Assembly: GCF_030065885.1 (NCBI RefSeq)
Contig: NZ_JASJCS010000030.1
Span: 1-46,814 of the forward strand
DNA length: 46,814 bases
Direction of reading: 5' to 3'
Source of the DNA: Ilumatobacter sp.
GTDB lineage: Bacteria; Actinomycetota; Acidimicrobiia; Acidimicrobiales; Ilumatobacteraceae
Shown: piece by piece, positions 1-46,814 of the stretch
Numbering within the stretch: position 1 is the first letter of the stretch
Layout: every line of letters starts with the position of its first letter
Notes under the pieces: model-generated
Told to the model about the DNA's origin: nothing
Seen by the model: the letters and a program-made list of their open reading frames with translations, nothing else
Database searches by the model: none
Made by a program: the position numbers and the translations under genes

Positions 1-26
1 TGACCCTGGCAAGATCGAATCCGGTC

Positions 27-902
27 ATGCATCCTGATCGAACGTTCCTGGACCGCCGGCGCTTCCTCGTGCTCGGTGGTATGGCGGCGGTTGCCGCGGC
101 ATGCTCGTCGTCCGACGACGATGCCGTCTCGGCTCCCACCGAGACGGACGACGGCGCTCGATCCAGCGCGCCGACCGCGCCTGCCGAGACGTCGCGGGCG
201 ACCACGGCAGCGTCGCCGACCACGAGCTCGGCCGCTGCTGCCGATGCGGATGAGCCGGGTCCGACCACGGCGAGCGCCAGCGCGCTCGATCCGTTCACCG
301 CGGCCGACTTCGAGACGCTCGGTGTCTGCGCGCTCCTGGCCGACACGACGGCGGGTCCGTTCCCGAACCGAGAGCGGCTCGACCGGCGCGACGTCACCGA
401 GGGCTACCCGGGTCACCCGCTCCGGCTCGGGCTCCGGGTGATCGACGCTGCGTGCGAGCCGGTTCCCGGCGCCGCCGTCGAGATCTGGCACGCCGACGCC
501 ACGGGCGACTACAGCTCGTACCAAGACGGCGGCACCGGCAAGGACGAGGGCGAGGGCACGGCGTTCCTGCGCGGCCTCCAGACCGCCGGCGACGACGGCA
601 TCGTCGAGTTCCTCACGATCTATCCCGGCTGGTACCCGGGCCGCGCCGTCCACATCCACCTGAGCGTGCACGTCAGCGGCGACACCACGCTCACGAGCCA
701 GTTGTTCTTCGACGACGGCTACACCGAGCAGGTGTACGCGTCGGCGCCGTACGACGAGTTCGGGCCGCCCGACACGCCGAACGGCCGCGACGGCATCGCC
801 GGCCCGGCGATCGCCACCGGAGGCCTGCTCGCGCTCGCGCCGGGCGCGACATCGGCGGGCGTCGGCACCGTGGGGTTGGCGAACCTCGGCGTCACCGCCT
901 GA
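27..902 (+). CDS. Exported intradiol ring-cleavage dioxygenase-like lipoprotein
   Basis: The protein has 291 residues. The N-terminus carries a twin-arginine motif (DRRRFLVLGG, residues 9-18), a short hydrophobic stretch and a lipobox ending AAAC near residue 26, so it is probably a Tat-exported lipoprotein. A Ser/Thr/Ala-rich linker follows to about residue 90. The C-terminal domain matches the intradiol (catechol/protocatechuate 3,4-) dioxygenase fold: the segment EIWHADATGDYSSY and the later YPGWYPGRAVHIHLSV carry the Tyr and His residues that bind non-haem Fe(III) in this family. Family members cleave catecholic rings with O2. A surface-anchored form suggests attack on extracellular aromatics or a structural role, since substrate cannot be read. 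Only 26 bases precede the start, so its promoter is outside or barely inside the window. Confidence 0.85.
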   Translation: MHPDRTFLDRRRFLVLGGMAAVAAACSSSDDDAVSAPTETDDGARSSAPTAPAETSRATTAASPTTSSAAAADADEPGPTTASASALDPFTAADFETLGVCALLADTTAGPFPNRERLDRRDVTEGYPGHPLRLGLRVIDAACEPVPGAAVEIWHADATGDYSSYQDGGTGKDEGEGTAFLRGLQTAGDDGIVEFLTIYPGWYPGRAVHIHLSVHVSGDTTLTSQLFFDDGYTEQVYASAPYDEFGPPDTPNGRDGIAGPAIATGGLLALAPGATSAGVGTVGLANLGVTA

Positions 903-913
903 TCGGCGCCGGC

Positions 914-2182
914 TCACGCCGAGCTGGCGGCCTCGGTCGGCTGGGTGACGTCGTTGTCGTGATCGCCGTCGCCCAGTGGCACACGCCCGATCCGTTCGAC
1001 CGCGAGCGAGACCGCGATCCCCACGATGACGCCGCGTTCGACACGCGGCGCGGTTGCCAGCGTGGCGGCGAGCGTGGCGGCACCGACCAGGAGGTGCGGC
1101 GTGCCCCGGTGGCGGAGGTCCCACAACCCGCGCAGGTTGATCAGCTTCGCGACCGCACCGATGACGATCGCGCCGAGGATGGCCTGCGGGAGGTCGCGCA
1201 GCACGGGTGTCAGCGGGAGGGTCAGCAACACGAACGCGCCGGTGATCGCGCCGGCCCACGCGCTTGTGGCGCCGGCCATCCGGTTCAGCGAGCTGCGCGA
1301 GAACGAACCGCCCACCGGGAACGCGCCCGACACGCCGGCGGCCAGGTTGGCCACACCCTGGGACACCATCTCGCGGTTGGCGTCCCACGGCTCCCTGTCG
1401 AGCCGGGCGAAGGTCCGGGCGATCGATGCCGGCTCGGCGAACCCGACGAGCGCGATGGCCAGCGCTGGCACGATCAGATCGGCCGTGCGCGACCAGGGGA
1501 ACTCGACGCCGAGCGAGATGAAGCCGCCGTCGAGCTCGCCGACGATCGATCCGCCGTAGCCGGAGGCCGAGCTGATCACGAGGCCGACGACCACCGCGGC
1601 GAGCACGCCGGGGAACAACCGGTGCAGGAGCCTCCCGCCGAAGATCATCACCAGCGTCATCGCCGCGAACAGCATCGCCGTGAGGCTCCACCGCCCGGGA
1701 TGCGCGAGCGCGTCGAACGCGTTGTGGAGCACGCCGCCGCGGTCGGGGTCGACGTCGAAGGCCTTGGGGAGCTGCGACGACAGGATCAGGATCGCGGCGG
1801 CCGTCGTGAAGCCGACGAGCACCGGTGGCGAGAGCAGGTATGCGACCCGGCCCAGCCGGCCGAGGCCAAGCAGGACGCGCATCCCGCCGACGAGGAGCGC
1901 CAGCAGCGCCGCCATCTCGATGTACTCGGCCGACGACTCCGTGGCGAGCGGCGACAGCGCACCGAACGTCAAGAGCGCCGTGAGGGCCACCGGTCCGGTC
2001 TGCAGATAGCGCGAGGACACGAACAGCGCGGCCAAGAGCGACGGGAGCGCGGTCGCCCACAGCCCGTACTGGGGCGGCATCCCCGCAAGCTCGGCGTACG
2101 CCAGCGACTGCGGAATCGCGACGAGCGCGACCGACACCCCGGCGATCACGTCGCCCGTGCTCGGACGACCGAACCGCTGCAT
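914..2182 (-). CDS. SulP-family anion permease without STAS domain
   Basis: A 422-residue integral membrane protein of the SulP (SLC26) family, which exchanges or symports sulfate, bicarbonate or other anions across the cytoplasmic membrane. The N-terminal signature (residues about 5-40: GDVIAGVSVALVAIPQSLAYAELAGMPPQYGLWA) is typical, followed by about ten or more hydrophobic segments. The chain ends shortly after the last membrane segment with a charged tail, so the usual cytoplasmic STAS domain is missing. I chose ATG at 2182 because a TAGCGT box ends 7 nt upstream, which fits a leaderless transcript; an in-frame GTG lies 18 nt further up. A much longer open frame exists upstream but is antisense to the next gene and is spurious. 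Substrate is unknown. Confidence 0.85.
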   Translation of the reverse strand: MQRFGRPSTGDVIAGVSVALVAIPQSLAYAELAGMPPQYGLWATALPSLLAALFVSSRYLQTGPVALTALLTFGALSPLATESSAEYIEMAALLALLVGGMRVLLGLGRLGRVAYLLSPPVLVGFTTAAAILILSSQLPKAFDVDPDRGGVLHNAFDALAHPGRWSLTAMLFAAMTLVMIFGGRLLHRLFPGVLAAVVVGLVISSASGYGGSIVGELDGGFISLGVEFPWSRTADLIVPALAIALVGFAEPASIARTFARLDREPWDANREMVSQGVANLAAGVSGAFPVGGSFSRSSLNRMAGATSAWAGAITGAFVLLTLPLTPVLRDLPQAILGAIVIGAVAKLINLRGLWDLRHRGTPHLLVGAATLAATLATAPRVERGVIVGIAVSLAVERIGRVPLGDGDHDNDVTQPTEAASSA

Positions 2183-2189
2183 GGTCGCG

Positions 2190-2195
2190 ACGCTA
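2190..2195 (-). promoter_or_regulatory. -10 box (TAGCGT) of leaderless SulP gene
   Basis: TAGCGT on the minus strand ends 7 nt before the ATG at 2182. This matches the spacing seen at many starts in this window, so transcription probably begins at or next to the start codon. No convincing -35 box is visible. Confidence 0.5.
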
Positions 2196-2233
2196 GTCAC
2201 GGTCGCGCGCCGGCCCGCGGCCGCCGGGTCGGA

Positions 2234-2239
2234 TACCGT
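2234..2239 (+). promoter_or_regulatory. -10 box (TACCGT) of leaderless serine hydrolase gene
   Basis: TACCGT ends 6 nt before the ATG at 2246, and there is no Shine-Dalgarno sequence in between. A leaderless mRNA is inferred from this and from the identical layout at other genes of the window. Confidence 0.5.
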
Positions 2240-2245
2240 CCGTGC

Positions 2246-3229
2246 ATGACCCTCCGGGATCATGTCGACGCGATCTTCGGACGGCCCGCCGAACACGGCA
2301 TCTCGCTCGCGATGGTGGTGGTCCGCGACGGCGAGATCGTCGCCGAACGCTACGGCCACCAGCCCGACACCGCGTTCGGTCCGGGGGAACCAGTCGACGA
2401 GACCACGACGCTGATCTCCTGGAGCACGGCCAAGTCGATGACGCACGCAGCCGTCGGCCTGCTCGTCATGGACGGCCTGGTCGATCTCGACGCACCCGCT
2501 CCCGTACCGGAATGGGAGGGCACTCGGAAGGCGGGCATCACATGGCTCGACCTGCTCGAGATGCGCCCCGGCCTGCGCTTCTTCGAGGACTACGTCGACG
2601 AGCACCAGTCCGACTGCATCGCGATGCTCTTCGGAGACGGACACGCCGATCACGCCGCCTACGCCGCAGCGCTGCCGCTCGACCACGAACCGGGCACCGT
2701 CTGGAACTACTCGTCCGGTACGACCAACATCGTCACGCGGGCGCTCGGGGGCATCGTCGGCGGCGGCCGCGACGGCATGGAGGCGTTCCTGCGCAACCGC
2801 CTCTTCGAGCCGTGCGGCATGAGCTCGGCGACGCCCAAGTTCGACGATGTCGGCACCTGGGTCGGTTCGTCGTACGTCTACGCGACCGCCCGGGACTTCG
2901 CCCGGTTCGGCGAGCTGTACCGCAACGACGGCGTGACCGCCGGCGGTGACCGCATCCTGCCAGAGGGCTGGGCCGACCACGGCCGCACCGTCGTCGCCCA
3001 CGACCCCGCCGAGCCGGTTCCGGGTGGCTTCGACTACGGGCGCCACTGGTGGATGTGGCCCGCGTTCCCGGGGTCGATCGCTGCGCATGGCTTCGAGGGT
3101 CAGTACATCGTCGTGGTGCCCGATCGTGCGCTGACCGTGGTCCACCTCGGCAAGACCGACGCCGACGTGCGCCACCACCTGATCGCAGCGATCGTTGACC
3201 TGATCCACGCCGCCGCGTCGACGCCGTAG
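2246..3229 (+). CDS. Beta-lactamase-fold serine hydrolase (class C / esterase type)
   Basis: A 327-residue protein of the beta-lactamase class C/penicillin-binding family. The catalytic S-x-x-K is visible as STAK in ISWSTAKSMTH (about residue 69), the Tyr motif as WNYSSGTTN (about residue 155), and the third motif as HGFEGQ near residue 285 (HxG type rather than KTG). This set is typical of esterase or aminohydrolase members rather than true beta-lactamases. There is no signal peptide, so it should act in the cytoplasm. The gene is divergent from the SulP gene and 35 bp upstream of the flippase-like gene, with which it may be co-transcribed. Substrate cannot be inferred. Confidence 0.85.
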   Translation: MTLRDHVDAIFGRPAEHGISLAMVVVRDGEIVAERYGHQPDTAFGPGEPVDETTTLISWSTAKSMTHAAVGLLVMDGLVDLDAPAPVPEWEGTRKAGITWLDLLEMRPGLRFFEDYVDEHQSDCIAMLFGDGHADHAAYAAALPLDHEPGTVWNYSSGTTNIVTRALGGIVGGGRDGMEAFLRNRLFEPCGMSSATPKFDDVGTWVGSSYVYATARDFARFGELYRNDGVTAGGDRILPEGWADHGRTVVAHDPAEPVPGGFDYGRHWWMWPAFPGSIAAHGFEGQYIVVVPDRALTVVHLGKTDADVRHHLIAAIVDLIHAAASTP

Positions 3230-3264
3230 GCTGGTCGGTGGTCGTACCTCCCGACCGTTGGACG

Positions 3265-4539
3265 ATGACCGAATCCGCTGCCGCCGACGCGACGAACGCC
3301 CCGGACCCGCTGTTGCCCACGGGCGAGTTGCCGGTGACCGAGCGCGAGCCGGCGTTCGAGGAATCCAAGCCGAGATGGCGGCCGACCCTCAAGGTCCTCT
3401 TGTTCGTGGCGGTCATCTACTACTTCGTGATCCCGCTGATCCCGAACTTCCGCAACGCATGGTCGGAGTTGCAGCGGGTCGAGCCGGTCCTGCTCGTCGT
3501 CGGATTGGCGCTGGAGATGATCGCCCTGTACTGCTACGCGCCGCTCATGAAGGCGGCGCTCGGCGAGGCCGGCGAACCGCTGTCGCACTGGCGGCTGTAC
3601 CGGATCCAGATGAGCACCCGGGCGCTGTCGAGCATCGTGCCGGGCGGCAGCGCGGCCAGCTCGGCGCTCGGCTACCGGCTGATGACGTTGTCGGGGGTGT
3701 CCGGTGCCGACGCCGGGTTCGCCCTCGCAACGGTCGGGCTCGGTTCGGCGGTGGTGCTCAACATGATCCTGTGGTGCGGGCTGATCGTGTCGATCCCGAT
3801 CCGGGGCGTGAACGCGATCTACGGAACCGCCGCGCTGGCGGGCATCCTCGTCATGGGGCTTGCCGGCACGCTGGTGTTCGGTCTGATGGAGGGCACCGAG
3901 CGCTCCGAACGCATCATCCGCTGGATCGCCCGGAAGCTGCGCCTCGACGACGAGAAGGCGGCCACGGTGCTCCACCGCGTCGCCGAGCGGCTCGAACAGC
4001 TGCTCAGCGATCGTCGGCTCCTCGGTCGGGTCGCGTTCTGGGCTGCCCTCAACTGGCTGTTCGACGCGGCCGCGCTCTGGATCTTCCTGCGGGCCTTCAA
4101 CGTGACGATGGACGTCGACGCGCTGATCATCGCGTTCGGCATCGCCAACGTGCTTGCCGCGATCCCGATCACGCCCGGCGGCCTCGGCTACGTCGACGGC
4201 GGCTACGTGGCGATGCTCAGCGGCTTCGGTGCCTCCGTGCGGCGCGCCACCCTCGGCGTCGCGTCCTACCGGTTCGCCCAGTTCTTCTTCCCGATCCTGC
4301 TGGGTGGGGTGTTGTACCTGTCGCTCCGGGTGGGTCCGTGGTCGATCGAGCGGCGTGAGCGCCTGATCCGGCTGCGCGACCTCGCCGAGGAAGAGACCCG
4401 CCGTGGCGAGTCGTCGATCGACTTCCAGTTGCGCTTCCCGACTCGCGACGACACCGGTGAGCTGATCCGGCGGCCGCCGACGACGATCGAGCGCCATCAG
4501 GAACGGTTCCGTCGCTGGCGCCGCAACCGCAAGCAGTGA
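3265..4539 (+). CDS. Flippase-like membrane protein (LPG synthase TM-region family, UPF0104)
   Basis: A 424-residue protein with a hydrophilic N-terminus of about 45 residues, then seven or more hydrophobic segments, and a charged C-terminal tail of about 70 residues. Residues 45-360 resemble the membrane part of lysylphosphatidylglycerol synthase (UPF0104/YbhN type), including the motif SIVPGGSAASSALGYRL and the later IPITPGGLGYVDGGY, both typical of the family. Such proteins are thought to move or use polyprenyl- or phospholipid-linked substrates. The soluble aminoacyl-transferase half of MprF is absent, so lysyl-PG synthesis is not expected. ATG at 3265 is preferred over an upstream GTG at 3238. 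The stop overlaps the start of mutY by 4 bp, implying translational coupling. Confidence 0.8.
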   Translation: MTESAAADATNAPDPLLPTGELPVTEREPAFEESKPRWRPTLKVLLFVAVIYYFVIPLIPNFRNAWSELQRVEPVLLVVGLALEMIALYCYAPLMKAALGEAGEPLSHWRLYRIQMSTRALSSIVPGGSAASSALGYRLMTLSGVSGADAGFALATVGLGSAVVLNMILWCGLIVSIPIRGVNAIYGTAALAGILVMGLAGTLVFGLMEGTERSERIIRWIARKLRLDDEKAATVLHRVAERLEQLLSDRRLLGRVAFWAALNWLFDAAALWIFLRAFNVTMDVDALIIAFGIANVLAAIPITPGGLGYVDGGYVAMLSGFGASVRRATLGVASYRFAQFFFPILLGGVLYLSLRVGPWSIERRERLIRLRDLAEEETRRGESSIDFQLRFPTRDDTGELIRRPPTTIERHQERFRRWRRNRKQ

Positions 4540-5396
4540 GCGCGGTCGCGGACGTCGACGGCCTGACGGCGGACGTGCTCGCCTGGGGCCTGCCACGCCT
4601 GCGCGATCTGCCGTGGCGCCGGACGCGGGACCCCTGGGCGGTGCTCGTCAGCGAGGTGATGTTGCAGCAGACGCAGGTCGCTCGGGTGGTGCCGAGGTGG
4701 GAGCGGTTCCTCGAGCGGTTCCCGACCGTGGCAGCCTGCGCCGCCGCCCCGCTGGCCGACGTCCTCCGCGAGTGGCAGGGCCTCGGGTATCCGCGGCGGG
4801 CGCGCAACCTGCACGCAACGGCGGCCCGGGTCGATGCGCTCGGCGGCTTCCCGCAGACGCTGGAGCAGCTGTTGGAGCTGCCCGGCGTCGGGCCCTATAC
4901 GGCGCGGGCGTTGCTGGCGTTCGCGTTCGAGATCGACGCGGCCGTCGTCGACACGAACATCGCCCGCGTGTACGCACGCGTGGCGGGCGAGCGGCTGACG
5001 CCCAAGCGCGTCCAGGCGATGGCCGATGCGGCATGCCCCTCCGGTGACGCCTGGGTCTGGAACCAGTGCCTGATGGACCTCGGCGCCGTTCTGTGCCGGC
5101 CCGAGCCCTCGTGTGTCGAGTGTCCGATCCGCACGAGATGTGCCTGGCACATCTCGCGCGGGGATGACCCGGCGATCGGGTCGAGTGGCGTCAGCGGCCG
5201 GCAGGCGCGGTTCGAGGGCAGCGACCGGCAGGCGCGCGGTCGACTGATGCGCGCACTCACCGAGGGCCCCGTCGAGCGCCGCGACGTCGCGGCGGTCATG
5301 CAGCGCGACGGCGCAGATGCGAGTCGCCTCGTACGGGCCCTCGTCGACGAGGGTCTCTGCGCCGACGACGGCGATCTCGTGCGACTGCCCGACTGA
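4536..5396 (+). CDS. mutY: A/G-specific adenine DNA glycosylase
   Basis: A 286-residue base-excision repair enzyme that removes adenine paired with 8-oxoguanine. Seen: the N-terminal motif EVMLQQTQVARV, the helix-hairpin-helix LPGVGPYTARALL with downstream VVDTNIARV (Asp of the HhH-GPD motif), and a [4Fe-4S] loop C-x5-C-x2-C-x5-C (CRPEPSCVECPIRTRC), where the first gap is one shorter than the usual six. The C-terminal NUDIX-like domain of E. coli MutY is absent and replaced by about 60 residues that look like a small winged-helix. This short form is common in actinobacteria. It starts with GTG, overlapping the stop of the preceding gene by 4 bp, so it is translationally coupled to it. Confidence 0.92.
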   Translation: MSAVADVDGLTADVLAWGLPRLRDLPWRRTRDPWAVLVSEVMLQQTQVARVVPRWERFLERFPTVAACAAAPLADVLREWQGLGYPRRARNLHATAARVDALGGFPQTLEQLLELPGVGPYTARALLAFAFEIDAAVVDTNIARVYARVAGERLTPKRVQAMADAACPSGDAWVWNQCLMDLGAVLCRPEPSCVECPIRTRCAWHISRGDDPAIGSSGVSGRQARFEGSDRQARGRLMRALTEGPVERRDVAAVMQRDGADASRLVRALVDEGLCADDGDLVRLPD

Positions 5397-5462
5397 CGCA
5401 CCCGGGCGAGGATCCTCTGTCGTCGCAGCCTCGACCGGGTCGACGATGGGAGTGATTCGGCC

Positions 5463-5600
5463 GTGCCGGACATCGGGCACCTCGTGAAGTCGGGCCTTTC
5501 CGCCGGCATCGCCGTGCCGCTCTGCCTCCTGATCGCGGCGGCGGGGCGACGGATTCCCGGCGTCGCCCGTGTGCGCCAGCGGGTCGTCAGCCTGCTGTGA
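5463..5600 (+). CDS. Possible 45-residue membrane peptide
   Basis: A short open frame begins with GTG about 9 nt after a GGGAG sequence and encodes 45 residues with one hydrophobic stretch (SAGIAVPLCLLIAAAG) flanked by basic residues, ending RQRVVSLL. It lies 66 bp downstream of mutY and its last 14 bases overlap the end of the convergent selenoprotein gene. It fills the only gap between mutY and that gene (5397-5586), where I see no other signal. No family is recognised. It could be chance. Confidence 0.25.
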   Translation: MPDIGHLVKSGLSAGIAVPLCLLIAAAGRRIPGVARVRQRVVSLL

Positions 5601-6108
5601 TCTGGCCGACGATGTCGTCGAAGGCGGCGTCGGCGTAGGCGACCATCTCGTCGTCGGTGCGGTCCTGGATCGGGTGCGGCGTGAAGACGCGCGCCATCGC
5701 CGAGTAGCCGAGCGACTTGGACTGCGACTCGGCCGCGGTCACGAACTCGTTCGACGCGACGAACATCCCCGGGATGCCGCGGATCTCGAGGTCGCTGATG
5801 TCGTGCACACTGCACGACGTGCAGCTGCCTCAATCGGCAAGCGCTTCGATGACCACCTGACACTCGGTCGCGATCTGGTGGCGCAGGTCGACGGGTGCCG
5901 GCTTGGCGAACGTCGGCTTGCGGTAGCGCTTGACCTTCGCGCCGACCTCGGTCAGGCGCTGCTCGATCCGGTCGAGGAAGACGTCGCCGCGCGGCTTGGA
6001 GATGTCGAGCAGCCCGACGGTCAGCCCCGAGAGCGAGGCCGGGCGGGCGAGGCGCGCTCGCTCGGCGACGGTCTGCTCGCCGGTCGGGTCGAGAATCGTC
6101 TGTGCCAT
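5587..6108 (-). CDS. UGSC-motif selenoprotein (in-frame UGA read as selenocysteine)
   Basis: Read through one UGA, this frame encodes 173 residues. The UGA is codon 93 (5832-5830) and gives the sequence ALAD-U-GSCTSCSVHDISDLE, exactly the U-G-S-C motif known from a selenoprotein family reported in marine metagenomes. Sequence continues as one coherent protein on both sides: an N-terminal alpha/beta-looking domain (SLSGLTVGLLDISKPRGDVFLDRIEQRL) and a C-terminal half (IRGIPGMFVASNEFVTAAESQ). Codon use and GC content do not change at the UGA. A perfect 8-bp hairpin lies 11 nt after the UGA, as expected for a bacterial SECIS. The start has a good ribosome site (AGGGGG, 5 nt before ATG). It follows the thioredoxin-fusion gene by 22 bp, probably in one operon. 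The Sec/Cys cluster suggests a redox or electrophile-handling role; the reaction is unknown. The alternative is two short frames split by a nonsense mutation, which I think unlikely. selA, selB, selC and selD are not in this window. Confidence 0.85.
5800..5818 (-). promoter_or_regulatory. Bacterial SECIS hairpin for UGA codon at 5830-5832
   Basis: On the minus strand GTCGTGCA and TGCACGAC form a perfect 8-bp stem closed by a 3-nt loop GTG. The stem starts 11 nt after the UGA and the loop begins 20 nt after it, with G as first loop base. Published descriptions of bacterial SECIS elements call for a stem-loop close downstream of UGA with a G in the first or second loop position, read by SelB. 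It lies within coding sequence, and its bases encode part of SCSVHDI. Confidence 0.75.
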
Positions 6109-6130
6109 CGCTGCCCCCTTGCGCCGCTGA

Positions 6131-7600
6131 TCAGTATCGCACTTCGCGGGTGACCGGCTTCGAACCCATCTCGCCGTTCACCCAGCCCGGGATCACCATC
6201 GAGAACAGGCCGGCGCCGCCGCCGCTGTACGCGAGCATCAGGCCGTCGGGACGGAACTTCGGCAGGTTGACCGGGCCATCTGCCGTGTCCGGCGCGAGGA
6301 AGCCGCTCGCCGACTGGGTCGGGACGCCCTCGGCGATCTCGCCGGCCCCGCGGGCGAGCTCGCCGATCGGCGTGGTGAGCCGCATGTGCAGTTCGAACAG
6401 GATCCGGTCGCGATCCCAACCGGCCTCGGCGAAGACCCTGGCGTGCTCGGGGCCCATGACGACGATCGCGTCGAAGGCCATGACGAGCTTGTGGTGGTGC
6501 ATCGCCTGGAGCTGGTGGGCGAGCGAGTTGGCGAGGCTCTCGGGCGTCCGCGACAGCTGATCGACCATGCCCCTCGGTCCCTCGCCTGCGAACAGGGTGA
6601 CGGCGTCGACGCCGGGATCGACGCCGTGTTGGCCGGCCAGCGTGCCGTAGGGCGAGTCGGCGTCATTCTCGGCGAAGCAGAAGCTCAGCTTGCCGGGGTT
6701 GCCGTGTGCGGCGCGGTCGACCTCGCCGGGCCGGCCGCCGCCGATGTTGCGGATCACGAGCTGGAGCGCACGCCCGATGGTCGAGTTGGCACGGTTGCCC
6801 TGACCGAGCGCGTTGATGCCCGAGTTCATGCCGATCGCCCGCGTGCCGGGCCCGCTGCAGATCACGACGGGCCCGACCGGCATCGTCGTCGCCAGCAGCC
6901 CGTGCATGTTGAACTCGTCGTTGCACGCCGCCTCGACCGCCGTCAGCACCCACGGCAGGTACTCGGGGAGGCAGCCGGCCATCACCGCCGCGATCGCGAC
7001 CTTCTCGACCGACGCGTGGACGAGGTCGGGCGGCACGGTCGCGACGATCTCGTCGGGAGCCCGTGACGTGCCGGTCAACATCGCCAGCACGCGCTCCTCG
7101 GTCGGCGGCACGACGGGAAGGCCGTCGCTCCAGCCGCGCGTGAACATCATCTCGACGGGATCCTCGAGCTCGGCGACCTCGATCCGCCGTGACCGCAGCA
7201 CGCTGCCACCGTGTCGTGCCCGCAGCTCGTCGACGAGGTCCGGGTCGACGCTCCGCGAGCCGCAGCCGGGACGCATCGCCGGCAACCCTCCACCGAGGTC
7301 GTCGATGCCGGTGAACTCGCGCCACGCGTCACGCGACCAGCCGAACGTGCGGTCGACCTCGGCGCCGTCCTCGACCCGGATCAGCGTCGGCACGGTCTCG
7401 ATGTCGTGGTGCCAGCTCACCCCGAGATCGACGTCGTGGATCGCCAGCGGGTCACCGGGGAACGCCGGATCGTCCTGGGTGTAGACGACGAGGTCGCGCG
7501 CTGCCGCGATCTCCCTGAGCGCCGGCACGATCGTCTGGCACGTCTCGCAGTCCCTCTTGACGATCGCCACGAGTCCGTCGGGCAGCGTCGGCTTGCTCAT
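6131..7600 (-). CDS. Thioredoxin-fold protein fused to large unknown domain; operon partner of the selenoprotein
   Basis: A 489-residue protein. Residues 1-105 look like a thioredoxin fold: C18-E-T-C21 in KRDCETCQTIVPAL, and a cis-proline-type VPTLIRV near residue 80. Residues about 125-489 form a second domain I do not recognise, with conserved-looking Gly-rich and polar patches (FTRGWSDGLPVVPPTEERV, GPVVICSGPGTRAIGMNSG, HHHKLVMAFDAIVVMGPEHARVF). The stop is 22 bp before the selenoprotein start on the same strand, so the two are likely made together, and the CxxC domain could reduce the Sec/Cys centre of its neighbour. That role is inference. ATG at 7600 is chosen because a TACCGT box ends 6 nt upstream; an in-frame ATG lies 24 nt further up. 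Confidence 0.75.
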   Translation of the reverse strand: MSKPTLPDGLVAIVKRDCETCQTIVPALREIAAARDLVVYTQDDPAFPGDPLAIHDVDLGVSWHHDIETVPTLIRVEDGAEVDRTFGWSRDAWREFTGIDDLGGGLPAMRPGCGSRSVDPDLVDELRARHGGSVLRSRRIEVAELEDPVEMMFTRGWSDGLPVVPPTEERVLAMLTGTSRAPDEIVATVPPDLVHASVEKVAIAAVMAGCLPEYLPWVLTAVEAACNDEFNMHGLLATTMPVGPVVICSGPGTRAIGMNSGINALGQGNRANSTIGRALQLVIRNIGGGRPGEVDRAAHGNPGKLSFCFAENDADSPYGTLAGQHGVDPGVDAVTLFAGEGPRGMVDQLSRTPESLANSLAHQLQAMHHHKLVMAFDAIVVMGPEHARVFAEAGWDRDRILFELHMRLTTPIGELARGAGEIAEGVPTQSASGFLAPDTADGPVNLPKFRPDGLMLAYSGGGAGLFSMVIPGWVNGEMGSKPVTREVRY

Positions 7601-7606
7601 GGCCCG

Positions 7607-7612
7607 ACGGTA
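7607..7612 (-). promoter_or_regulatory. -10 box (TACCGT) of the thioredoxin-fusion/selenoprotein operon
   Basis: TACCGT on the minus strand ends 6 nt before the ATG at 7600. A leaderless transcript covering the fusion gene and the selenoprotein gene is the simplest reading. The 31-bp gap to the preceding PhyH gene shows no terminator. Confidence 0.5.
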
Positions 7613-7631
7613 CCGGCCGGTCACGTGCCGG

Positions 7632-8453
7632 TCACGACCCGGGATGGACGACCGGGAAGCGCTCGTCGTCGAGGGCGTCCCCCGGCACCAGACCCGCAGG
7701 ATCGAACGGCGGCGACACCTGCCAGGGTCGCTCGGCCCAGACCGCGTCGTCGCCGACCCATCGCAGGCTCACGGCTCGGCGTCGCGTCGTCGTCGACGGG
7801 TTGCCCGGCGCGTCGTGAAGCGTGCGGTAGTGGAACACGATCACGTCACCCGGGTCGGTGTCGAAGCTGACGACCCGGCGCCGATCGGGGTCCTCGGCGA
7901 TCAGCGCATCGATGTCGGGCAGGAGCTCGTACCGGCCGCTCTCCGCGGCGTACGGCGTGTGGTCGACGAACTTACGCGGGATGAACCAGCGGTCCCAGCG
8001 GTGGGAGCCGGCGAGGAAGCGCATGGCGGTGTCGGCCGGCACCGGGTCGAGGGCGATCCACATGCTGACGCTCTGATCGCCGTCGACGCAGTAGTAGGGC
8101 TGGTCGTGGTGCCACGGTGTGCGCTCGGTGGCCCCGGGCTCCTTGACGAGCACGTGCTCGTGGAAGAAGCGGGCGGTCCGGGAACCCATCAGCTGCGAGG
8201 CGACCATCGCCAGGCTGCCCTCGCGGACGATCCGCTCGTACTCGGGCACCGACCGCCAGGTGACGTAGTCGCTCCAGAACCCGTCCGACTCGTCGGGGTT
8301 CGTGTACCAGTGCGACCATTCGCTGGGGTGCGTGCGGTTGTGCTCGACGCCGGCGGCGAGCTCGTCGACCCACGACTCGGGCAGCAGCTGCCGCAGCACG
8401 GTGGCGCCGTCACGCCGGAACTCCTCGATCTCGAGATCGACGATCCTCGTCAC
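7632..8453 (-). CDS. Phytanoyl-CoA dioxygenase (PhyH) family protein
   Basis: A 273-residue Fe(II)/2-oxoglutarate-dependent oxygenase of the PhyH family. The iron ligands are seen as H-x-D in TPWHHDQPYYCVDGD and the distal His in VFHYRTLHDAPGN; the Arg that binds 2-oxoglutarate is probably in TRRRAVSLRW. Family members hydroxylate lipids, small acids or halogenated and alkylated compounds in the cytoplasm. The start is GTG at 8453, only 4 bp after the stop of the reductive-dehalogenase-like gene, so the two form an operon and may act on the same compound. The published open frame extends further upstream but that part overlaps the preceding gene and is spurious. Confidence 0.82.
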   Translation of the reverse strand: MTRIVDLEIEEFRRDGATVLRQLLPESWVDELAAGVEHNRTHPSEWSHWYTNPDESDGFWSDYVTWRSVPEYERIVREGSLAMVASQLMGSRTARFFHEHVLVKEPGATERTPWHHDQPYYCVDGDQSVSMWIALDPVPADTAMRFLAGSHRWDRWFIPRKFVDHTPYAAESGRYELLPDIDALIAEDPDRRRVVSFDTDPGDVIVFHYRTLHDAPGNPSTTTRRRAVSLRWVGDDAVWAERPWQVSPPFDPAGLVPGDALDDERFPVVHPGS

Positions 8454-8457
8454 GTCG

Positions 8458-9624
8458 CTACTCTCGCGCGCCGCCGGTCCGTTCGGGCCACCAGTGCTTC
8501 GGGAGCAGGCGCTTCCCGTGGCCCGCGCGGTCGGCGAGCCGCAGGGCGAGCCGCGGCGCACGCGACGCGAGCTTCACCCACCAGCGGTTCGCCGGCTTCG
8601 AGTAATCGCGGTTGTACGGGCACACGCGGATGCAGACCGAGCAGTCGGTGTTGACCTTGGTCCAGTAGCCGAAGCACTTCTCGCCGTCGACCGACCACTT
8701 CTCGACGCCGATCAGGTTCGAGCGGTTGTGGCGCGCGGCCGACGGCTCGCCGCCGGGGATCGCCTTCGCCGGGCAGGCGTCGGTGCAGCGCCGGCACCCG
8801 TCGCAGAACCGTTCCACACCGAACGAGTGGGGGTGGTCGCGCGCGAGGGGCAGGTCGGTGAAGATCTTGCCCAGGCGCAAGCGTGGGCCGAACTCCGGCG
8901 TGATCAGCAGCCCGTGCCGCCCGTACTCGCCGAGCCCGGCCTCGAGCGCAAGAGGGATCGCCAGCGCGGTGTCGTTCATCGACGGGACGGCTTCGTAGCC
9001 GAGGTTGCGGAGGTACTGCGCGATCGTGAGCAGCACGACCGAGTCGAGCGAGTACCCCATGCCGGTCGCCGTGCCGGCCAGCGCCGACGGCGCGGTGCGG
9101 GTGAGCTCGTGGTCCATCGACTGCCCGATCACGATGACGCTGGTCAGCCCCTCCGGCAGGTCGTTCGGCTTCGGACCGCCGCGCTGCACCGAGAACCGCT
9201 CGGTGTAGACCCACCGCTCGTCGAACGGTGCGATCCCGACGAGGTCGGCACCCACGACCTTCGCGACGTGCTTGACGTCGCTCGCCGCGGCGGCGGCTGA
9301 CTCGAACTCGATCCGCTCGTCGGCGCCGTCGCGCAGCATCGACAGCGGGTCGAGGAACCCGTCGCGACGGTCGTCGGTCTCGAACATCTCGGCGAAGGTG
9401 TCGGTGACGTGCCACGACGCGTTGCGGAGCGCATAGTCGTGCTGGGTGTAGCCGGGCGCGGCCCGCCACTCCGTCAGCGGCCGGCGATAGGTCGAGTAGA
9501 AGCGATCGGCCGCCTCGGAGCGGATCTCGGGGTCCCACCTCGAGCGAGAGAACACGTCGTCGACCTGCGAGAACCGCTCGAACGAGTCGAGCACCCGGTA
9601 CCGCCGGTGCGAAGCGTTGCGCAT
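8458..9624 (-). CDS. Reductive-dehalogenase-like corrinoid/[4Fe-4S] protein, cytosolic
   Basis: A 388-residue protein with the reductive dehalogenase (RdhA) layout: a corrinoid-binding nitroreductase-like core (NDTALAIPLALEAGLGEYGRHGLLITPEFGPRLR and GKIFTDLPL are highly characteristic) and two ferredoxin clusters, C274-x2-C277-x2-C280-x3-C284-P and C317-x10-C328-x2-C331-x3-C335-P. There is no Tat signal, so it is not a membrane-facing respiratory enzyme; it resembles the soluble aerobic, catabolic type or a QueG-like relative. The RdhA-type second cluster (KWSVDGEKCFGYWTKVNTDC) argues for RdhA over QueG. No RdhB anchor is present. The reaction (removal of halide or another corrinoid chemistry) is inferred from the family only. 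The next gene, PhyH, starts 4 bp after its stop. Confidence 0.78.
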   Translation of the reverse strand: MRNASHRRYRVLDSFERFSQVDDVFSRSRWDPEIRSEAADRFYSTYRRPLTEWRAAPGYTQHDYALRNASWHVTDTFAEMFETDDRRDGFLDPLSMLRDGADERIEFESAAAAASDVKHVAKVVGADLVGIAPFDERWVYTERFSVQRGGPKPNDLPEGLTSVIVIGQSMDHELTRTAPSALAGTATGMGYSLDSVVLLTIAQYLRNLGYEAVPSMNDTALAIPLALEAGLGEYGRHGLLITPEFGPRLRLGKIFTDLPLARDHPHSFGVERFCDGCRRCTDACPAKAIPGGEPSAARHNRSNLIGVEKWSVDGEKCFGYWTKVNTDCSVCIRVCPYNRDYSKPANRWWVKLASRAPRLALRLADRAGHGKRLLPKHWWPERTGGARE

Positions 9625-9685
9625 CGCTCCAGGTTCGCAGAATCGCAGACGTCGGCCGCACCGACGGCGCCGGCGGCCCCGTCCG

Positions 9686-10162
9686 TCAGATCAGGCGGCC
9701 GCGACGGGAGTCGATCACGCCGGTCACGAAGCCGGCGGTGTGGAGTCCGCCGGCGAAGCGGGCGTGCTCGATCTTCAGGCAGCGGTTCTGGACGACGTCG
9801 AGGCCTGCGGCGCTCGCCACGGTGGCGGCATCGTCGTGCCGGAGGCCGAGCTGGAACCAGACGGCGCCGGCCCCGACGTCGACGGCCTCGTCGACGACCG
9901 ACGGGAGGTCGTCGACTCGCCGGAACACGTCGACGAGGTCGGGCACGTCGGGCAGGGCGTCGAGCGACGGGTACACCGGCTGACCGAGGACCTCGTGCTC
10001 GCGCGGGTTGACGTAGTAGACGGTCCACGGCGCCTTGCCGGCCAGGTAGGTGGCGACGAAGTGGCTGGCCCGGCTGGGGTTGGCCGACATGCCGACGATC
10101 GCCACCGTCCGCGTCCGCTGCATCAGCGCGAGCCGTTCCGACGCACGTTCGAGGATCGTCAT
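9686..10162 (-). CDS. CoA-binding domain protein (YccU/succinyl-CoA ligase-like)
   Basis: A 158-residue protein made of a single CoA-binding Rossmann domain: TVAIVGMSANPSRASHFVATYLAGKAPWTVYYVNPREHEVLGQPVYPSL is typical of the YccU family, which resembles the N-terminal domain of the succinyl-CoA synthetase alpha chain. The biochemical role of the family is not settled. Its ATG overlaps the stop of the upstream MetY-type gene by 4 bp (ATGA), so the two are translationally coupled. This pairing suggests a role near sulfur amino-acid metabolism or persulfide handling, which is inference. Confidence 0.85.
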   Translation of the reverse strand: MTILERASERLALMQRTRTVAIVGMSANPSRASHFVATYLAGKAPWTVYYVNPREHEVLGQPVYPSLDALPDVPDLVDVFRRVDDLPSVVDEAVDVGAGAVWFQLGLRHDDAATVASAAGLDVVQNRCLKIEHARFAGGLHTAGFVTGVIDSRRGRLI

Positions 10163-11457
10163 GCCGGACCGTCCTGGCTGGCTCGCAGCGCCCGATCGAG
10201 GTCGGCGCAGATGTCCTCGACGTCCTCGAGGCCGACCGAGATGCGCACGAGGTCCGGCTCGATGCCGCCTGCGACGAGTGCCTCGTCGGACAGCTGCTGG
10301 TGTGTCGTCGACGCGGGGTGGATCACGAGCGTGCGAGCGTCGCCGATGTTGGCGAGGTGCGATGCAAGCCGAACCGATTCGATGAAGCGCGACCCGGCGG
10401 GGCGGCCGCCCCTGACCCCGAACGAGAACACCGCACCCGGGCCCTCGGGGAGGTAGCGCTGCGACCGTTCGTACCAGAGGGAGTCGGGCAGGCCGCTGTA
10501 GAGCACCCACTCGACGAGCGGGTGCTCGTGCAGGAACGCAGCGACCTGCCGGGCGTTCTCGGCGTGCTGGCGCATGCGCAGAGCCAGCGTTTCGAGACCC
10601 ATCAGGAACAGGAAGGCGTTGAACGGCGTCATCGTGGCGCCCACGTCGCGCAGCTGCTCGGAGCGCACTCGGGTGAGGAAGCCGTACTCGCCGAAGTTCC
10701 CCCACCAGCTCAGGCCGCCGTAGGCCGGCATGGGCTCGGTCATCAGCGGGAACCGGCCGTTGTCCCACGGGAACCGGCCCGACTCGACGATCGCGCCGCC
10801 GATCGACGTCCCGTGCCCGCCGAGGAACTTGGTCACCGAGTGGAGCACGACGTCGGCGCCGAACTCGATCGGCCGGCACAGGTACGGGGTGGCCATCGTG
10901 GAGTCGACCACCAGGGGCACGCCGTTCGCCCCGGCGACGTCGGCGAGGCCGTCGAAGTCGGGGATCATGCCGGACGGGTTGGCGATGGTCTCGACGTAGA
11001 TCGCCTTCGTCTGGGGCGTGATGGCCGCTGCGACGTCGTCCGGCTCGGGCGAGGCCACGAACGTCGTCGCCACCCCGAAACGGGCGAGGGTGACCTCCAT
11101 CAGCGTGCGGGTGCCGCCGTACAGCTGGGCACTGGCGACCAGGTGGTCGCCCTGCCCGGCCAGCGACGCAAGGGTGAGGAACTCCGCAGCCTGACCGCTC
11201 GACGTGCCGATCGTACCGATCCCGCCCTCGAGCGAGGCGATCCGCTCCTCGAACGCGGCGACCGTCGGGTTCGAGATCCGGCTGTAGATGTGACCGTAGG
11301 TCTGCAGCGCGAACAGGTTGGCGGCCTCGTCGGTGTCGCCGAAGACGTAGGACGACGTCTGGTAGATCGGGACGGCACGGGCGCCCGTCGCCGGATCCGG
11401 TCGGCCGCCCGCGTGCACTGCCCGGGTTCGGAATCCGAATTCGGACCGGTCGGTCAT
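10159..11457 (-). CDS. metY: O-acetylhomoserine/O-acetylserine sulfhydrylase (MetY type)
   Basis: A 432-residue PLP enzyme of the Cys/Met metabolism family. Seen: YSRISNPTVAAFEERIASLEGG, the cofactor-contact region TSSGQAAEF, the Asp of VVDSTMATPYLCRP, and the PLP lysine in HSVTKFLGGHGTSIGG. The long C-terminal half with an insertion around LMTEPMPAYGG and the overall length match MetY rather than MetB/MetC. It should make homocysteine from O-acetylhomoserine and sulfide in the cytoplasm. The start ATG at 11457 follows a CAAGAT box by 6 nt, which could be a weak leaderless -10. The CoA-binding gene overlaps its end by 4 bp. No metX is nearby. Confidence 0.9.
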   Translation of the reverse strand: MTDRSEFGFRTRAVHAGGRPDPATGARAVPIYQTSSYVFGDTDEAANLFALQTYGHIYSRISNPTVAAFEERIASLEGGIGTIGTSSGQAAEFLTLASLAGQGDHLVASAQLYGGTRTLMEVTLARFGVATTFVASPEPDDVAAAITPQTKAIYVETIANPSGMIPDFDGLADVAGANGVPLVVDSTMATPYLCRPIEFGADVVLHSVTKFLGGHGTSIGGAIVESGRFPWDNGRFPLMTEPMPAYGGLSWWGNFGEYGFLTRVRSEQLRDVGATMTPFNAFLFLMGLETLALRMRQHAENARQVAAFLHEHPLVEWVLYSGLPDSLWYERSQRYLPEGPGAVFSFGVRGGRPAGSRFIESVRLASHLANIGDARTLVIHPASTTHQQLSDEALVAGGIEPDLVRISVGLEDVEDICADLDRALRASQDGPA

Positions 11458-11546
11458 GGCGACATCTTGGCCGACCCCGCCCGCCGATCGGCCCACCGAG
11501 ATCTGATCGAGCTGCTCGGGGCCTGGGGCCTGGCGTACGGTCTCGG

Positions 11547-12263
11547 TCAGACCGGTTGGCGCTCGTTGCCGTGGAGCACGCGCGCCAGGAGGTCGATGCC
11601 GACGTGCTCAGGCGCTCTGAGCAGCGTCACGCGGAGCTCCTCGGGCACCGATTGCTGCGCCACCGCCTGCTCGACCAGCGCAGCCCACTCGGGCGTGCCC
11701 CACCACGGCAGCCGGGTCTGGGCGGCCCGGGTGGCCGCGAGCCGGAGGATCGGAGTGGTGCCGTACGTCCCGGCGCCTTCGATGGCGGCGACGGCGCGGT
11801 CCTCCGCCTGGCGAGCGATGTCGTCCCACGCCTCGCCGCAGAACTCCGCCGCGACCACACCGTCGGCGGTGGCGATGCGCGCCGGGTCGGTGACGAGCGA
11901 TCGCACCACGTCGAGCGCCCCGCGGTCGTCGCCCGCACCGTCACCGCCGGGAGCGTCGACCGCGTGGTGGGTCGAGTCGCCGACGTCGCGGAGGTGGTCG
12001 AGGTCGTCGAGCCCGTGGTGGTCGTCGAGCGCGCGCCTGAGCTGCCGGGTGAGCACGGTGAGGGCGTGGTGCAACTCGGCGGTCGGTCCGCGGAGCTCGA
12101 GCATCGCGTCGCCGAAGTGGTGCAGCGCGAGGCCGAGCGGGATCAGGTCGTCGATGCTGTCGCGGTCGAGATCGACGACGTGCAGGGTCGCTCCGTCGGC
12201 ACCAGCCATGGTCGTGCTGGTCGACGAGATGGTGGTCGAGGTGGTGTGCTTGCTGGCGGGCAT
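11547..12263 (-). CDS. Hypothetical protein
   Basis: A 238-residue protein of no recognised family. The first 20 residues are Ser/Thr-rich, followed by an Asp/His-rich helical middle (ALHHFGDAMLELRG, ALDDHHGLDDLDHLRDV) and a more regular C-terminal half (DVVRSLVTDPARIATADGVVAAEFCGEAWDDI). There are no membrane segments or signal peptide. A near-consensus promoter lies 36-64 nt upstream, and this supports the frame over the shadow frames on the other strand. A second possible start is the ATG of MAGADG about 54 nt inside. The 89-bp space to metY downstream holds nothing I recognise. Confidence 0.65.
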   Translation of the reverse strand: MPASKHTTSTTISSTSTTMAGADGATLHVVDLDRDSIDDLIPLGLALHHFGDAMLELRGPTAELHHALTVLTRQLRRALDDHHGLDDLDHLRDVGDSTHHAVDAPGGDGAGDDRGALDVVRSLVTDPARIATADGVVAAEFCGEAWDDIARQAEDRAVAAIEGAGTYGTTPILRLAATRAAQTRLPWWGTPEWAALVEQAVAQQSVPEELRVTLLRAPEHVGIDLLARVLHGNERQPV

Positions 12264-12298
12264 GCGCAGGGCTCTGATCGGGAAATCGCTCGCTCTCG

Positions 12299-12327
12299 AT
12301 GGTATCGAGAAATGGCAAAAACGTCAA
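12299..12327 (-). promoter_or_regulatory. Near-consensus sigma-A promoter
   Basis: TTGACG (12327-12322), a 17-nt spacer and TACCAT (12304-12299) on the minus strand form a near-consensus housekeeping promoter within a locally AT-rich patch. Transcription would start near 12292, about 29 nt before the ATG at 12263. It occupies part of the 184-bp divergent gap between the hypothetical gene and the aldo/keto reductase; the rest of this gap shows only the -10 box at 12436. Confidence 0.7.
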
Positions 12328-12435
12328 ATCTTCGTAAAGTCACTCGCTGGCTGTTCGGTGGCCGGACCGCTGCGGTGACCTGGCAGCGTGGCGGTCGCGC
12401 AGACACGACCACGGAGCGTGCACGGCGACGTGTTC

Positions 12436-12441
12436 TACGCT
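12436..12441 (+). promoter_or_regulatory. -10 box (TACGCT) of leaderless aldo/keto reductase gene
   Basis: TACGCT ends 6 nt before the ATG at 12448 and there is no ribosome-binding site between them. The layout repeats that of other leaderless starts in the window. Confidence 0.45.
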
Positions 12442-12447
12442 GCCGGC

Positions 12448-13326
12448 ATGGTCCCCACGCTTCCGTTCGGCCGGACCGGTCACGCGTCGACGCGCGTCAT
12501 CTTCGGCGCCGCTGCGCTCGGCGGCATGCGCCAGGAGCGAGCCGACGCCACCCTCGCCCTGATCGATGCGGCCGGCATCAACCACATCGACACGGCCGCC
12601 TCGTACGGTGCCTCGGAGGACCGCCTGCAGCCGTTCCTCGCGCAGCACCGCGAGCGGTTCTTCCTCGCCACCAAGACCGGCGAACGGGAGGGCATCGCCG
12701 CACGCGCCGAGCTCGAACGCTCGCTCGCCCGGATGGGCGTGGACCACGTCGATCTGATCCAGCTCCACAACCTGGTCGAACCCGACGAGTGGGAGGCGGC
12801 GTTCGCGCCCGGCGGCGTCGTCGAGGCCATGGCCGCGGCCCGCGACGAGGGGCTGACGCGCTTCATCGGCGTCACCGGGCACGGGCTCCGCATTGCGTCG
12901 ATGCTCGTTCGCAGCCTCGAACGCTTCGACTTCGACAGCGTGCTGTTCCCGTACAACCACGTGCTCCTGACCGACCCGGCGTACCGGTCCGACGTCGAGA
13001 CCCTCCGGACGCTGTGCGCGCAACGCCGCGTCGCCGCGCAGACGATCAAGGCGCTGGCGCGAGGGCGGTGGCCCGACGGCGACATGCGCAAGTTCAGCTG
13101 GTACGAGCCGATCTCGGACCCGGAGGCGATCGGCCGCGCCGTGCGCCACGTGCTCGCCACCGACGATCTCTACCTCAACACGACGAGCGACGCCCGGCTG
13201 CTACCGGCGATCCTCGAGGCGGCCGCCGGTGAGCTCGACCCGCCGACCGAGGAGCAGATGGCGGCCGATGTCGAGGCGTTCGGCATCACACCCCTCTTCG
13301 ACGGCGGAGCGCTCGAGCGGATCTAG
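12448..13326 (+). CDS. Aldo/keto reductase
   Basis: A 292-residue TIM-barrel NAD(P)H-dependent oxidoreductase. The catalytic tetrad is visible: Asp in NHIDTAASYG, the Tyr of ASYGASEDRL, Lys in FLATKTGE, and His in DLIQLHNL. It reduces aldehydes or ketones in the cytoplasm; which ones cannot be told. The phosphate-binding end of the usual cofactor site is reduced, and the C-terminus (YLNTTSDARLLPAILEAA) looks like the short subfamily. The gene ends in a hairpin that is shared with the convergent gene, its TAG lying inside the stem. Confidence 0.88.
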   Translation: MVPTLPFGRTGHASTRVIFGAAALGGMRQERADATLALIDAAGINHIDTAASYGASEDRLQPFLAQHRERFFLATKTGEREGIAARAELERSLARMGVDHVDLIQLHNLVEPDEWEAAFAPGGVVEAMAAARDEGLTRFIGVTGHGLRIASMLVRSLERFDFDSVLFPYNHVLLTDPAYRSDVETLRTLCAQRRVAAQTIKALARGRWPDGDMRKFSWYEPISDPEAIGRAVRHVLATDDLYLNTTSDARLLPAILEAAAGELDPPTEEQMAADVEAFGITPLFDGGALERI

Positions 13327-13349
13327 GAGATTGCTCAGCAGTCTCCTAG
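13323..13349. terminator. Bidirectional stop-codon hairpin between convergent genes
   Basis: CTAGGAGA (13323-13330) and TCTCCTAG (13342-13349) are perfect 8-bp complementary arms around an 11-nt loop. The TAG of the aldo/keto reductase (13324-13326) and the TAG of the convergent membrane protein (13348-13346) both lie inside the arms at mirrored positions. There is no T-tract, so it is not a textbook intrinsic terminator. Confidence 0.6.
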
Positions 13350-14419
13350 CCGTCGAGCTGAGCGTCACCGGCCGGCTGGCCGGACTCGTCACCGGTCGTC
13401 GCCGCGACGATGGTGTCGGCCGGGTCGGCCGGTCGGAACGACTGATCGGTGTAGGTCAGCCGCTCCCACGCCCAGTTCGTGTCCTCGTCGAGCAGGCGGA
13501 CGAGCACGTCCTCCTCGTTGAGCCAGATCGTCACCGAGATCGCCCGGCCCACGCCGATGCCCGGGATCGCGTCGCGCTGCAGCGCCTGCCACTGCAGCGG
13601 GAACCGTTCGCTGAACGCGAAGGTGTCGAACGTCATCTCGTAGCGCGTCCGCTGGCCGTCGTCGACGCCTTCGGTGGTGCGATCGATCAAGTCGATGTAG
13701 CCCTGTCGCAGTCGGTTGGTCAGCACGTCGTCGGCGTCCTCGACATCGGCGAGATACGGGATCGCGCGACCGAGGGCTCCGACGATCGAGTCGCCGGCCT
13801 CGGGCTGCCGCCATGTGCCACCGCCCACGCGGACGAACACGCGCCGCCCGTCGGGACTGACGACCTGCACGCCGGCCATGCTGCCTGCACCGACGAACTC
13901 GTACGCCCCGCTCGCGGCATCGAGCGTGATCGTGCCGTTGATCTCGGGGGCGGGTGCCGACGACGTGACGAGGAAGCTCGACGCCCGGATGACGGGCGTG
14001 TCGGCGCCTGCCGCCGGCAGCGTGTCGCGGTTGAGGTAGTCGCGGACCTCACGAGCGCCGAGGTAGATGCCGAAACCCGCCGCCCCGAGCAACGACAGCC
14101 CGATGACGCCGCGGGCGAGTCGCCGATGCAACGGGTTGGCGCGGCGACGGACGCTCTTGTAGCGGTCTTGATCGCTGCGGTACCACGTCGGTGCGCCGGG
14201 GGTCGGTCGGCTCGGCGCAGCCGACTCGACGATCGAGGGGCGGGCTGCGTCGGACCGCGGGAGCTGCGGTCTGGTCGCGACCTTCGCCGTCGGGCCGGCA
14301 TCGGGGTCGGACCCGGCGGCTCGGGGCGGTGTCGTGGGAGCCGGTTCGTGGGCCTGCGACGGCTCGGGCGTCGCCGACGGCAGGTCGCCGTCGAGGCCCT
14401 CGCGATCGCCGCTCTGCAT
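13346..14419 (-). CDS. Membrane-anchored protein with LppX/LprG-like extracytoplasmic domain (tentative)
   Basis: A 357-residue protein. Residues 1-90 are a cytoplasmic Pro/Ala-rich segment ending in a basic stretch (YKSVRRRANPLHRRLARG), then one membrane helix (VIGLSLLGAAGFGIYLGA, about residues 100-120), then an extracytoplasmic domain of about 230 residues rich in beta strands (INGTITLDAASGAYEFVG, RRVFVRVGGGTWRQPEAG, AISVTIWLNEEDVLVRLL). The pattern recalls the LppX/LprAFG lipid-carrier fold of actinobacteria, but I cannot confirm it. ATG at 14419 is chosen because a CACGAT box ends 7 nt upstream; an ATG 9 nt earlier would overlap that box. It is divergent from kgd. Confidence 0.65.
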   Translation of the reverse strand: MQSGDREGLDGDLPSATPEPSQAHEPAPTTPPRAAGSDPDAGPTAKVATRPQLPRSDAARPSIVESAAPSRPTPGAPTWYRSDQDRYKSVRRRANPLHRRLARGVIGLSLLGAAGFGIYLGAREVRDYLNRDTLPAAGADTPVIRASSFLVTSSAPAPEINGTITLDAASGAYEFVGAGSMAGVQVVSPDGRRVFVRVGGGTWRQPEAGDSIVGALGRAIPYLADVEDADDVLTNRLRQGYIDLIDRTTEGVDDGQRTRYEMTFDTFAFSERFPLQWQALQRDAIPGIGVGRAISVTIWLNEEDVLVRLLDEDTNWAWERLTYTDQSFRPADPADTIVAATTGDESGQPAGDAQLDG

Positions 14420-14533
14420 GGCCACCATCGTGGCAGAAGTCCCGGCCGGTTGACTGTCGTTTCGGTCACCGGCGAGTCACGAATTCGTCAAGGCGCGGAC
14501 GTGGACCGTGGCGCCGCCCACCGGCCGTGGCAG

Positions 14534-14539
14534 TACGAT
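14534..14539 (+). promoter_or_regulatory. -10 box (TACGAT) of leaderless kgd
   Basis: TACGAT ends 8 nt before the kgd ATG at 14548, with no ribosome-binding site in between. A further TTGACT lies at 14450-14455 but has no -10 at the right distance. Confidence 0.45.
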
Positions 14540-14547
14540 CGCTGGCG

Positions 14548-17500
14548 ATGTCGACGACAGATGCATCGAGCCCGGGCTTCGGCGCCAACTCCTGGCTGGT
14601 CGAAGAGATGTACGAGCAGTACCAGGCCGATCCCAGCTCGGTCGGGGAGTCGTGGCGCGAGTTCTTCGAGGACTACCGCTCGGCGTCCGCGGGGACGGTG
14701 ACCGCTGCGGTCGCCGAAGCTCCGCCCGCCGAGGTCGCGCCGAGCGCGCCTGCAGCGCCCACCGTCGAAGCGGTCCCCGCCGAGCCTGCCGAAGCGGCGC
14801 CCACCGCAGCGCCGCCAGCGGCCGCAGCCCCCGCCGAGCCAGCCGACGCGGCGCCCACCGCAGCGCCGCCTGCGGGTGCGAAGCCGGCGGCCGTCGCCGA
14901 CGAGCCGGGTGAGCCGATCAGGGGCGTCGGCGCCGCGATCGTCAAGAACATGGCCGCCAGCCTCGACGTGCCGACCGCGACGTCGTTCCGCAACGTGCCG
15001 GCGAAGTTGCTCGAGGTCAACCGCAAGGTCATCAACGGCTACCGCGCCCGTACGGGCATGGGCAAGGTGAGCTTCACCCACCTGATCGGCTACGCGGTCG
15101 TGAAGGCGATCGCCACGGAAGTGCCGAACATGAAGAACGGGTTCGCCGAGGGCGTCGACGGCAAGCCCCGCATCGTGCGTCACGACCACGTCAACATGGG
15201 CCTGGCCGTCGACGTCGACAAGGGCGACGGCACCCGCACGCTGATCGTGCCCGTGCTCAAGAACGCCGACACGCTCGACTTCGGGGGCTTCCTCGCCGCC
15301 TACGAGGAGATCATCCGCAAGGTCAAGAACAACAAGCTCACCCTCGACGACTACGCCGGGGCCAACATCACGCTCACCAACCCGGGCACGATCGGGACGG
15401 TCCAGTCGGTGCCCCGCCTGATGCCCGGCCAGGGTGTCATCGTCGGTGTCGGCAACATCGACTACCCGGCCGAGTTCGAGGGCGCCGACTTCCGCAACCT
15501 GTCGTCGCTCGGCGTGTCGAAGGTCGTCACCGTCACGAGCACCTACGACCACCGCATCATCCAGGGTGCCGAGTCCGGGCTGTTCCTCAAGCGGGTCCAC
15601 GAGCTGCTGCTCGGCGAGCACGGGTTCTACGAGGACATCTTCCACGACCTCGACATGCCCTACGAGGCCGTCAAGTGGCGCCCCGACATCAACCCGATCG
15701 ACCGCGAAGAGGCGATGCTCGCCAAGCAGATGGCGGTCGCCAAGCTGATCCGCGTCCACCGGGTGCGCGGGCACCTGATCGCCGACCTCGACCCGCTGCA
15801 CTGGAAGGAGCCGCACACACCCCGCGAGCTCGACCCGGCCACCTACGGCCTCACGATCTGGGACCTCGACCGCGAGTTCCTCACCGACGGCGTCGGTGGC
15901 ACCGACAAGCTGCGGCTCGGCGACCTCCTCGGTGTGTTGCGCGACGCCTACTGCCGCACGATCGGCGTCGAGTACATGCACATCCAGAACACCGACGAGC
16001 AGCGCTGGATCCAAGAGCACGTCGAGATCAAGCAACCACCGCTCACCAAGGACGAGAAGCACCGGGTGCTCGAGCGTGTCAACGCGGCCGAGGCGTTCGA
16101 GAAGTTCCTCGCGACCAAGTACGTGGGCACGAAGCGGTTCGGCATCGAGGGCGCCGAATCGGCGATCCCGATCCTCGACCAGGTGCTCTCCTGCGCGGCC
16201 GACGCCGATCTCGACGGCGCCGTCATCGGCATGGCCCACCGGGGCCGCCTGAACGTGCTGTCCAACATCATGGGCAAGAGCTACGAGGCGATCTTCTCCG
16301 AGTTCGAGGGCCACGTCGACCCGGACACCGTGCAGGGCTCGGGCGACGTCAAGTACCACCTCGGCGCGACGGGCAAGTACGAGAGCCCGTCCGGCAGGGA
16401 CATCGCCGTCGAGCTCGCGGCCAACCCCAGTCACCTCGAGACGGTCGACCCGATCGTGCTCGGCATGGTGCGGGCGATGCAGGACCAGATCGAGCCACGT
16501 GGCGCCCACTCGGTGCTGCCGCTGCTCATCCACGGCGACGCCGCGTTCGCCGGGCAGGGCGTCGTCGCCGAGTGCCTGGCGATGAGCAACATCAGCGGCT
16601 TCCGCATCGGTGGCACGATCCACCTGATCATCAACAACCAGATCGGCTTCACGACCGCGCCCGAGTTCAGCCGCTCGTCGCTCTACTGCTCCGACGTGGC
16701 GAAGACGGTGCAGGCGCCGATCTTCCACGTCAACGGCGACGATCCCGAGGCCTGCGTCCGGGTCGCCAAGCTCGCGTGGGAGTACCGCCAGACGTTCGGC
16801 AAGGACGTCGTCATCGACATGGTGTGCTACCGCCGGCACGGCCACAACGAAGGCGACGACCCGAGCTACACCCAGCCGCTGATGTACAAGGCCATCGCCG
16901 AGCGGCGCAGCGTCCGCAAGCTCTACGTCGAGTCCCTCGTCAAGCGGGGCGACATCACGGTCGACGAGGCCGAGCAGGCGCTCGCCGACTTCCAGGGCAA
17001 GCTCCAGATCGCGCTCGACGAGACCCGCTCGCGTTCCGGCGACGTGCCCGAGGTGCCGCCGCCACCGAAGCCGCTGGGCGTGCTGCCGCACATCCCGACC
17101 GGCGTCGAGCGAGCCACGCTCGAGCGGATCTTCGAGCAGCTCACCGCTTTCCCCGAGGGCTTCACGCCGCACCCGAAGCTGCTCCGCCAGTTCGAGGCCC
17201 GCAACAAGCAGTTCGCCAGCGAGCACGACGTCGACTGGGCAACGGCCGAGGCGCTGGCGATCGGCTCGCTGGTCCTCGAAGGCCACCCGGTGCGGCTCGC
17301 GGGCGAGGATTCGCGGCGCGGCACCTTCAGCCAGCGGCACGCCGCCGTGGTCGACTTCGACACCGGCGATCCCTGGGTGCCGATCAACGAGCTGCCCGAC
17401 GCACAGGCCCGATTCTGGGTGTACGACACCCTGCTCAGCGAGTACGCCGCGCTCGGCTACGAGTACGGCTACTCGCACGCCAACCCCGGCGCACTCGTCA

Positions 17501-18261
17501 TGTGGGAGGCGCAGTTCGGCGACTTCGTCAACGGCGCCCAGGTCATCATCGACCAGTACATCGTCGCCGCCGAGGACAAGTGGGGTCAGCGCAACGGCGT
17601 GGTCCTCCTGTTGCCGCACGGGTACGAGGGCCAGGGGCCCGAGCACTCCTCGGCCCGCATCGAACGCTTCCTCACCCTGGCCGCCGAGGACAACATGCAG
17701 GTCTGCAACGCCACGACGGCGGCGCAGTACTTCCACCTGTTGCGGCGGCAGGTCCACCAAGAGCGTCAGACGCCGCTCGTGATCTTCACGCCCAAGCAGG
17801 GCCTGCGCATGAAGCAGACCCGTTCGCACATCGACGAGCTCACGATGGGGTCGTTCGAGGAGGTCATCGACGATCCCGGCGTCACCGATCCGGCGTCGGT
17901 CAAGCGGGTGATCTTCTGTTCGGGCAAGGTGGCGTGGGACGCCATCGCCGAGCGCGACGCACGTGGCGCGCCGGCGGCGATCGTCCGCGTCGAGCAGCTG
18001 TATCCGCTGCCGAGCGACCAGATGCTCGAGATCGTGCGGGATCGCTACGTCAACGCGAAGGAGCTGCGGTGGTTGCAGGAGGAGCCCGAGAACATGGGCG
18101 CCTGGAACTTCATCGAGCACCACACCTGGCGGGTCAAGGACCTGGGCTACGACCTGCGCCACATCGCACGGGTCGAGTCGGGGAGCCCGGCCACGGGTTC
18201 CAAGACGGTGCACGACCAAGAGCTCGTCCACCTGATGGAGCGTGCCTTCACGGGCCTCTGA
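14548..18261 (+). CDS. kgd: Multifunctional 2-oxoglutarate decarboxylase/dehydrogenase (E1o with fused E2 acyltransferase domain)
   Basis: A 1237-residue TCA-cycle enzyme, the same length as mycobacterial Kgd/actinobacterial OdhA. Domain order: a short N-terminal segment (GANSWLVEEMYEQYQADPSSV), an Ala/Pro-rich linker (about 45-120) built partly from an 18-residue repeat, an E2 acyltransferase domain (about 124-345) with the active-site DHRIIQGAESG near 334, and the ThDP-dependent E1 part (about 370-1237) with GMAHRGRLNVLSNI near 561, the ThDP/Mg region GDAAFAGQGV, RRHGHNEGDDPSYTQP near 765, and the C-terminal transketolase-like domain. There is no lipoyl domain. It decarboxylates 2-oxoglutarate and can pass the succinyl group on with the E3/lipoyl partners encoded elsewhere. 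ATG at 14548 fits both homology and a leaderless promoter. It is monocistronic or read into the next gene. Confidence 0.97.
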   Translation: MSTTDASSPGFGANSWLVEEMYEQYQADPSSVGESWREFFEDYRSASAGTVTAAVAEAPPAEVAPSAPAAPTVEAVPAEPAEAAPTAAPPAAAAPAEPADAAPTAAPPAGAKPAAVADEPGEPIRGVGAAIVKNMAASLDVPTATSFRNVPAKLLEVNRKVINGYRARTGMGKVSFTHLIGYAVVKAIATEVPNMKNGFAEGVDGKPRIVRHDHVNMGLAVDVDKGDGTRTLIVPVLKNADTLDFGGFLAAYEEIIRKVKNNKLTLDDYAGANITLTNPGTIGTVQSVPRLMPGQGVIVGVGNIDYPAEFEGADFRNLSSLGVSKVVTVTSTYDHRIIQGAESGLFLKRVHELLLGEHGFYEDIFHDLDMPYEAVKWRPDINPIDREEAMLAKQMAVAKLIRVHRVRGHLIADLDPLHWKEPHTPRELDPATYGLTIWDLDREFLTDGVGGTDKLRLGDLLGVLRDAYCRTIGVEYMHIQNTDEQRWIQEHVEIKQPPLTKDEKHRVLERVNAAEAFEKFLATKYVGTKRFGIEGAESAIPILDQVLSCAADADLDGAVIGMAHRGRLNVLSNIMGKSYEAIFSEFEGHVDPDTVQGSGDVKYHLGATGKYESPSGRDIAVELAANPSHLETVDPIVLGMVRAMQDQIEPRGAHSVLPLLIHGDAAFAGQGVVAECLAMSNISGFRIGGTIHLIINNQIGFTTAPEFSRSSLYCSDVAKTVQAPIFHVNGDDPEACVRVAKLAWEYRQTFGKDVVIDMVCYRRHGHNEGDDPSYTQPLMYKAIAERRSVRKLYVESLVKRGDITVDEAEQALADFQGKLQIALDETRSRSGDVPEVPPPPKPLGVLPHIPTGVERATLERIFEQLTAFPEGFTPHPKLLRQFEARNKQFASEHDVDWATAEALAIGSLVLEGHPVRLAGEDSRRGTFSQRHAAVVDFDTGDPWVPINELPDAQARFWVYDTLLSEYAALGYEYGYSHANPGALVMWEAQFGDFVNGAQVIIDQYIVAAEDKWGQRNGVVLLLPHGYEGQGPEHSSARIERFLTLAAEDNMQVCNATTAAQYFHLLRRQVHQERQTPLVIFTPKQGLRMKQTRSHIDELTMGSFEEVIDDPGVTDPASVKRVIFCSGKVAWDAIAERDARGAPAAIVRVEQLYPLPSDQMLEIVRDRYVNAKELRWLQEEPENMGAWNFIEHHTWRVKDLGYDLRHIARVESGSPATGSKTVHDQELVHLMERAFTGL
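14794..14870 (+). repeat. Two-copy 54-bp direct repeat in the kgd linker
   Basis: A 23-nt identical block occurs at 14794-14816 and again at 14848-14870, a period of 54 bp (18 codons). It encodes the repeated AAPTAAPP element of the flexible linker between the N-terminus and the E2 domain of Kgd. Confidence 0.7.
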
Positions 18262-18269
18262 ACCCGTCC

Positions 18270-18300
18270 TTGACTTCAACGAAGCTTGAAGTCGTACGGT
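18270..18300 (+). promoter_or_regulatory. MerR-type promoter/operator (19-bp spacer with 8-bp dyad)
   Basis: TTGACT (18270-18275) and TACGGT (18295-18300) are separated by 19 bp, longer than the optimal 17. A perfect inverted repeat, GACTTCAA (18272-18279) and TTGAAGTC (18286-18293) with a 6-bp centre, fills that spacer. Overlong spacers with a dyad in the middle are the hallmark of promoters controlled by MerR-family activators. The -10 box ends 6 nt before the ATG at 18307, so the mRNA is probably leaderless. The dyad also begins 10 nt after the kgd stop, so it might serve as an end hairpin too, although there is no T-tract. Confidence 0.6.
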
Positions 18301-18306
18301 TCCGGC

Positions 18307-19518
18307 ATGGAGTCGAGTGGGGCCCTGTCGGACATCGAGCTGCTCGACGACGTAGCGCGTCGCGTCGCGGTGCCGAGGGAGGAGCCGGGCGATTCGTTCG
18401 TGCTCCACGCGCCGCTCGAAGCGCTGGCGCGGGTCGGGCTTCTCGGCCACGTCGCATCGATCCATCGCGATCCGATCGTCGACCGGCTCCGCGAGGTCGG
18501 CTCGGCCTACGAGGCGTGGGGCGAACCCTTCGACCACCGGCCGACGCACGGCCGTGCGATCGAGCAGGACGCGGCCGGCGTGCTCGTGGCCGCGGTGGCC
18601 TCCGGCGATCTCGAGGCGGCCGACGACGCGATCACCTGGCTGGTCGATCGCCTCGACGCCGACGAGCTCGTGCACACCCTCGCCGGCCCGGTCCTGCCGT
18701 CGCTGGCAGCGGCGGCGCACGGGTCGATCCTGCTGTTCCTGCTCCCGCGCATCGCGGCCCGCAGCATGGACGCCGCGTCGATGGCGCGGACGACGGTGCA
18801 CGAGCTGGTGCGCCGACCCGACTGGCAGTTGCGCTGGTTCGCGTCGCCGCGGGCCGATCAGGCCCCCGATCCCGCGTCCGAGCTCGAACGTCGTCTGACT
18901 GCGCCGCGCCTGCCCGAGCAGCCGGAGAACACGTTCATCCATCCGACGATGTCCACGACCGAGCGGACCGGCCTGGCCGCCGACACGTTGGGCGACCTCG
19001 TCGACGAGCTCACCGTCGCCGATGCCCGCCGGGTGCTGCTCCGCACGGCGGCCCGATCGATGCTCCAGGACGATCCGGACCACGCCCCCTACGGGTGGTC
19101 GCACTGCCTCACGATGCCGCAGGCGGCGCTCGGCGTCGCGCCTGCTGCGCCGACGGTGCGGACGGCGATCGCGGTCGCGGCCACCTACGTGCTCGGGTTC
19201 CGCGCCTCGCTCGGCTCGGTGGCGCTCGACCACGAGTGGGCGCCGGATCCGTTGGTCGTGCCGGTTCGCGAGCTCGTCGAGGCCGGCCGCACGGCCGCGG
19301 CGGCGTCAGCGTGGCACGCGTCGCCCGCCGAGCGACCGGAGATCTGGCGGCGCCTCGCCGCCAACGCGGGCGCCCATCGCGACGCGCACCTCGCCAAGTA
19401 CACGCTCGCGTGCATGGACGCTGCTCGCGCCGACCGTGCGGCCGAGCACCTGTTCATCGCCGCAGCCGCATCGCTGAACGGCTGGTGGCACGACGCCGAT
19501 CGGCCCGACGCGGCCTGA
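18307..19518 (+). CDS. Hypothetical protein under a MerR-type promoter
   Basis: A 403-residue mostly alpha-helical protein, no family recognised. Seen: no signal peptide, a possible single hydrophobic patch (GSILLFLLPRIAARSM, about residues 140-155), several Asp/His-containing segments (GEPFDHRPTHGRAIEQD, FIHPTMSTTERTG, DDPDHAPYGWSHCLTMPQAALG, AHLAKYTLACMDAARAD). The spread of conserved-looking His and Asp residues could suggest a metal or oxidase site, but this is a guess. ATG at 18307 is set by the -10 box ending 6 nt upstream. It lies 45 bp after kgd on the same strand and its control region suggests induction by a stress or small-molecule signal. Confidence 0.75.
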   Translation: MESSGALSDIELLDDVARRVAVPREEPGDSFVLHAPLEALARVGLLGHVASIHRDPIVDRLREVGSAYEAWGEPFDHRPTHGRAIEQDAAGVLVAAVASGDLEAADDAITWLVDRLDADELVHTLAGPVLPSLAAAAHGSILLFLLPRIAARSMDAASMARTTVHELVRRPDWQLRWFASPRADQAPDPASELERRLTAPRLPEQPENTFIHPTMSTTERTGLAADTLGDLVDELTVADARRVLLRTAARSMLQDDPDHAPYGWSHCLTMPQAALGVAPAAPTVRTAIAVAATYVLGFRASLGSVALDHEWAPDPLVVPVRELVEAGRTAAAASAWHASPAERPEIWRRLAANAGAHRDAHLAKYTLACMDAARADRAAEHLFIAAAASLNGWWHDADRPDAA

Positions 19519-19555
19519 GCTCGTGCGTGGCCCGCAAACGTCGGTGGACGCGGCC

Positions 19556-19756
19556 CTATGTGCGATCTTCCCGCTCCTGATCGGAGGCGGCGTCGAGCAG
19601 CGAGAGGGCGAGCAGGCGCTGGCTCCGCGCCTCGGCGCGGAAGCGGTCGGCACCGCGTTCGTCGCCCATCAGCTCGGCGGTGTCGGCGAGCGAGTCGAGG
19701 CGTTCCGCTGCGCGCGTCAGCACCGCAACATCGGGTCGGTGCGCGCCGGGGTCCAC
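19556..19756 (-). CDS. Small helical hypothetical protein
   Basis: A 66-residue protein starting with GTG 5 nt after a good ribosome site (AGGAAG), directly behind an in-frame stop. The sequence (RAAERLDSLADTAELMGDERGADRFRAEARSQRLLALSLLDAASDQ) is amphipathic and helical throughout, without membrane segments. No family is recognised. It lies 66 bp downstream of the patatin gene on the same strand and may be co-transcribed. The ribosome site is the main support. Confidence 0.55.
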   Translation of the reverse strand: MDPGAHRPDVAVLTRAAERLDSLADTAELMGDERGADRFRAEARSQRLLALSLLDAASDQEREDRT

Positions 19757-19787
19757 GACGACTTCCTAGCTCATCGACCCCGATCGA

Positions 19788-19828
19788 TGTCGGCAGGTCC
19801 CGACAGTCGGCGAGTGTGATCGTCACAC
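19788..19828 (-). terminator. Two small hairpins after the patatin gene
   Basis: TGTCGG/CCGACA (19788-19793 with 19800-19805, 6-nt loop) and GTGTGA/TCACAC (19814-19819 with 19823-19828, 3-nt loop) are perfect stems in the 66-bp space after the patatin-like gene; the second contains its stop codon. No T-tract follows, so they may slow rather than end transcription. Confidence 0.35.
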
Positions 19829-20992
19829 GGGGATCGGGTCGATGCGCCACTCGCGGTCGTCGCACGCGACGCGGTCGAGCTCGTCCTGGGCGTCGTGCTT
19901 GCCGAGGTCGGCGGCTTCCTCGAAGAACTCGGGGTCGAACAGCAGGTAGCTGAGCAGCTCCTCGCTCTGGCCACCTTGGTGGCCCAGCAGGCGGCTGAGC
20001 AGCCAGAACTCGCTCAGACCGAGACCGTTGACCACCTGGGCGGCGCGATGGCCCAACTCGCCGCGGGCGCTCGGGCCGACGAAGAGGTACTCGATCGGCC
20101 GCTTGCCGTCGGGCTGCGCCTGGCCGCCCAGCAGGGTGTTGACGCCGGCGAGCGTCCACATGTCCTCGATCAGCGGGTCGGCCAGCGCGGCCTGGAGGAA
20201 GTGCAGCAGCAGGTCGTCGGTATCGGGCCGTCGGTCGGGTCGCTCGTGCGCCGGCGGCGCGTGTGTCGCCGGGTCGGCCGCCACGATCGCGACGCGATGG
20301 ACGCCGAGCTCGATCGCCGGCTTGATGGGCGTGTTGAGACGGAGGCCGCCGTCGACGAACCAGTCCGTCGTGTCGGCGCCGGTCTCGATCTCGATCGGTG
20401 GGAACAGGATCGGGATCGCCGCCGAGGCGAGCACGTGGTCGACGTCCATCCCGCCGATCGGCGCTGCGTACTCGATGCCCTTCTTCAGGTCGAACTCGGG
20501 AAGTGGGTGGCCCCTGCTCGGCGTGCCGCCCTCGACGAACACGACCGTGCGGCCGGTCGCGGCAGAGGTGGTCACCACGGCGAGCGCATCGAGGTGGCCG
20601 TTGTCGATGTTGGTGCGGATCTGGCTCCAGTCGCCGATGGCGGCGTCCACGGTCTCGCGGAGCGGACTCGTGTCGACGATGCCCTGCGGCCGCCCGCCGA
20701 GACCCAGCTCGTTGAGCACGCCGTCCAGCGCGCTCCACAACGACAGCCCGAAGACCTCCTTGCGGCCGATCGAGAGCCAGAGATCCAGCAGCTCCTTCGT
20801 CGCCGCATCGGCAGCACGATCGGCCCGGCTGGCCAGGAAGGCGGCGTTGAGCGCACCGGCGCTCGTGCCGACGAGGACCGTCGGTCGTTGCCGCCTCGAT
20901 TCGAGAACGGGGAGCAGCACCGACAGCGCACCGGCTTCGTAGGCGCCTCGTGCGGCTGCTCCGGCCAGTACCAGACCCGTACGGTCCTGCAT
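19823..20992 (-). CDS. Patatin-like phospholipase
   Basis: A 389-residue cytoplasmic hydrolase of the patatin family. The oxyanion-hole motif is LAGAAARGAYEAGAL (about residues 9-23), the nucleophile Ser lies in GTSAG (about 43-47), and the catalytic Asp in VDGGLRLNTPI (about 215). Family members release fatty acids from phospholipids or act as general acyl hydrolases. The C-terminal third (LVGP-like region YLFVGPSARGELGHRAAQVV, then DPEFFEEAADLGKHDAQDELD) is specific to actinobacterial members. The start has a clear ribosome site (GGGAGG, 6 nt upstream), and a TACGAT box 27-32 nt upstream of the start is a plausible -10 element, so unlike many neighbours it has a leader. Confidence 0.88.
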   Translation of the reverse strand: MQDRTGLVLAGAAARGAYEAGALSVLLPVLESRRQRPTVLVGTSAGALNAAFLASRADRAADAATKELLDLWLSIGRKEVFGLSLWSALDGVLNELGLGGRPQGIVDTSPLRETVDAAIGDWSQIRTNIDNGHLDALAVVTTSAATGRTVVFVEGGTPSRGHPLPEFDLKKGIEYAAPIGGMDVDHVLASAAIPILFPPIEIETGADTTDWFVDGGLRLNTPIKPAIELGVHRVAIVAADPATHAPPAHERPDRRPDTDDLLLHFLQAALADPLIEDMWTLAGVNTLLGGQAQPDGKRPIEYLFVGPSARGELGHRAAQVVNGLGLSEFWLLSRLLGHQGGQSEELLSYLLFDPEFFEEAADLGKHDAQDELDRVACDDREWRIDPIPV

Positions 20993-21063
20993 GGCGAACC
21001 TCCCGATGCCTCACCTCGATCGTACGACTCGCGGGCCGTTTCGAACAGTCCCCGCCCGAGGGT

Positions 21064-21693
21064 TCAACGGAGGTCGATGCCGAGGACCGTCTCGAGGTCA
21101 CCGATCGCCTGGTCGGGGTCGAGCACCTTGATCGTCCGCATCCCCATCTCGCGGGCGGGCTTCAGGTTGACCCCGAGGTCGTCGAGGAAGACGCACTCGA
21201 CGGGCGACACGCCGGCCGTCGAGCAGGCGAGCTCGTAGAACGCGATCTCGGGCTTGCGGCAGCCCACCTTGCTCGACTCGATCACGTGGTCGAACCGGGC
21301 CATGACCGCATCGACGTCGGGGCGGCTGTCACCGCTCACGACGTTGTTGGTGAGACAGGCGGTGACGAAGCCGGCCTCGATCACGCGGTCGAGCGCAGTC
21401 ACCATGGCGGGGCGCACCGAACCGCTCAGCATCGACAGGACGTCAGCCCCGGGAACCCGGTGCCCGAGTGCTTCCGATTCGGCGGCGAAGAGCCCGTCGA
21501 ACTCGGCGGCGTCGACCTCGCGGCGCTCGATGCGAGCCCAGGCGTTGGTGTCGGGATGACGGGCGTTCACCGACCGGATGAAGTCGACCGGCAGCCCGTT
21601 CGCCCGCTCGTACTCGTTGAACGCGTCGAACGGGCTCGACAGGATCACGCCGCCGAAGTCCCAGAACACCGCCCGAATCGTGGTGGTCCGCAT
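21064..21693 (-). CDS. HAD-superfamily hydrolase
   Basis: A 209-residue phosphatase-like protein of the haloacid dehalogenase superfamily. Motif I is FWDFGGVI (the nucleophile Asp near residue 11 followed by Phe-Gly-Gly, a variant seen in the epoxide-hydrolase N-terminal/YihX-like group), motif II is CLTNNV, motif III is the Lys of GCRKPEIAFY, and motif IV is CVFLDDLGVNL. The substrate is probably a small phosphorylated metabolite. ATG at 21693 follows a TAGGGT box by 8 nt, and this -10 shares its TA with a divergent -10 box for the NYN ribonuclease gene. Confidence 0.88.
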   Translation of the reverse strand: MRTTTIRAVFWDFGGVILSSPFDAFNEYERANGLPVDFIRSVNARHPDTNAWARIERREVDAAEFDGLFAAESEALGHRVPGADVLSMLSGSVRPAMVTALDRVIEAGFVTACLTNNVVSGDSRPDVDAVMARFDHVIESSKVGCRKPEIAFYELACSTAGVSPVECVFLDDLGVNLKPAREMGMRTIKVLDPDQAIGDLETVLGIDLR

Positions 21694-21701
21694 CGGGTCG
21701 C

Positions 21702-21711
21702 ACCCTACGAT
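21702..21711. promoter_or_regulatory. Overlapping divergent -10 boxes (HAD gene / NYN gene)
   Basis: Minus-strand TAGGGT (21707-21702) and plus-strand TACGAT (21706-21711) share the central TA step. The minus box lies 8 nt before the HAD gene ATG. The plus box lies 43 nt before the GTG of the NYN gene, which therefore has a leader with a weak GAGAG ribosome site. Confidence 0.5.
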
Positions 21712-21754
21712 GTCGGCCAGCGCCGGACGGCGCACAGAACGAGAGAACAGATCC

Positions 21755-23122
21755 GTGGCCAAGCAACGACGTCCCGAGCACTTCGTGGTGGACGGCTCCA
21801 ACATCGCAACCGAGGGGCGCAGCGCTCCCAGCCTCGCCCAACTCAACGAGGCCGTTCTGGCCTTCATCGACGAGCACTCGGGCGCGATCGTCACCGTCGT
21901 CGTCGATGCGACCTTCGGGCACCGCATCGACAAGAAGGAGACCAAGGCGTTCGACGAGGCGGTCGCCAACAACGAGCTCGTCGCTCCGCCGGCCGGTGCG
22001 ATCGGCCGCGGCGACGCCTTCGTGCTGTCGATCGCCGACAAGGCGGGTGCCGGGGTGCTGTCGAACGACTCCTTCCAGGAGTTCCACGGCGAGTACGACT
22101 GGCTCTTCGACGAGGGCCGGTTGATCGGCGGCAAGCCGGTGCCGCACGTCGGCTGGGTGTTCGTCGCCCGCAACCCGGTGCGCGGGCCGAAGAGCCGCCG
22201 CGCGGTCCGCGACGCCCGCGACGGCAACTCGGCGTCGAAACGCGGGGGCGCGAAGACGGCCGAGGCGAAGCGGACCGAGACCAAGGAACGCGCGAACCGG
22301 CGCGTCAAGCCCAAGGCTGCGACCACCGACGAGGCGGCTCGCTCGGCCCGCCGCGGTTCGAAGGGCGCCGAGGCGGTCGAGCGTCCGGCGCCGACCGGCG
22401 GTCACGTCAACGAGCTGATGCCGTTCCTCGAGTTCGCCGAGCGCCATCCGGTGGGTACGAGCTGCACCGGGGAGGTCGAGCGCTACTCGTCCCACGGGGC
22501 CTACGTCCGGGTCGAGGACGTGCTCGTGTACGTGCCGCTCCGGCTCATGGACGACCCTGCGCCGCGCAGCGCCCGATCGGCGCTCGACCTCGGCGAGGCG
22601 GTGACCGTCGTCATCGTCGGCTACACCCCGGACCGGCGGAGCATCGACGCCGGGTTGCCGCACATGGCCCCCGACGCCGCAGCTGCGCTGGAATCCTCCG
22701 TAGCCGCCCGCGGAGCCGATACGGGCGCCGGTCCCCGTGCGGCCACGAAGAAGACGCCTGTGAAGAAGGCGGCCGCCACGAAGACGACCACGGCGAAGAA
22801 GGCGGCCGCGGCGAAGAAGACCGCCCCCGTCAAGAAGGCCACGGCGAAGAAGGCGGCCGCCAAGAAGACCACCGCGGCGAAGAAGGCGCCCGCCAAGAAG
22901 ACGGCCGCCAAGAAGCCCACCGCGGCGAAGAAGGCGCCCGCCAAGAAGACCACTGCAGCGAAGAAGACCACCGCACCGAAGAAGGCGGCCGCCACGAAGA
23001 CGACTGCGGCAAAAAGGACGGCGGCCACGAAGACGCCTGCCAAGAAGCCTCCGGCCACGAAGACGACCCGAGCGAAGAAGGCGGGGGCGAGGAAGACGGC
23101 GGCCAAGGGATCGAGCAGCTGA
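21755..23122 (+). CDS. NYN-domain (Zc3h12a-like) ribonuclease with S1 domain and histone-like tail
   Basis: A 455-residue protein with three parts. Residues about 6-150 match the NYN/PIN-like ribonuclease fold of the Zc3h12a (Regnase) type: FVVDGSNIATEG, VVVDATFGHRI, IGRGDAFVLSIADKAGAGVLSNDSF with acidic residues suited to metal binding. Residues about 218-305 form an S1-like RNA-binding domain (GTSCTGEVERYSSHGAYVRVEDVLVYVPLRLM). From about 330 to the end the chain is almost only Ala, Lys, Thr and Pro in AKK-type repeats, like the histone H1-like tails of actinobacterial HupB. An RNA-cleaving enzyme tethered to nucleic acid is inferred. The start is GTG; the stop overlaps the exonuclease III ATG by one base, so the two are coupled. 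Confidence 0.85.
   Translation: MAKQRRPEHFVVDGSNIATEGRSAPSLAQLNEAVLAFIDEHSGAIVTVVVDATFGHRIDKKETKAFDEAVANNELVAPPAGAIGRGDAFVLSIADKAGAGVLSNDSFQEFHGEYDWLFDEGRLIGGKPVPHVGWVFVARNPVRGPKSRRAVRDARDGNSASKRGGAKTAEAKRTETKERANRRVKPKAATTDEAARSARRGSKGAEAVERPAPTGGHVNELMPFLEFAERHPVGTSCTGEVERYSSHGAYVRVEDVLVYVPLRLMDDPAPRSARSALDLGEAVTVVIVGYTPDRRSIDAGLPHMAPDAAAALESSVAARGADTGAGPRAATKKTPVKKAAATKTTTAKKAAAAKKTAPVKKATAKKAAAKKTTAAKKAPAKKTAAKKPTAAKKAPAKKTTAAKKTTAPKKAAATKTTAAKRTAATKTPAKKPPATKTTRAKKAGARKTAAKGSSS
22741..23108 (+). repeat. AAG-rich degenerate tandem repeat encoding the AKK tail
   Basis: About 370 bp of imperfect repeats of GCC/ACG-AAG-AAG units encode the Lys/Ala-rich C-terminal tail of the NYN protein. 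The purine bias on the plus strand is strong and unlike the flanks. On the minus strand the same repeats open a long hydrophobic frame that I do not consider real. Confidence 0.8.
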
Positions 23123-23898
23123 TGCGAATCGTCACGTGGAACGTCAATTCGCTCCGAGCACGACTCGAGCGTGTGGAGGACTGGCTGACCGACGTCCAAC
23201 CGGACGTCGTGTGCCTGCAAGAGACCAAGCTCGCCGACGATGCGTTCCCGGCGCTCACATTCGAGGCGCACGGCTACGAGACCGTCCACTACGGCCAGGG
23301 GCAGTGGAACGGCGTCGCGATCCTGTCGAAGGTGGGCATCGCCGACGTGGTGGCCAACTTCGCCGATGGGATCGAGCCCGATCCCGACGCGCGCATCATC
23401 ACGGCGACGTGCGGCGGGGTCAGGGTCTCGTGCTGCTACGTGCCGAACGGGCGCTCGCTCGACGACGATCACTACACGTACAAGCTGAGCTGGCTCGACC
23501 GGCTGCTCGAACACGTCGGGCGCGACACGTCGCCCGACCATGACGTGATCGTCACCGGCGACTTCAACATCGCGCCCGAGGACCGCGACGTGTACGACAT
23601 CGCCAAGTTCGAGAACGCCACCCACGTCAGCGTCCCCGAGCGCGAGCGCCTCGCTGCGCTGTGCGACTGGGGGTTGACCGACCTCTTCCGGCGGCAGCAT
23701 GCCGACGCCGAACGGGTCTTCTCGTGGTGGGACTACCGCAACGGCGACTTCCACAAGGGCAACGGGCTGCGGATCGATCTCGTCCTTGGCTCGGCGAGCG
23801 TCGCCGAGCGGTGCGAGTGGAGCGTCGTCGACCGCAACGCCCGCAAGGGCAAGCAGCCGAGCGACCACGCGCCGGTCATCGTCGATCTGCGCGACTGA
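23122..23898 (+). CDS. xthA: Exodeoxyribonuclease III / AP endonuclease
   Basis: A 258-residue enzyme of the exonuclease III family, which cuts DNA at abasic sites and trims 3' ends. Visible motifs: MRIVTWNVNSLRARL with the metal-binding Asn, CLQETKL with the catalytic Glu (about residue 34), YVPNGRSL, the Asp/Asn of VTGDFNIAPEDRDVYD, and the final SDHAPVIVDL with the catalytic His. Length is normal. The ATG overlaps the stop of the NYN ribonuclease gene by one base (TGATG), so translation is coupled. A short GC-rich hairpin follows the stop. Confidence 0.95.
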   Translation: MRIVTWNVNSLRARLERVEDWLTDVQPDVVCLQETKLADDAFPALTFEAHGYETVHYGQGQWNGVAILSKVGIADVVANFADGIEPDPDARIITATCGGVRVSCCYVPNGRSLDDDHYTYKLSWLDRLLEHVGRDTSPDHDVIVTGDFNIAPEDRDVYDIAKFENATHVSVPERERLAALCDWGLTDLFRRQHADAERVFSWWDYRNGDFHKGNGLRIDLVLGSASVAERCEWSVVDRNARKGKQPSDHAPVIVDLRD

Positions 23899-23902
23899 CC
23901 GT

Positions 23903-23924
23903 GCGGCGGCGCGCCGGCCGCCGC
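23903..23924. terminator. GC-rich hairpin between convergent genes
   Basis: GCGGCGGC (23903-23910) and GCCGCCGC (23917-23924) pair perfectly around a 6-nt loop, in the 31-bp gap between exonuclease III and the convergent helicase gene. Its place suits a bidirectional transcription barrier, but there is no T-tract on either side. Confidence 0.5.
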
Positions 23925-23929
23925 CTGCG

Positions 23930-25813
23930 TCAGCCCGTCAGCGACTCGTCGGCGAGCGCGGCGGCGATGCCGTCGAAGAGGCGTCGCGCGGTGATCGGAC
24001 CGAGACCCGTGACGCGATCCAGCTCGTCGGGCGAGGTGGGGTGAGCGTCGGCGATCGCGGACAGCGCCCGGTCGGTGCAGATGTGCTCGGGCAGCGTGCC
24101 ACCGGACCGGGCAGCCGTCGCACGCCACGCGCGCAGCCGTTCGAGGGTGCGCGAGCGGCTGTCGCGCGTACGGCCGAGCAACTCGGCAGGCGGGGGAGCG
24201 AGGTCGGGTTCGGAGCTCTCGAACCCGTCGAGGAGCGGCGTGAGCTTCCGTGCGTAACCGGACCGTCGCTGCGCCCAGTTGACCGTGAGCACGTCGGTGG
24301 CTCGCGTGATCGCGACGTAGAGCAAGCGGGTCTCTTCCGCCTTGGCGGCGACGGTGGTCGCCGAGCGGTGTGGCACCAGGCTCGTCTCGCAGCCGATCAG
24401 GTGGACGTGTCGCCACTCACGTCCCTTCGAGCCGTGGAACGTCAACACGTCGACGCCCGGCAGCCTGCCGCCGAACGGGTCGGTGGTCGCGACCCAGTGG
24501 CGGAAGGCGCTCCCGTCCCCGGTCGGTTGCTCGCGCAGGAAGTCGGTCGCGACCTCGGCCACCTCGCGCCGAGGGTCGTCGGAGTCCGCCGGCATCTCGT
24601 CGACGTCGAACAGGTCACGGGCCCATCGGCGAAGATCGCCGGCGGACCTGAGGCGATAGGCGTCGGCGAGGAACGGTGCAAGCGGTGATCCGGCGCCGTC
24701 GACGGCACGACGCACCGCCACACCGGCGGCCTCGAGCGCCGCACGAACCGGCTGGAGGCTGGCATGTGTCCTGCCCAACACGGCGACCCGCCCGGCGCGC
24801 GCGAGGTCGGGGTCGAGGCGTGCGACGGCCGACGCGACGTCGCGGGCTTCGACGTGCTCGTCGGCGTGTTCTCGTGTGGTGACGATCGGGCCGTCGGGGC
24901 GCGCCGATCTGACGTCGCTGCGTTGCCCGCCGGTCCGTAGCGCGTGGTCCCCGGCCTCGACGATCTGTGGCGTCGACCGGTGGTTGACGGGCAGGCGGAC
25001 GACCTCGATGCCGGGGAAGCGCTCGGACACGTCGAGCAGCAACGTCGGGTCCGAGCCGTTGAAGCCGTAGATCGCCTGCGCCGGGTCGCCGACGAGGAAC
25101 AGGTCGTCGGCGCCCTGTCGCAGCAGGTCGACGATGCGGTGCTGGAGCGGGTTGAGGTCCTGTGCCTCGTCGACCAGCACGTGGCGGTACCGCCACCGCA
25201 CGCCCTCTGCGAACTCGGCGTCGCGTTCGAGCGCCTCGATGGTCAGCGACAGGAGGTCGTCGAGATCGATGACGCCGCGGCGTCGCTTCTCCCTGCGATA
25301 CCGATCGAGCCCCTCGGCGACACGCTCGGCTGCGACTCCCGGGCGGTGCTCGCCCCGCCGGACGGCCGCCTCGTACGTGTCGGCGGCGACACCGCGCGCC
25401 GTCGCCCAGTTCATCGCTTCGACGAGCAGATCGAGCTGCTCGGGACCCATGACGTCGCGGACGATCCGGCTGCGGTCGGTGACGATCGAGCGAGGCGCCT
25501 GGTCGGTGTCCGCCCATCTCTGTCGGAGGAGCCCCTGCGCGATCGAGTGGAACGTGCCCGCCGTGATCCGCTCCTCGAGACCGAGCCGGGGCAGCCGCCT
25601 CCTGAGCTCGCCGGCCGCCTCGCGGGTGAACGTGAGGACGACGGTGTGTGCGCCCTCGGCGGTGCCGGCGCCGATGCGGTGGGCGACGCGGCGCGTGAGC
25701 ACCCTGGTCTTGCCCGAGCCGGCGCCGGCGATGACCGCGACGAGGCGCGAGTCCGTGGTGACCGCGCGCCGCTGATCGGCGTCGAGGTCCGCCAGCAGAG
25801 CGTCCTGATCCAC
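23930..25813 (-). CDS. UvrD/PcrA-type SF1 helicase with C-terminal HRDC domain
   Basis: A 627-residue ATP-dependent 3'-5' DNA helicase. Motifs in order: Q motif LDADQRRAV, Walker A GAGSGKTRV (about 31-39), motif Ia TFTREAAGEL, Walker B VDEAQDLNPLQ, motif III-IV region LVGDPAQAIYGFNG, NHRST, and late motifs TFHGSKGREWRHV and LLYVAITRATD. Residues about 550-620 form an HRDC domain (LERLRAWRATAARSGGTLPEHICTDRAL). Helicase plus HRDC at this length resembles mycobacterial UvrD2, though UvrD2 also has a Cys cluster that is not seen here. The start is GTG, 6 nt after a TACCGT box, so it is probably leaderless. It is divergent from the bPH2 gene across only 23 bp. Confidence 0.9.
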   Translation of the reverse strand: MDQDALLADLDADQRRAVTTDSRLVAVIAGAGSGKTRVLTRRVAHRIGAGTAEGAHTVVLTFTREAAGELRRRLPRLGLEERITAGTFHSIAQGLLRQRWADTDQAPRSIVTDRSRIVRDVMGPEQLDLLVEAMNWATARGVAADTYEAAVRRGEHRPGVAAERVAEGLDRYRREKRRRGVIDLDDLLSLTIEALERDAEFAEGVRWRYRHVLVDEAQDLNPLQHRIVDLLRQGADDLFLVGDPAQAIYGFNGSDPTLLLDVSERFPGIEVVRLPVNHRSTPQIVEAGDHALRTGGQRSDVRSARPDGPIVTTREHADEHVEARDVASAVARLDPDLARAGRVAVLGRTHASLQPVRAALEAAGVAVRRAVDGAGSPLAPFLADAYRLRSAGDLRRWARDLFDVDEMPADSDDPRREVAEVATDFLREQPTGDGSAFRHWVATTDPFGGRLPGVDVLTFHGSKGREWRHVHLIGCETSLVPHRSATTVAAKAEETRLLYVAITRATDVLTVNWAQRRSGYARKLTPLLDGFESSEPDLAPPPAELLGRTRDSRSRTLERLRAWRATAARSGGTLPEHICTDRALSAIADAHPTSPDELDRVTGLGPITARRLFDGIAAALADESLTG

Positions 25814-25819
25814 CCCGCA

Positions 25820-25829
25820 ACGGTACTGT
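25820..25829. promoter_or_regulatory. Overlapping divergent -10 boxes (helicase / bPH2 gene)
   Basis: Minus-strand TACCGT (25825-25820) and plus-strand TACTGT (25824-25829) share the central TA. The first ends 6 nt before the helicase GTG and the second ends 7 nt before the bPH2 ATG. The whole divergent gap is 23 bp, so both genes must start essentially leaderless. Confidence 0.6.
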
Positions 25830-25836
25830 TCGGATC

Positions 25837-26448
25837 ATGCCCTATCCGAAGAAGCTGCTGAACGACTACGAGACCGTGGCGCTCGATCTGCACCCGCACT
25901 GGTGGTACTTCGCCCGGCCCGCGTTCGCACTGCTCGCGTCGATCGTGCTCGGCATCGTGTCGCTGGCCATGCTCGACGGTGACCTGGCGGACGTCGTGCG
26001 CTGGATCGCGCTCATCGCCATCGTGCTCAGCGCGATCTGGCTCGTCATCAGGTACCTCAAGTGGGCGACCACCAACTTCGTCGTCACCAACGACCGTGTC
26101 ATCTTCCGCAACGGCGTCGTCGCCAAGAGCGGCATCGAGATCCCGCTCGACCGCGTCAACAACGTGATCTTCAACCAGTCGTTCTTCGAACGCATCATCG
26201 GGGCCGGCGACCTGGTCATCGAGTCCGGCGGGGAGACCGGCCAGCAGCAATTCACCGACGTCCGCAGTCCCGATCGCGTGCAGAAGCTCATCCACGCCCA
26301 GAAGAGTGAGAAGGACCGTCGCCGTCACAGCGGCGACGGGGGCAGCGACGTCGCGACGCAGCTCGAGAAGCTGGAGGGGTTGCTCGAGCGCGGGACGATC
26401 ACCCGCGACGAGTTCGAGGACGAGAAGCGACGATTGCTCGACGGCTGA
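25837..26448 (+). CDS. bPH2 (YdbS-like) membrane protein with SHOCT domain
   Basis: A 203-residue protein. Two adjacent membrane helices (about residues 27-46 and 52-71) follow a short cytoplasmic start, then a bacterial pleckstrin-homology type 2 domain (about 75-150: TTNFVVTNDRVIFRNGVVAKSGIEIPLDRVNNVIFNQSFFERIIGAGDLVIESGG). The last 35 residues (QLEKLEGLLERGTITRDEFEDEKRRLL) form a SHOCT motif, a short C-terminal domain often involved in oligomerisation. Function of such proteins is uncertain; membrane organisation or resistance to peptides has been suggested for the family. It starts 7 nt after the -10 box. Confidence 0.88.
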   Translation: MPYPKKLLNDYETVALDLHPHWWYFARPAFALLASIVLGIVSLAMLDGDLADVVRWIALIAIVLSAIWLVIRYLKWATTNFVVTNDRVIFRNGVVAKSGIEIPLDRVNNVIFNQSFFERIIGAGDLVIESGGETGQQQFTDVRSPDRVQKLIHAQKSEKDRRRHSGDGGSDVATQLEKLEGLLERGTITRDEFEDEKRRLLDG

Positions 26449-26488
26449 CGTCGGGGCCGCCGCTGCCCGCGGACGACGGGAGGCGAAG

Positions 26489-27232
26489 ATGAACGACGAG
26501 CTCGACGATCGAGCCGACGACCGGACGTACCCCGGCTGGCTCGCGGACTACCGGCTCCGCCGGCAGGGGCTGCACCTGGAGATCAACGCCATCGGTCAGG
26601 AGATGCTCGAGATCGACCGGCACGCGGGCATGCAGGGCAACTGGTGCACGGACGCGGCCCGGCGATTCGCCGCCGAGCGACGCGACCGGCTGCAGCACCC
26701 CTTCTGCCTCTTGCTCTGGTCACAGCGCTTCGACGAGGACTTCTTCCTCGAGGTCACCCACGACCTCGACGTCGATCTCGAGCACGCCCGGGGGCTGCTG
26801 ACCCACAAGGCCGGCAACTTCCTCCCGAGAGTCGGCAGGCTCACCTGCTCGCTGGACGTGGACGGCTTCTACCTGCTGATGTTGTGGCCCGAAGGGCGCA
26901 GCGATCCACCCGAGCAACCCCTCGTCTGGGAGGTGCCGGAGGAGGACATGCCGGCCGATGGCGTGAGTCCCGCTCGGAAGATGAACATGTGGTTCTACGT
27001 GTTCAGCGCCGCAGTCGAGCTGGCGCAGGCGATCATCGTCGAGGGCAACTACAGCCGGGTGCTCTACCAGGAGCTGGCTGGCATCGAGCAGCGCGGGCTG
27101 GGGCAGCGCATCCTCGCCTTCGACAACAACGACGACCTGTATCGCCACGACGACGATCGCCGCTGGTCCCTGGCGTCCGCCGGCGACGCTGTGCGATTCG
27201 CCGCGGCGCAGCCGGTTCGGTCGCCGGGCTGA
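26489..27232 (+). CDS. Hypothetical protein
   Basis: A 247-residue soluble protein of no recognised family. It has a good ribosome site (GGGAGG about 5 nt before the ATG at 26489) and lies 40 bp after the bPH2 gene, probably in one transcript. Sequence features include an N-terminal acidic, helical segment, WCTDAARRFAAERRDRLQHPFCLLLWSQRFDEDFFLEVTHDLDVDLEHARG, and a hydrophobic patch near WFYVFSAAVELAQAIIVEGNYS. No signal peptide, no catalytic motif that I can name. Confidence 0.7.
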   Translation: MNDELDDRADDRTYPGWLADYRLRRQGLHLEINAIGQEMLEIDRHAGMQGNWCTDAARRFAAERRDRLQHPFCLLLWSQRFDEDFFLEVTHDLDVDLEHARGLLTHKAGNFLPRVGRLTCSLDVDGFYLLMLWPEGRSDPPEQPLVWEVPEEDMPADGVSPARKMNMWFYVFSAAVELAQAIIVEGNYSRVLYQELAGIEQRGLGQRILAFDNNDDLYRHDDDRRWSLASAGDAVRFAAAQPVRSPG

Positions 27233-27291
27233 GCGTCCGCAGCCGGAGCCCCGTGTGAGCTGATCGCACGGCGTCTGCCACACTCGTGCGG

Positions 27292-28197
27292 ATGAAGGCG
27301 ACGCTGCAGTCCGGGATCGAGCTCGAGTACGACACCTTCGGTTCGGCCGAGGACCCGGCGGTGCTGCTCGTGATGGGCTTCACGGCGCAGATGATCGCCT
27401 GGGACGAGCGGTTCTGCGGCCTCCTCGCCGACCAGGGCCGGTACGTCATCCGGTTCGACAACCGGGATTGTGGGCTCTCGACCAAGCTCGACGGCCACGA
27501 TGTCGATGCAGCCGCCGTGATGGCCGCGGTGCTCTCCGAGGCGGTGCTGCCGGAGGTCCCCTACACGCTCTCCGACATGGCCGACGACGCCGTCGGTCTG
27601 CTCGACCACCTGGGCATCGAGCGTGCGCACGTCGCCGGCGCGTCGATGGGCGGCATGATCGTCCAGACGCTGGCGATCGAGCACCCCGATCGTCTGCTCA
27701 GCGCGACGTCGATCATGTCGACGCCCGGCGACCCTGCGTACGGCCAGGCGACACCCGAGGCCATGCAGGTCCTGCTCGCGCCGCCGCCGCCGGAACGCGC
27801 CGACGTCGTTGCCCGGTCGGCGCAGTTCGCGGTCTGGTCCTCGAAGCGCTACTTCGACGCCGATCGCGTCGCCGAGTACGCCGGCATGGCCTTCGACCGG
27901 TCGTTCTACCCCGAGGGCGGCGTCCGGCAGCTCGCGGCGATCTTCGCCAGCGGTGACCGATCAGAGGCACTGCGGGGGGTCACCGTGCCGACGCTCGTCA
28001 TCCACGGTCTCGACGATGCGCTGATCGCGCCGTCGGGGGGCCGCCGCACCGCCGAGCTCGTCCCGGGCGCACACCTGCTCGAGCTCGCCGACATGGGACA
28101 CGATCTCCCCGAACCGCTGTGGCCGATGATCGTCGGTGCGATCGTCGATCACGGCAGCGTGGCGGCCGGTCAGGCGGTGGCAGAGGTCGCCGGATGA
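27292..28197 (+). CDS. Alpha/beta hydrolase
   Basis: A 301-residue serine hydrolase. The nucleophile elbow is GASMGG (about residue 120), preceded by the strand VIRFDNRDCGLS, a hallmark of the haloperoxidase/aclacinomycin-esterase-like group; the Asp is in VIHGLDDALIAPSG and the His in LADMGHDLPEPLW. It probably cleaves an ester or lactone. The start ATG follows a CACACT box by 7 nt, a weak leaderless promoter. Its stop overlaps the CoA-transferase gene by 4 bp (ATGA), opening a four-gene coupled operon. Confidence 0.88.
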   Translation: MKATLQSGIELEYDTFGSAEDPAVLLVMGFTAQMIAWDERFCGLLADQGRYVIRFDNRDCGLSTKLDGHDVDAAAVMAAVLSEAVLPEVPYTLSDMADDAVGLLDHLGIERAHVAGASMGGMIVQTLAIEHPDRLLSATSIMSTPGDPAYGQATPEAMQVLLAPPPPERADVVARSAQFAVWSSKRYFDADRVAEYAGMAFDRSFYPEGGVRQLAAIFASGDRSEALRGVTVPTLVIHGLDDALIAPSGGRRTAELVPGAHLLELADMGHDLPEPLWPMIVGAIVDHGSVAAGQAVAEVAG

Positions 28198-29351
28198 GCG
28201 GCCCGCTCGCCGGCTACCGCATCGTCGAGATCGCCGGCATCGGCCCGGGCCCGTTCGCGGCGATGATGCTGGCCGACATGGGCGCCGAGGTCATCCGCGT
28301 CGAGCGCGCCGGATCGGTTCGGGGCCCTGCGCCCGAGGGTTCGCATCCCGACCTGCTGCGTCGCGGCAGGCGCAACATCGCGATCGATCTCAAGCACCCC
28401 GATGGGGTTGCGACGTTGCTCGACCTGGTCGAGCACGCCGATGCGCTCATCGAGGGGTTCCGGCCCGGCGTCATGGAACGCCTCGGTGTCGGGCCCGACG
28501 AGTGCCTGGACCGCAACCCGCGGCTCGTCTTCGGCCGGATGACCGGCTGGGGCCAGGACGGCCCCTACGCCAGCGCAGCGGGCCACGACATCAACTACAT
28601 CGCGCTGGCCGGTGCGCTGGCGCACTTCGGTCGCGCCGGTCAACCGCCGACGCCGCCGATGAACATGGTCGGCGACTTCGGCGGCGGCGGCATGCTGCTG
28701 GCGTTCGGCGTCGTGTGTGCGCTGCTCGAGGCGCAGCGCAGCGGTCGGGGGCAGGTCGTCGACACGGCGATGGTCGACGGGTCGGCGGTGCTGATGACCA
28801 TGTTCTGGACGTTCCACCACACCGGCATGCACGACATCTCGCAGCGTGGCGTCAACACGCTCGACACCGGCGCCCACTTCTACGACGTCTACGAGTGCGC
28901 CGACGGCGAGTACGTCTCGATCGGATCGATCGAACCGCAGTTCTACGCCGAGCTCTTGCGGCTGACCGGCCTCGAGGGGGACGAGGAGTTCGCGAAGCAG
29001 CACGACCGCTCGCACTGGCAGCACCTCAAGGAGCGCCTCGCCGAGGTCTTCAAGGCGAAGACGCGGGACGAGTGGTGCGCGGTCATGGAGCACACCGACG
29101 TCTGCTTCGCGCCGGTGCTGCGCATGGACGAGGCGGTCGCCCACCCGCACAACGCCGAGCGCCAGACGTTCGTCGACGCGTTCGGGGCCACGCAACCGGC
29201 ACCCGCACCACGGTTCTCGCGCACCGAGCCCGCCATCGAACGGCCGCCGGCCTTCGACGGGCAGCACACGGTCGAGGTGCTGGCCGACTGGGGCGTCGCC
29301 TCGGACCGCATCGAGGCGCTCGTCGAGTCGGGCGCCGTCAGGCAGGCGTGA
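28194..29351 (+). CDS. Alpha-methylacyl-CoA racemase-like family III CoA transferase
   Basis: A 385-residue CaiB/BaiF-family protein. The N-terminal GYRIVEIAGIGPGPFAAMMLADMGAEVIRVER is typical. The segment GHDINYIALAGALAHFGRAGQPPTPPMNMVGDFGGGG matches mycobacterial alpha-methylacyl-CoA racemase, including the catalytic Asp of HDINY, so racemisation of 2-methylacyl-CoA thioesters (branched-chain or sterol side-chain breakdown) is the best guess; CoA transfer remains possible. It overlaps the hydrolase upstream by 4 bp and the PIG-L gene downstream by one base. Confidence 0.87.
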   Translation: MSGPLAGYRIVEIAGIGPGPFAAMMLADMGAEVIRVERAGSVRGPAPEGSHPDLLRRGRRNIAIDLKHPDGVATLLDLVEHADALIEGFRPGVMERLGVGPDECLDRNPRLVFGRMTGWGQDGPYASAAGHDINYIALAGALAHFGRAGQPPTPPMNMVGDFGGGGMLLAFGVVCALLEAQRSGRGQVVDTAMVDGSAVLMTMFWTFHHTGMHDISQRGVNTLDTGAHFYDVYECADGEYVSIGSIEPQFYAELLRLTGLEGDEEFAKQHDRSHWQHLKERLAEVFKAKTRDEWCAVMEHTDVCFAPVLRMDEAVAHPHNAERQTFVDAFGATQPAPAPRFSRTEPAIERPPAFDGQHTVEVLADWGVASDRIEALVESGAVRQA

Positions 29352-30178
29352 TGGGCACGCTCGTCTGCTTCCACGCTCATCCCGACGACGAGGCGATCGC
29401 CACCGGCGGCTCGATGGCGCTCGCCAACCAGCAAGGCCATCGCGTCGTGCTGGTCGTCGCCACCGACGGCGCCCACGGCGAGGTGCCCGACGACCTCGGC
29501 GACGGCGAGTCGCTGGTCGACCGGCGCCGCGACGAGACCGCCGAGTCGGCCGCTGCCCTCGGCATCGATCGGGTCGTGTTCCTCGACTACACCGACTCCG
29601 GGATGAACGGCTGGGAGCAGAACGGCCACCCCGAGGCGTTCTGCCGGGCCGACGTCGACGAGGCGGCGACGCGCCTGGTCGACGTGCTGCGCGAGGAGTC
29701 CGCCGACGTCCTCACGATCTACGACTGGCACGGCGGGTACGGCCACCCCGACCACATCCAGGTGCACCGGGTCGGTTGTCGGGCCGAGGAACTGGCGCAT
29801 GACCACCTGCCCGGGCTCCGGGTCGCCGAGGCGACGATGAACCGTGACGAGATGCGCCGTTTCGTGGCGATGGCGAAGGAGCAGGGCCTCGACGACTTCG
29901 GCCCCGATGCCGACGACGAGGGCGAGTTCGATCCCGACGGACCGATGGATGACGGCAACCCGATGGGCACCCCCGAGGCCGAGCTGACCCTCCGGGTCGA
30001 CGTGTCGGCCTTCATCGATCGGAAGCGGGCGGCGATCGCCGCCCACCGCAGCCAGGTCTCGGACTCGAGCTTCTTCCTCCAGATGCCCGAAGAGGCGTTC
30101 GCGCTCGCGTTCGGGAGCGAGTGGTACCTCGAGCACGACCGCGATCCCGGTCCGCGAACCGGCTGGTTCTTCGAGTGA
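29351..30178 (+). CDS. PIG-L family deacetylase (MshB/Mca-like)
   Basis: A 275-residue zinc hydrolase of the LmbE/PIG-L family. The zinc-binding motif is HAHPDDEAIATGG (residues 8-20), and the second site is HGGYGHPDHIQVH (about 130). In actinobacteria such enzymes deacetylate GlcNAc-inositol in mycothiol synthesis (MshB) or cleave mycothiol conjugates (Mca). The sequence does not let me decide between these or another N-acetyl sugar substrate. ATG overlaps the upstream stop (TGATG), and its own stop overlaps the next gene by 4 bp. Confidence 0.88.
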   Translation: MGTLVCFHAHPDDEAIATGGSMALANQQGHRVVLVVATDGAHGEVPDDLGDGESLVDRRRDETAESAAALGIDRVVFLDYTDSGMNGWEQNGHPEAFCRADVDEAATRLVDVLREESADVLTIYDWHGGYGHPDHIQVHRVGCRAEELAHDHLPGLRVAEATMNRDEMRRFVAMAKEQGLDDFGPDADDEGEFDPDGPMDDGNPMGTPEAELTLRVDVSAFIDRKRAAIAAHRSQVSDSSFFLQMPEEAFALAFGSEWYLEHDRDPGPRTGWFFE

Positions 30179-30732
30179 CGCCACGCACCGTCCGGCTCGT
30201 CCGCCACGGTCGGGCCGAGGCCGGATGGGGTGCCGCGGTCGATCCCGACCTCGACGACGTCGGTGCCGAGCAGGCCGTCGCCGTCGCGCGGCATCTGGCG
30301 GGTCTCGGGGTCGCGCGCGTGGTGAGCAGCCCGCTCCTCAGGTGCCGGTCGACGGCCCGGCCATTCGCTGATCTCGCGGGCATGTCGGTGGCGATCGCCG
30401 ACGAGGTGGCCGAGATCCCGTCGCCCGAGGGCGTCGGCATGGCCGACCGTGTCGCTTGGTTGCGCGGCGCGATGAACGGGTCGTGGACCGATCTCGGGCC
30501 CCGCTACACCACGTACCGGGACCGCATCGTCGACTACGTCGCAACGCGCGAGGTCGACACCGTGATCTTCTCGCACTTCGTCGCTATCAACGCGGTGATC
30601 GGTGCATGTCTCGGCGACGATCGGCTGGTCATCCACCGGCTCGACAACTGCTCGATCACGACCGTCAGGGTCGACGGCGACGGGTTGGCGCTGCTCGAGG
30701 GCGGTCGGGAGGCCGATACGCTGATCCGGTGA
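30175..30732 (+). CDS. Histidine phosphatase family protein
   Basis: A 185-residue protein with the branch-1 histidine phosphatase fold: the phospho-His motif is VRLVRHGRAE (RHG near residue 11), the Arg of SSPLLRCRSTA, and the late His in VIFSHFVAINAVIG. It likely removes phosphate from a small metabolite or protein. GTG at 30175 overlaps the stop of the PIG-L gene by 4 bp; this start places the RHG motif where the family has it, so the longer open frame upstream is not used. It ends the coupled four-gene operon. Confidence 0.85.
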   Translation: MTPRTVRLVRHGRAEAGWGAAVDPDLDDVGAEQAVAVARHLAGLGVARVVSSPLLRCRSTARPFADLAGMSVAIADEVAEIPSPEGVGMADRVAWLRGAMNGSWTDLGPRYTTYRDRIVDYVATREVDTVIFSHFVAINAVIGACLGDDRLVIHRLDNCSITTVRVDGDGLALLEGGREADTLIR

Positions 30733-30780
30733 AGGGGCCCGGGTGACGCACGGGTCCGCCCCAAGTCTGGCAGCGTCAAC

Positions 30781-30786
30781 CACAAT
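30781..30786 (+). promoter_or_regulatory. -10 box (CACAAT) of the lipoprotein gene
   Basis: CACAAT ends 7 nt before the ATG at 30794 and no ribosome-binding site lies in between, consistent with a leaderless start. An ATG at 30785 would fall inside the box. Confidence 0.35.
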
Positions 30787-30793
30787 GAGGGTC

Positions 30794-31564
30794 ATGGTTC
30801 GATCCCCCCGACGTGCCATCGCGCTGGCGGCTGTCGTCGCCGTCGCCGGCTCGGCGTGTTCGGGTTCCGAGCAGGCGACGGCACCGACCGCCACCTCGGG
30901 CACGATCGAGCCCGTCGCGACGACCGCCCCGCCGACGACCGTCAGTCCGGCGACGTCGGCGCCCGCGACGACGGCTCCGCCCGCCGCGACGACGGCTCCG
31001 TCCTCCGTCGCCACGACGGCACCGCCGCCGACCACCCTGCCGCCGACGACGACCACCGAGCCGCTTGCCGTCCAGGAGCTGGTGCTGCGCGGCGATGCGC
31101 TCGGGTCGGCGTTCTTCGGCGCGGCACCCGACGGGGTGATCGACTACGTCACCTCGATCCTCGGCGGCAACACCGGTGACACCGGCTGGGTCGATCCGTT
31201 CACGTTCGCGGCCTGCGACGGGACCATCGCTCGGCGCGTCGACTGGGGTGTGCTGTCGCTGCTGTTCGGCGACCAGTCGAGCTTCGCCAACGGGCGCCGC
31301 CACTTCATCGGCTACGAGTACGGTCGCGTCGGCCAGATCGGCGACGAGCCCGAGGGTCTCCGCACACCGGGCGGGGTCACGCTCGGCTCGCGAGTCGTCG
31401 ACCTGCTCGCCGAGTTCCCCGACGCCGGGGTGAACGATGGCGAGGACGACCTCAACATCCCACCGAACTTCTACGTCAGCGACGTGTTCTACGGCTTGAT
31501 CACGGGCACGTCCCAGGACGATGTCGTGACCGTGGTCTTCGGTGGCAACGGCTGCGGCGAGTGA
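30794..31564 (+). CDS. Secreted lipoprotein with Thr/Pro-rich stalk
   Basis: A 256-residue protein with a basic N-terminus (VRSPRRAIAL), a hydrophobic segment and a lipobox (VAGSAC, Cys near residue 22), so it should be attached to the outer face of the membrane. Residues 25-90 are an Ala/Thr/Pro-rich stalk. The remaining 165 residues form a compact domain (LGSAFFGAAPDGVIDYVTSILGG, VDPFTFAACDGTIARRVDWGVLSLLFGD, LITGTSQDDVVTVVFGGNGCGE) common in Acidimicrobiia lipoproteins but without known function. Its stop overlaps the next gene's GTG by 4 bp. Confidence 0.8.
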   Translation: MVRSPRRAIALAAVVAVAGSACSGSEQATAPTATSGTIEPVATTAPPTTVSPATSAPATTAPPAATTAPSSVATTAPPPTTLPPTTTTEPLAVQELVLRGDALGSAFFGAAPDGVIDYVTSILGGNTGDTGWVDPFTFAACDGTIARRVDWGVLSLLFGDQSSFANGRRHFIGYEYGRVGQIGDEPEGLRTPGGVTLGSRVVDLLAEFPDAGVNDGEDDLNIPPNFYVSDVFYGLITGTSQDDVVTVVFGGNGCGE

Positions 31565-31929
31565 GCACGCTCCACGACCTCCACGACATCAACGCCTGGG
31601 TGCTGATCGCGGCCAACGCAGCCGTGGGAGCGTGGTGCCTGCTCGCCCATCGCTTCGCCGTGCTCGGCGGGCGTCCGGTCTGGGGCGGCGTCATCGTGGC
31701 GCAGCTGACGGCGGTCTCGCAGGCGGTCATCGGCGCGCTGCTCGCCAACCGCGACGACACCGTGCTCGACGACATGCACGCGCTCTACGGCTTCTCGGCC
31801 ATCATCGCGATCGGGATCCTCTACAGCTACCGGAACAGCCCGTTCATGAAGGGCAAGGAGTTGCTGCTCTACGGGGCGGGCAGCCTGTTCATCATGGGAT
31901 TGGGCCTCCGCAACCTCTATCTGGGCTGA
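31561..31929 (+). CDS. Small four-helix membrane protein
   Basis: A 122-residue protein with four hydrophobic segments (about residues 12-32, 42-62, 70-90, 100-118). GTG start overlaps the lipoprotein stop by 4 bp, so the two are produced together and may work together at the membrane. No family name is recognised. Confidence 0.75.
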   Translation: MSTLHDLHDINAWVLIAANAAVGAWCLLAHRFAVLGGRPVWGGVIVAQLTAVSQAVIGALLANRDDTVLDDMHALYGFSAIIAIGILYSYRNSPFMKGKELLLYGAGSLFIMGLGLRNLYLG

Positions 31930-31997
31930 CAGGGGACGTTCGGCCCTTCGCCGCACCGTGCCGCCGGGCGGAGACTGGAGCCGAGAGAGGAGGACCG

Positions 31998-32951
31998 ATG
32001 TTGTCGCGCGCCGCACCGCGGAACGGCTCGTCCGACCGCACGACCGTGTGGGTGCACGCCGGGCTGATCTCGGAGGACCAGGCGGCGGCGATCCGCCAGT
32101 TCGAGGAGGGGCTCGCACCCGAACGCCGTCCGGCGCACCTCGGCCTCGCCGCCGAGGTTGCCGCCTATCTCGGCAGCGTCGTCGCCGTCATGGGCGGCGG
32201 CGTCGTCATCGGTTCGAGATGGGACGACATCGGCACGCTCGGCCGGCTCGCCCTGGCCGCCCCGATCGCCCTGGTCGGCTTCGTCGCCGGCACCTGGCTG
32301 GCCCGGCTCGAGGAGCCCGGCGCGCATCGGCTCAGCTCGTTCCTGTGGGTGGTCGGCACGATCGGCGTGGCCTTCGGACTCGGCGTCGCCCTGGAGTCGA
32401 TCGGGACCGACCCGGCCTTCGCGACCATCGCGGTCGGGGCCGTGGTCGCCCTCATCGGCCTCGATCTCTGGCGCAACCGTGACCTGCCCCTGCAGCTGCT
32501 GACGATGGTGGCCGGCCTCGGCATCGTGGTGGGCGGCGCCGTGGAGGCGACTGCCACGTCGGCATGGCAAGCGGGGATCGCCGTCTGGCTCCTGTCGCTG
32601 GCGCTCGCCGTGTTCGCCCGCGAGGGCATGATCGTCCCCCGGTGCACCGCGATGGTGGCCGGTGCGGTCTCGGCGATGCTCGGTGCCGGCATGCTCGTCG
32701 ACCTCGACGAGCAGCTCGGCCCTGCGGTCGCGGCGGTCACGGCCGCTGCCGTCGTCCTGATCGCGCTCCAGGATCACGCCGTCGCAGTGCTGGTCGCCGG
32801 CGTGCTCGGCTTCCTCGTGGCGACGCAAGCGTTGCTGGCGACGACGTTCACGGGTGCCGGCGCGGCGGCGCTGGTGGCCGGCGTCGGCCTGGTCACCGTC
32901 GCGGGCGTGGTGTTCCGCGCCGCGCTCGCCGGCCCGCACCGGCCGCGCTGA
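31998..32951 (+). CDS. DUF2157-like polytopic membrane protein
   Basis: A 317-residue protein. The cytoplasmic N-terminus contains a short helical repeat (VWVHAGLISEDQAAAIRQFEEGL) typical of DUF2157-type proteins, followed by about ten hydrophobic segments rich in Ala, Gly and Val. A very good ribosome site (AGGAGG, 5 nt before ATG) sets the start. It lies 68 bp after the small membrane protein, a gap with no terminator that I can see. Function unknown. Confidence 0.82.
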   Translation: MLSRAAPRNGSSDRTTVWVHAGLISEDQAAAIRQFEEGLAPERRPAHLGLAAEVAAYLGSVVAVMGGGVVIGSRWDDIGTLGRLALAAPIALVGFVAGTWLARLEEPGAHRLSSFLWVVGTIGVAFGLGVALESIGTDPAFATIAVGAVVALIGLDLWRNRDLPLQLLTMVAGLGIVVGGAVEATATSAWQAGIAVWLLSLALAVFAREGMIVPRCTAMVAGAVSAMLGAGMLVDLDEQLGPAVAAVTAAAVVLIALQDHAVAVLVAGVLGFLVATQALLATTFTGAGAAALVAGVGLVTVAGVVFRAALAGPHRPR

Positions 32952-32960
32952 GGCCCGGGT

Positions 32961-33647
32961 TCAGCCGAACGCGCCTGACGGAAGATCGGTGGCCGTGCCG
33001 GCGATCGCTTCGCAGATCGTCGTCGCGACCGAGTCGGGTGAGAGACCGGTCGGCATCTTCGGCGCGTCGCCCTCGATCGGGCGGGTCGCCAGGCCGGTCT
33101 CGGTGTGTGGTGGGCGGGCGTCGATCACCCGGATCTTGCGCCGGCGCGCCTCGCGGCCGAACGCCTCGTCGAACGATCGCACCGCCGCCTTCGAGGCGCC
33201 GTACGCAGCCATGCCGGGCAGGTTCTGCTCGGCGATCACGCCCGAGATGTTGACGATCGCGCCGCCCTCCCGGATCACCGGGAGCGCGGCCCGCGCCAGC
33301 ATGATCGGCACGAACGTGTTGGTGAGGAACAGCTCCTCCATCGCGTCGATCGAGAGGTCGGCGACCGGGCCGAACGCCACCACGCCGACGGCGTTCACGA
33401 CCACGTCGAGGCCGCCGGCATGTTCGACCGCAGCCCGCACGGCCGCCTCGCACGCCTCGGGCGACCGCAGGTCGACGGCGACCCGGTGGCCGGGCGCGTC
33501 CACCGCAGCGAGCCGTTCCGATGACCGGGCGGCGAGCGTGAGCGTCGCGCCACGGGCTGCGAGGTCCCGGGCGATCGCCGAGCCGAGACCGCCGGAGGCG
33601 CCGGCGATCAGCACCGACGAGCCCTGCATCGAGCGGTCGTCGCTCAT
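32961..33647 (-). CDS. Short-chain dehydrogenase/reductase (SDR)
   Basis: A 228-residue classical SDR. NAD(P) motif GASGGLGSA (about 16-24), NAVGV near 85, the catalytic Ser in VNISGVIAEQN and Tyr-x3-Lys in AAYGASKAA. It interconverts an alcohol and a ketone in the cytoplasm; the substrate is unknown. The C-terminus is short (ATDLPSGAFG). Its ATG overlaps the stop of the YqjF-like gene by 4 bp, so it is translationally coupled to it. Confidence 0.9.
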   Translation of the reverse strand: MSDDRSMQGSSVLIAGASGGLGSAIARDLAARGATLTLAARSSERLAAVDAPGHRVAVDLRSPEACEAAVRAAVEHAGGLDVVVNAVGVVAFGPVADLSIDAMEELFLTNTFVPIMLARAALPVIREGGAIVNISGVIAEQNLPGMAAYGASKAAVRSFDEAFGREARRRKIRVIDARPPHTETGLATRPIEGDAPKMPTGLSPDSVATTICEAIAGTATDLPSGAFG

Positions 33648-34420
33648 CGCGCCGCCCCCGTCCCGTCGCCGACGCGCCGTAGCCACGACACCTCGACACC
33701 GACGCCGGGCGAGCAGAGCGCCCGCGGCGCACCATCCGGGGTGGGCAGTCCCGCCGCCTCGACGATGTCCTGGTCGATCGAGACGTCGGAGACGTAGTGC
33801 AGTGGCCAGCGCTCGTGGTGCACCGCACCGTGGAGCACGCGTCCTCGCCGGGTCGTCAGCAGTCCCCAGCGGGCGGACAGGAAGTGGTCGAGCTCGCCGA
33901 CCTCGCTCGGCTCGATGTGATCTGCCACCGTGAAGGCGAGGTCGGCCGACGGGCCGCGGTCCGGCCATCGTCGCTGCATCGTGTACCGGTGGCGCCGCCC
34001 GTCGACCCGGTGGGTGGCGTGAGCCCAGCAGTAGGGGAGCGCGAACGCGGTTCGTGCGACGGCCACGATCGCCGACCGGGGCACGTCGAGCGAGAAGAAC
34101 CAGACGGCGCGCCGTCCCCGTCGATCGACGACGTACGTGCGGACGTTGATCTCGATGAACGTGCCGAGCCAGGGCACCGGCGGCGTCGGTCCCACCCGGA
34201 CGTCGCACATGACGAACGGGATCACGCCGACCCACGCAGCCCCGTCGAACGTGTCGACCGAGACACCCTCGGGCAGCAGTCGCTGGACGTCGGCCGGCTC
34301 GTACGGCCAGTGGAAGTACGCCAGGTCGGTCCATCGCTGGCGCAGGACGCGCCGGCCGGCCAGCGGGGGCGGGTCGGGGGTGACCGCCTCGGTCGGCGCA
34401 GGTCCGGAGATCGACATCAT
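33644..34420 (-). CDS. YqjF-like (DUF2071) protein
   Basis: A 258-residue protein of the DUF2071/YqjF family. Motifs seen: QRWTDLAYFHWPYEPADVQRLLPEGVSVDTFDGAAWVGVIPF and FIEINVRTYVVDRRGRRAVWFFSLD, both characteristic. The fold resembles acetoacetate decarboxylase, but the catalytic role is not known. Two adjacent ATGs (34420, 34417) could serve as start. It leads a two-gene operon with the SDR and is divergent from the photolyase gene across 86 bp. Confidence 0.85.
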   Translation of the reverse strand: MMSISGPAPTEAVTPDPPPLAGRRVLRQRWTDLAYFHWPYEPADVQRLLPEGVSVDTFDGAAWVGVIPFVMCDVRVGPTPPVPWLGTFIEINVRTYVVDRRGRRAVWFFSLDVPRSAIVAVARTAFALPYCWAHATHRVDGRRHRYTMQRRWPDRGPSADLAFTVADHIEPSEVGELDHFLSARWGLLTTRRGRVLHGAVHHERWPLHYVSDVSIDQDIVEAAGLPTPDGAPRALCSPGVGVEVSWLRRVGDGTGAAR

Positions 34421-34506
34421 CGTTCGAGGTTCCCACACGTCCGCCTCCGGCGCGGGAGCGAGCTCGATCTGGCGGCAGGCTTCGTCGCTGCGGGAGACTC
34501 GCCGCA

Positions 34507-36018
34507 ATGGCTGCGCCACTCCCGACCGTCTGGATCCTGGGCGACCAGCTCGATCGGACCCGGGGCGCGCTCGCGGACCGCCGACCGGGCGACTGCCGGG
34601 TGCTGCTGGTCGAGAGCGAGCGCAAGATCGCGTCGAAGCGGTGGCACCGCCAGCGACTCCACCTCGTGCTGTCGGCGATGGCGCACTTCGCCGACGAGCT
34701 GCGCGACGAGGGGTTCGAGGTCGATCATCGCCGCGCCCCGACGCTCGCCGACGGCGTGCGGGCGCACACGGCCGAGTTCGGCGTCGAGCGGGTGGTCGCC
34801 ATGGAGCCGATGAGCTGGGACGGGCGATCGCTCCTGGGTGCCCTCGGTGTCGAGGCGATCCCGAACGACCAGTTCCTCTGCCACTACGAGGACTTCGCCG
34901 GCTGGGCGAGCGGCAGGCGGAGCCTCAAGATGGAGGACTTCTACCGGTGGCAGCGGCTGCGCCTCGACGTGCTGATCGAGCACGGCGACGGCGGGCCGGA
35001 GCCGACCGGCGGACGCTGGAACTTCGACCACGACAACCGCGAACCCCCACCCCGTGACGGCCGAGCCTGGCCGACCATCGAACGGTTCGAGCTCGACGAG
35101 ATCGATCGAGCCGTGATCGAACGCCTACCGGCGGACACCTGGGGCGCTGAGCCCGACGGCACCTGGCCGGTCACGCGGCCGCAGGCGCTCCGCCGGCTGG
35201 ACGAGTTCGTCGAGACCGGTCTCGCGCCGTTCGGCCCCCACGAGGACGCCATGCTGCAGGCCGAGTGGAAGCTCGCACACTCGGTGCTGTCGTCGTCGAT
35301 GAACCTCGGGCTGCTGCACCCGAGCGAGGTCGTCGATGCCGCCGAGCGGGCGTATCGAGCCGGCACCGCGCCGCTCAACTCGGTCGAAGGGTTCATCCGG
35401 CAGGTCATCGGCTGGCGGGAGTACGTGTGGGGCGTCTACTGGCTCTGGATGCCCGGCTACCGGGGCCACAACGCCCTGACGGCGCTGCGTGCCGTGCCGC
35501 CGGCGTTCACCGGCGAGGCGCCCACCTCGATGGCCTGCGTCACGAGCGTGGTCGAGCACGTCCGCGAGCACGGCTACGCCCACCACATCGAGCGGCTGAT
35601 GGTGCTCGGCAACCTGGCGCTGACGGCCGGCGTCGACCCGCGGGCGATGACCGACTGGATGTGGGCGAGCTTCGTCGACGGCGCCGAGTGGGTGATGCTG
35701 CCGAACGTGATCGGTATGGCGCTGTTCGCCGACGGCGGGATGATGGCGACCAAGCCGTACGCATCGGGCGGCGCCTACATCAACAAGATGAGCGACTCGT
35801 GCCGATCCTGCCCGTTCGACCCGAAGCAGCGAACCGGTGAACGAGCCTGCCCGTACACGACGCTCTACTGGGACTTCCTCGCCCGCAACGAAGACGTGCT
35901 CGCGGGGAACCACCGCATGGCGCGCCAGCTCGCCGGCATGCGTCGACTCGCTGACCTCGACGCAGTGCGCGAGCGCGCCGTCGAGGTCCTGGCGCGGCTC
36001 GACGCAGGGACCCTGTAG
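34507..36018 (+). CDS. Iron-sulfur bacterial cryptochrome/photolyase (FeS-BCP, PhrB type)
   Basis: A 503-residue flavoprotein of the deoxyribodipyrimidine photolyase-related family. The N-terminal PTVWILGDQLDRTRGAL is an antenna-binding Rossmann domain; the C-terminal FAD domain holds EGFIRQVIGWREYVWGVYW, LMVLGNLALTAGVDPRAMTDWMWASFVDGAEWVM and YINKMSDSCRSC. Four Cys at 344, 432, 435 and 448 have the same spacing (88, 3, 13) as the [4Fe-4S] ligands I recall for Agrobacterium PhrB, a (6-4) photolyase. It should repair UV lesions in DNA using light or act as a photoreceptor. It is single and ends 5 bp from a convergent gene. Confidence 0.93.
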   Translation: MAAPLPTVWILGDQLDRTRGALADRRPGDCRVLLVESERKIASKRWHRQRLHLVLSAMAHFADELRDEGFEVDHRRAPTLADGVRAHTAEFGVERVVAMEPMSWDGRSLLGALGVEAIPNDQFLCHYEDFAGWASGRRSLKMEDFYRWQRLRLDVLIEHGDGGPEPTGGRWNFDHDNREPPPRDGRAWPTIERFELDEIDRAVIERLPADTWGAEPDGTWPVTRPQALRRLDEFVETGLAPFGPHEDAMLQAEWKLAHSVLSSSMNLGLLHPSEVVDAAERAYRAGTAPLNSVEGFIRQVIGWREYVWGVYWLWMPGYRGHNALTALRAVPPAFTGEAPTSMACVTSVVEHVREHGYAHHIERLMVLGNLALTAGVDPRAMTDWMWASFVDGAEWVMLPNVIGMALFADGGMMATKPYASGGAYINKMSDSCRSCPFDPKQRTGERACPYTTLYWDFLARNEDVLAGNHRMARQLAGMRRLADLDAVRERAVEVLARLDAGTL

Positions 36019-36023
36019 CCCTC

Positions 36024-36467
36024 TCATGCGGCCGCGACCGGCATCGCCGCCGCGACGACCGTTCTCGCCGACCAGCCGACCGTTCGGACCCAGTTCGTCC
36101 GGACGAGTCGATCGGCGGTGGCGGCGTCGAAACCCTCCGAGAGCCGGCGATGGGCAGGCACCTGGACGAACACCGTGCTCGTGTGGATGACCGCCAGCAG
36201 CGCGAGCCCGGCGGCGGCGAGGCCCACGCCGACGTCGTCGCGCATCGCGGCGGCGATCACCAGCGCCGACACGCCCTCCACCGCCATGAGCGGCCCGACC
36301 ACCCACGCGGTCGACCGGGTGTGACGTGCCTCGTAGGCAGCGAACTCGGCGACGCCGACGCGGGCGAACAGCGGGTAGTGGACGATCTGGACGAACCAGA
36401 TCAGTCCCGCCATGCCCGCCGTTGCAGCGAGGTGGATGGCGAGCAGCGTGGCGTCGGTGCTCGTCAT
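36024..36467 (-). CDS. Four-helix membrane protein
   Basis: A 147-residue integral membrane protein with four hydrophobic segments. The first loop (FVQIVHYPLFARVGVAEFAAYEARHTRST) is a pattern common in a widespread uncharacterised family. ATG at 36467 is followed immediately by DATLLAIHLAATAGMAGLIW. It lies 28 bp after the S51-like fusion gene on the same strand and could be the last gene of that operon. Confidence 0.78.
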   Translation of the reverse strand: MTSTDATLLAIHLAATAGMAGLIWFVQIVHYPLFARVGVAEFAAYEARHTRSTAWVVGPLMAVEGVSALVIAAAMRDDVGVGLAAAGLALLAVIHTSTVFVQVPAHRRLSEGFDAATADRLVRTNWVRTVGWSARTVVAAAMPVAAA

Positions 36468-36495
36468 CCGGGCCGTCGCGAGCGTGCCGACGGGG

Positions 36496-37782
36496 TCACT
36501 GCTTGACCAGCCACTCGACACCGTCAGGCGTGTCGCGGACCTCGATGCCCGCTGCGTCGAGGCCCTCGCGCAGCGAGTCGGCGACCGCGAAGGCCCGCTC
36601 GTCGCGGGCGACCCTGCGGGCATCGAGCGCGGCTTCGACGACCGGCCCGAGGACGTCGCGTTCGTCGCGTAGGCCCACCGTGGCGGCGTCGCCGAGCCGC
36701 ACGATCATCGAGCGCAGCGCCGTGCGGGCGCGATCGACCTGATCGGACTGCAGGGTGTCGGCCGACCACTCGACGATCGCCGCGTCGAGCAGCAGCACCG
36801 CCTCGACCGCCGCCTTCGCGTCCCCTGCGTCGAGCGCAGCGTCGAACGCCGCCTCGTGGCGAGCGGTGGCCGCTTCGAGCGAGTCGTCGTTGCCGGAGGC
36901 GTCGGCGCGCTCGACGGTCTCGTCCACGGTGGATTCGTGGCGTGCCTGGACCACGTCCGGCGCGGATGCCGACGGACCCGACACCTCGGCACCGCCCGAC
37001 CGGATGACGTCGATCGGGATCGTGGCGCCGGCATCGATGCGAACCGAGCGTCCGTCGCGCCGTAGCGTGAGCGCGCCCTTGCCGACGATCTCGGCGACGT
37101 CGCGGTCGAGATCCATGATGACGCCGGTGTGCTCGTCGAGCCCGACGACGAACGCGCCGTCCGGGAGCTGCGGTTCGAGCATCGCCAACCGCCGCTCGCC
37201 GAGGTAGCAGAAGCGGGTGTCGTGGTTGCCGCCCTCGGCGTTGTCGAAGTGGGGGATGACGGCGGCGTTGATGCCGATCGGCGCGAGCAGGTCGAGACCC
37301 GGCTCCCACCACGGCTCCATGCCGACCTTGTACACCTCGTACACCGGCACGGTGGCGACGCCGAGCGTCAGCGCGGCGGCTGAGGAGAACACGACGGCGC
37401 CACCGGTGCGGAGCTTCTCGGCCAGCACGTCGGGGAGGGCCGTGCCACGCCACTGCCGCAGGGCGAACGTGGGGCTGCCGGGGCCGGCGAAGACCCAGTC
37501 GGCGGCACGAACCCGGGCGATGCCCGACTCGACGGCGACGACGTCGCCGGTGTCGGTCCTCGCCAGCCCCGCCACTGCGACGTCGCGCCCGACCGCATCC
37601 TTGAAGTACTTGGTCGTGGTGGCGGCGAGCGTGGGTGCGTTCTCCTGGAAGCCGAAGGGCGTGTCGAGCATGACCGCCGACGCTGCATCGCCGAGCCGCT
37701 CGAACACGGTCCGGTGCGGGACCTTCATCGTCGGCGCGGTCTCGCCGGAGCCCATGATGACGAGCAGGCGTGGCGTGGTCAT
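36496..37782 (-). CDS. Peptidase S51-like domain fused to CysS/YqeB C-terminal domain
   Basis: A 428-residue protein. Residues 1-210 resemble the peptidase S51/cyanophycinase, class-I glutamine amidotransferase-like fold: VIMGSGETAPTM at the start and the nucleophile region VFAGPGSPTFALRQW, plus AAVIPHFDNAEGGNHDTRF. A linker rich in Asp and Ala follows. The last 55 residues (DVLGPVVEAALDARRVARDERAFAVADSLREGLDAAGIEVRDTPDGVEW) match the end of cysteinyl-tRNA synthetase, a module also found in YqeB-type proteins. The ribosome site GGAGG lies inside a small CCACC/GGTGG hairpin (37798-37786), so translation may depend on coupling: its ATG overlaps the upstream stop by 4 bp. The activity is unknown. 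Confidence 0.78.
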   Translation of the reverse strand: MTTPRLLVIMGSGETAPTMKVPHRTVFERLGDAASAVMLDTPFGFQENAPTLAATTTKYFKDAVGRDVAVAGLARTDTGDVVAVESGIARVRAADWVFAGPGSPTFALRQWRGTALPDVLAEKLRTGGAVVFSSAAALTLGVATVPVYEVYKVGMEPWWEPGLDLLAPIGINAAVIPHFDNAEGGNHDTRFCYLGERRLAMLEPQLPDGAFVVGLDEHTGVIMDLDRDVAEIVGKGALTLRRDGRSVRIDAGATIPIDVIRSGGAEVSGPSASAPDVVQARHESTVDETVERADASGNDDSLEAATARHEAAFDAALDAGDAKAAVEAVLLLDAAIVEWSADTLQSDQVDRARTALRSMIVRLGDAATVGLRDERDVLGPVVEAALDARRVARDERAFAVADSLREGLDAAGIEVRDTPDGVEWLVKQ

Positions 37783-38747
37783 GAGCCACCTCCGGTGGAG
37801 CGGGTGTCGGTCGTGTCGGTCGTGTCGGATCGGCCGGTCGGTTCGAAGAAGCCGGGTTCGGTCGCTGCCCGGTGCAGCAGGTCGGCGACGAGCGCAGGAT
37901 GCTGTGCGTGGACGTCGTGGTGTGCGGGGCGGAACCAATGGGCTCGGGCGCGTGGCAGCGAGTCGAGCGCGCCGTCGATGGCCTCCCGCTTCGAGTCCGT
38001 CCAGTTCGAGTCGCCGGTCTCGGCCGGCACGAGGAGGACGGGCACCGTCATCTCCGGATAGCGGCTCGACGGCCGGTGCTCCCACAGCCCGCGCAGCACG
38101 GTCAGGTGCCGATCGAAGGTGAGCCACGGCGCGATCGTGCCGTCCTCGCGTACCTCGAAGTTGGCGAGCGTGCCCCGCCGGCCTTCGTCGGGCCAATCGG
38201 CCGCCGAGCGAGCGATCCAGGCCTCCATGTCGGCGAGCGGCGTGCCGGCGAGTCGAGGTGGTGCGAGCGCCCGGGCGGCATCGTCCCAGTCGGGAAACGC
38301 CGAACGGAGGTCGATGATCCCGCCGTCGACACAAGCGACGAGGGCGACCTTGTCGGGCTGCCGGTGACCGAGCTCGAGCACGACGTTGCCGCCCCAGGAC
38401 TGACCGGCCACCGCAGGACGCTCGAAGCCGAGCTCGTCGATCAGTAGGGCCAGATCGTCGGCGCAGGTCGCGACGTCGTAGCCGTCGTCGGGTTTGGAGG
38501 AGAGGCCGTGGCCGCGTTGATCGACGGTGACCACCTCGTGTCCCAGCGCGGCGAGCTGCCGTGCGGCGCCGTCCCACAGCCGGGCGTTCGAGGCGAGCCC
38601 GTGCGTGAGCACCCACGGCCGGTGGTCGTCGTTGCCCGGGGCGCGATCACCGTTCGGCGACCAGCGCAAGGTGTGCAGCTCGACCCCGGACGCCAGCGCG
38701 TGACGACGGGGCTCGGGCGAGATCGAGGCGCGCGCGTCGCCGGTCAT
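37779..38747 (-). CDS. Alpha/beta hydrolase
   Basis: A 322-residue serine hydrolase. The oxyanion region LTHGLASNARLWD, the strand VVTVDQRGHGLSSKP, the nucleophile elbow AGQSWGGNVV (about residue 122), and the terminal His in HHDVHAQHPALV are visible. A role in opening an ester or lactone fits its neighbours, two Gfo/Idh/MocA oxidoreductases that often produce sugar lactones; this is inference. It overlaps both neighbours by 4 bp, so it is translationally coupled on both sides. The C-terminus has a DTTDTTDT repeat of no known role. Confidence 0.85.
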   Translation of the reverse strand: MTGDARASISPEPRRHALASGVELHTLRWSPNGDRAPGNDDHRPWVLTHGLASNARLWDGAARQLAALGHEVVTVDQRGHGLSSKPDDGYDVATCADDLALLIDELGFERPAVAGQSWGGNVVLELGHRQPDKVALVACVDGGIIDLRSAFPDWDDAARALAPPRLAGTPLADMEAWIARSAADWPDEGRRGTLANFEVREDGTIAPWLTFDRHLTVLRGLWEHRPSSRYPEMTVPVLLVPAETGDSNWTDSKREAIDGALDSLPRARAHWFRPAHHDVHAQHPALVADLLHRAATEPGFFEPTGRSDTTDTTDTRSTGGGS

Positions 38748-39733
38748 GTGGGCGCGTTCCCGGCGGCGGTGATGCGGTCGAGGAGGGACATCAGCTCGAT
38801 GGAACGCTCGACCGGGCGCGACCATTCCGCATCGCCTCGCACGGCGTCGGCAAACGCGTCGATCATGCCGAGGTAGGGGTCGCCGGGCTCGACGAGCTCG
38901 TCGTGGGCGTCGCCGGCTTCGTCCACGTGCGCGAGGGTGTCGGCGCCTCCGGTGTGGGCGTCGGTGTCGAGCCGGAGCCGACCGCGGGTGCCGACCAGCT
39001 CGAGCGTCTGGCGTTCGTCCTCGACGAACGAGCAGCGGACATGGGCCGAGCGCCCACCGGTCCACGTGAGCGTTGCGTCCGTCGTCGCGTCGACGCCGCC
39101 CGCGGTGCGTTCGACGGTCGCCACGACGGTCTCGGGTTCGGCGCCCCACAGCTCGACAGCTGCGCCGAGGCAGTAGATCCCCACGTCGAGCAGCGCGCCT
39201 CCGCCCTGGTCGGCGCGCCAGCGGTAGTTGTCCGCGGCGCTGTCGGGGATGGTGAAGGTGAACGCAGCGTCGACGTGGGTGATCTCGCCGATCGATCCGG
39301 ATCGCGCCTGGTCGAGGACCGCCGACCAGCGCGGGTCGAACGGCGTCATCCATGCCTCGGCGAGCAGGACGCCGCCCCGCCGTGCGACCTCGGCCATCGA
39401 ACGGGCCTCGTCGGCGTCGCGTGCCAACGGCTTCTCGCAGAGCACCGCCTTGCCGGCGGCCGCAGCGGCGCCGACCCACTCGGCGTGCATGCCGTTCGGG
39501 AGCGGCACGTAGACCGCTTCGACGTCAGGGTGCTCGATGACGGCGGCGTACGAGTCGACCGCGTGTGCCGCCCACGGATCCGGCACGGCGCCGCCCGCCG
39601 ACGCGACCGCAGCGATCACCGCCCGCTCGGAGGCCTCGATGGCCGGCATCACGGCACGCGTCGCGACGAACGATCGCCCTCCGAGGACGCCGATGCCCAC
39701 GGGCGCAGCCACCTGCGCTCCGCCGTCGGTCAC
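38744..39733 (-). CDS. Gfo/Idh/MocA family oxidoreductase
   Basis: A 329-residue NAD(P)-dependent dehydrogenase. Rossmann start VGIGVLGGRSFVATRAVMPAI (a slightly altered GxGxxG), YVPLPNGMHAEWVGAAAAAGKAVLCEKPLA with the catalytic Lys of EKP, and the second-domain motif RWRADQGGGALLDVGIYCLGAA with the catalytic Asp. It likely oxidises a sugar or cyclitol. The GTG start overlaps the stop of the upstream fusion gene by 4 bp, which excludes the longer open frame extending further. It is similar to but distinct from its upstream neighbour. Confidence 0.85.
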   Translation of the reverse strand: MTDGGAQVAAPVGIGVLGGRSFVATRAVMPAIEASERAVIAAVASAGGAVPDPWAAHAVDSYAAVIEHPDVEAVYVPLPNGMHAEWVGAAAAAGKAVLCEKPLARDADEARSMAEVARRGGVLLAEAWMTPFDPRWSAVLDQARSGSIGEITHVDAAFTFTIPDSAADNYRWRADQGGGALLDVGIYCLGAAVELWGAEPETVVATVERTAGGVDATTDATLTWTGGRSAHVRCSFVEDERQTLELVGTRGRLRLDTDAHTGGADTLAHVDEAGDAHDELVEPGDPYLGMIDAFADAVRGDAEWSRPVERSIELMSLLDRITAAGNAPT

Positions 39734-41289
39734 AGCTCGATCAGCTCGCCGCCGTTCGCGCCCGACCGGTGCGCCGCCTCGAGCACCGCCACGACGTCGC
39801 GCGACTGCTCGGCCGGGACCGCCAACGGCTCGCCGAGCAGCAGGTGGTCGGCGAGGTTGCGGTGGAAGCCCCAGCCGGGGTGCGGGGCCGGCGGGATCGT
39901 CGACTCGATCAGCCCGTGATCCCCGTCGTAGCGGGCGACCCGCAGGTCGACGGGACGCTCGGCGTGGTGCGAGACGGCTGCCTGGAACCCGCGTCCGGGC
40001 GTGATCGTGTCCTGGCGGACCGGTTCGTAGTGGCCCTCGAGCGTGCCGGCCGTGCCTTCGACGTGGAACTTCGGCCGTCGGATCGCGCAGACGTCGCTCT
40101 GGCGGAAGGTGGCCTCGCGGCCGTCGGACCACTGCATCCACACGGCCAACTGGTCGACGTTGGTGGTGTCGTGCCAGACGCGTGTGTGGGCGGTGCACAG
40201 CACCTTCGCCGGCGCCGTGCCGTAGTGCTGGATGATCCAGTCGACGTGGTGCGAACCCCAGTCGTAGACGGCACCGCCGGAGATCGTGTCTTCGGAGTGC
40301 CAGGCCCTGCAGGGGTGCTCGAAGCCGCCGACGAACGTCTCGATGTTGAACACGTCGCCGAGGTCGCCGCGGCCGATGATGCGCCGGATCGCCAGCCAGT
40401 CGGTGTCCCAGCGGCGGCTCTGGTGGACCGTGATCGTCCGGTCCACCTCGGCGGCCGTGCGGACGAGCAGGTCGGCGTCGTCGGTCTTCAGGCACATCGG
40501 CTTCTCGACCACGACGTGCTTGCCGGCGCGCAGCAGCTCGAGTGCGAGCTCGGCGTGGTGGACGGGCGGGGTGGCGATGATGGCGATGTCGACGGCGTCG
40601 TCGGCGGCGAGCGCCTTGGCCGACGGGTGCAGGTGGAGCTCGGGGAAGTCCTGCGTGGCGGCGTGCAGGCGCTCGGGTGCGGAGTCGGCCGCGGCAACCA
40701 GCGCGAGGCCGTCAGTCTCGGTAGCGGCCAGCCCGTGCAGGTAGCCCATGCCGCCGAACGGCCCGTAGCCGACCACACCGACGCCGAGGTCGGTCTGCTG
40801 GTTCGCCGCGAACGAGGTGCGGACCAGGCGCCGCAGGAACGTGCCGAGCGTCGGATGCGCATGCAGCGCATCGAGGTCGGCGATGCCCGACGTCACGATC
40901 CGACCCCTGCCGACCGTACGCACGGCCATGGTCGGCTGGTGGAGGAACCGGACGCTGGTGGTCGCAGCGGCCACGGTGTTCGGGTCGACGATGTCGAGGG
41001 TTCGCAGTGCCGAGATCACCGGCACCTCACCGTCGAGGCGAACGTTCTCGGCGCGGTCGGCGAGCGTCACGAACCACTCGGCCCGCGGCAGCGTCGCCTC
41101 GACGCGCGCACCCGCCAGCCTCGCGCCGCACTCGTCCCCGGGTTCGGGGACGAGGAGCACGACGCCTCCCTCCCCGGCGATCCGCTCGAGCTCGGCGGCC
41201 CGCTCGGCACCGATCGATCCGGTGACGGCGACGACGTCGCCGAACGTTTGGCCGGGCGGCCGGCGGTCGGGTGTGGTGGAGGTCGACAA
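39730..41289 (-). CDS. ThuA-like domain fused to Gfo/Idh/MocA oxidoreductase
   Basis: About 519 residues if it starts at TTG 41289; another start (GTG, 41397) is possible, so the N-terminus is uncertain. Residues about 1-165 resemble a ThuA/class-I amidotransferase-like domain (GGVVLLVPEPGDECGARL, VISALRTLDIVDPNTVAAATTSVRFLHQPTMAVRTVGRGRIVTSG). The rest is a Gfo/Idh/MocA enzyme: VGVVGYGPFGGMGYLHG (GxGxxG), IATPPVHHAELALELLRAGKHVVVEKPM (EKP), and GGAVYDWGSHHVDWI. A sugar dehydrogenase is inferred; the ThuA-like part might supply a second step on the same substrate or only regulate. It leads a coupled minus-strand operon of five genes. Confidence 0.75.
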   Translation of the reverse strand: MSTSTTPDRRPPGQTFGDVVAVTGSIGAERAAELERIAGEGGVVLLVPEPGDECGARLAGARVEATLPRAEWFVTLADRAENVRLDGEVPVISALRTLDIVDPNTVAAATTSVRFLHQPTMAVRTVGRGRIVTSGIADLDALHAHPTLGTFLRRLVRTSFAANQQTDLGVGVVGYGPFGGMGYLHGLAATETDGLALVAAADSAPERLHAATQDFPELHLHPSAKALAADDAVDIAIIATPPVHHAELALELLRAGKHVVVEKPMCLKTDDADLLVRTAAEVDRTITVHQSRRWDTDWLAIRRIIGRGDLGDVFNIETFVGGFEHPCRAWHSEDTISGGAVYDWGSHHVDWIIQHYGTAPAKVLCTAHTRVWHDTTNVDQLAVWMQWSDGREATFRQSDVCAIRRPKFHVEGTAGTLEGHYEPVRQDTITPGRGFQAAVSHHAERPVDLRVARYDGDHGLIESTIPPAPHPGWGFHRNLADHLLLGEPLAVPAEQSRDVVAVLEAAHRSGANGGELIEL

Positions 41290-41413
41290 GTCGGTCTCGA
41301 TTCGTGATGGCGGGGGTGACCGCCCTCGAACGTACCCCGACGCAGGCCACGCGCGCTCTCCGAGACCGAAACTCAGCGCCTGACCCCGTGCTCGCACAGC
41401 ACAGGAGGTCGTT

Positions 41414-41443
41414 GGTAGGAATCAGAATGGTACGATTCTTACC
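41414..41443 (+). promoter_or_regulatory. Promoter and dyad operator of the vapBC-type locus
   Basis: GGTAGGAATC (41414-41423) and GATTCTTACC (41434-41443) are inverted arms matching at 9 of 10 positions around a 10-bp centre. The right arm and centre contain the -10 box TACGAT (41431-41436), and the arm ends next to the GTG start at 41444. This is where an antitoxin would bind to repress its own genes. Confidence 0.6.
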
Positions 41444-41671
41444 GTGAAGGTGACGGAGAAGGGCCAAGTCACGATTCCGAAAGAGCTCCGTGACCGGTTC
41501 GGCATCGGCGCAGGCACCGAAGTCGTGTTCGAGGTCGAACACGACGAGATCGTGGTTCGCAAGGTCGCCGGGCCAGAGACTCGCGGGTCGAAGCTCGCGG
41601 CTCGGCTTCGGGGACGCGGCGACGTCGACATGACCACAGACGAGATCATGGCGCTCACGCGCAGTGCGTGA
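41444..41671 (+). CDS. vapB: AbrB/SpoVT-type antitoxin
   Basis: A 75-residue DNA-binding antitoxin with the swapped-hairpin AbrB fold: KVTEKGQVTIPKELRDRFGIGAGTEVVFEVEHDEIVVRKV is highly typical of VapB/MazE-like proteins. The C-terminal part (SKLAARLRGRGDVDMTTDEIMALTRSA) should wrap the toxin active site. The start is GTG, 7 nt after TACGAT. The stop overlaps the toxin ATG by one base, which couples their translation. Confidence 0.9.
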   Translation: MKVTEKGQVTIPKELRDRFGIGAGTEVVFEVEHDEIVVRKVAGPETRGSKLAARLRGRGDVDMTTDEIMALTRSA

Positions 41672-42078
41672 TGGCGGTCGGCACCCTCGTCGACAGCAAC
41701 GTGCTGCTCGACGTGATGACCGAGGATGAACGTTGGGCCGACTGGTCGGTCTCGGCGCTCGCGACCGCCGCCGAGCTCGGTCCCCTCGTCATCAACCCGG
41801 TGATCTTCAGCGAGGTCTCGATCCGGTTCAGCCGAGTCGAGCAACTCGATGAGGCGTTGCCCGCGAGCGACTTCCGACGGGCCGCGATCCCGTGGTCGGC
41901 AGCGTTCCTCGCCGGCAAGGCGTTCGCCCGGTACCGGCGGCGGCGCGGCACGATGTCGTCGACCCTGCCCGACTTCTTCATCGGAGCGCACGCAGCCGTC
42001 GATGACCTCGCCCTCCTCACGCGGGACGCCCGTCGATACCGTTCCTACTTTCCGACGGTCGAGTTGTGGGCGCCGTGA
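41671..42078 (+). CDS. vapC: PIN-domain ribonuclease toxin (VapC type)
   Basis: A 135-residue PIN-domain nuclease. Expected acidic residues are visible: Asp in TLVDSNVLLD (residue 8), Glu in VIFSEVSIRF (about 48), Asp in LPDFFIGAHA (about 101) and Asp in LLTRDARRYRSYFP (about 118). Such toxins cut tRNA or rRNA and are held inactive by the antitoxin encoded just upstream. The sequence looks intact. It ends 12 bp from the convergent hutI. Confidence 0.92.
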   Translation: MAVGTLVDSNVLLDVMTEDERWADWSVSALATAAELGPLVINPVIFSEVSIRFSRVEQLDEALPASDFRRAAIPWSAAFLAGKAFARYRRRRGTMSSTLPDFFIGAHAAVDDLALLTRDARRYRSYFPTVELWAP

Positions 42079-42090
42079 CCGGCCGGGGCA

Positions 42091-43236
42091 CTACATCACG
42101 GTCGTACGGATGAGGTGGACGCCGGGGCGGTAGGCGAGGTGGTGGTGGCTCGGGGCGTCGAGCACGACCGCGTGGCCGGCACATCCGGGTGACAACCGAC
42201 CGACGTCGTTGCGCCGCAACGCCCGTGCGCCCCCGCTGGTTGCTGCTCGCACGGCCTCGTCGATCGTCATCCGGAGGTCGCGGACGGCGAGCGCGATGCA
42301 GAACGGGATCGACGTGGTGTAGCTCGAACCCGGATTGCAGTTCGACGCGATCGCGACCTGCACGCCGGCGTCGATCGCACGCCGAGCATCCGGGTACGGC
42401 TGGCGCGTCGAGAAGTCGGATGCGGGGAGGAACGTCGCCACCGTGTCGCTCTCGGCGAGTGCCTCGATGTCGTCGTCGGAGAGGTACGTGCAGTGGTCGA
42501 CGGACGCGCAGCCGGCCTCGACGGCGAGCTGGACACCGGGCCCGTGGCCGAGCTGGTTCCCGTGCAGCCGCAGTCCGAGTCCCGCCGCTCTGCCAGCGTC
42601 GAGGACCCGCCGGCACTGGTCGGCATCGAACGCGCCCGTCTCGCAGAACGCGTCGATCCAGCGCGTGCGGCTCGCCGCGGCAGCCAGCATCTCGCCGCAG
42701 ACGAGGTCGATGTAGTCGTCGGGCCGGCCGGCGAACTCGTGCGGCACGAGGTGGGCGCCGAGCAGCGTGGTGTCCGCCGTGAACTCGCGTGCGACGTCGA
42801 GGATCCGGAGCTCGGTGGCGACGTCGAGCCCGTATCCCGACTTGATCTCGACCGTCGTCGTGCCGTGGCGGCGCGCTTCGGCGACGCGTTCACGCGTGAG
42901 CTGCGACAGCGCTTCGGTCGAGGCGGCACGGGTGGCCGCCGTCGTGACGGCGATCCCGCCACCGTCGTACGGCTGGCCGGCCATGCGAGCGCTGAACTCG
43001 GCTCCGCGGTCGCCCGCGAACACCAGGTGGGTGTGTGAGTCGACGAAGCCGGGCAGCACGCATGCGCCGTCGGCGTCGATGCGCTCGTCGGCGATCGCGC
43101 CCGAGGGTTCGATGGCCTCGACGACGCCTTCGCTGATGACGACCGATGCGTCGCGCACGATGCCCAGCGGTCCGGCGCCCAGCTCGGGGTCGTTCGTGAC
43201 GAGCGATCCGATGCGGTCGATGACGAGCGTGCTCAC
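42091..43236 (-). CDS. hutI: Imidazolonepropionase
   Basis: A 381-residue amidohydrolase for the third step of histidine breakdown, hydrolysing imidazolone-5-propanoate to N-formimino-L-glutamate. Metal-binding HTH is in [44 protein letters not shown] and [15 protein letters not shown] are diagnostic of HutI. Length is near normal (about 400). The start is GTG at 43236, overlapping the stop of hutF by 4 bp. It ends the hutU-hutF-hutI unit. Confidence 0.95.
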
Positions 43237-44573
43237 GGCGTGAGCTCCTCGATGGCGGCCGGCATCTCGGTGGCGACGTCGACGGTGGCGTGCCGGCGGT
43301 CGGCGACGACGTCGACCCCGTCGATCGTGACGTGGGTGACGTCGGCGGCGCCCGCAGCGAACACGACCGCGGTGAGGTCCGGTGCGAGTGTGGCGCCCGC
43401 GGTACGCGGCGTCGAGAGCGACACCGTCACGAGATCGGCGCGCTGACCGGCGTCGATGGATCCTGCGTCGTCCCAGCCGAGGGCCTGATGACCCGCGTGC
43501 ATCGTCGCCGCCAGGTCGCCGGCGTCGAAGACGCCGCGTGCTCCGGTCACCAGACGTTCGTGCAGCTCGATCAGTCGCGCCTCCTCGAACGGATCGACGA
43601 CGGCATGCGAGTCGCTGCCGATCGCGAGCGTCACCCCGGCACGTGCGAGGCGAGAGGCCGGTCCGACGCCGTCGCCCAGGTCGCGCTCGGTCGTCGGGCA
43701 CAGGCATACGGCGGCGTCCGCGCGCCCGAGCGCGTCGACGTCGCCGTCGGTCGCATGCGTGGCGTGCACTGCGGTGAACGTCGGTGTGACGGCGCCCGCG
43801 CGATCGAACACTTCGGTGGGTGAGCTCGCGTGTGCTGCGTGGCAGGCCTCGTTCTCGGCGCGTTGCTCGGAGACATGCGCGTGCAGCGGAGCGCCGCCCG
43901 CCCATTCGCCCACCGCAGCGATCGCGGCGGGATCGACTGCGCGCACCGAATGGACGGCGGCACCGATCCGGAGATGCGGCGCCGGCGCGACCGCGGCGAC
44001 CCGCTCGGCCCACCCGTCGAACGAGCCATCGCCGAACCGACGTTGTGCGCCCTCGAGCGGCCGGTACCCCCCGGCGTCGAGGCCGCCGTGCAGGTAGATC
44101 GTGTCGAGCAACGTGATGCGCACGCCGGCGTCGCGCGCTGCCTCGACCAGCGCCAGCCCCATCGCGTTCGGTTCGGCATAGGGCGAGCCGTCGGCCTGGT
44201 GGTGCACGTAGTGGAATTCGCCGACGGCGGTGAACCCTGCGAGGGTCATCTCGGCGAAGACGGCACGGGCGAGCCGGTGGTACCGGTCGGGGTCGAGCGC
44301 CTCGGCGATCGCGTACATCTGCTCACGCCACGTCCAGAACGATCCGCGCCCGGTCTGGCTGCGATGGCGCAGCGCACGGTGGAACGCGTGGCTGTGGGTG
44401 TTGGCCGCCCCCGGCAGCGTGATGCCGGCACGACGGTCGCCGCCCGTCTGCGGCTCGGTGTCCGTCGTGACGGTCGTGCACCGACCGCCGGCCACCTCGA
44501 TCGTGACACCTTCGGCGACGCCGGCCGGCAACACGGCGTACTCGCACCAGATCAACCTGTCGGTCGACGTCAT
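43233..44573 (-). CDS. hutF: Formimidoylglutamate deiminase
   Basis: A 446-residue amidohydrolase that converts N-formimino-L-glutamate into N-formyl-L-glutamate and ammonia. [12 protein letters not shown] carries the metal-binding His pair; [23 protein letters not shown], and [18 protein letters not shown] are typical of HutF. Presence of HutF implies the two-step (HutF plus HutG) route to glutamate instead of direct HutG cleavage. hutG is not in the window. hutF starts 12 bp after hutU and overlaps hutI by 4 bp. Confidence 0.93.
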
Positions 44574-44585
44574 CGTCTCGGCTCC

Positions 44586-46244
<1,659 letters not shown>

Positions 46245-46273
46245 GGCGGCCTCCTCCACACGGCGGCTCTTGC

Positions 46274-46303
46274 AGTGTCTCCCGAGCCCGCCTACGTTGT
46301 CAA
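46274..46303 (-). promoter_or_regulatory. Likely hutU promoter
   Basis: TTGACA (46303-46298) and GACACT (46279-46274) on the minus strand are 18 bp apart. The -35 box is consensus and the -10 weak. It overlaps the palindrome at 46294-46310, so a regulator bound there would block or control it. Confidence 0.5.
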
Positions 46304-46333
46304 CCAACGTCAAGAGATGTCATGGAGTGACAT
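46294..46333. promoter_or_regulatory. Twin palindromic operators between hutU and the IclR gene
   Basis: Two 17-bp palindromes of the same 6-5-6 layout: ACGTTG-tcaac-CAACGT (46294-46310) and ATGTCA-tggag-TGACAT (46317-46333). Their centres are 23 bp apart, close to two helical turns, so a tetrameric regulator could hold both. They lie in the divergent region between hutU and the IclR-family gene, the usual site for autoregulation and control of the catabolic genes. Confidence 0.6.
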
Positions 46334-46361
46334 TCGCAGTGACCGAGTCGGGACAGCAACG

Positions 46362-46814
46362 ATGACGGAGCGTGGCGTCGTGCCGCGGTCGGTCGGGCGC
46401 GCGCTCGACCTCCTCGAGATCGTCGTCGACGGCGGCGAGACGACGCTGTCACCGGCGGCCCAGCTCGCCGGTCTGACGCCGACGACAGCGCTCCGCCATC
46501 TCAGGGCGCTCGAGGCGCGCGGGTACGTCCGCCGCGGCGGCGACGGCGTGTTCTCGGCCGGCCCGGCCGTGCTGCGGCTCGCCCAGTCGGCGCGAGACGA
46601 CGGACCGCTCGCGCGGCTGATCACCGCCGCCGGCCCGGTGCTCGGCGAGCTGACGGAGCGAACGGGGGAGTCGTCGTACCTCGCGGTGATCGACGGCGAC
46701 CGGGCGGTCTACCTCGCCACCGCCGAGAGCTCGCGCTCGATCCGGCATGTCGGTTGGGTCGGCAGGACGGTGCCCCTCACCGGCACGGCCGTCGGCGCGG
46801 CCCTCGGGGGCGAG
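46362..46814 (+). CDS. IclR-family transcriptional regulator (truncated by the window edge)
   Basis: The first 151 residues are present and the frame stays open to the last base. The N-terminal winged helix-turn-helix (SVGRALDLLEIVVDGGETTLSPAAQLAGLTPTTALRHLRALEARGYVRR) and the beginning of the effector domain (SYLAVIDGDRAVYLATAESSRSIRHVGWVGRTVPLTGTAVGAALGG) are typical of IclR. Divergent orientation from hutU and the two palindromes between them suggest it controls histidine use, presumably with urocanate or another pathway compound as effector; that is inference. ATG at 46362 is the likely start. Confidence 0.9.
   Translation, partial: MTERGVVPRSVGRALDLLEIVVDGGETTLSPAAQLAGLTPTTALRHLRALEARGYVRRGGDGVFSAGPAVLRLAQSARDDGPLARLITAAGPVLGELTERTGESSYLAVIDGDRAVYLATAESSRSIRHVGWVGRTVPLTGTAVGAALGGE

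Follow-up and report, generated by a model that had tools for sequence, protein, structure and literature searches.

The window, a stretch of 46,814 nucleotides from an Ilumatobacter sp. genome, carries two genes on the reverse strand that form a near-obligate pair. The downstream one (5587..6108) encodes a UGSC selenoprotein of 173 amino acids, in which the UGA codon at 5830..5832 is read as selenocysteine (Sec) residue 93 of the conserved motif U93-G-S-C96. The other, which we call the partner gene (6131..7600), encodes 489 amino acids and lies 22 nt 5' of the UGSC gene; it comprises a thioredoxin-like domain, a PGCGS linker and an unnamed core. The first-pass annotation, made from the letters of the window alone, had fused two short frames through the in-frame UGA at 5832-5830, and its coordinates, frame and motif were borne out. 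Read from 6108 to 5590 with TGA as U, the gene gives 173 residues including ALAD-U93-GSCTSCSVHD and terminates at the TGA at 5589-5587. The ribosome site claimed for the first frame is there as well, as AAGGGGG just 5' of the ATG, and the codons on both sides of the UGA are equally GC-rich, with a third-position GC of 0.91 before and 0.96 after it.

In a window as rich in GC as this one, an uninterrupted frame by itself says little, since 76 of its 821 TGA triplets are equally open, preceded by 92 or more open codons and followed by 80 or more. It is membership in the UGSC family that makes the gene more than a chance reading. Its score reaches 164.4 bits with NF041046, 'UGSC family (seleno)protein', where the cut-off is 125, and 153.4 bits with PF24696, where the cut-off is 25, so the family name chosen in the first-pass annotation was correct. 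U93-G-S-C96 is an instance of [UC]-G-[SA]-C, and positions 93, 94 and 96 are invariant across 30 diverse sequences if Sec is counted as Cys. With scores above both cut-offs, Sec in UGSC and the same length, the window protein is a member of the UGSC family of the metagenome surveys. UGSC itself is of a known kind, an uncharacterised family.

The genome of the window (5.04 Mb in 200 contigs, 90.7% complete, 5.06% contamination) has all four genes that a check for Sec insertion calls for: selB (277 bits) with the adjoining selA (402 bits), a tRNA-Sec with the anticodon TCA (UCA), found at 66.6 bits with Rfam and in agreement by ARAGORN, and selD (377 bits; L049, contig C37). The selD gene contains one in-frame TGA, so the selenophosphate synthetase is probably a selenoprotein too. 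Contamination of the assembly is an unlikely cause of these findings, because a UGSC gene with UGA and selA are likewise present in G031, a genome of the same genus assembled as a single contig. Of the 23 genomes in which a UGSC above the cut-off bears a UGA, 22 have selA above its cut-off, as do one of four genomes with only stop-free UGSC and four of 20 UGSC-free genomes tested out of 367 without a match; these 20 are the nearest kin and were not chosen at random. The counts omit two genomes whose UGSC matches fall below the cut-off, both of which have selA. The one exception among the 23 is G036 (L058), where a UGA-bearing UGSC occurs and selA was unmatched; this genome is listed as 94% complete, so that an assembly gap is a possible reason.

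Codon 93 was compared across 121 loci, comprising the window, 80 partner relatives and 40 loci from Actinomycetota genomes. The 80 are the best of at least 548 relatives found by scanning species genomes with the partner gene, and 70 of them have the UGSC gene, with TGA at residue 93 in 67, TAG in two and one sequence cut before the residue. In the remaining 10 of these best 80, UGSC is absent from the flanking DNA examined, which a contig end explains in three. No residue-93 codon was obtained from 13 of the 121 loci, in which UGSC is absent from the flank, cut off or too divergent for tblastn. The 108 readable genes, window included, have TGA in 101, TAG in two and Cys (TGC or TGT) in five, and nothing else, so the alignment at this position contains no unrelated residues. 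All UGSC genes with Cys at residue 93 are distant, at 30-34% identity.

The two TAG codons belong to Geodermatophilus obscurus and Candidatus Blastococcus massiliensis (L112, 7392-7898; L119, 7392-7901), and both genomes have tRNA-Sec matches with the anticodon CTA, which ARAGORN labels tRNA-Pyl. UAG-coded UGSC has already been reported in Geodermatophilaceae, as mentioned in PMC5330540 (citing its ref. 56), and the two genes agree with this in TAG codon and anticodon CTA, with no difference seen. The machinery and the residue-93 codons both support the Sec insertion that the first-pass annotation had proposed. Judged by its sequence, the window gene is very probably a genuine member of the known UGSC selenoprotein family, with Sec at residue 93.

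A SECIS-like hairpin of 7-8 bp (5800..5818, reverse strand) follows the UGA, where it had been noticed before, with the G of its loop 20 nt after the codon. It starts 12 nt 3' of the UGA, the first pair being at 5818 and the last at 5800. Its folding has a z-score of -2.25, and 3 of 200 shuffles fold equally well. All seven pairs arise in 10.5% of random synonymous codings with the codon usage of the window, so a single copy of the hairpin proves little. Across the family, all seven pairs are kept in 75 of 103 Sec-coding genes compared with none of the five Cys-coding ones. In 65 of the 103 sequences, pairing holds for 92.1% of cells, and for no more than 50.5% once the register is slid; five of the seven pairs show double changes, and none of 500 shuffles matches the covariation score. 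The covariation itself is not strong, since a slide of +2 scores 0.143 against 0.166 in register and a slide of +3 has 17 double-change cells against 15. Related sequences in these statistics are not independent of each other. An Rfam scan of the window gave no match at gathering scores.

The thioredoxin-like domain of the partner spans approximately residues 1-105 (7286..7600, reverse strand) and carries C18-E-T-C21. Both cysteines are invariant in 43 aligned sequences, and three distant partners have CPTS in place of CxxC. With this CxxC and a predicted thioredoxin fold, residues 1-105 are best described as a putative thioredoxin-like domain; in the structure search, most of the best 50 of 458 PDB rows are thioredoxins or thioredoxin-like proteins, with a best E of 3.6e-3 and, among these 50, no Foldseek row at E 0.001 or better. 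The partner has no Pfam match, and its only NCBIfam match is a sub-threshold one to thioredoxin, far below the thioredoxin cut-off. Cys113 of the PGCGS linker (7262..7264, reverse strand) is TGC here and UGA in 19 relatives. The core, of about 340 residues (150-489, limits approximate; 6134..7153, reverse strand), contains the motifs DGLPVVPPT, MAGC (C210) and GK....C..E (GK304..C308..E311) as well as invariant D, K, E and R residues, and it looks enzymatic as far as such residues can suggest. Sequence searches of the core against Pfam, NCBIfam and PDB gave no convincing match. Several candidates were dismissed: scattered partner hits, among them TraF, thioredoxin and isolated weak matches, either fall in the thioredoxin part or appear to be fortuitous, a cyclic-amide-hydrolase fold for the core comes from a weak row (rank 45, probability 0.33) that we do not believe, and a comparison of the partner with the PrdB-like protein described below was negative.

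The genome of the window has a second, divergent UGSC gene with one TGA (L018 / L051, contig C11). It is likewise preceded by a partner core, here without the thioredoxin domain, for which the open frame of 376 amino acids leaves no room. In many paralogous pairs elsewhere, too, neither the thioredoxin part nor PGCGS could be matched.

UGSC and the partner are a near-obligate pair. In a sample of 396 genomes of the phylum, UGSC was found above the cut-off in 27, all 27 of which have the partner, and a strong partner match (E <1e-30) was found in 28, of which 27 have UGSC; the latter count leaves out 12 of 40 genomes whose sole match is weak (E 4e-8 or worse). Both genes could be placed in 123 loci (126 rows, with L145, L150 and L164 counted twice). 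They lie on the same strand with the partner first in 115, on the same strand with UGSC first in six, and divergently in two. At one locus (L164) they are 5 kb apart, and natural fusions of UGSC and partner occur in three (L083, L085 and L087).

Besides these pairs, there are seven partner loci with flanking DNA in which UGSC was not found in that flank. Six partners (L126, L137, L153, L158, L163 and L166) form one well-supported clade of full partners that keep PGCGS and have no UGSC in the flank, and L099 is similar in being a full partner whose flank has no UGSC. In a sample of 398 genomes of Pseudomonadota, the phylum of L145, the partner was found in five.

In three partners, two from Betaproteobacteria (L145 and L164) and one from Acidimicrobiaceae (L150), the gene has one in-frame stop, a TGA located exactly at the Cys of PGCGS, and all three genomes have a tRNA-Sec with the anticodon TCA. 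Among 397 genomes of the window's order, at least 16 more full-length partners with one TGA were found, all in one family (f120); among the matches listed, these 16 are the only full-length partners with a stop. Each of the 16 has its TGA at the PGCGS residue and a UGA-bearing UGSC gene within 5.4 kb. The Cys of PGCGS is therefore encoded by UGA at 19 loci in two lineages. On a tree of 112 partners (a quick method with SH-aLRT support and no bootstrap), the distribution of Sec takes two changes, a number that the well-supported branches already require, so Sec in the partner probably arose twice. An apparent stop in another partner (L079) was rejected as Sec, as the alignment had overrun upstream of the gene.

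A hairpin also follows the partner UGA. All of its eight pairs are present in 12 of the 19 Sec partners compared with none of 94 Cys partners, 10 of which have seven pairs. Eight pairs are kept in 15% of random synonymous codings, so the exchange of Sec and Cys is stronger evidence than the hairpin. Going by these codons, the partner is apparently a selenoprotein in its own right in two lineages besides that of the window. Two Sec-bearing partners that were scanned had no match among the NCBIfam selenoprotein models, and we recognised no entry as the partner in Table 1 of the 2026 inventory of 119 prokaryotic selenoprotein families (PMC13188914), a table in which UGSC is listed and some entries come without a motif. 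Ordinary gene calling would presumably truncate the Sec-bearing partners at the UGA.

The AlphaFold2 model of UGSC (pLDDT 92.3, pTM 0.87) shows an alternating alpha/beta arrangement with five strands, which we describe as a predicted flavodoxin-like fold. Sec93 directly follows strand 3 (85-91) and stands at the N-terminus of the helix 94-109. The best 50 of 1765 PDB rows are generic (flavodoxins, TIR domains and others), with a TM-score to the query below 0.55. The 2008 metagenome survey called UGSC likely Trx-like in its fold, in the part of PMC2398784 that deals with it; the model is unlike such a fold, and we set this assignment aside for the predicted structure. Our description differs from that of the survey in the predicted flavodoxin-like fold and in a defined near-obligate partner. 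The same part of the survey reports a fusion of UGSC with a protein named Unknown_1. It may be the same as the partner core, and our three fusions are of such a kind; that part makes no mention of Sec in Unknown_1, unlike the partner at 19 loci.

A Sec at the start of a helix after a strand is also seen in the selenoproteins GrdB and PrdB. According to the section of PMC13188914 concerned, GrdB of glycine reductase (UxxCxxC) and its homologue PrdB of proline reductase take part in reductive deamination or ring cleavage. PF07355 matched in eight of 14 chosen genomes, that of the window included, and the 10 PrdB-like loci have [UC]-P-x-C with Sec in nine and Cys in one (L207). The PrdB-like selenoprotein of the window's genome (L199, contig C133) has the motif PVUPVC and matches PF07355 positions 211-345.

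Aligning 30 diverse UGSC sequences with the 10 PrdB-like ones by hhalign gave a probability of 81.9 and E 1.1e-5, with Sec over Sec. The probability was 87.3 with the Sec motif masked and 0.3 with a reversed profile, and none of 100 column shuffles matched the score. A narrower UGSC alignment reached a probability of only 47 against GrdB/PrdB, and the PrdB-like profile matches a divergent UGSC gene in one of 120 loci (L090, E 0.0013). The profiles suggest a distant kinship between UGSC and the Sec domain of GrdB/PrdB. Further likenesses are the UxxC after a strand at a helix N-terminus in the UGSC model and the distance of 18 residues from Sec to G-[IM]-P, which UGSC shares with the PrdB-like protein encoded in the window's genome. 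UGSC differs in having no PF07355 match (the domain is absent from the 22 families matched by 30 UGSC members up to E 10), in its other partner, and in that no GrdE/PrdA-type subunit was recognised. Searching 22 partner members gave no Pfam match to such a pyruvoyl-forming proprotein subunit up to E 1, and no partner-like gene lies beside the PrdB-like genes in 10 loci (about 1.5 kb per side).

As UGSC and the partner are nearly always found together and the partner seems to contain Sec elsewhere, the two probably form one reducing enzyme. We consider it about evenly balanced whether UGSC is, by analogy, half of a two-protein, thioredoxin-coupled reductive selenoenzyme that works like GrdB/PrdB. 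In such an enzyme Sec93 would make the nucleophilic attack on a small substrate, in the manner of glycine and proline reductase, and would then join Cys96, the resolving thiol, as a selenenyl-sulfide. The partner core may bind or activate the substrate or dock UGSC, and the CxxC of the thioredoxin-like domain would re-reduce the selenenyl-sulfide through the PG(C/U)GS residue. This relay cannot be universal, because neither the thioredoxin part nor PGCGS is matched in many paralogous pairs, and CxxC is replaced by CPTS in three distant partners. The sequences themselves show the codons, the pairing of the two genes and the kinship of the profiles; the chemistry and the substrate we infer by analogy.

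A more specific version is offered tentatively, as somewhat less than an even proposition. The pair would be an undescribed two-protein analogue of glycine and proline reductase in Actinomycetota, Pseudomonadota, Myxococcota, Acidobacteriota and Chloroflexota that reductively breaks a bond between carbon and a heteroatom in organic acids, the partner would be a new selenoprotein family, and an Acidimicrobiales family and Betaproteobacteria would have two Sec in series, from the thioredoxin-like domain over PGUGS to UGSC. A GrdB-like operon is a candidate for cleaving the carbon-fluorine bond of fluoroacetate, according to the part of PMC10838667 on this operon. Within the UGSC-related literature searched, the near-obligate pair, the Sec codon of the partner in two lineages and the link to GrdB/PrdB appear to be new. 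Together they turn a protein named after a motif into a testable two-component enzyme.

UGSC might also be an oxidoreductase for thiols or peroxides in general, reduced by the partner and itself reducing no specific substrate. The UxxC motif, the thioredoxin-like domain of the partner and the likely Trx-like assignment in the survey (PMC2398784) are consistent with this, and we still regard it as unlikely: the confident UGSC model is five-strand alpha/beta with no thioredoxin in the best 50 of 1765 PDB rows, and the large partner core, in which D, K, E and R residues are invariant, has the look of an enzyme. It is decidedly improbable that the Sec and Cys residues bind a metal or metalloid for detoxification or cofactor assembly without reducing a carbon compound; several inventory families are metal-linked, as listed in Table 1 of PMC13188914, and the ten annotated neighbour-family representatives include no metal-resistance gene. 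A pseudogene with an ordinary stop, that is two separate short frames without readthrough, has next to no probability and is refuted at the sequence level by the codon-93 pattern and the Sec machinery, for although an open frame is cheap in the window and the hairpin alone is weak, the 108 genes, drawn from several phyla, have UGA in 101 and Cys in five, UAG occurs only in two genes whose genomes have tRNA-Sec with the anticodon CUA, and the machinery in the genome is complete.

The genes around the pair were compared over the same 121 loci, and no neighbour is common to most of them. SelA-family ORFs occur near the pair in the same orientation in 10 loci and selB-family ORFs in seven (one representative each annotated), as though pair and Sec machinery were passed on together. 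Same-orientation selA-family ORFs close to the pair, some together with selB, occur in L124, L133, L134, L138 and L156 and in L076 and L093-L096; they lie downstream in Pseudomonadota and upstream in Actinomycetota loci. As raw counts without background, MutY was found in 18 loci (opposite strand), an ABC ATPase in 17 and a flavin reductase in 16 (opposite strand). Acyl-CoA dehydrogenase genes are near the pair in 18 loci, 17 of the 19 ORFs pointing the same way as the pair, again a raw count without background. Other recurring neighbours are enoyl-CoA hydratase, family III CoA-transferase, thiolase and short-chain dehydrogenase genes. For the proposed reductive selenoenzyme, the acyl-CoA and CoA-transferase neighbours, as raw counts without background, hint at CoA-linked or similar organic-acid substrates.

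The operon had been put forward as a candidate new redox system in the first-pass annotation. That idea stands for UGSC and its near-obligate partner, seemingly a selenoprotein in two other lineages, and finds no support for the PhyH-like and reductive-dehalogenase-like genes further upstream, which have no ORF in a neighbour family common to at least three of the 121 loci and are given no role for this reason. In the window, the PhyH-family gene (7632-8561) adjoins the reductive-dehalogenase-like gene (8458-9624), whose product is an iron-sulfur protein of 388 amino acids with 168.6 bits against TIGR02486 (cut-off 160.35). Towards the other end, the window carries urocanase-like and imidazolonepropionase-like genes at 42091-46313, which look like a putative histidine-utilisation cluster.
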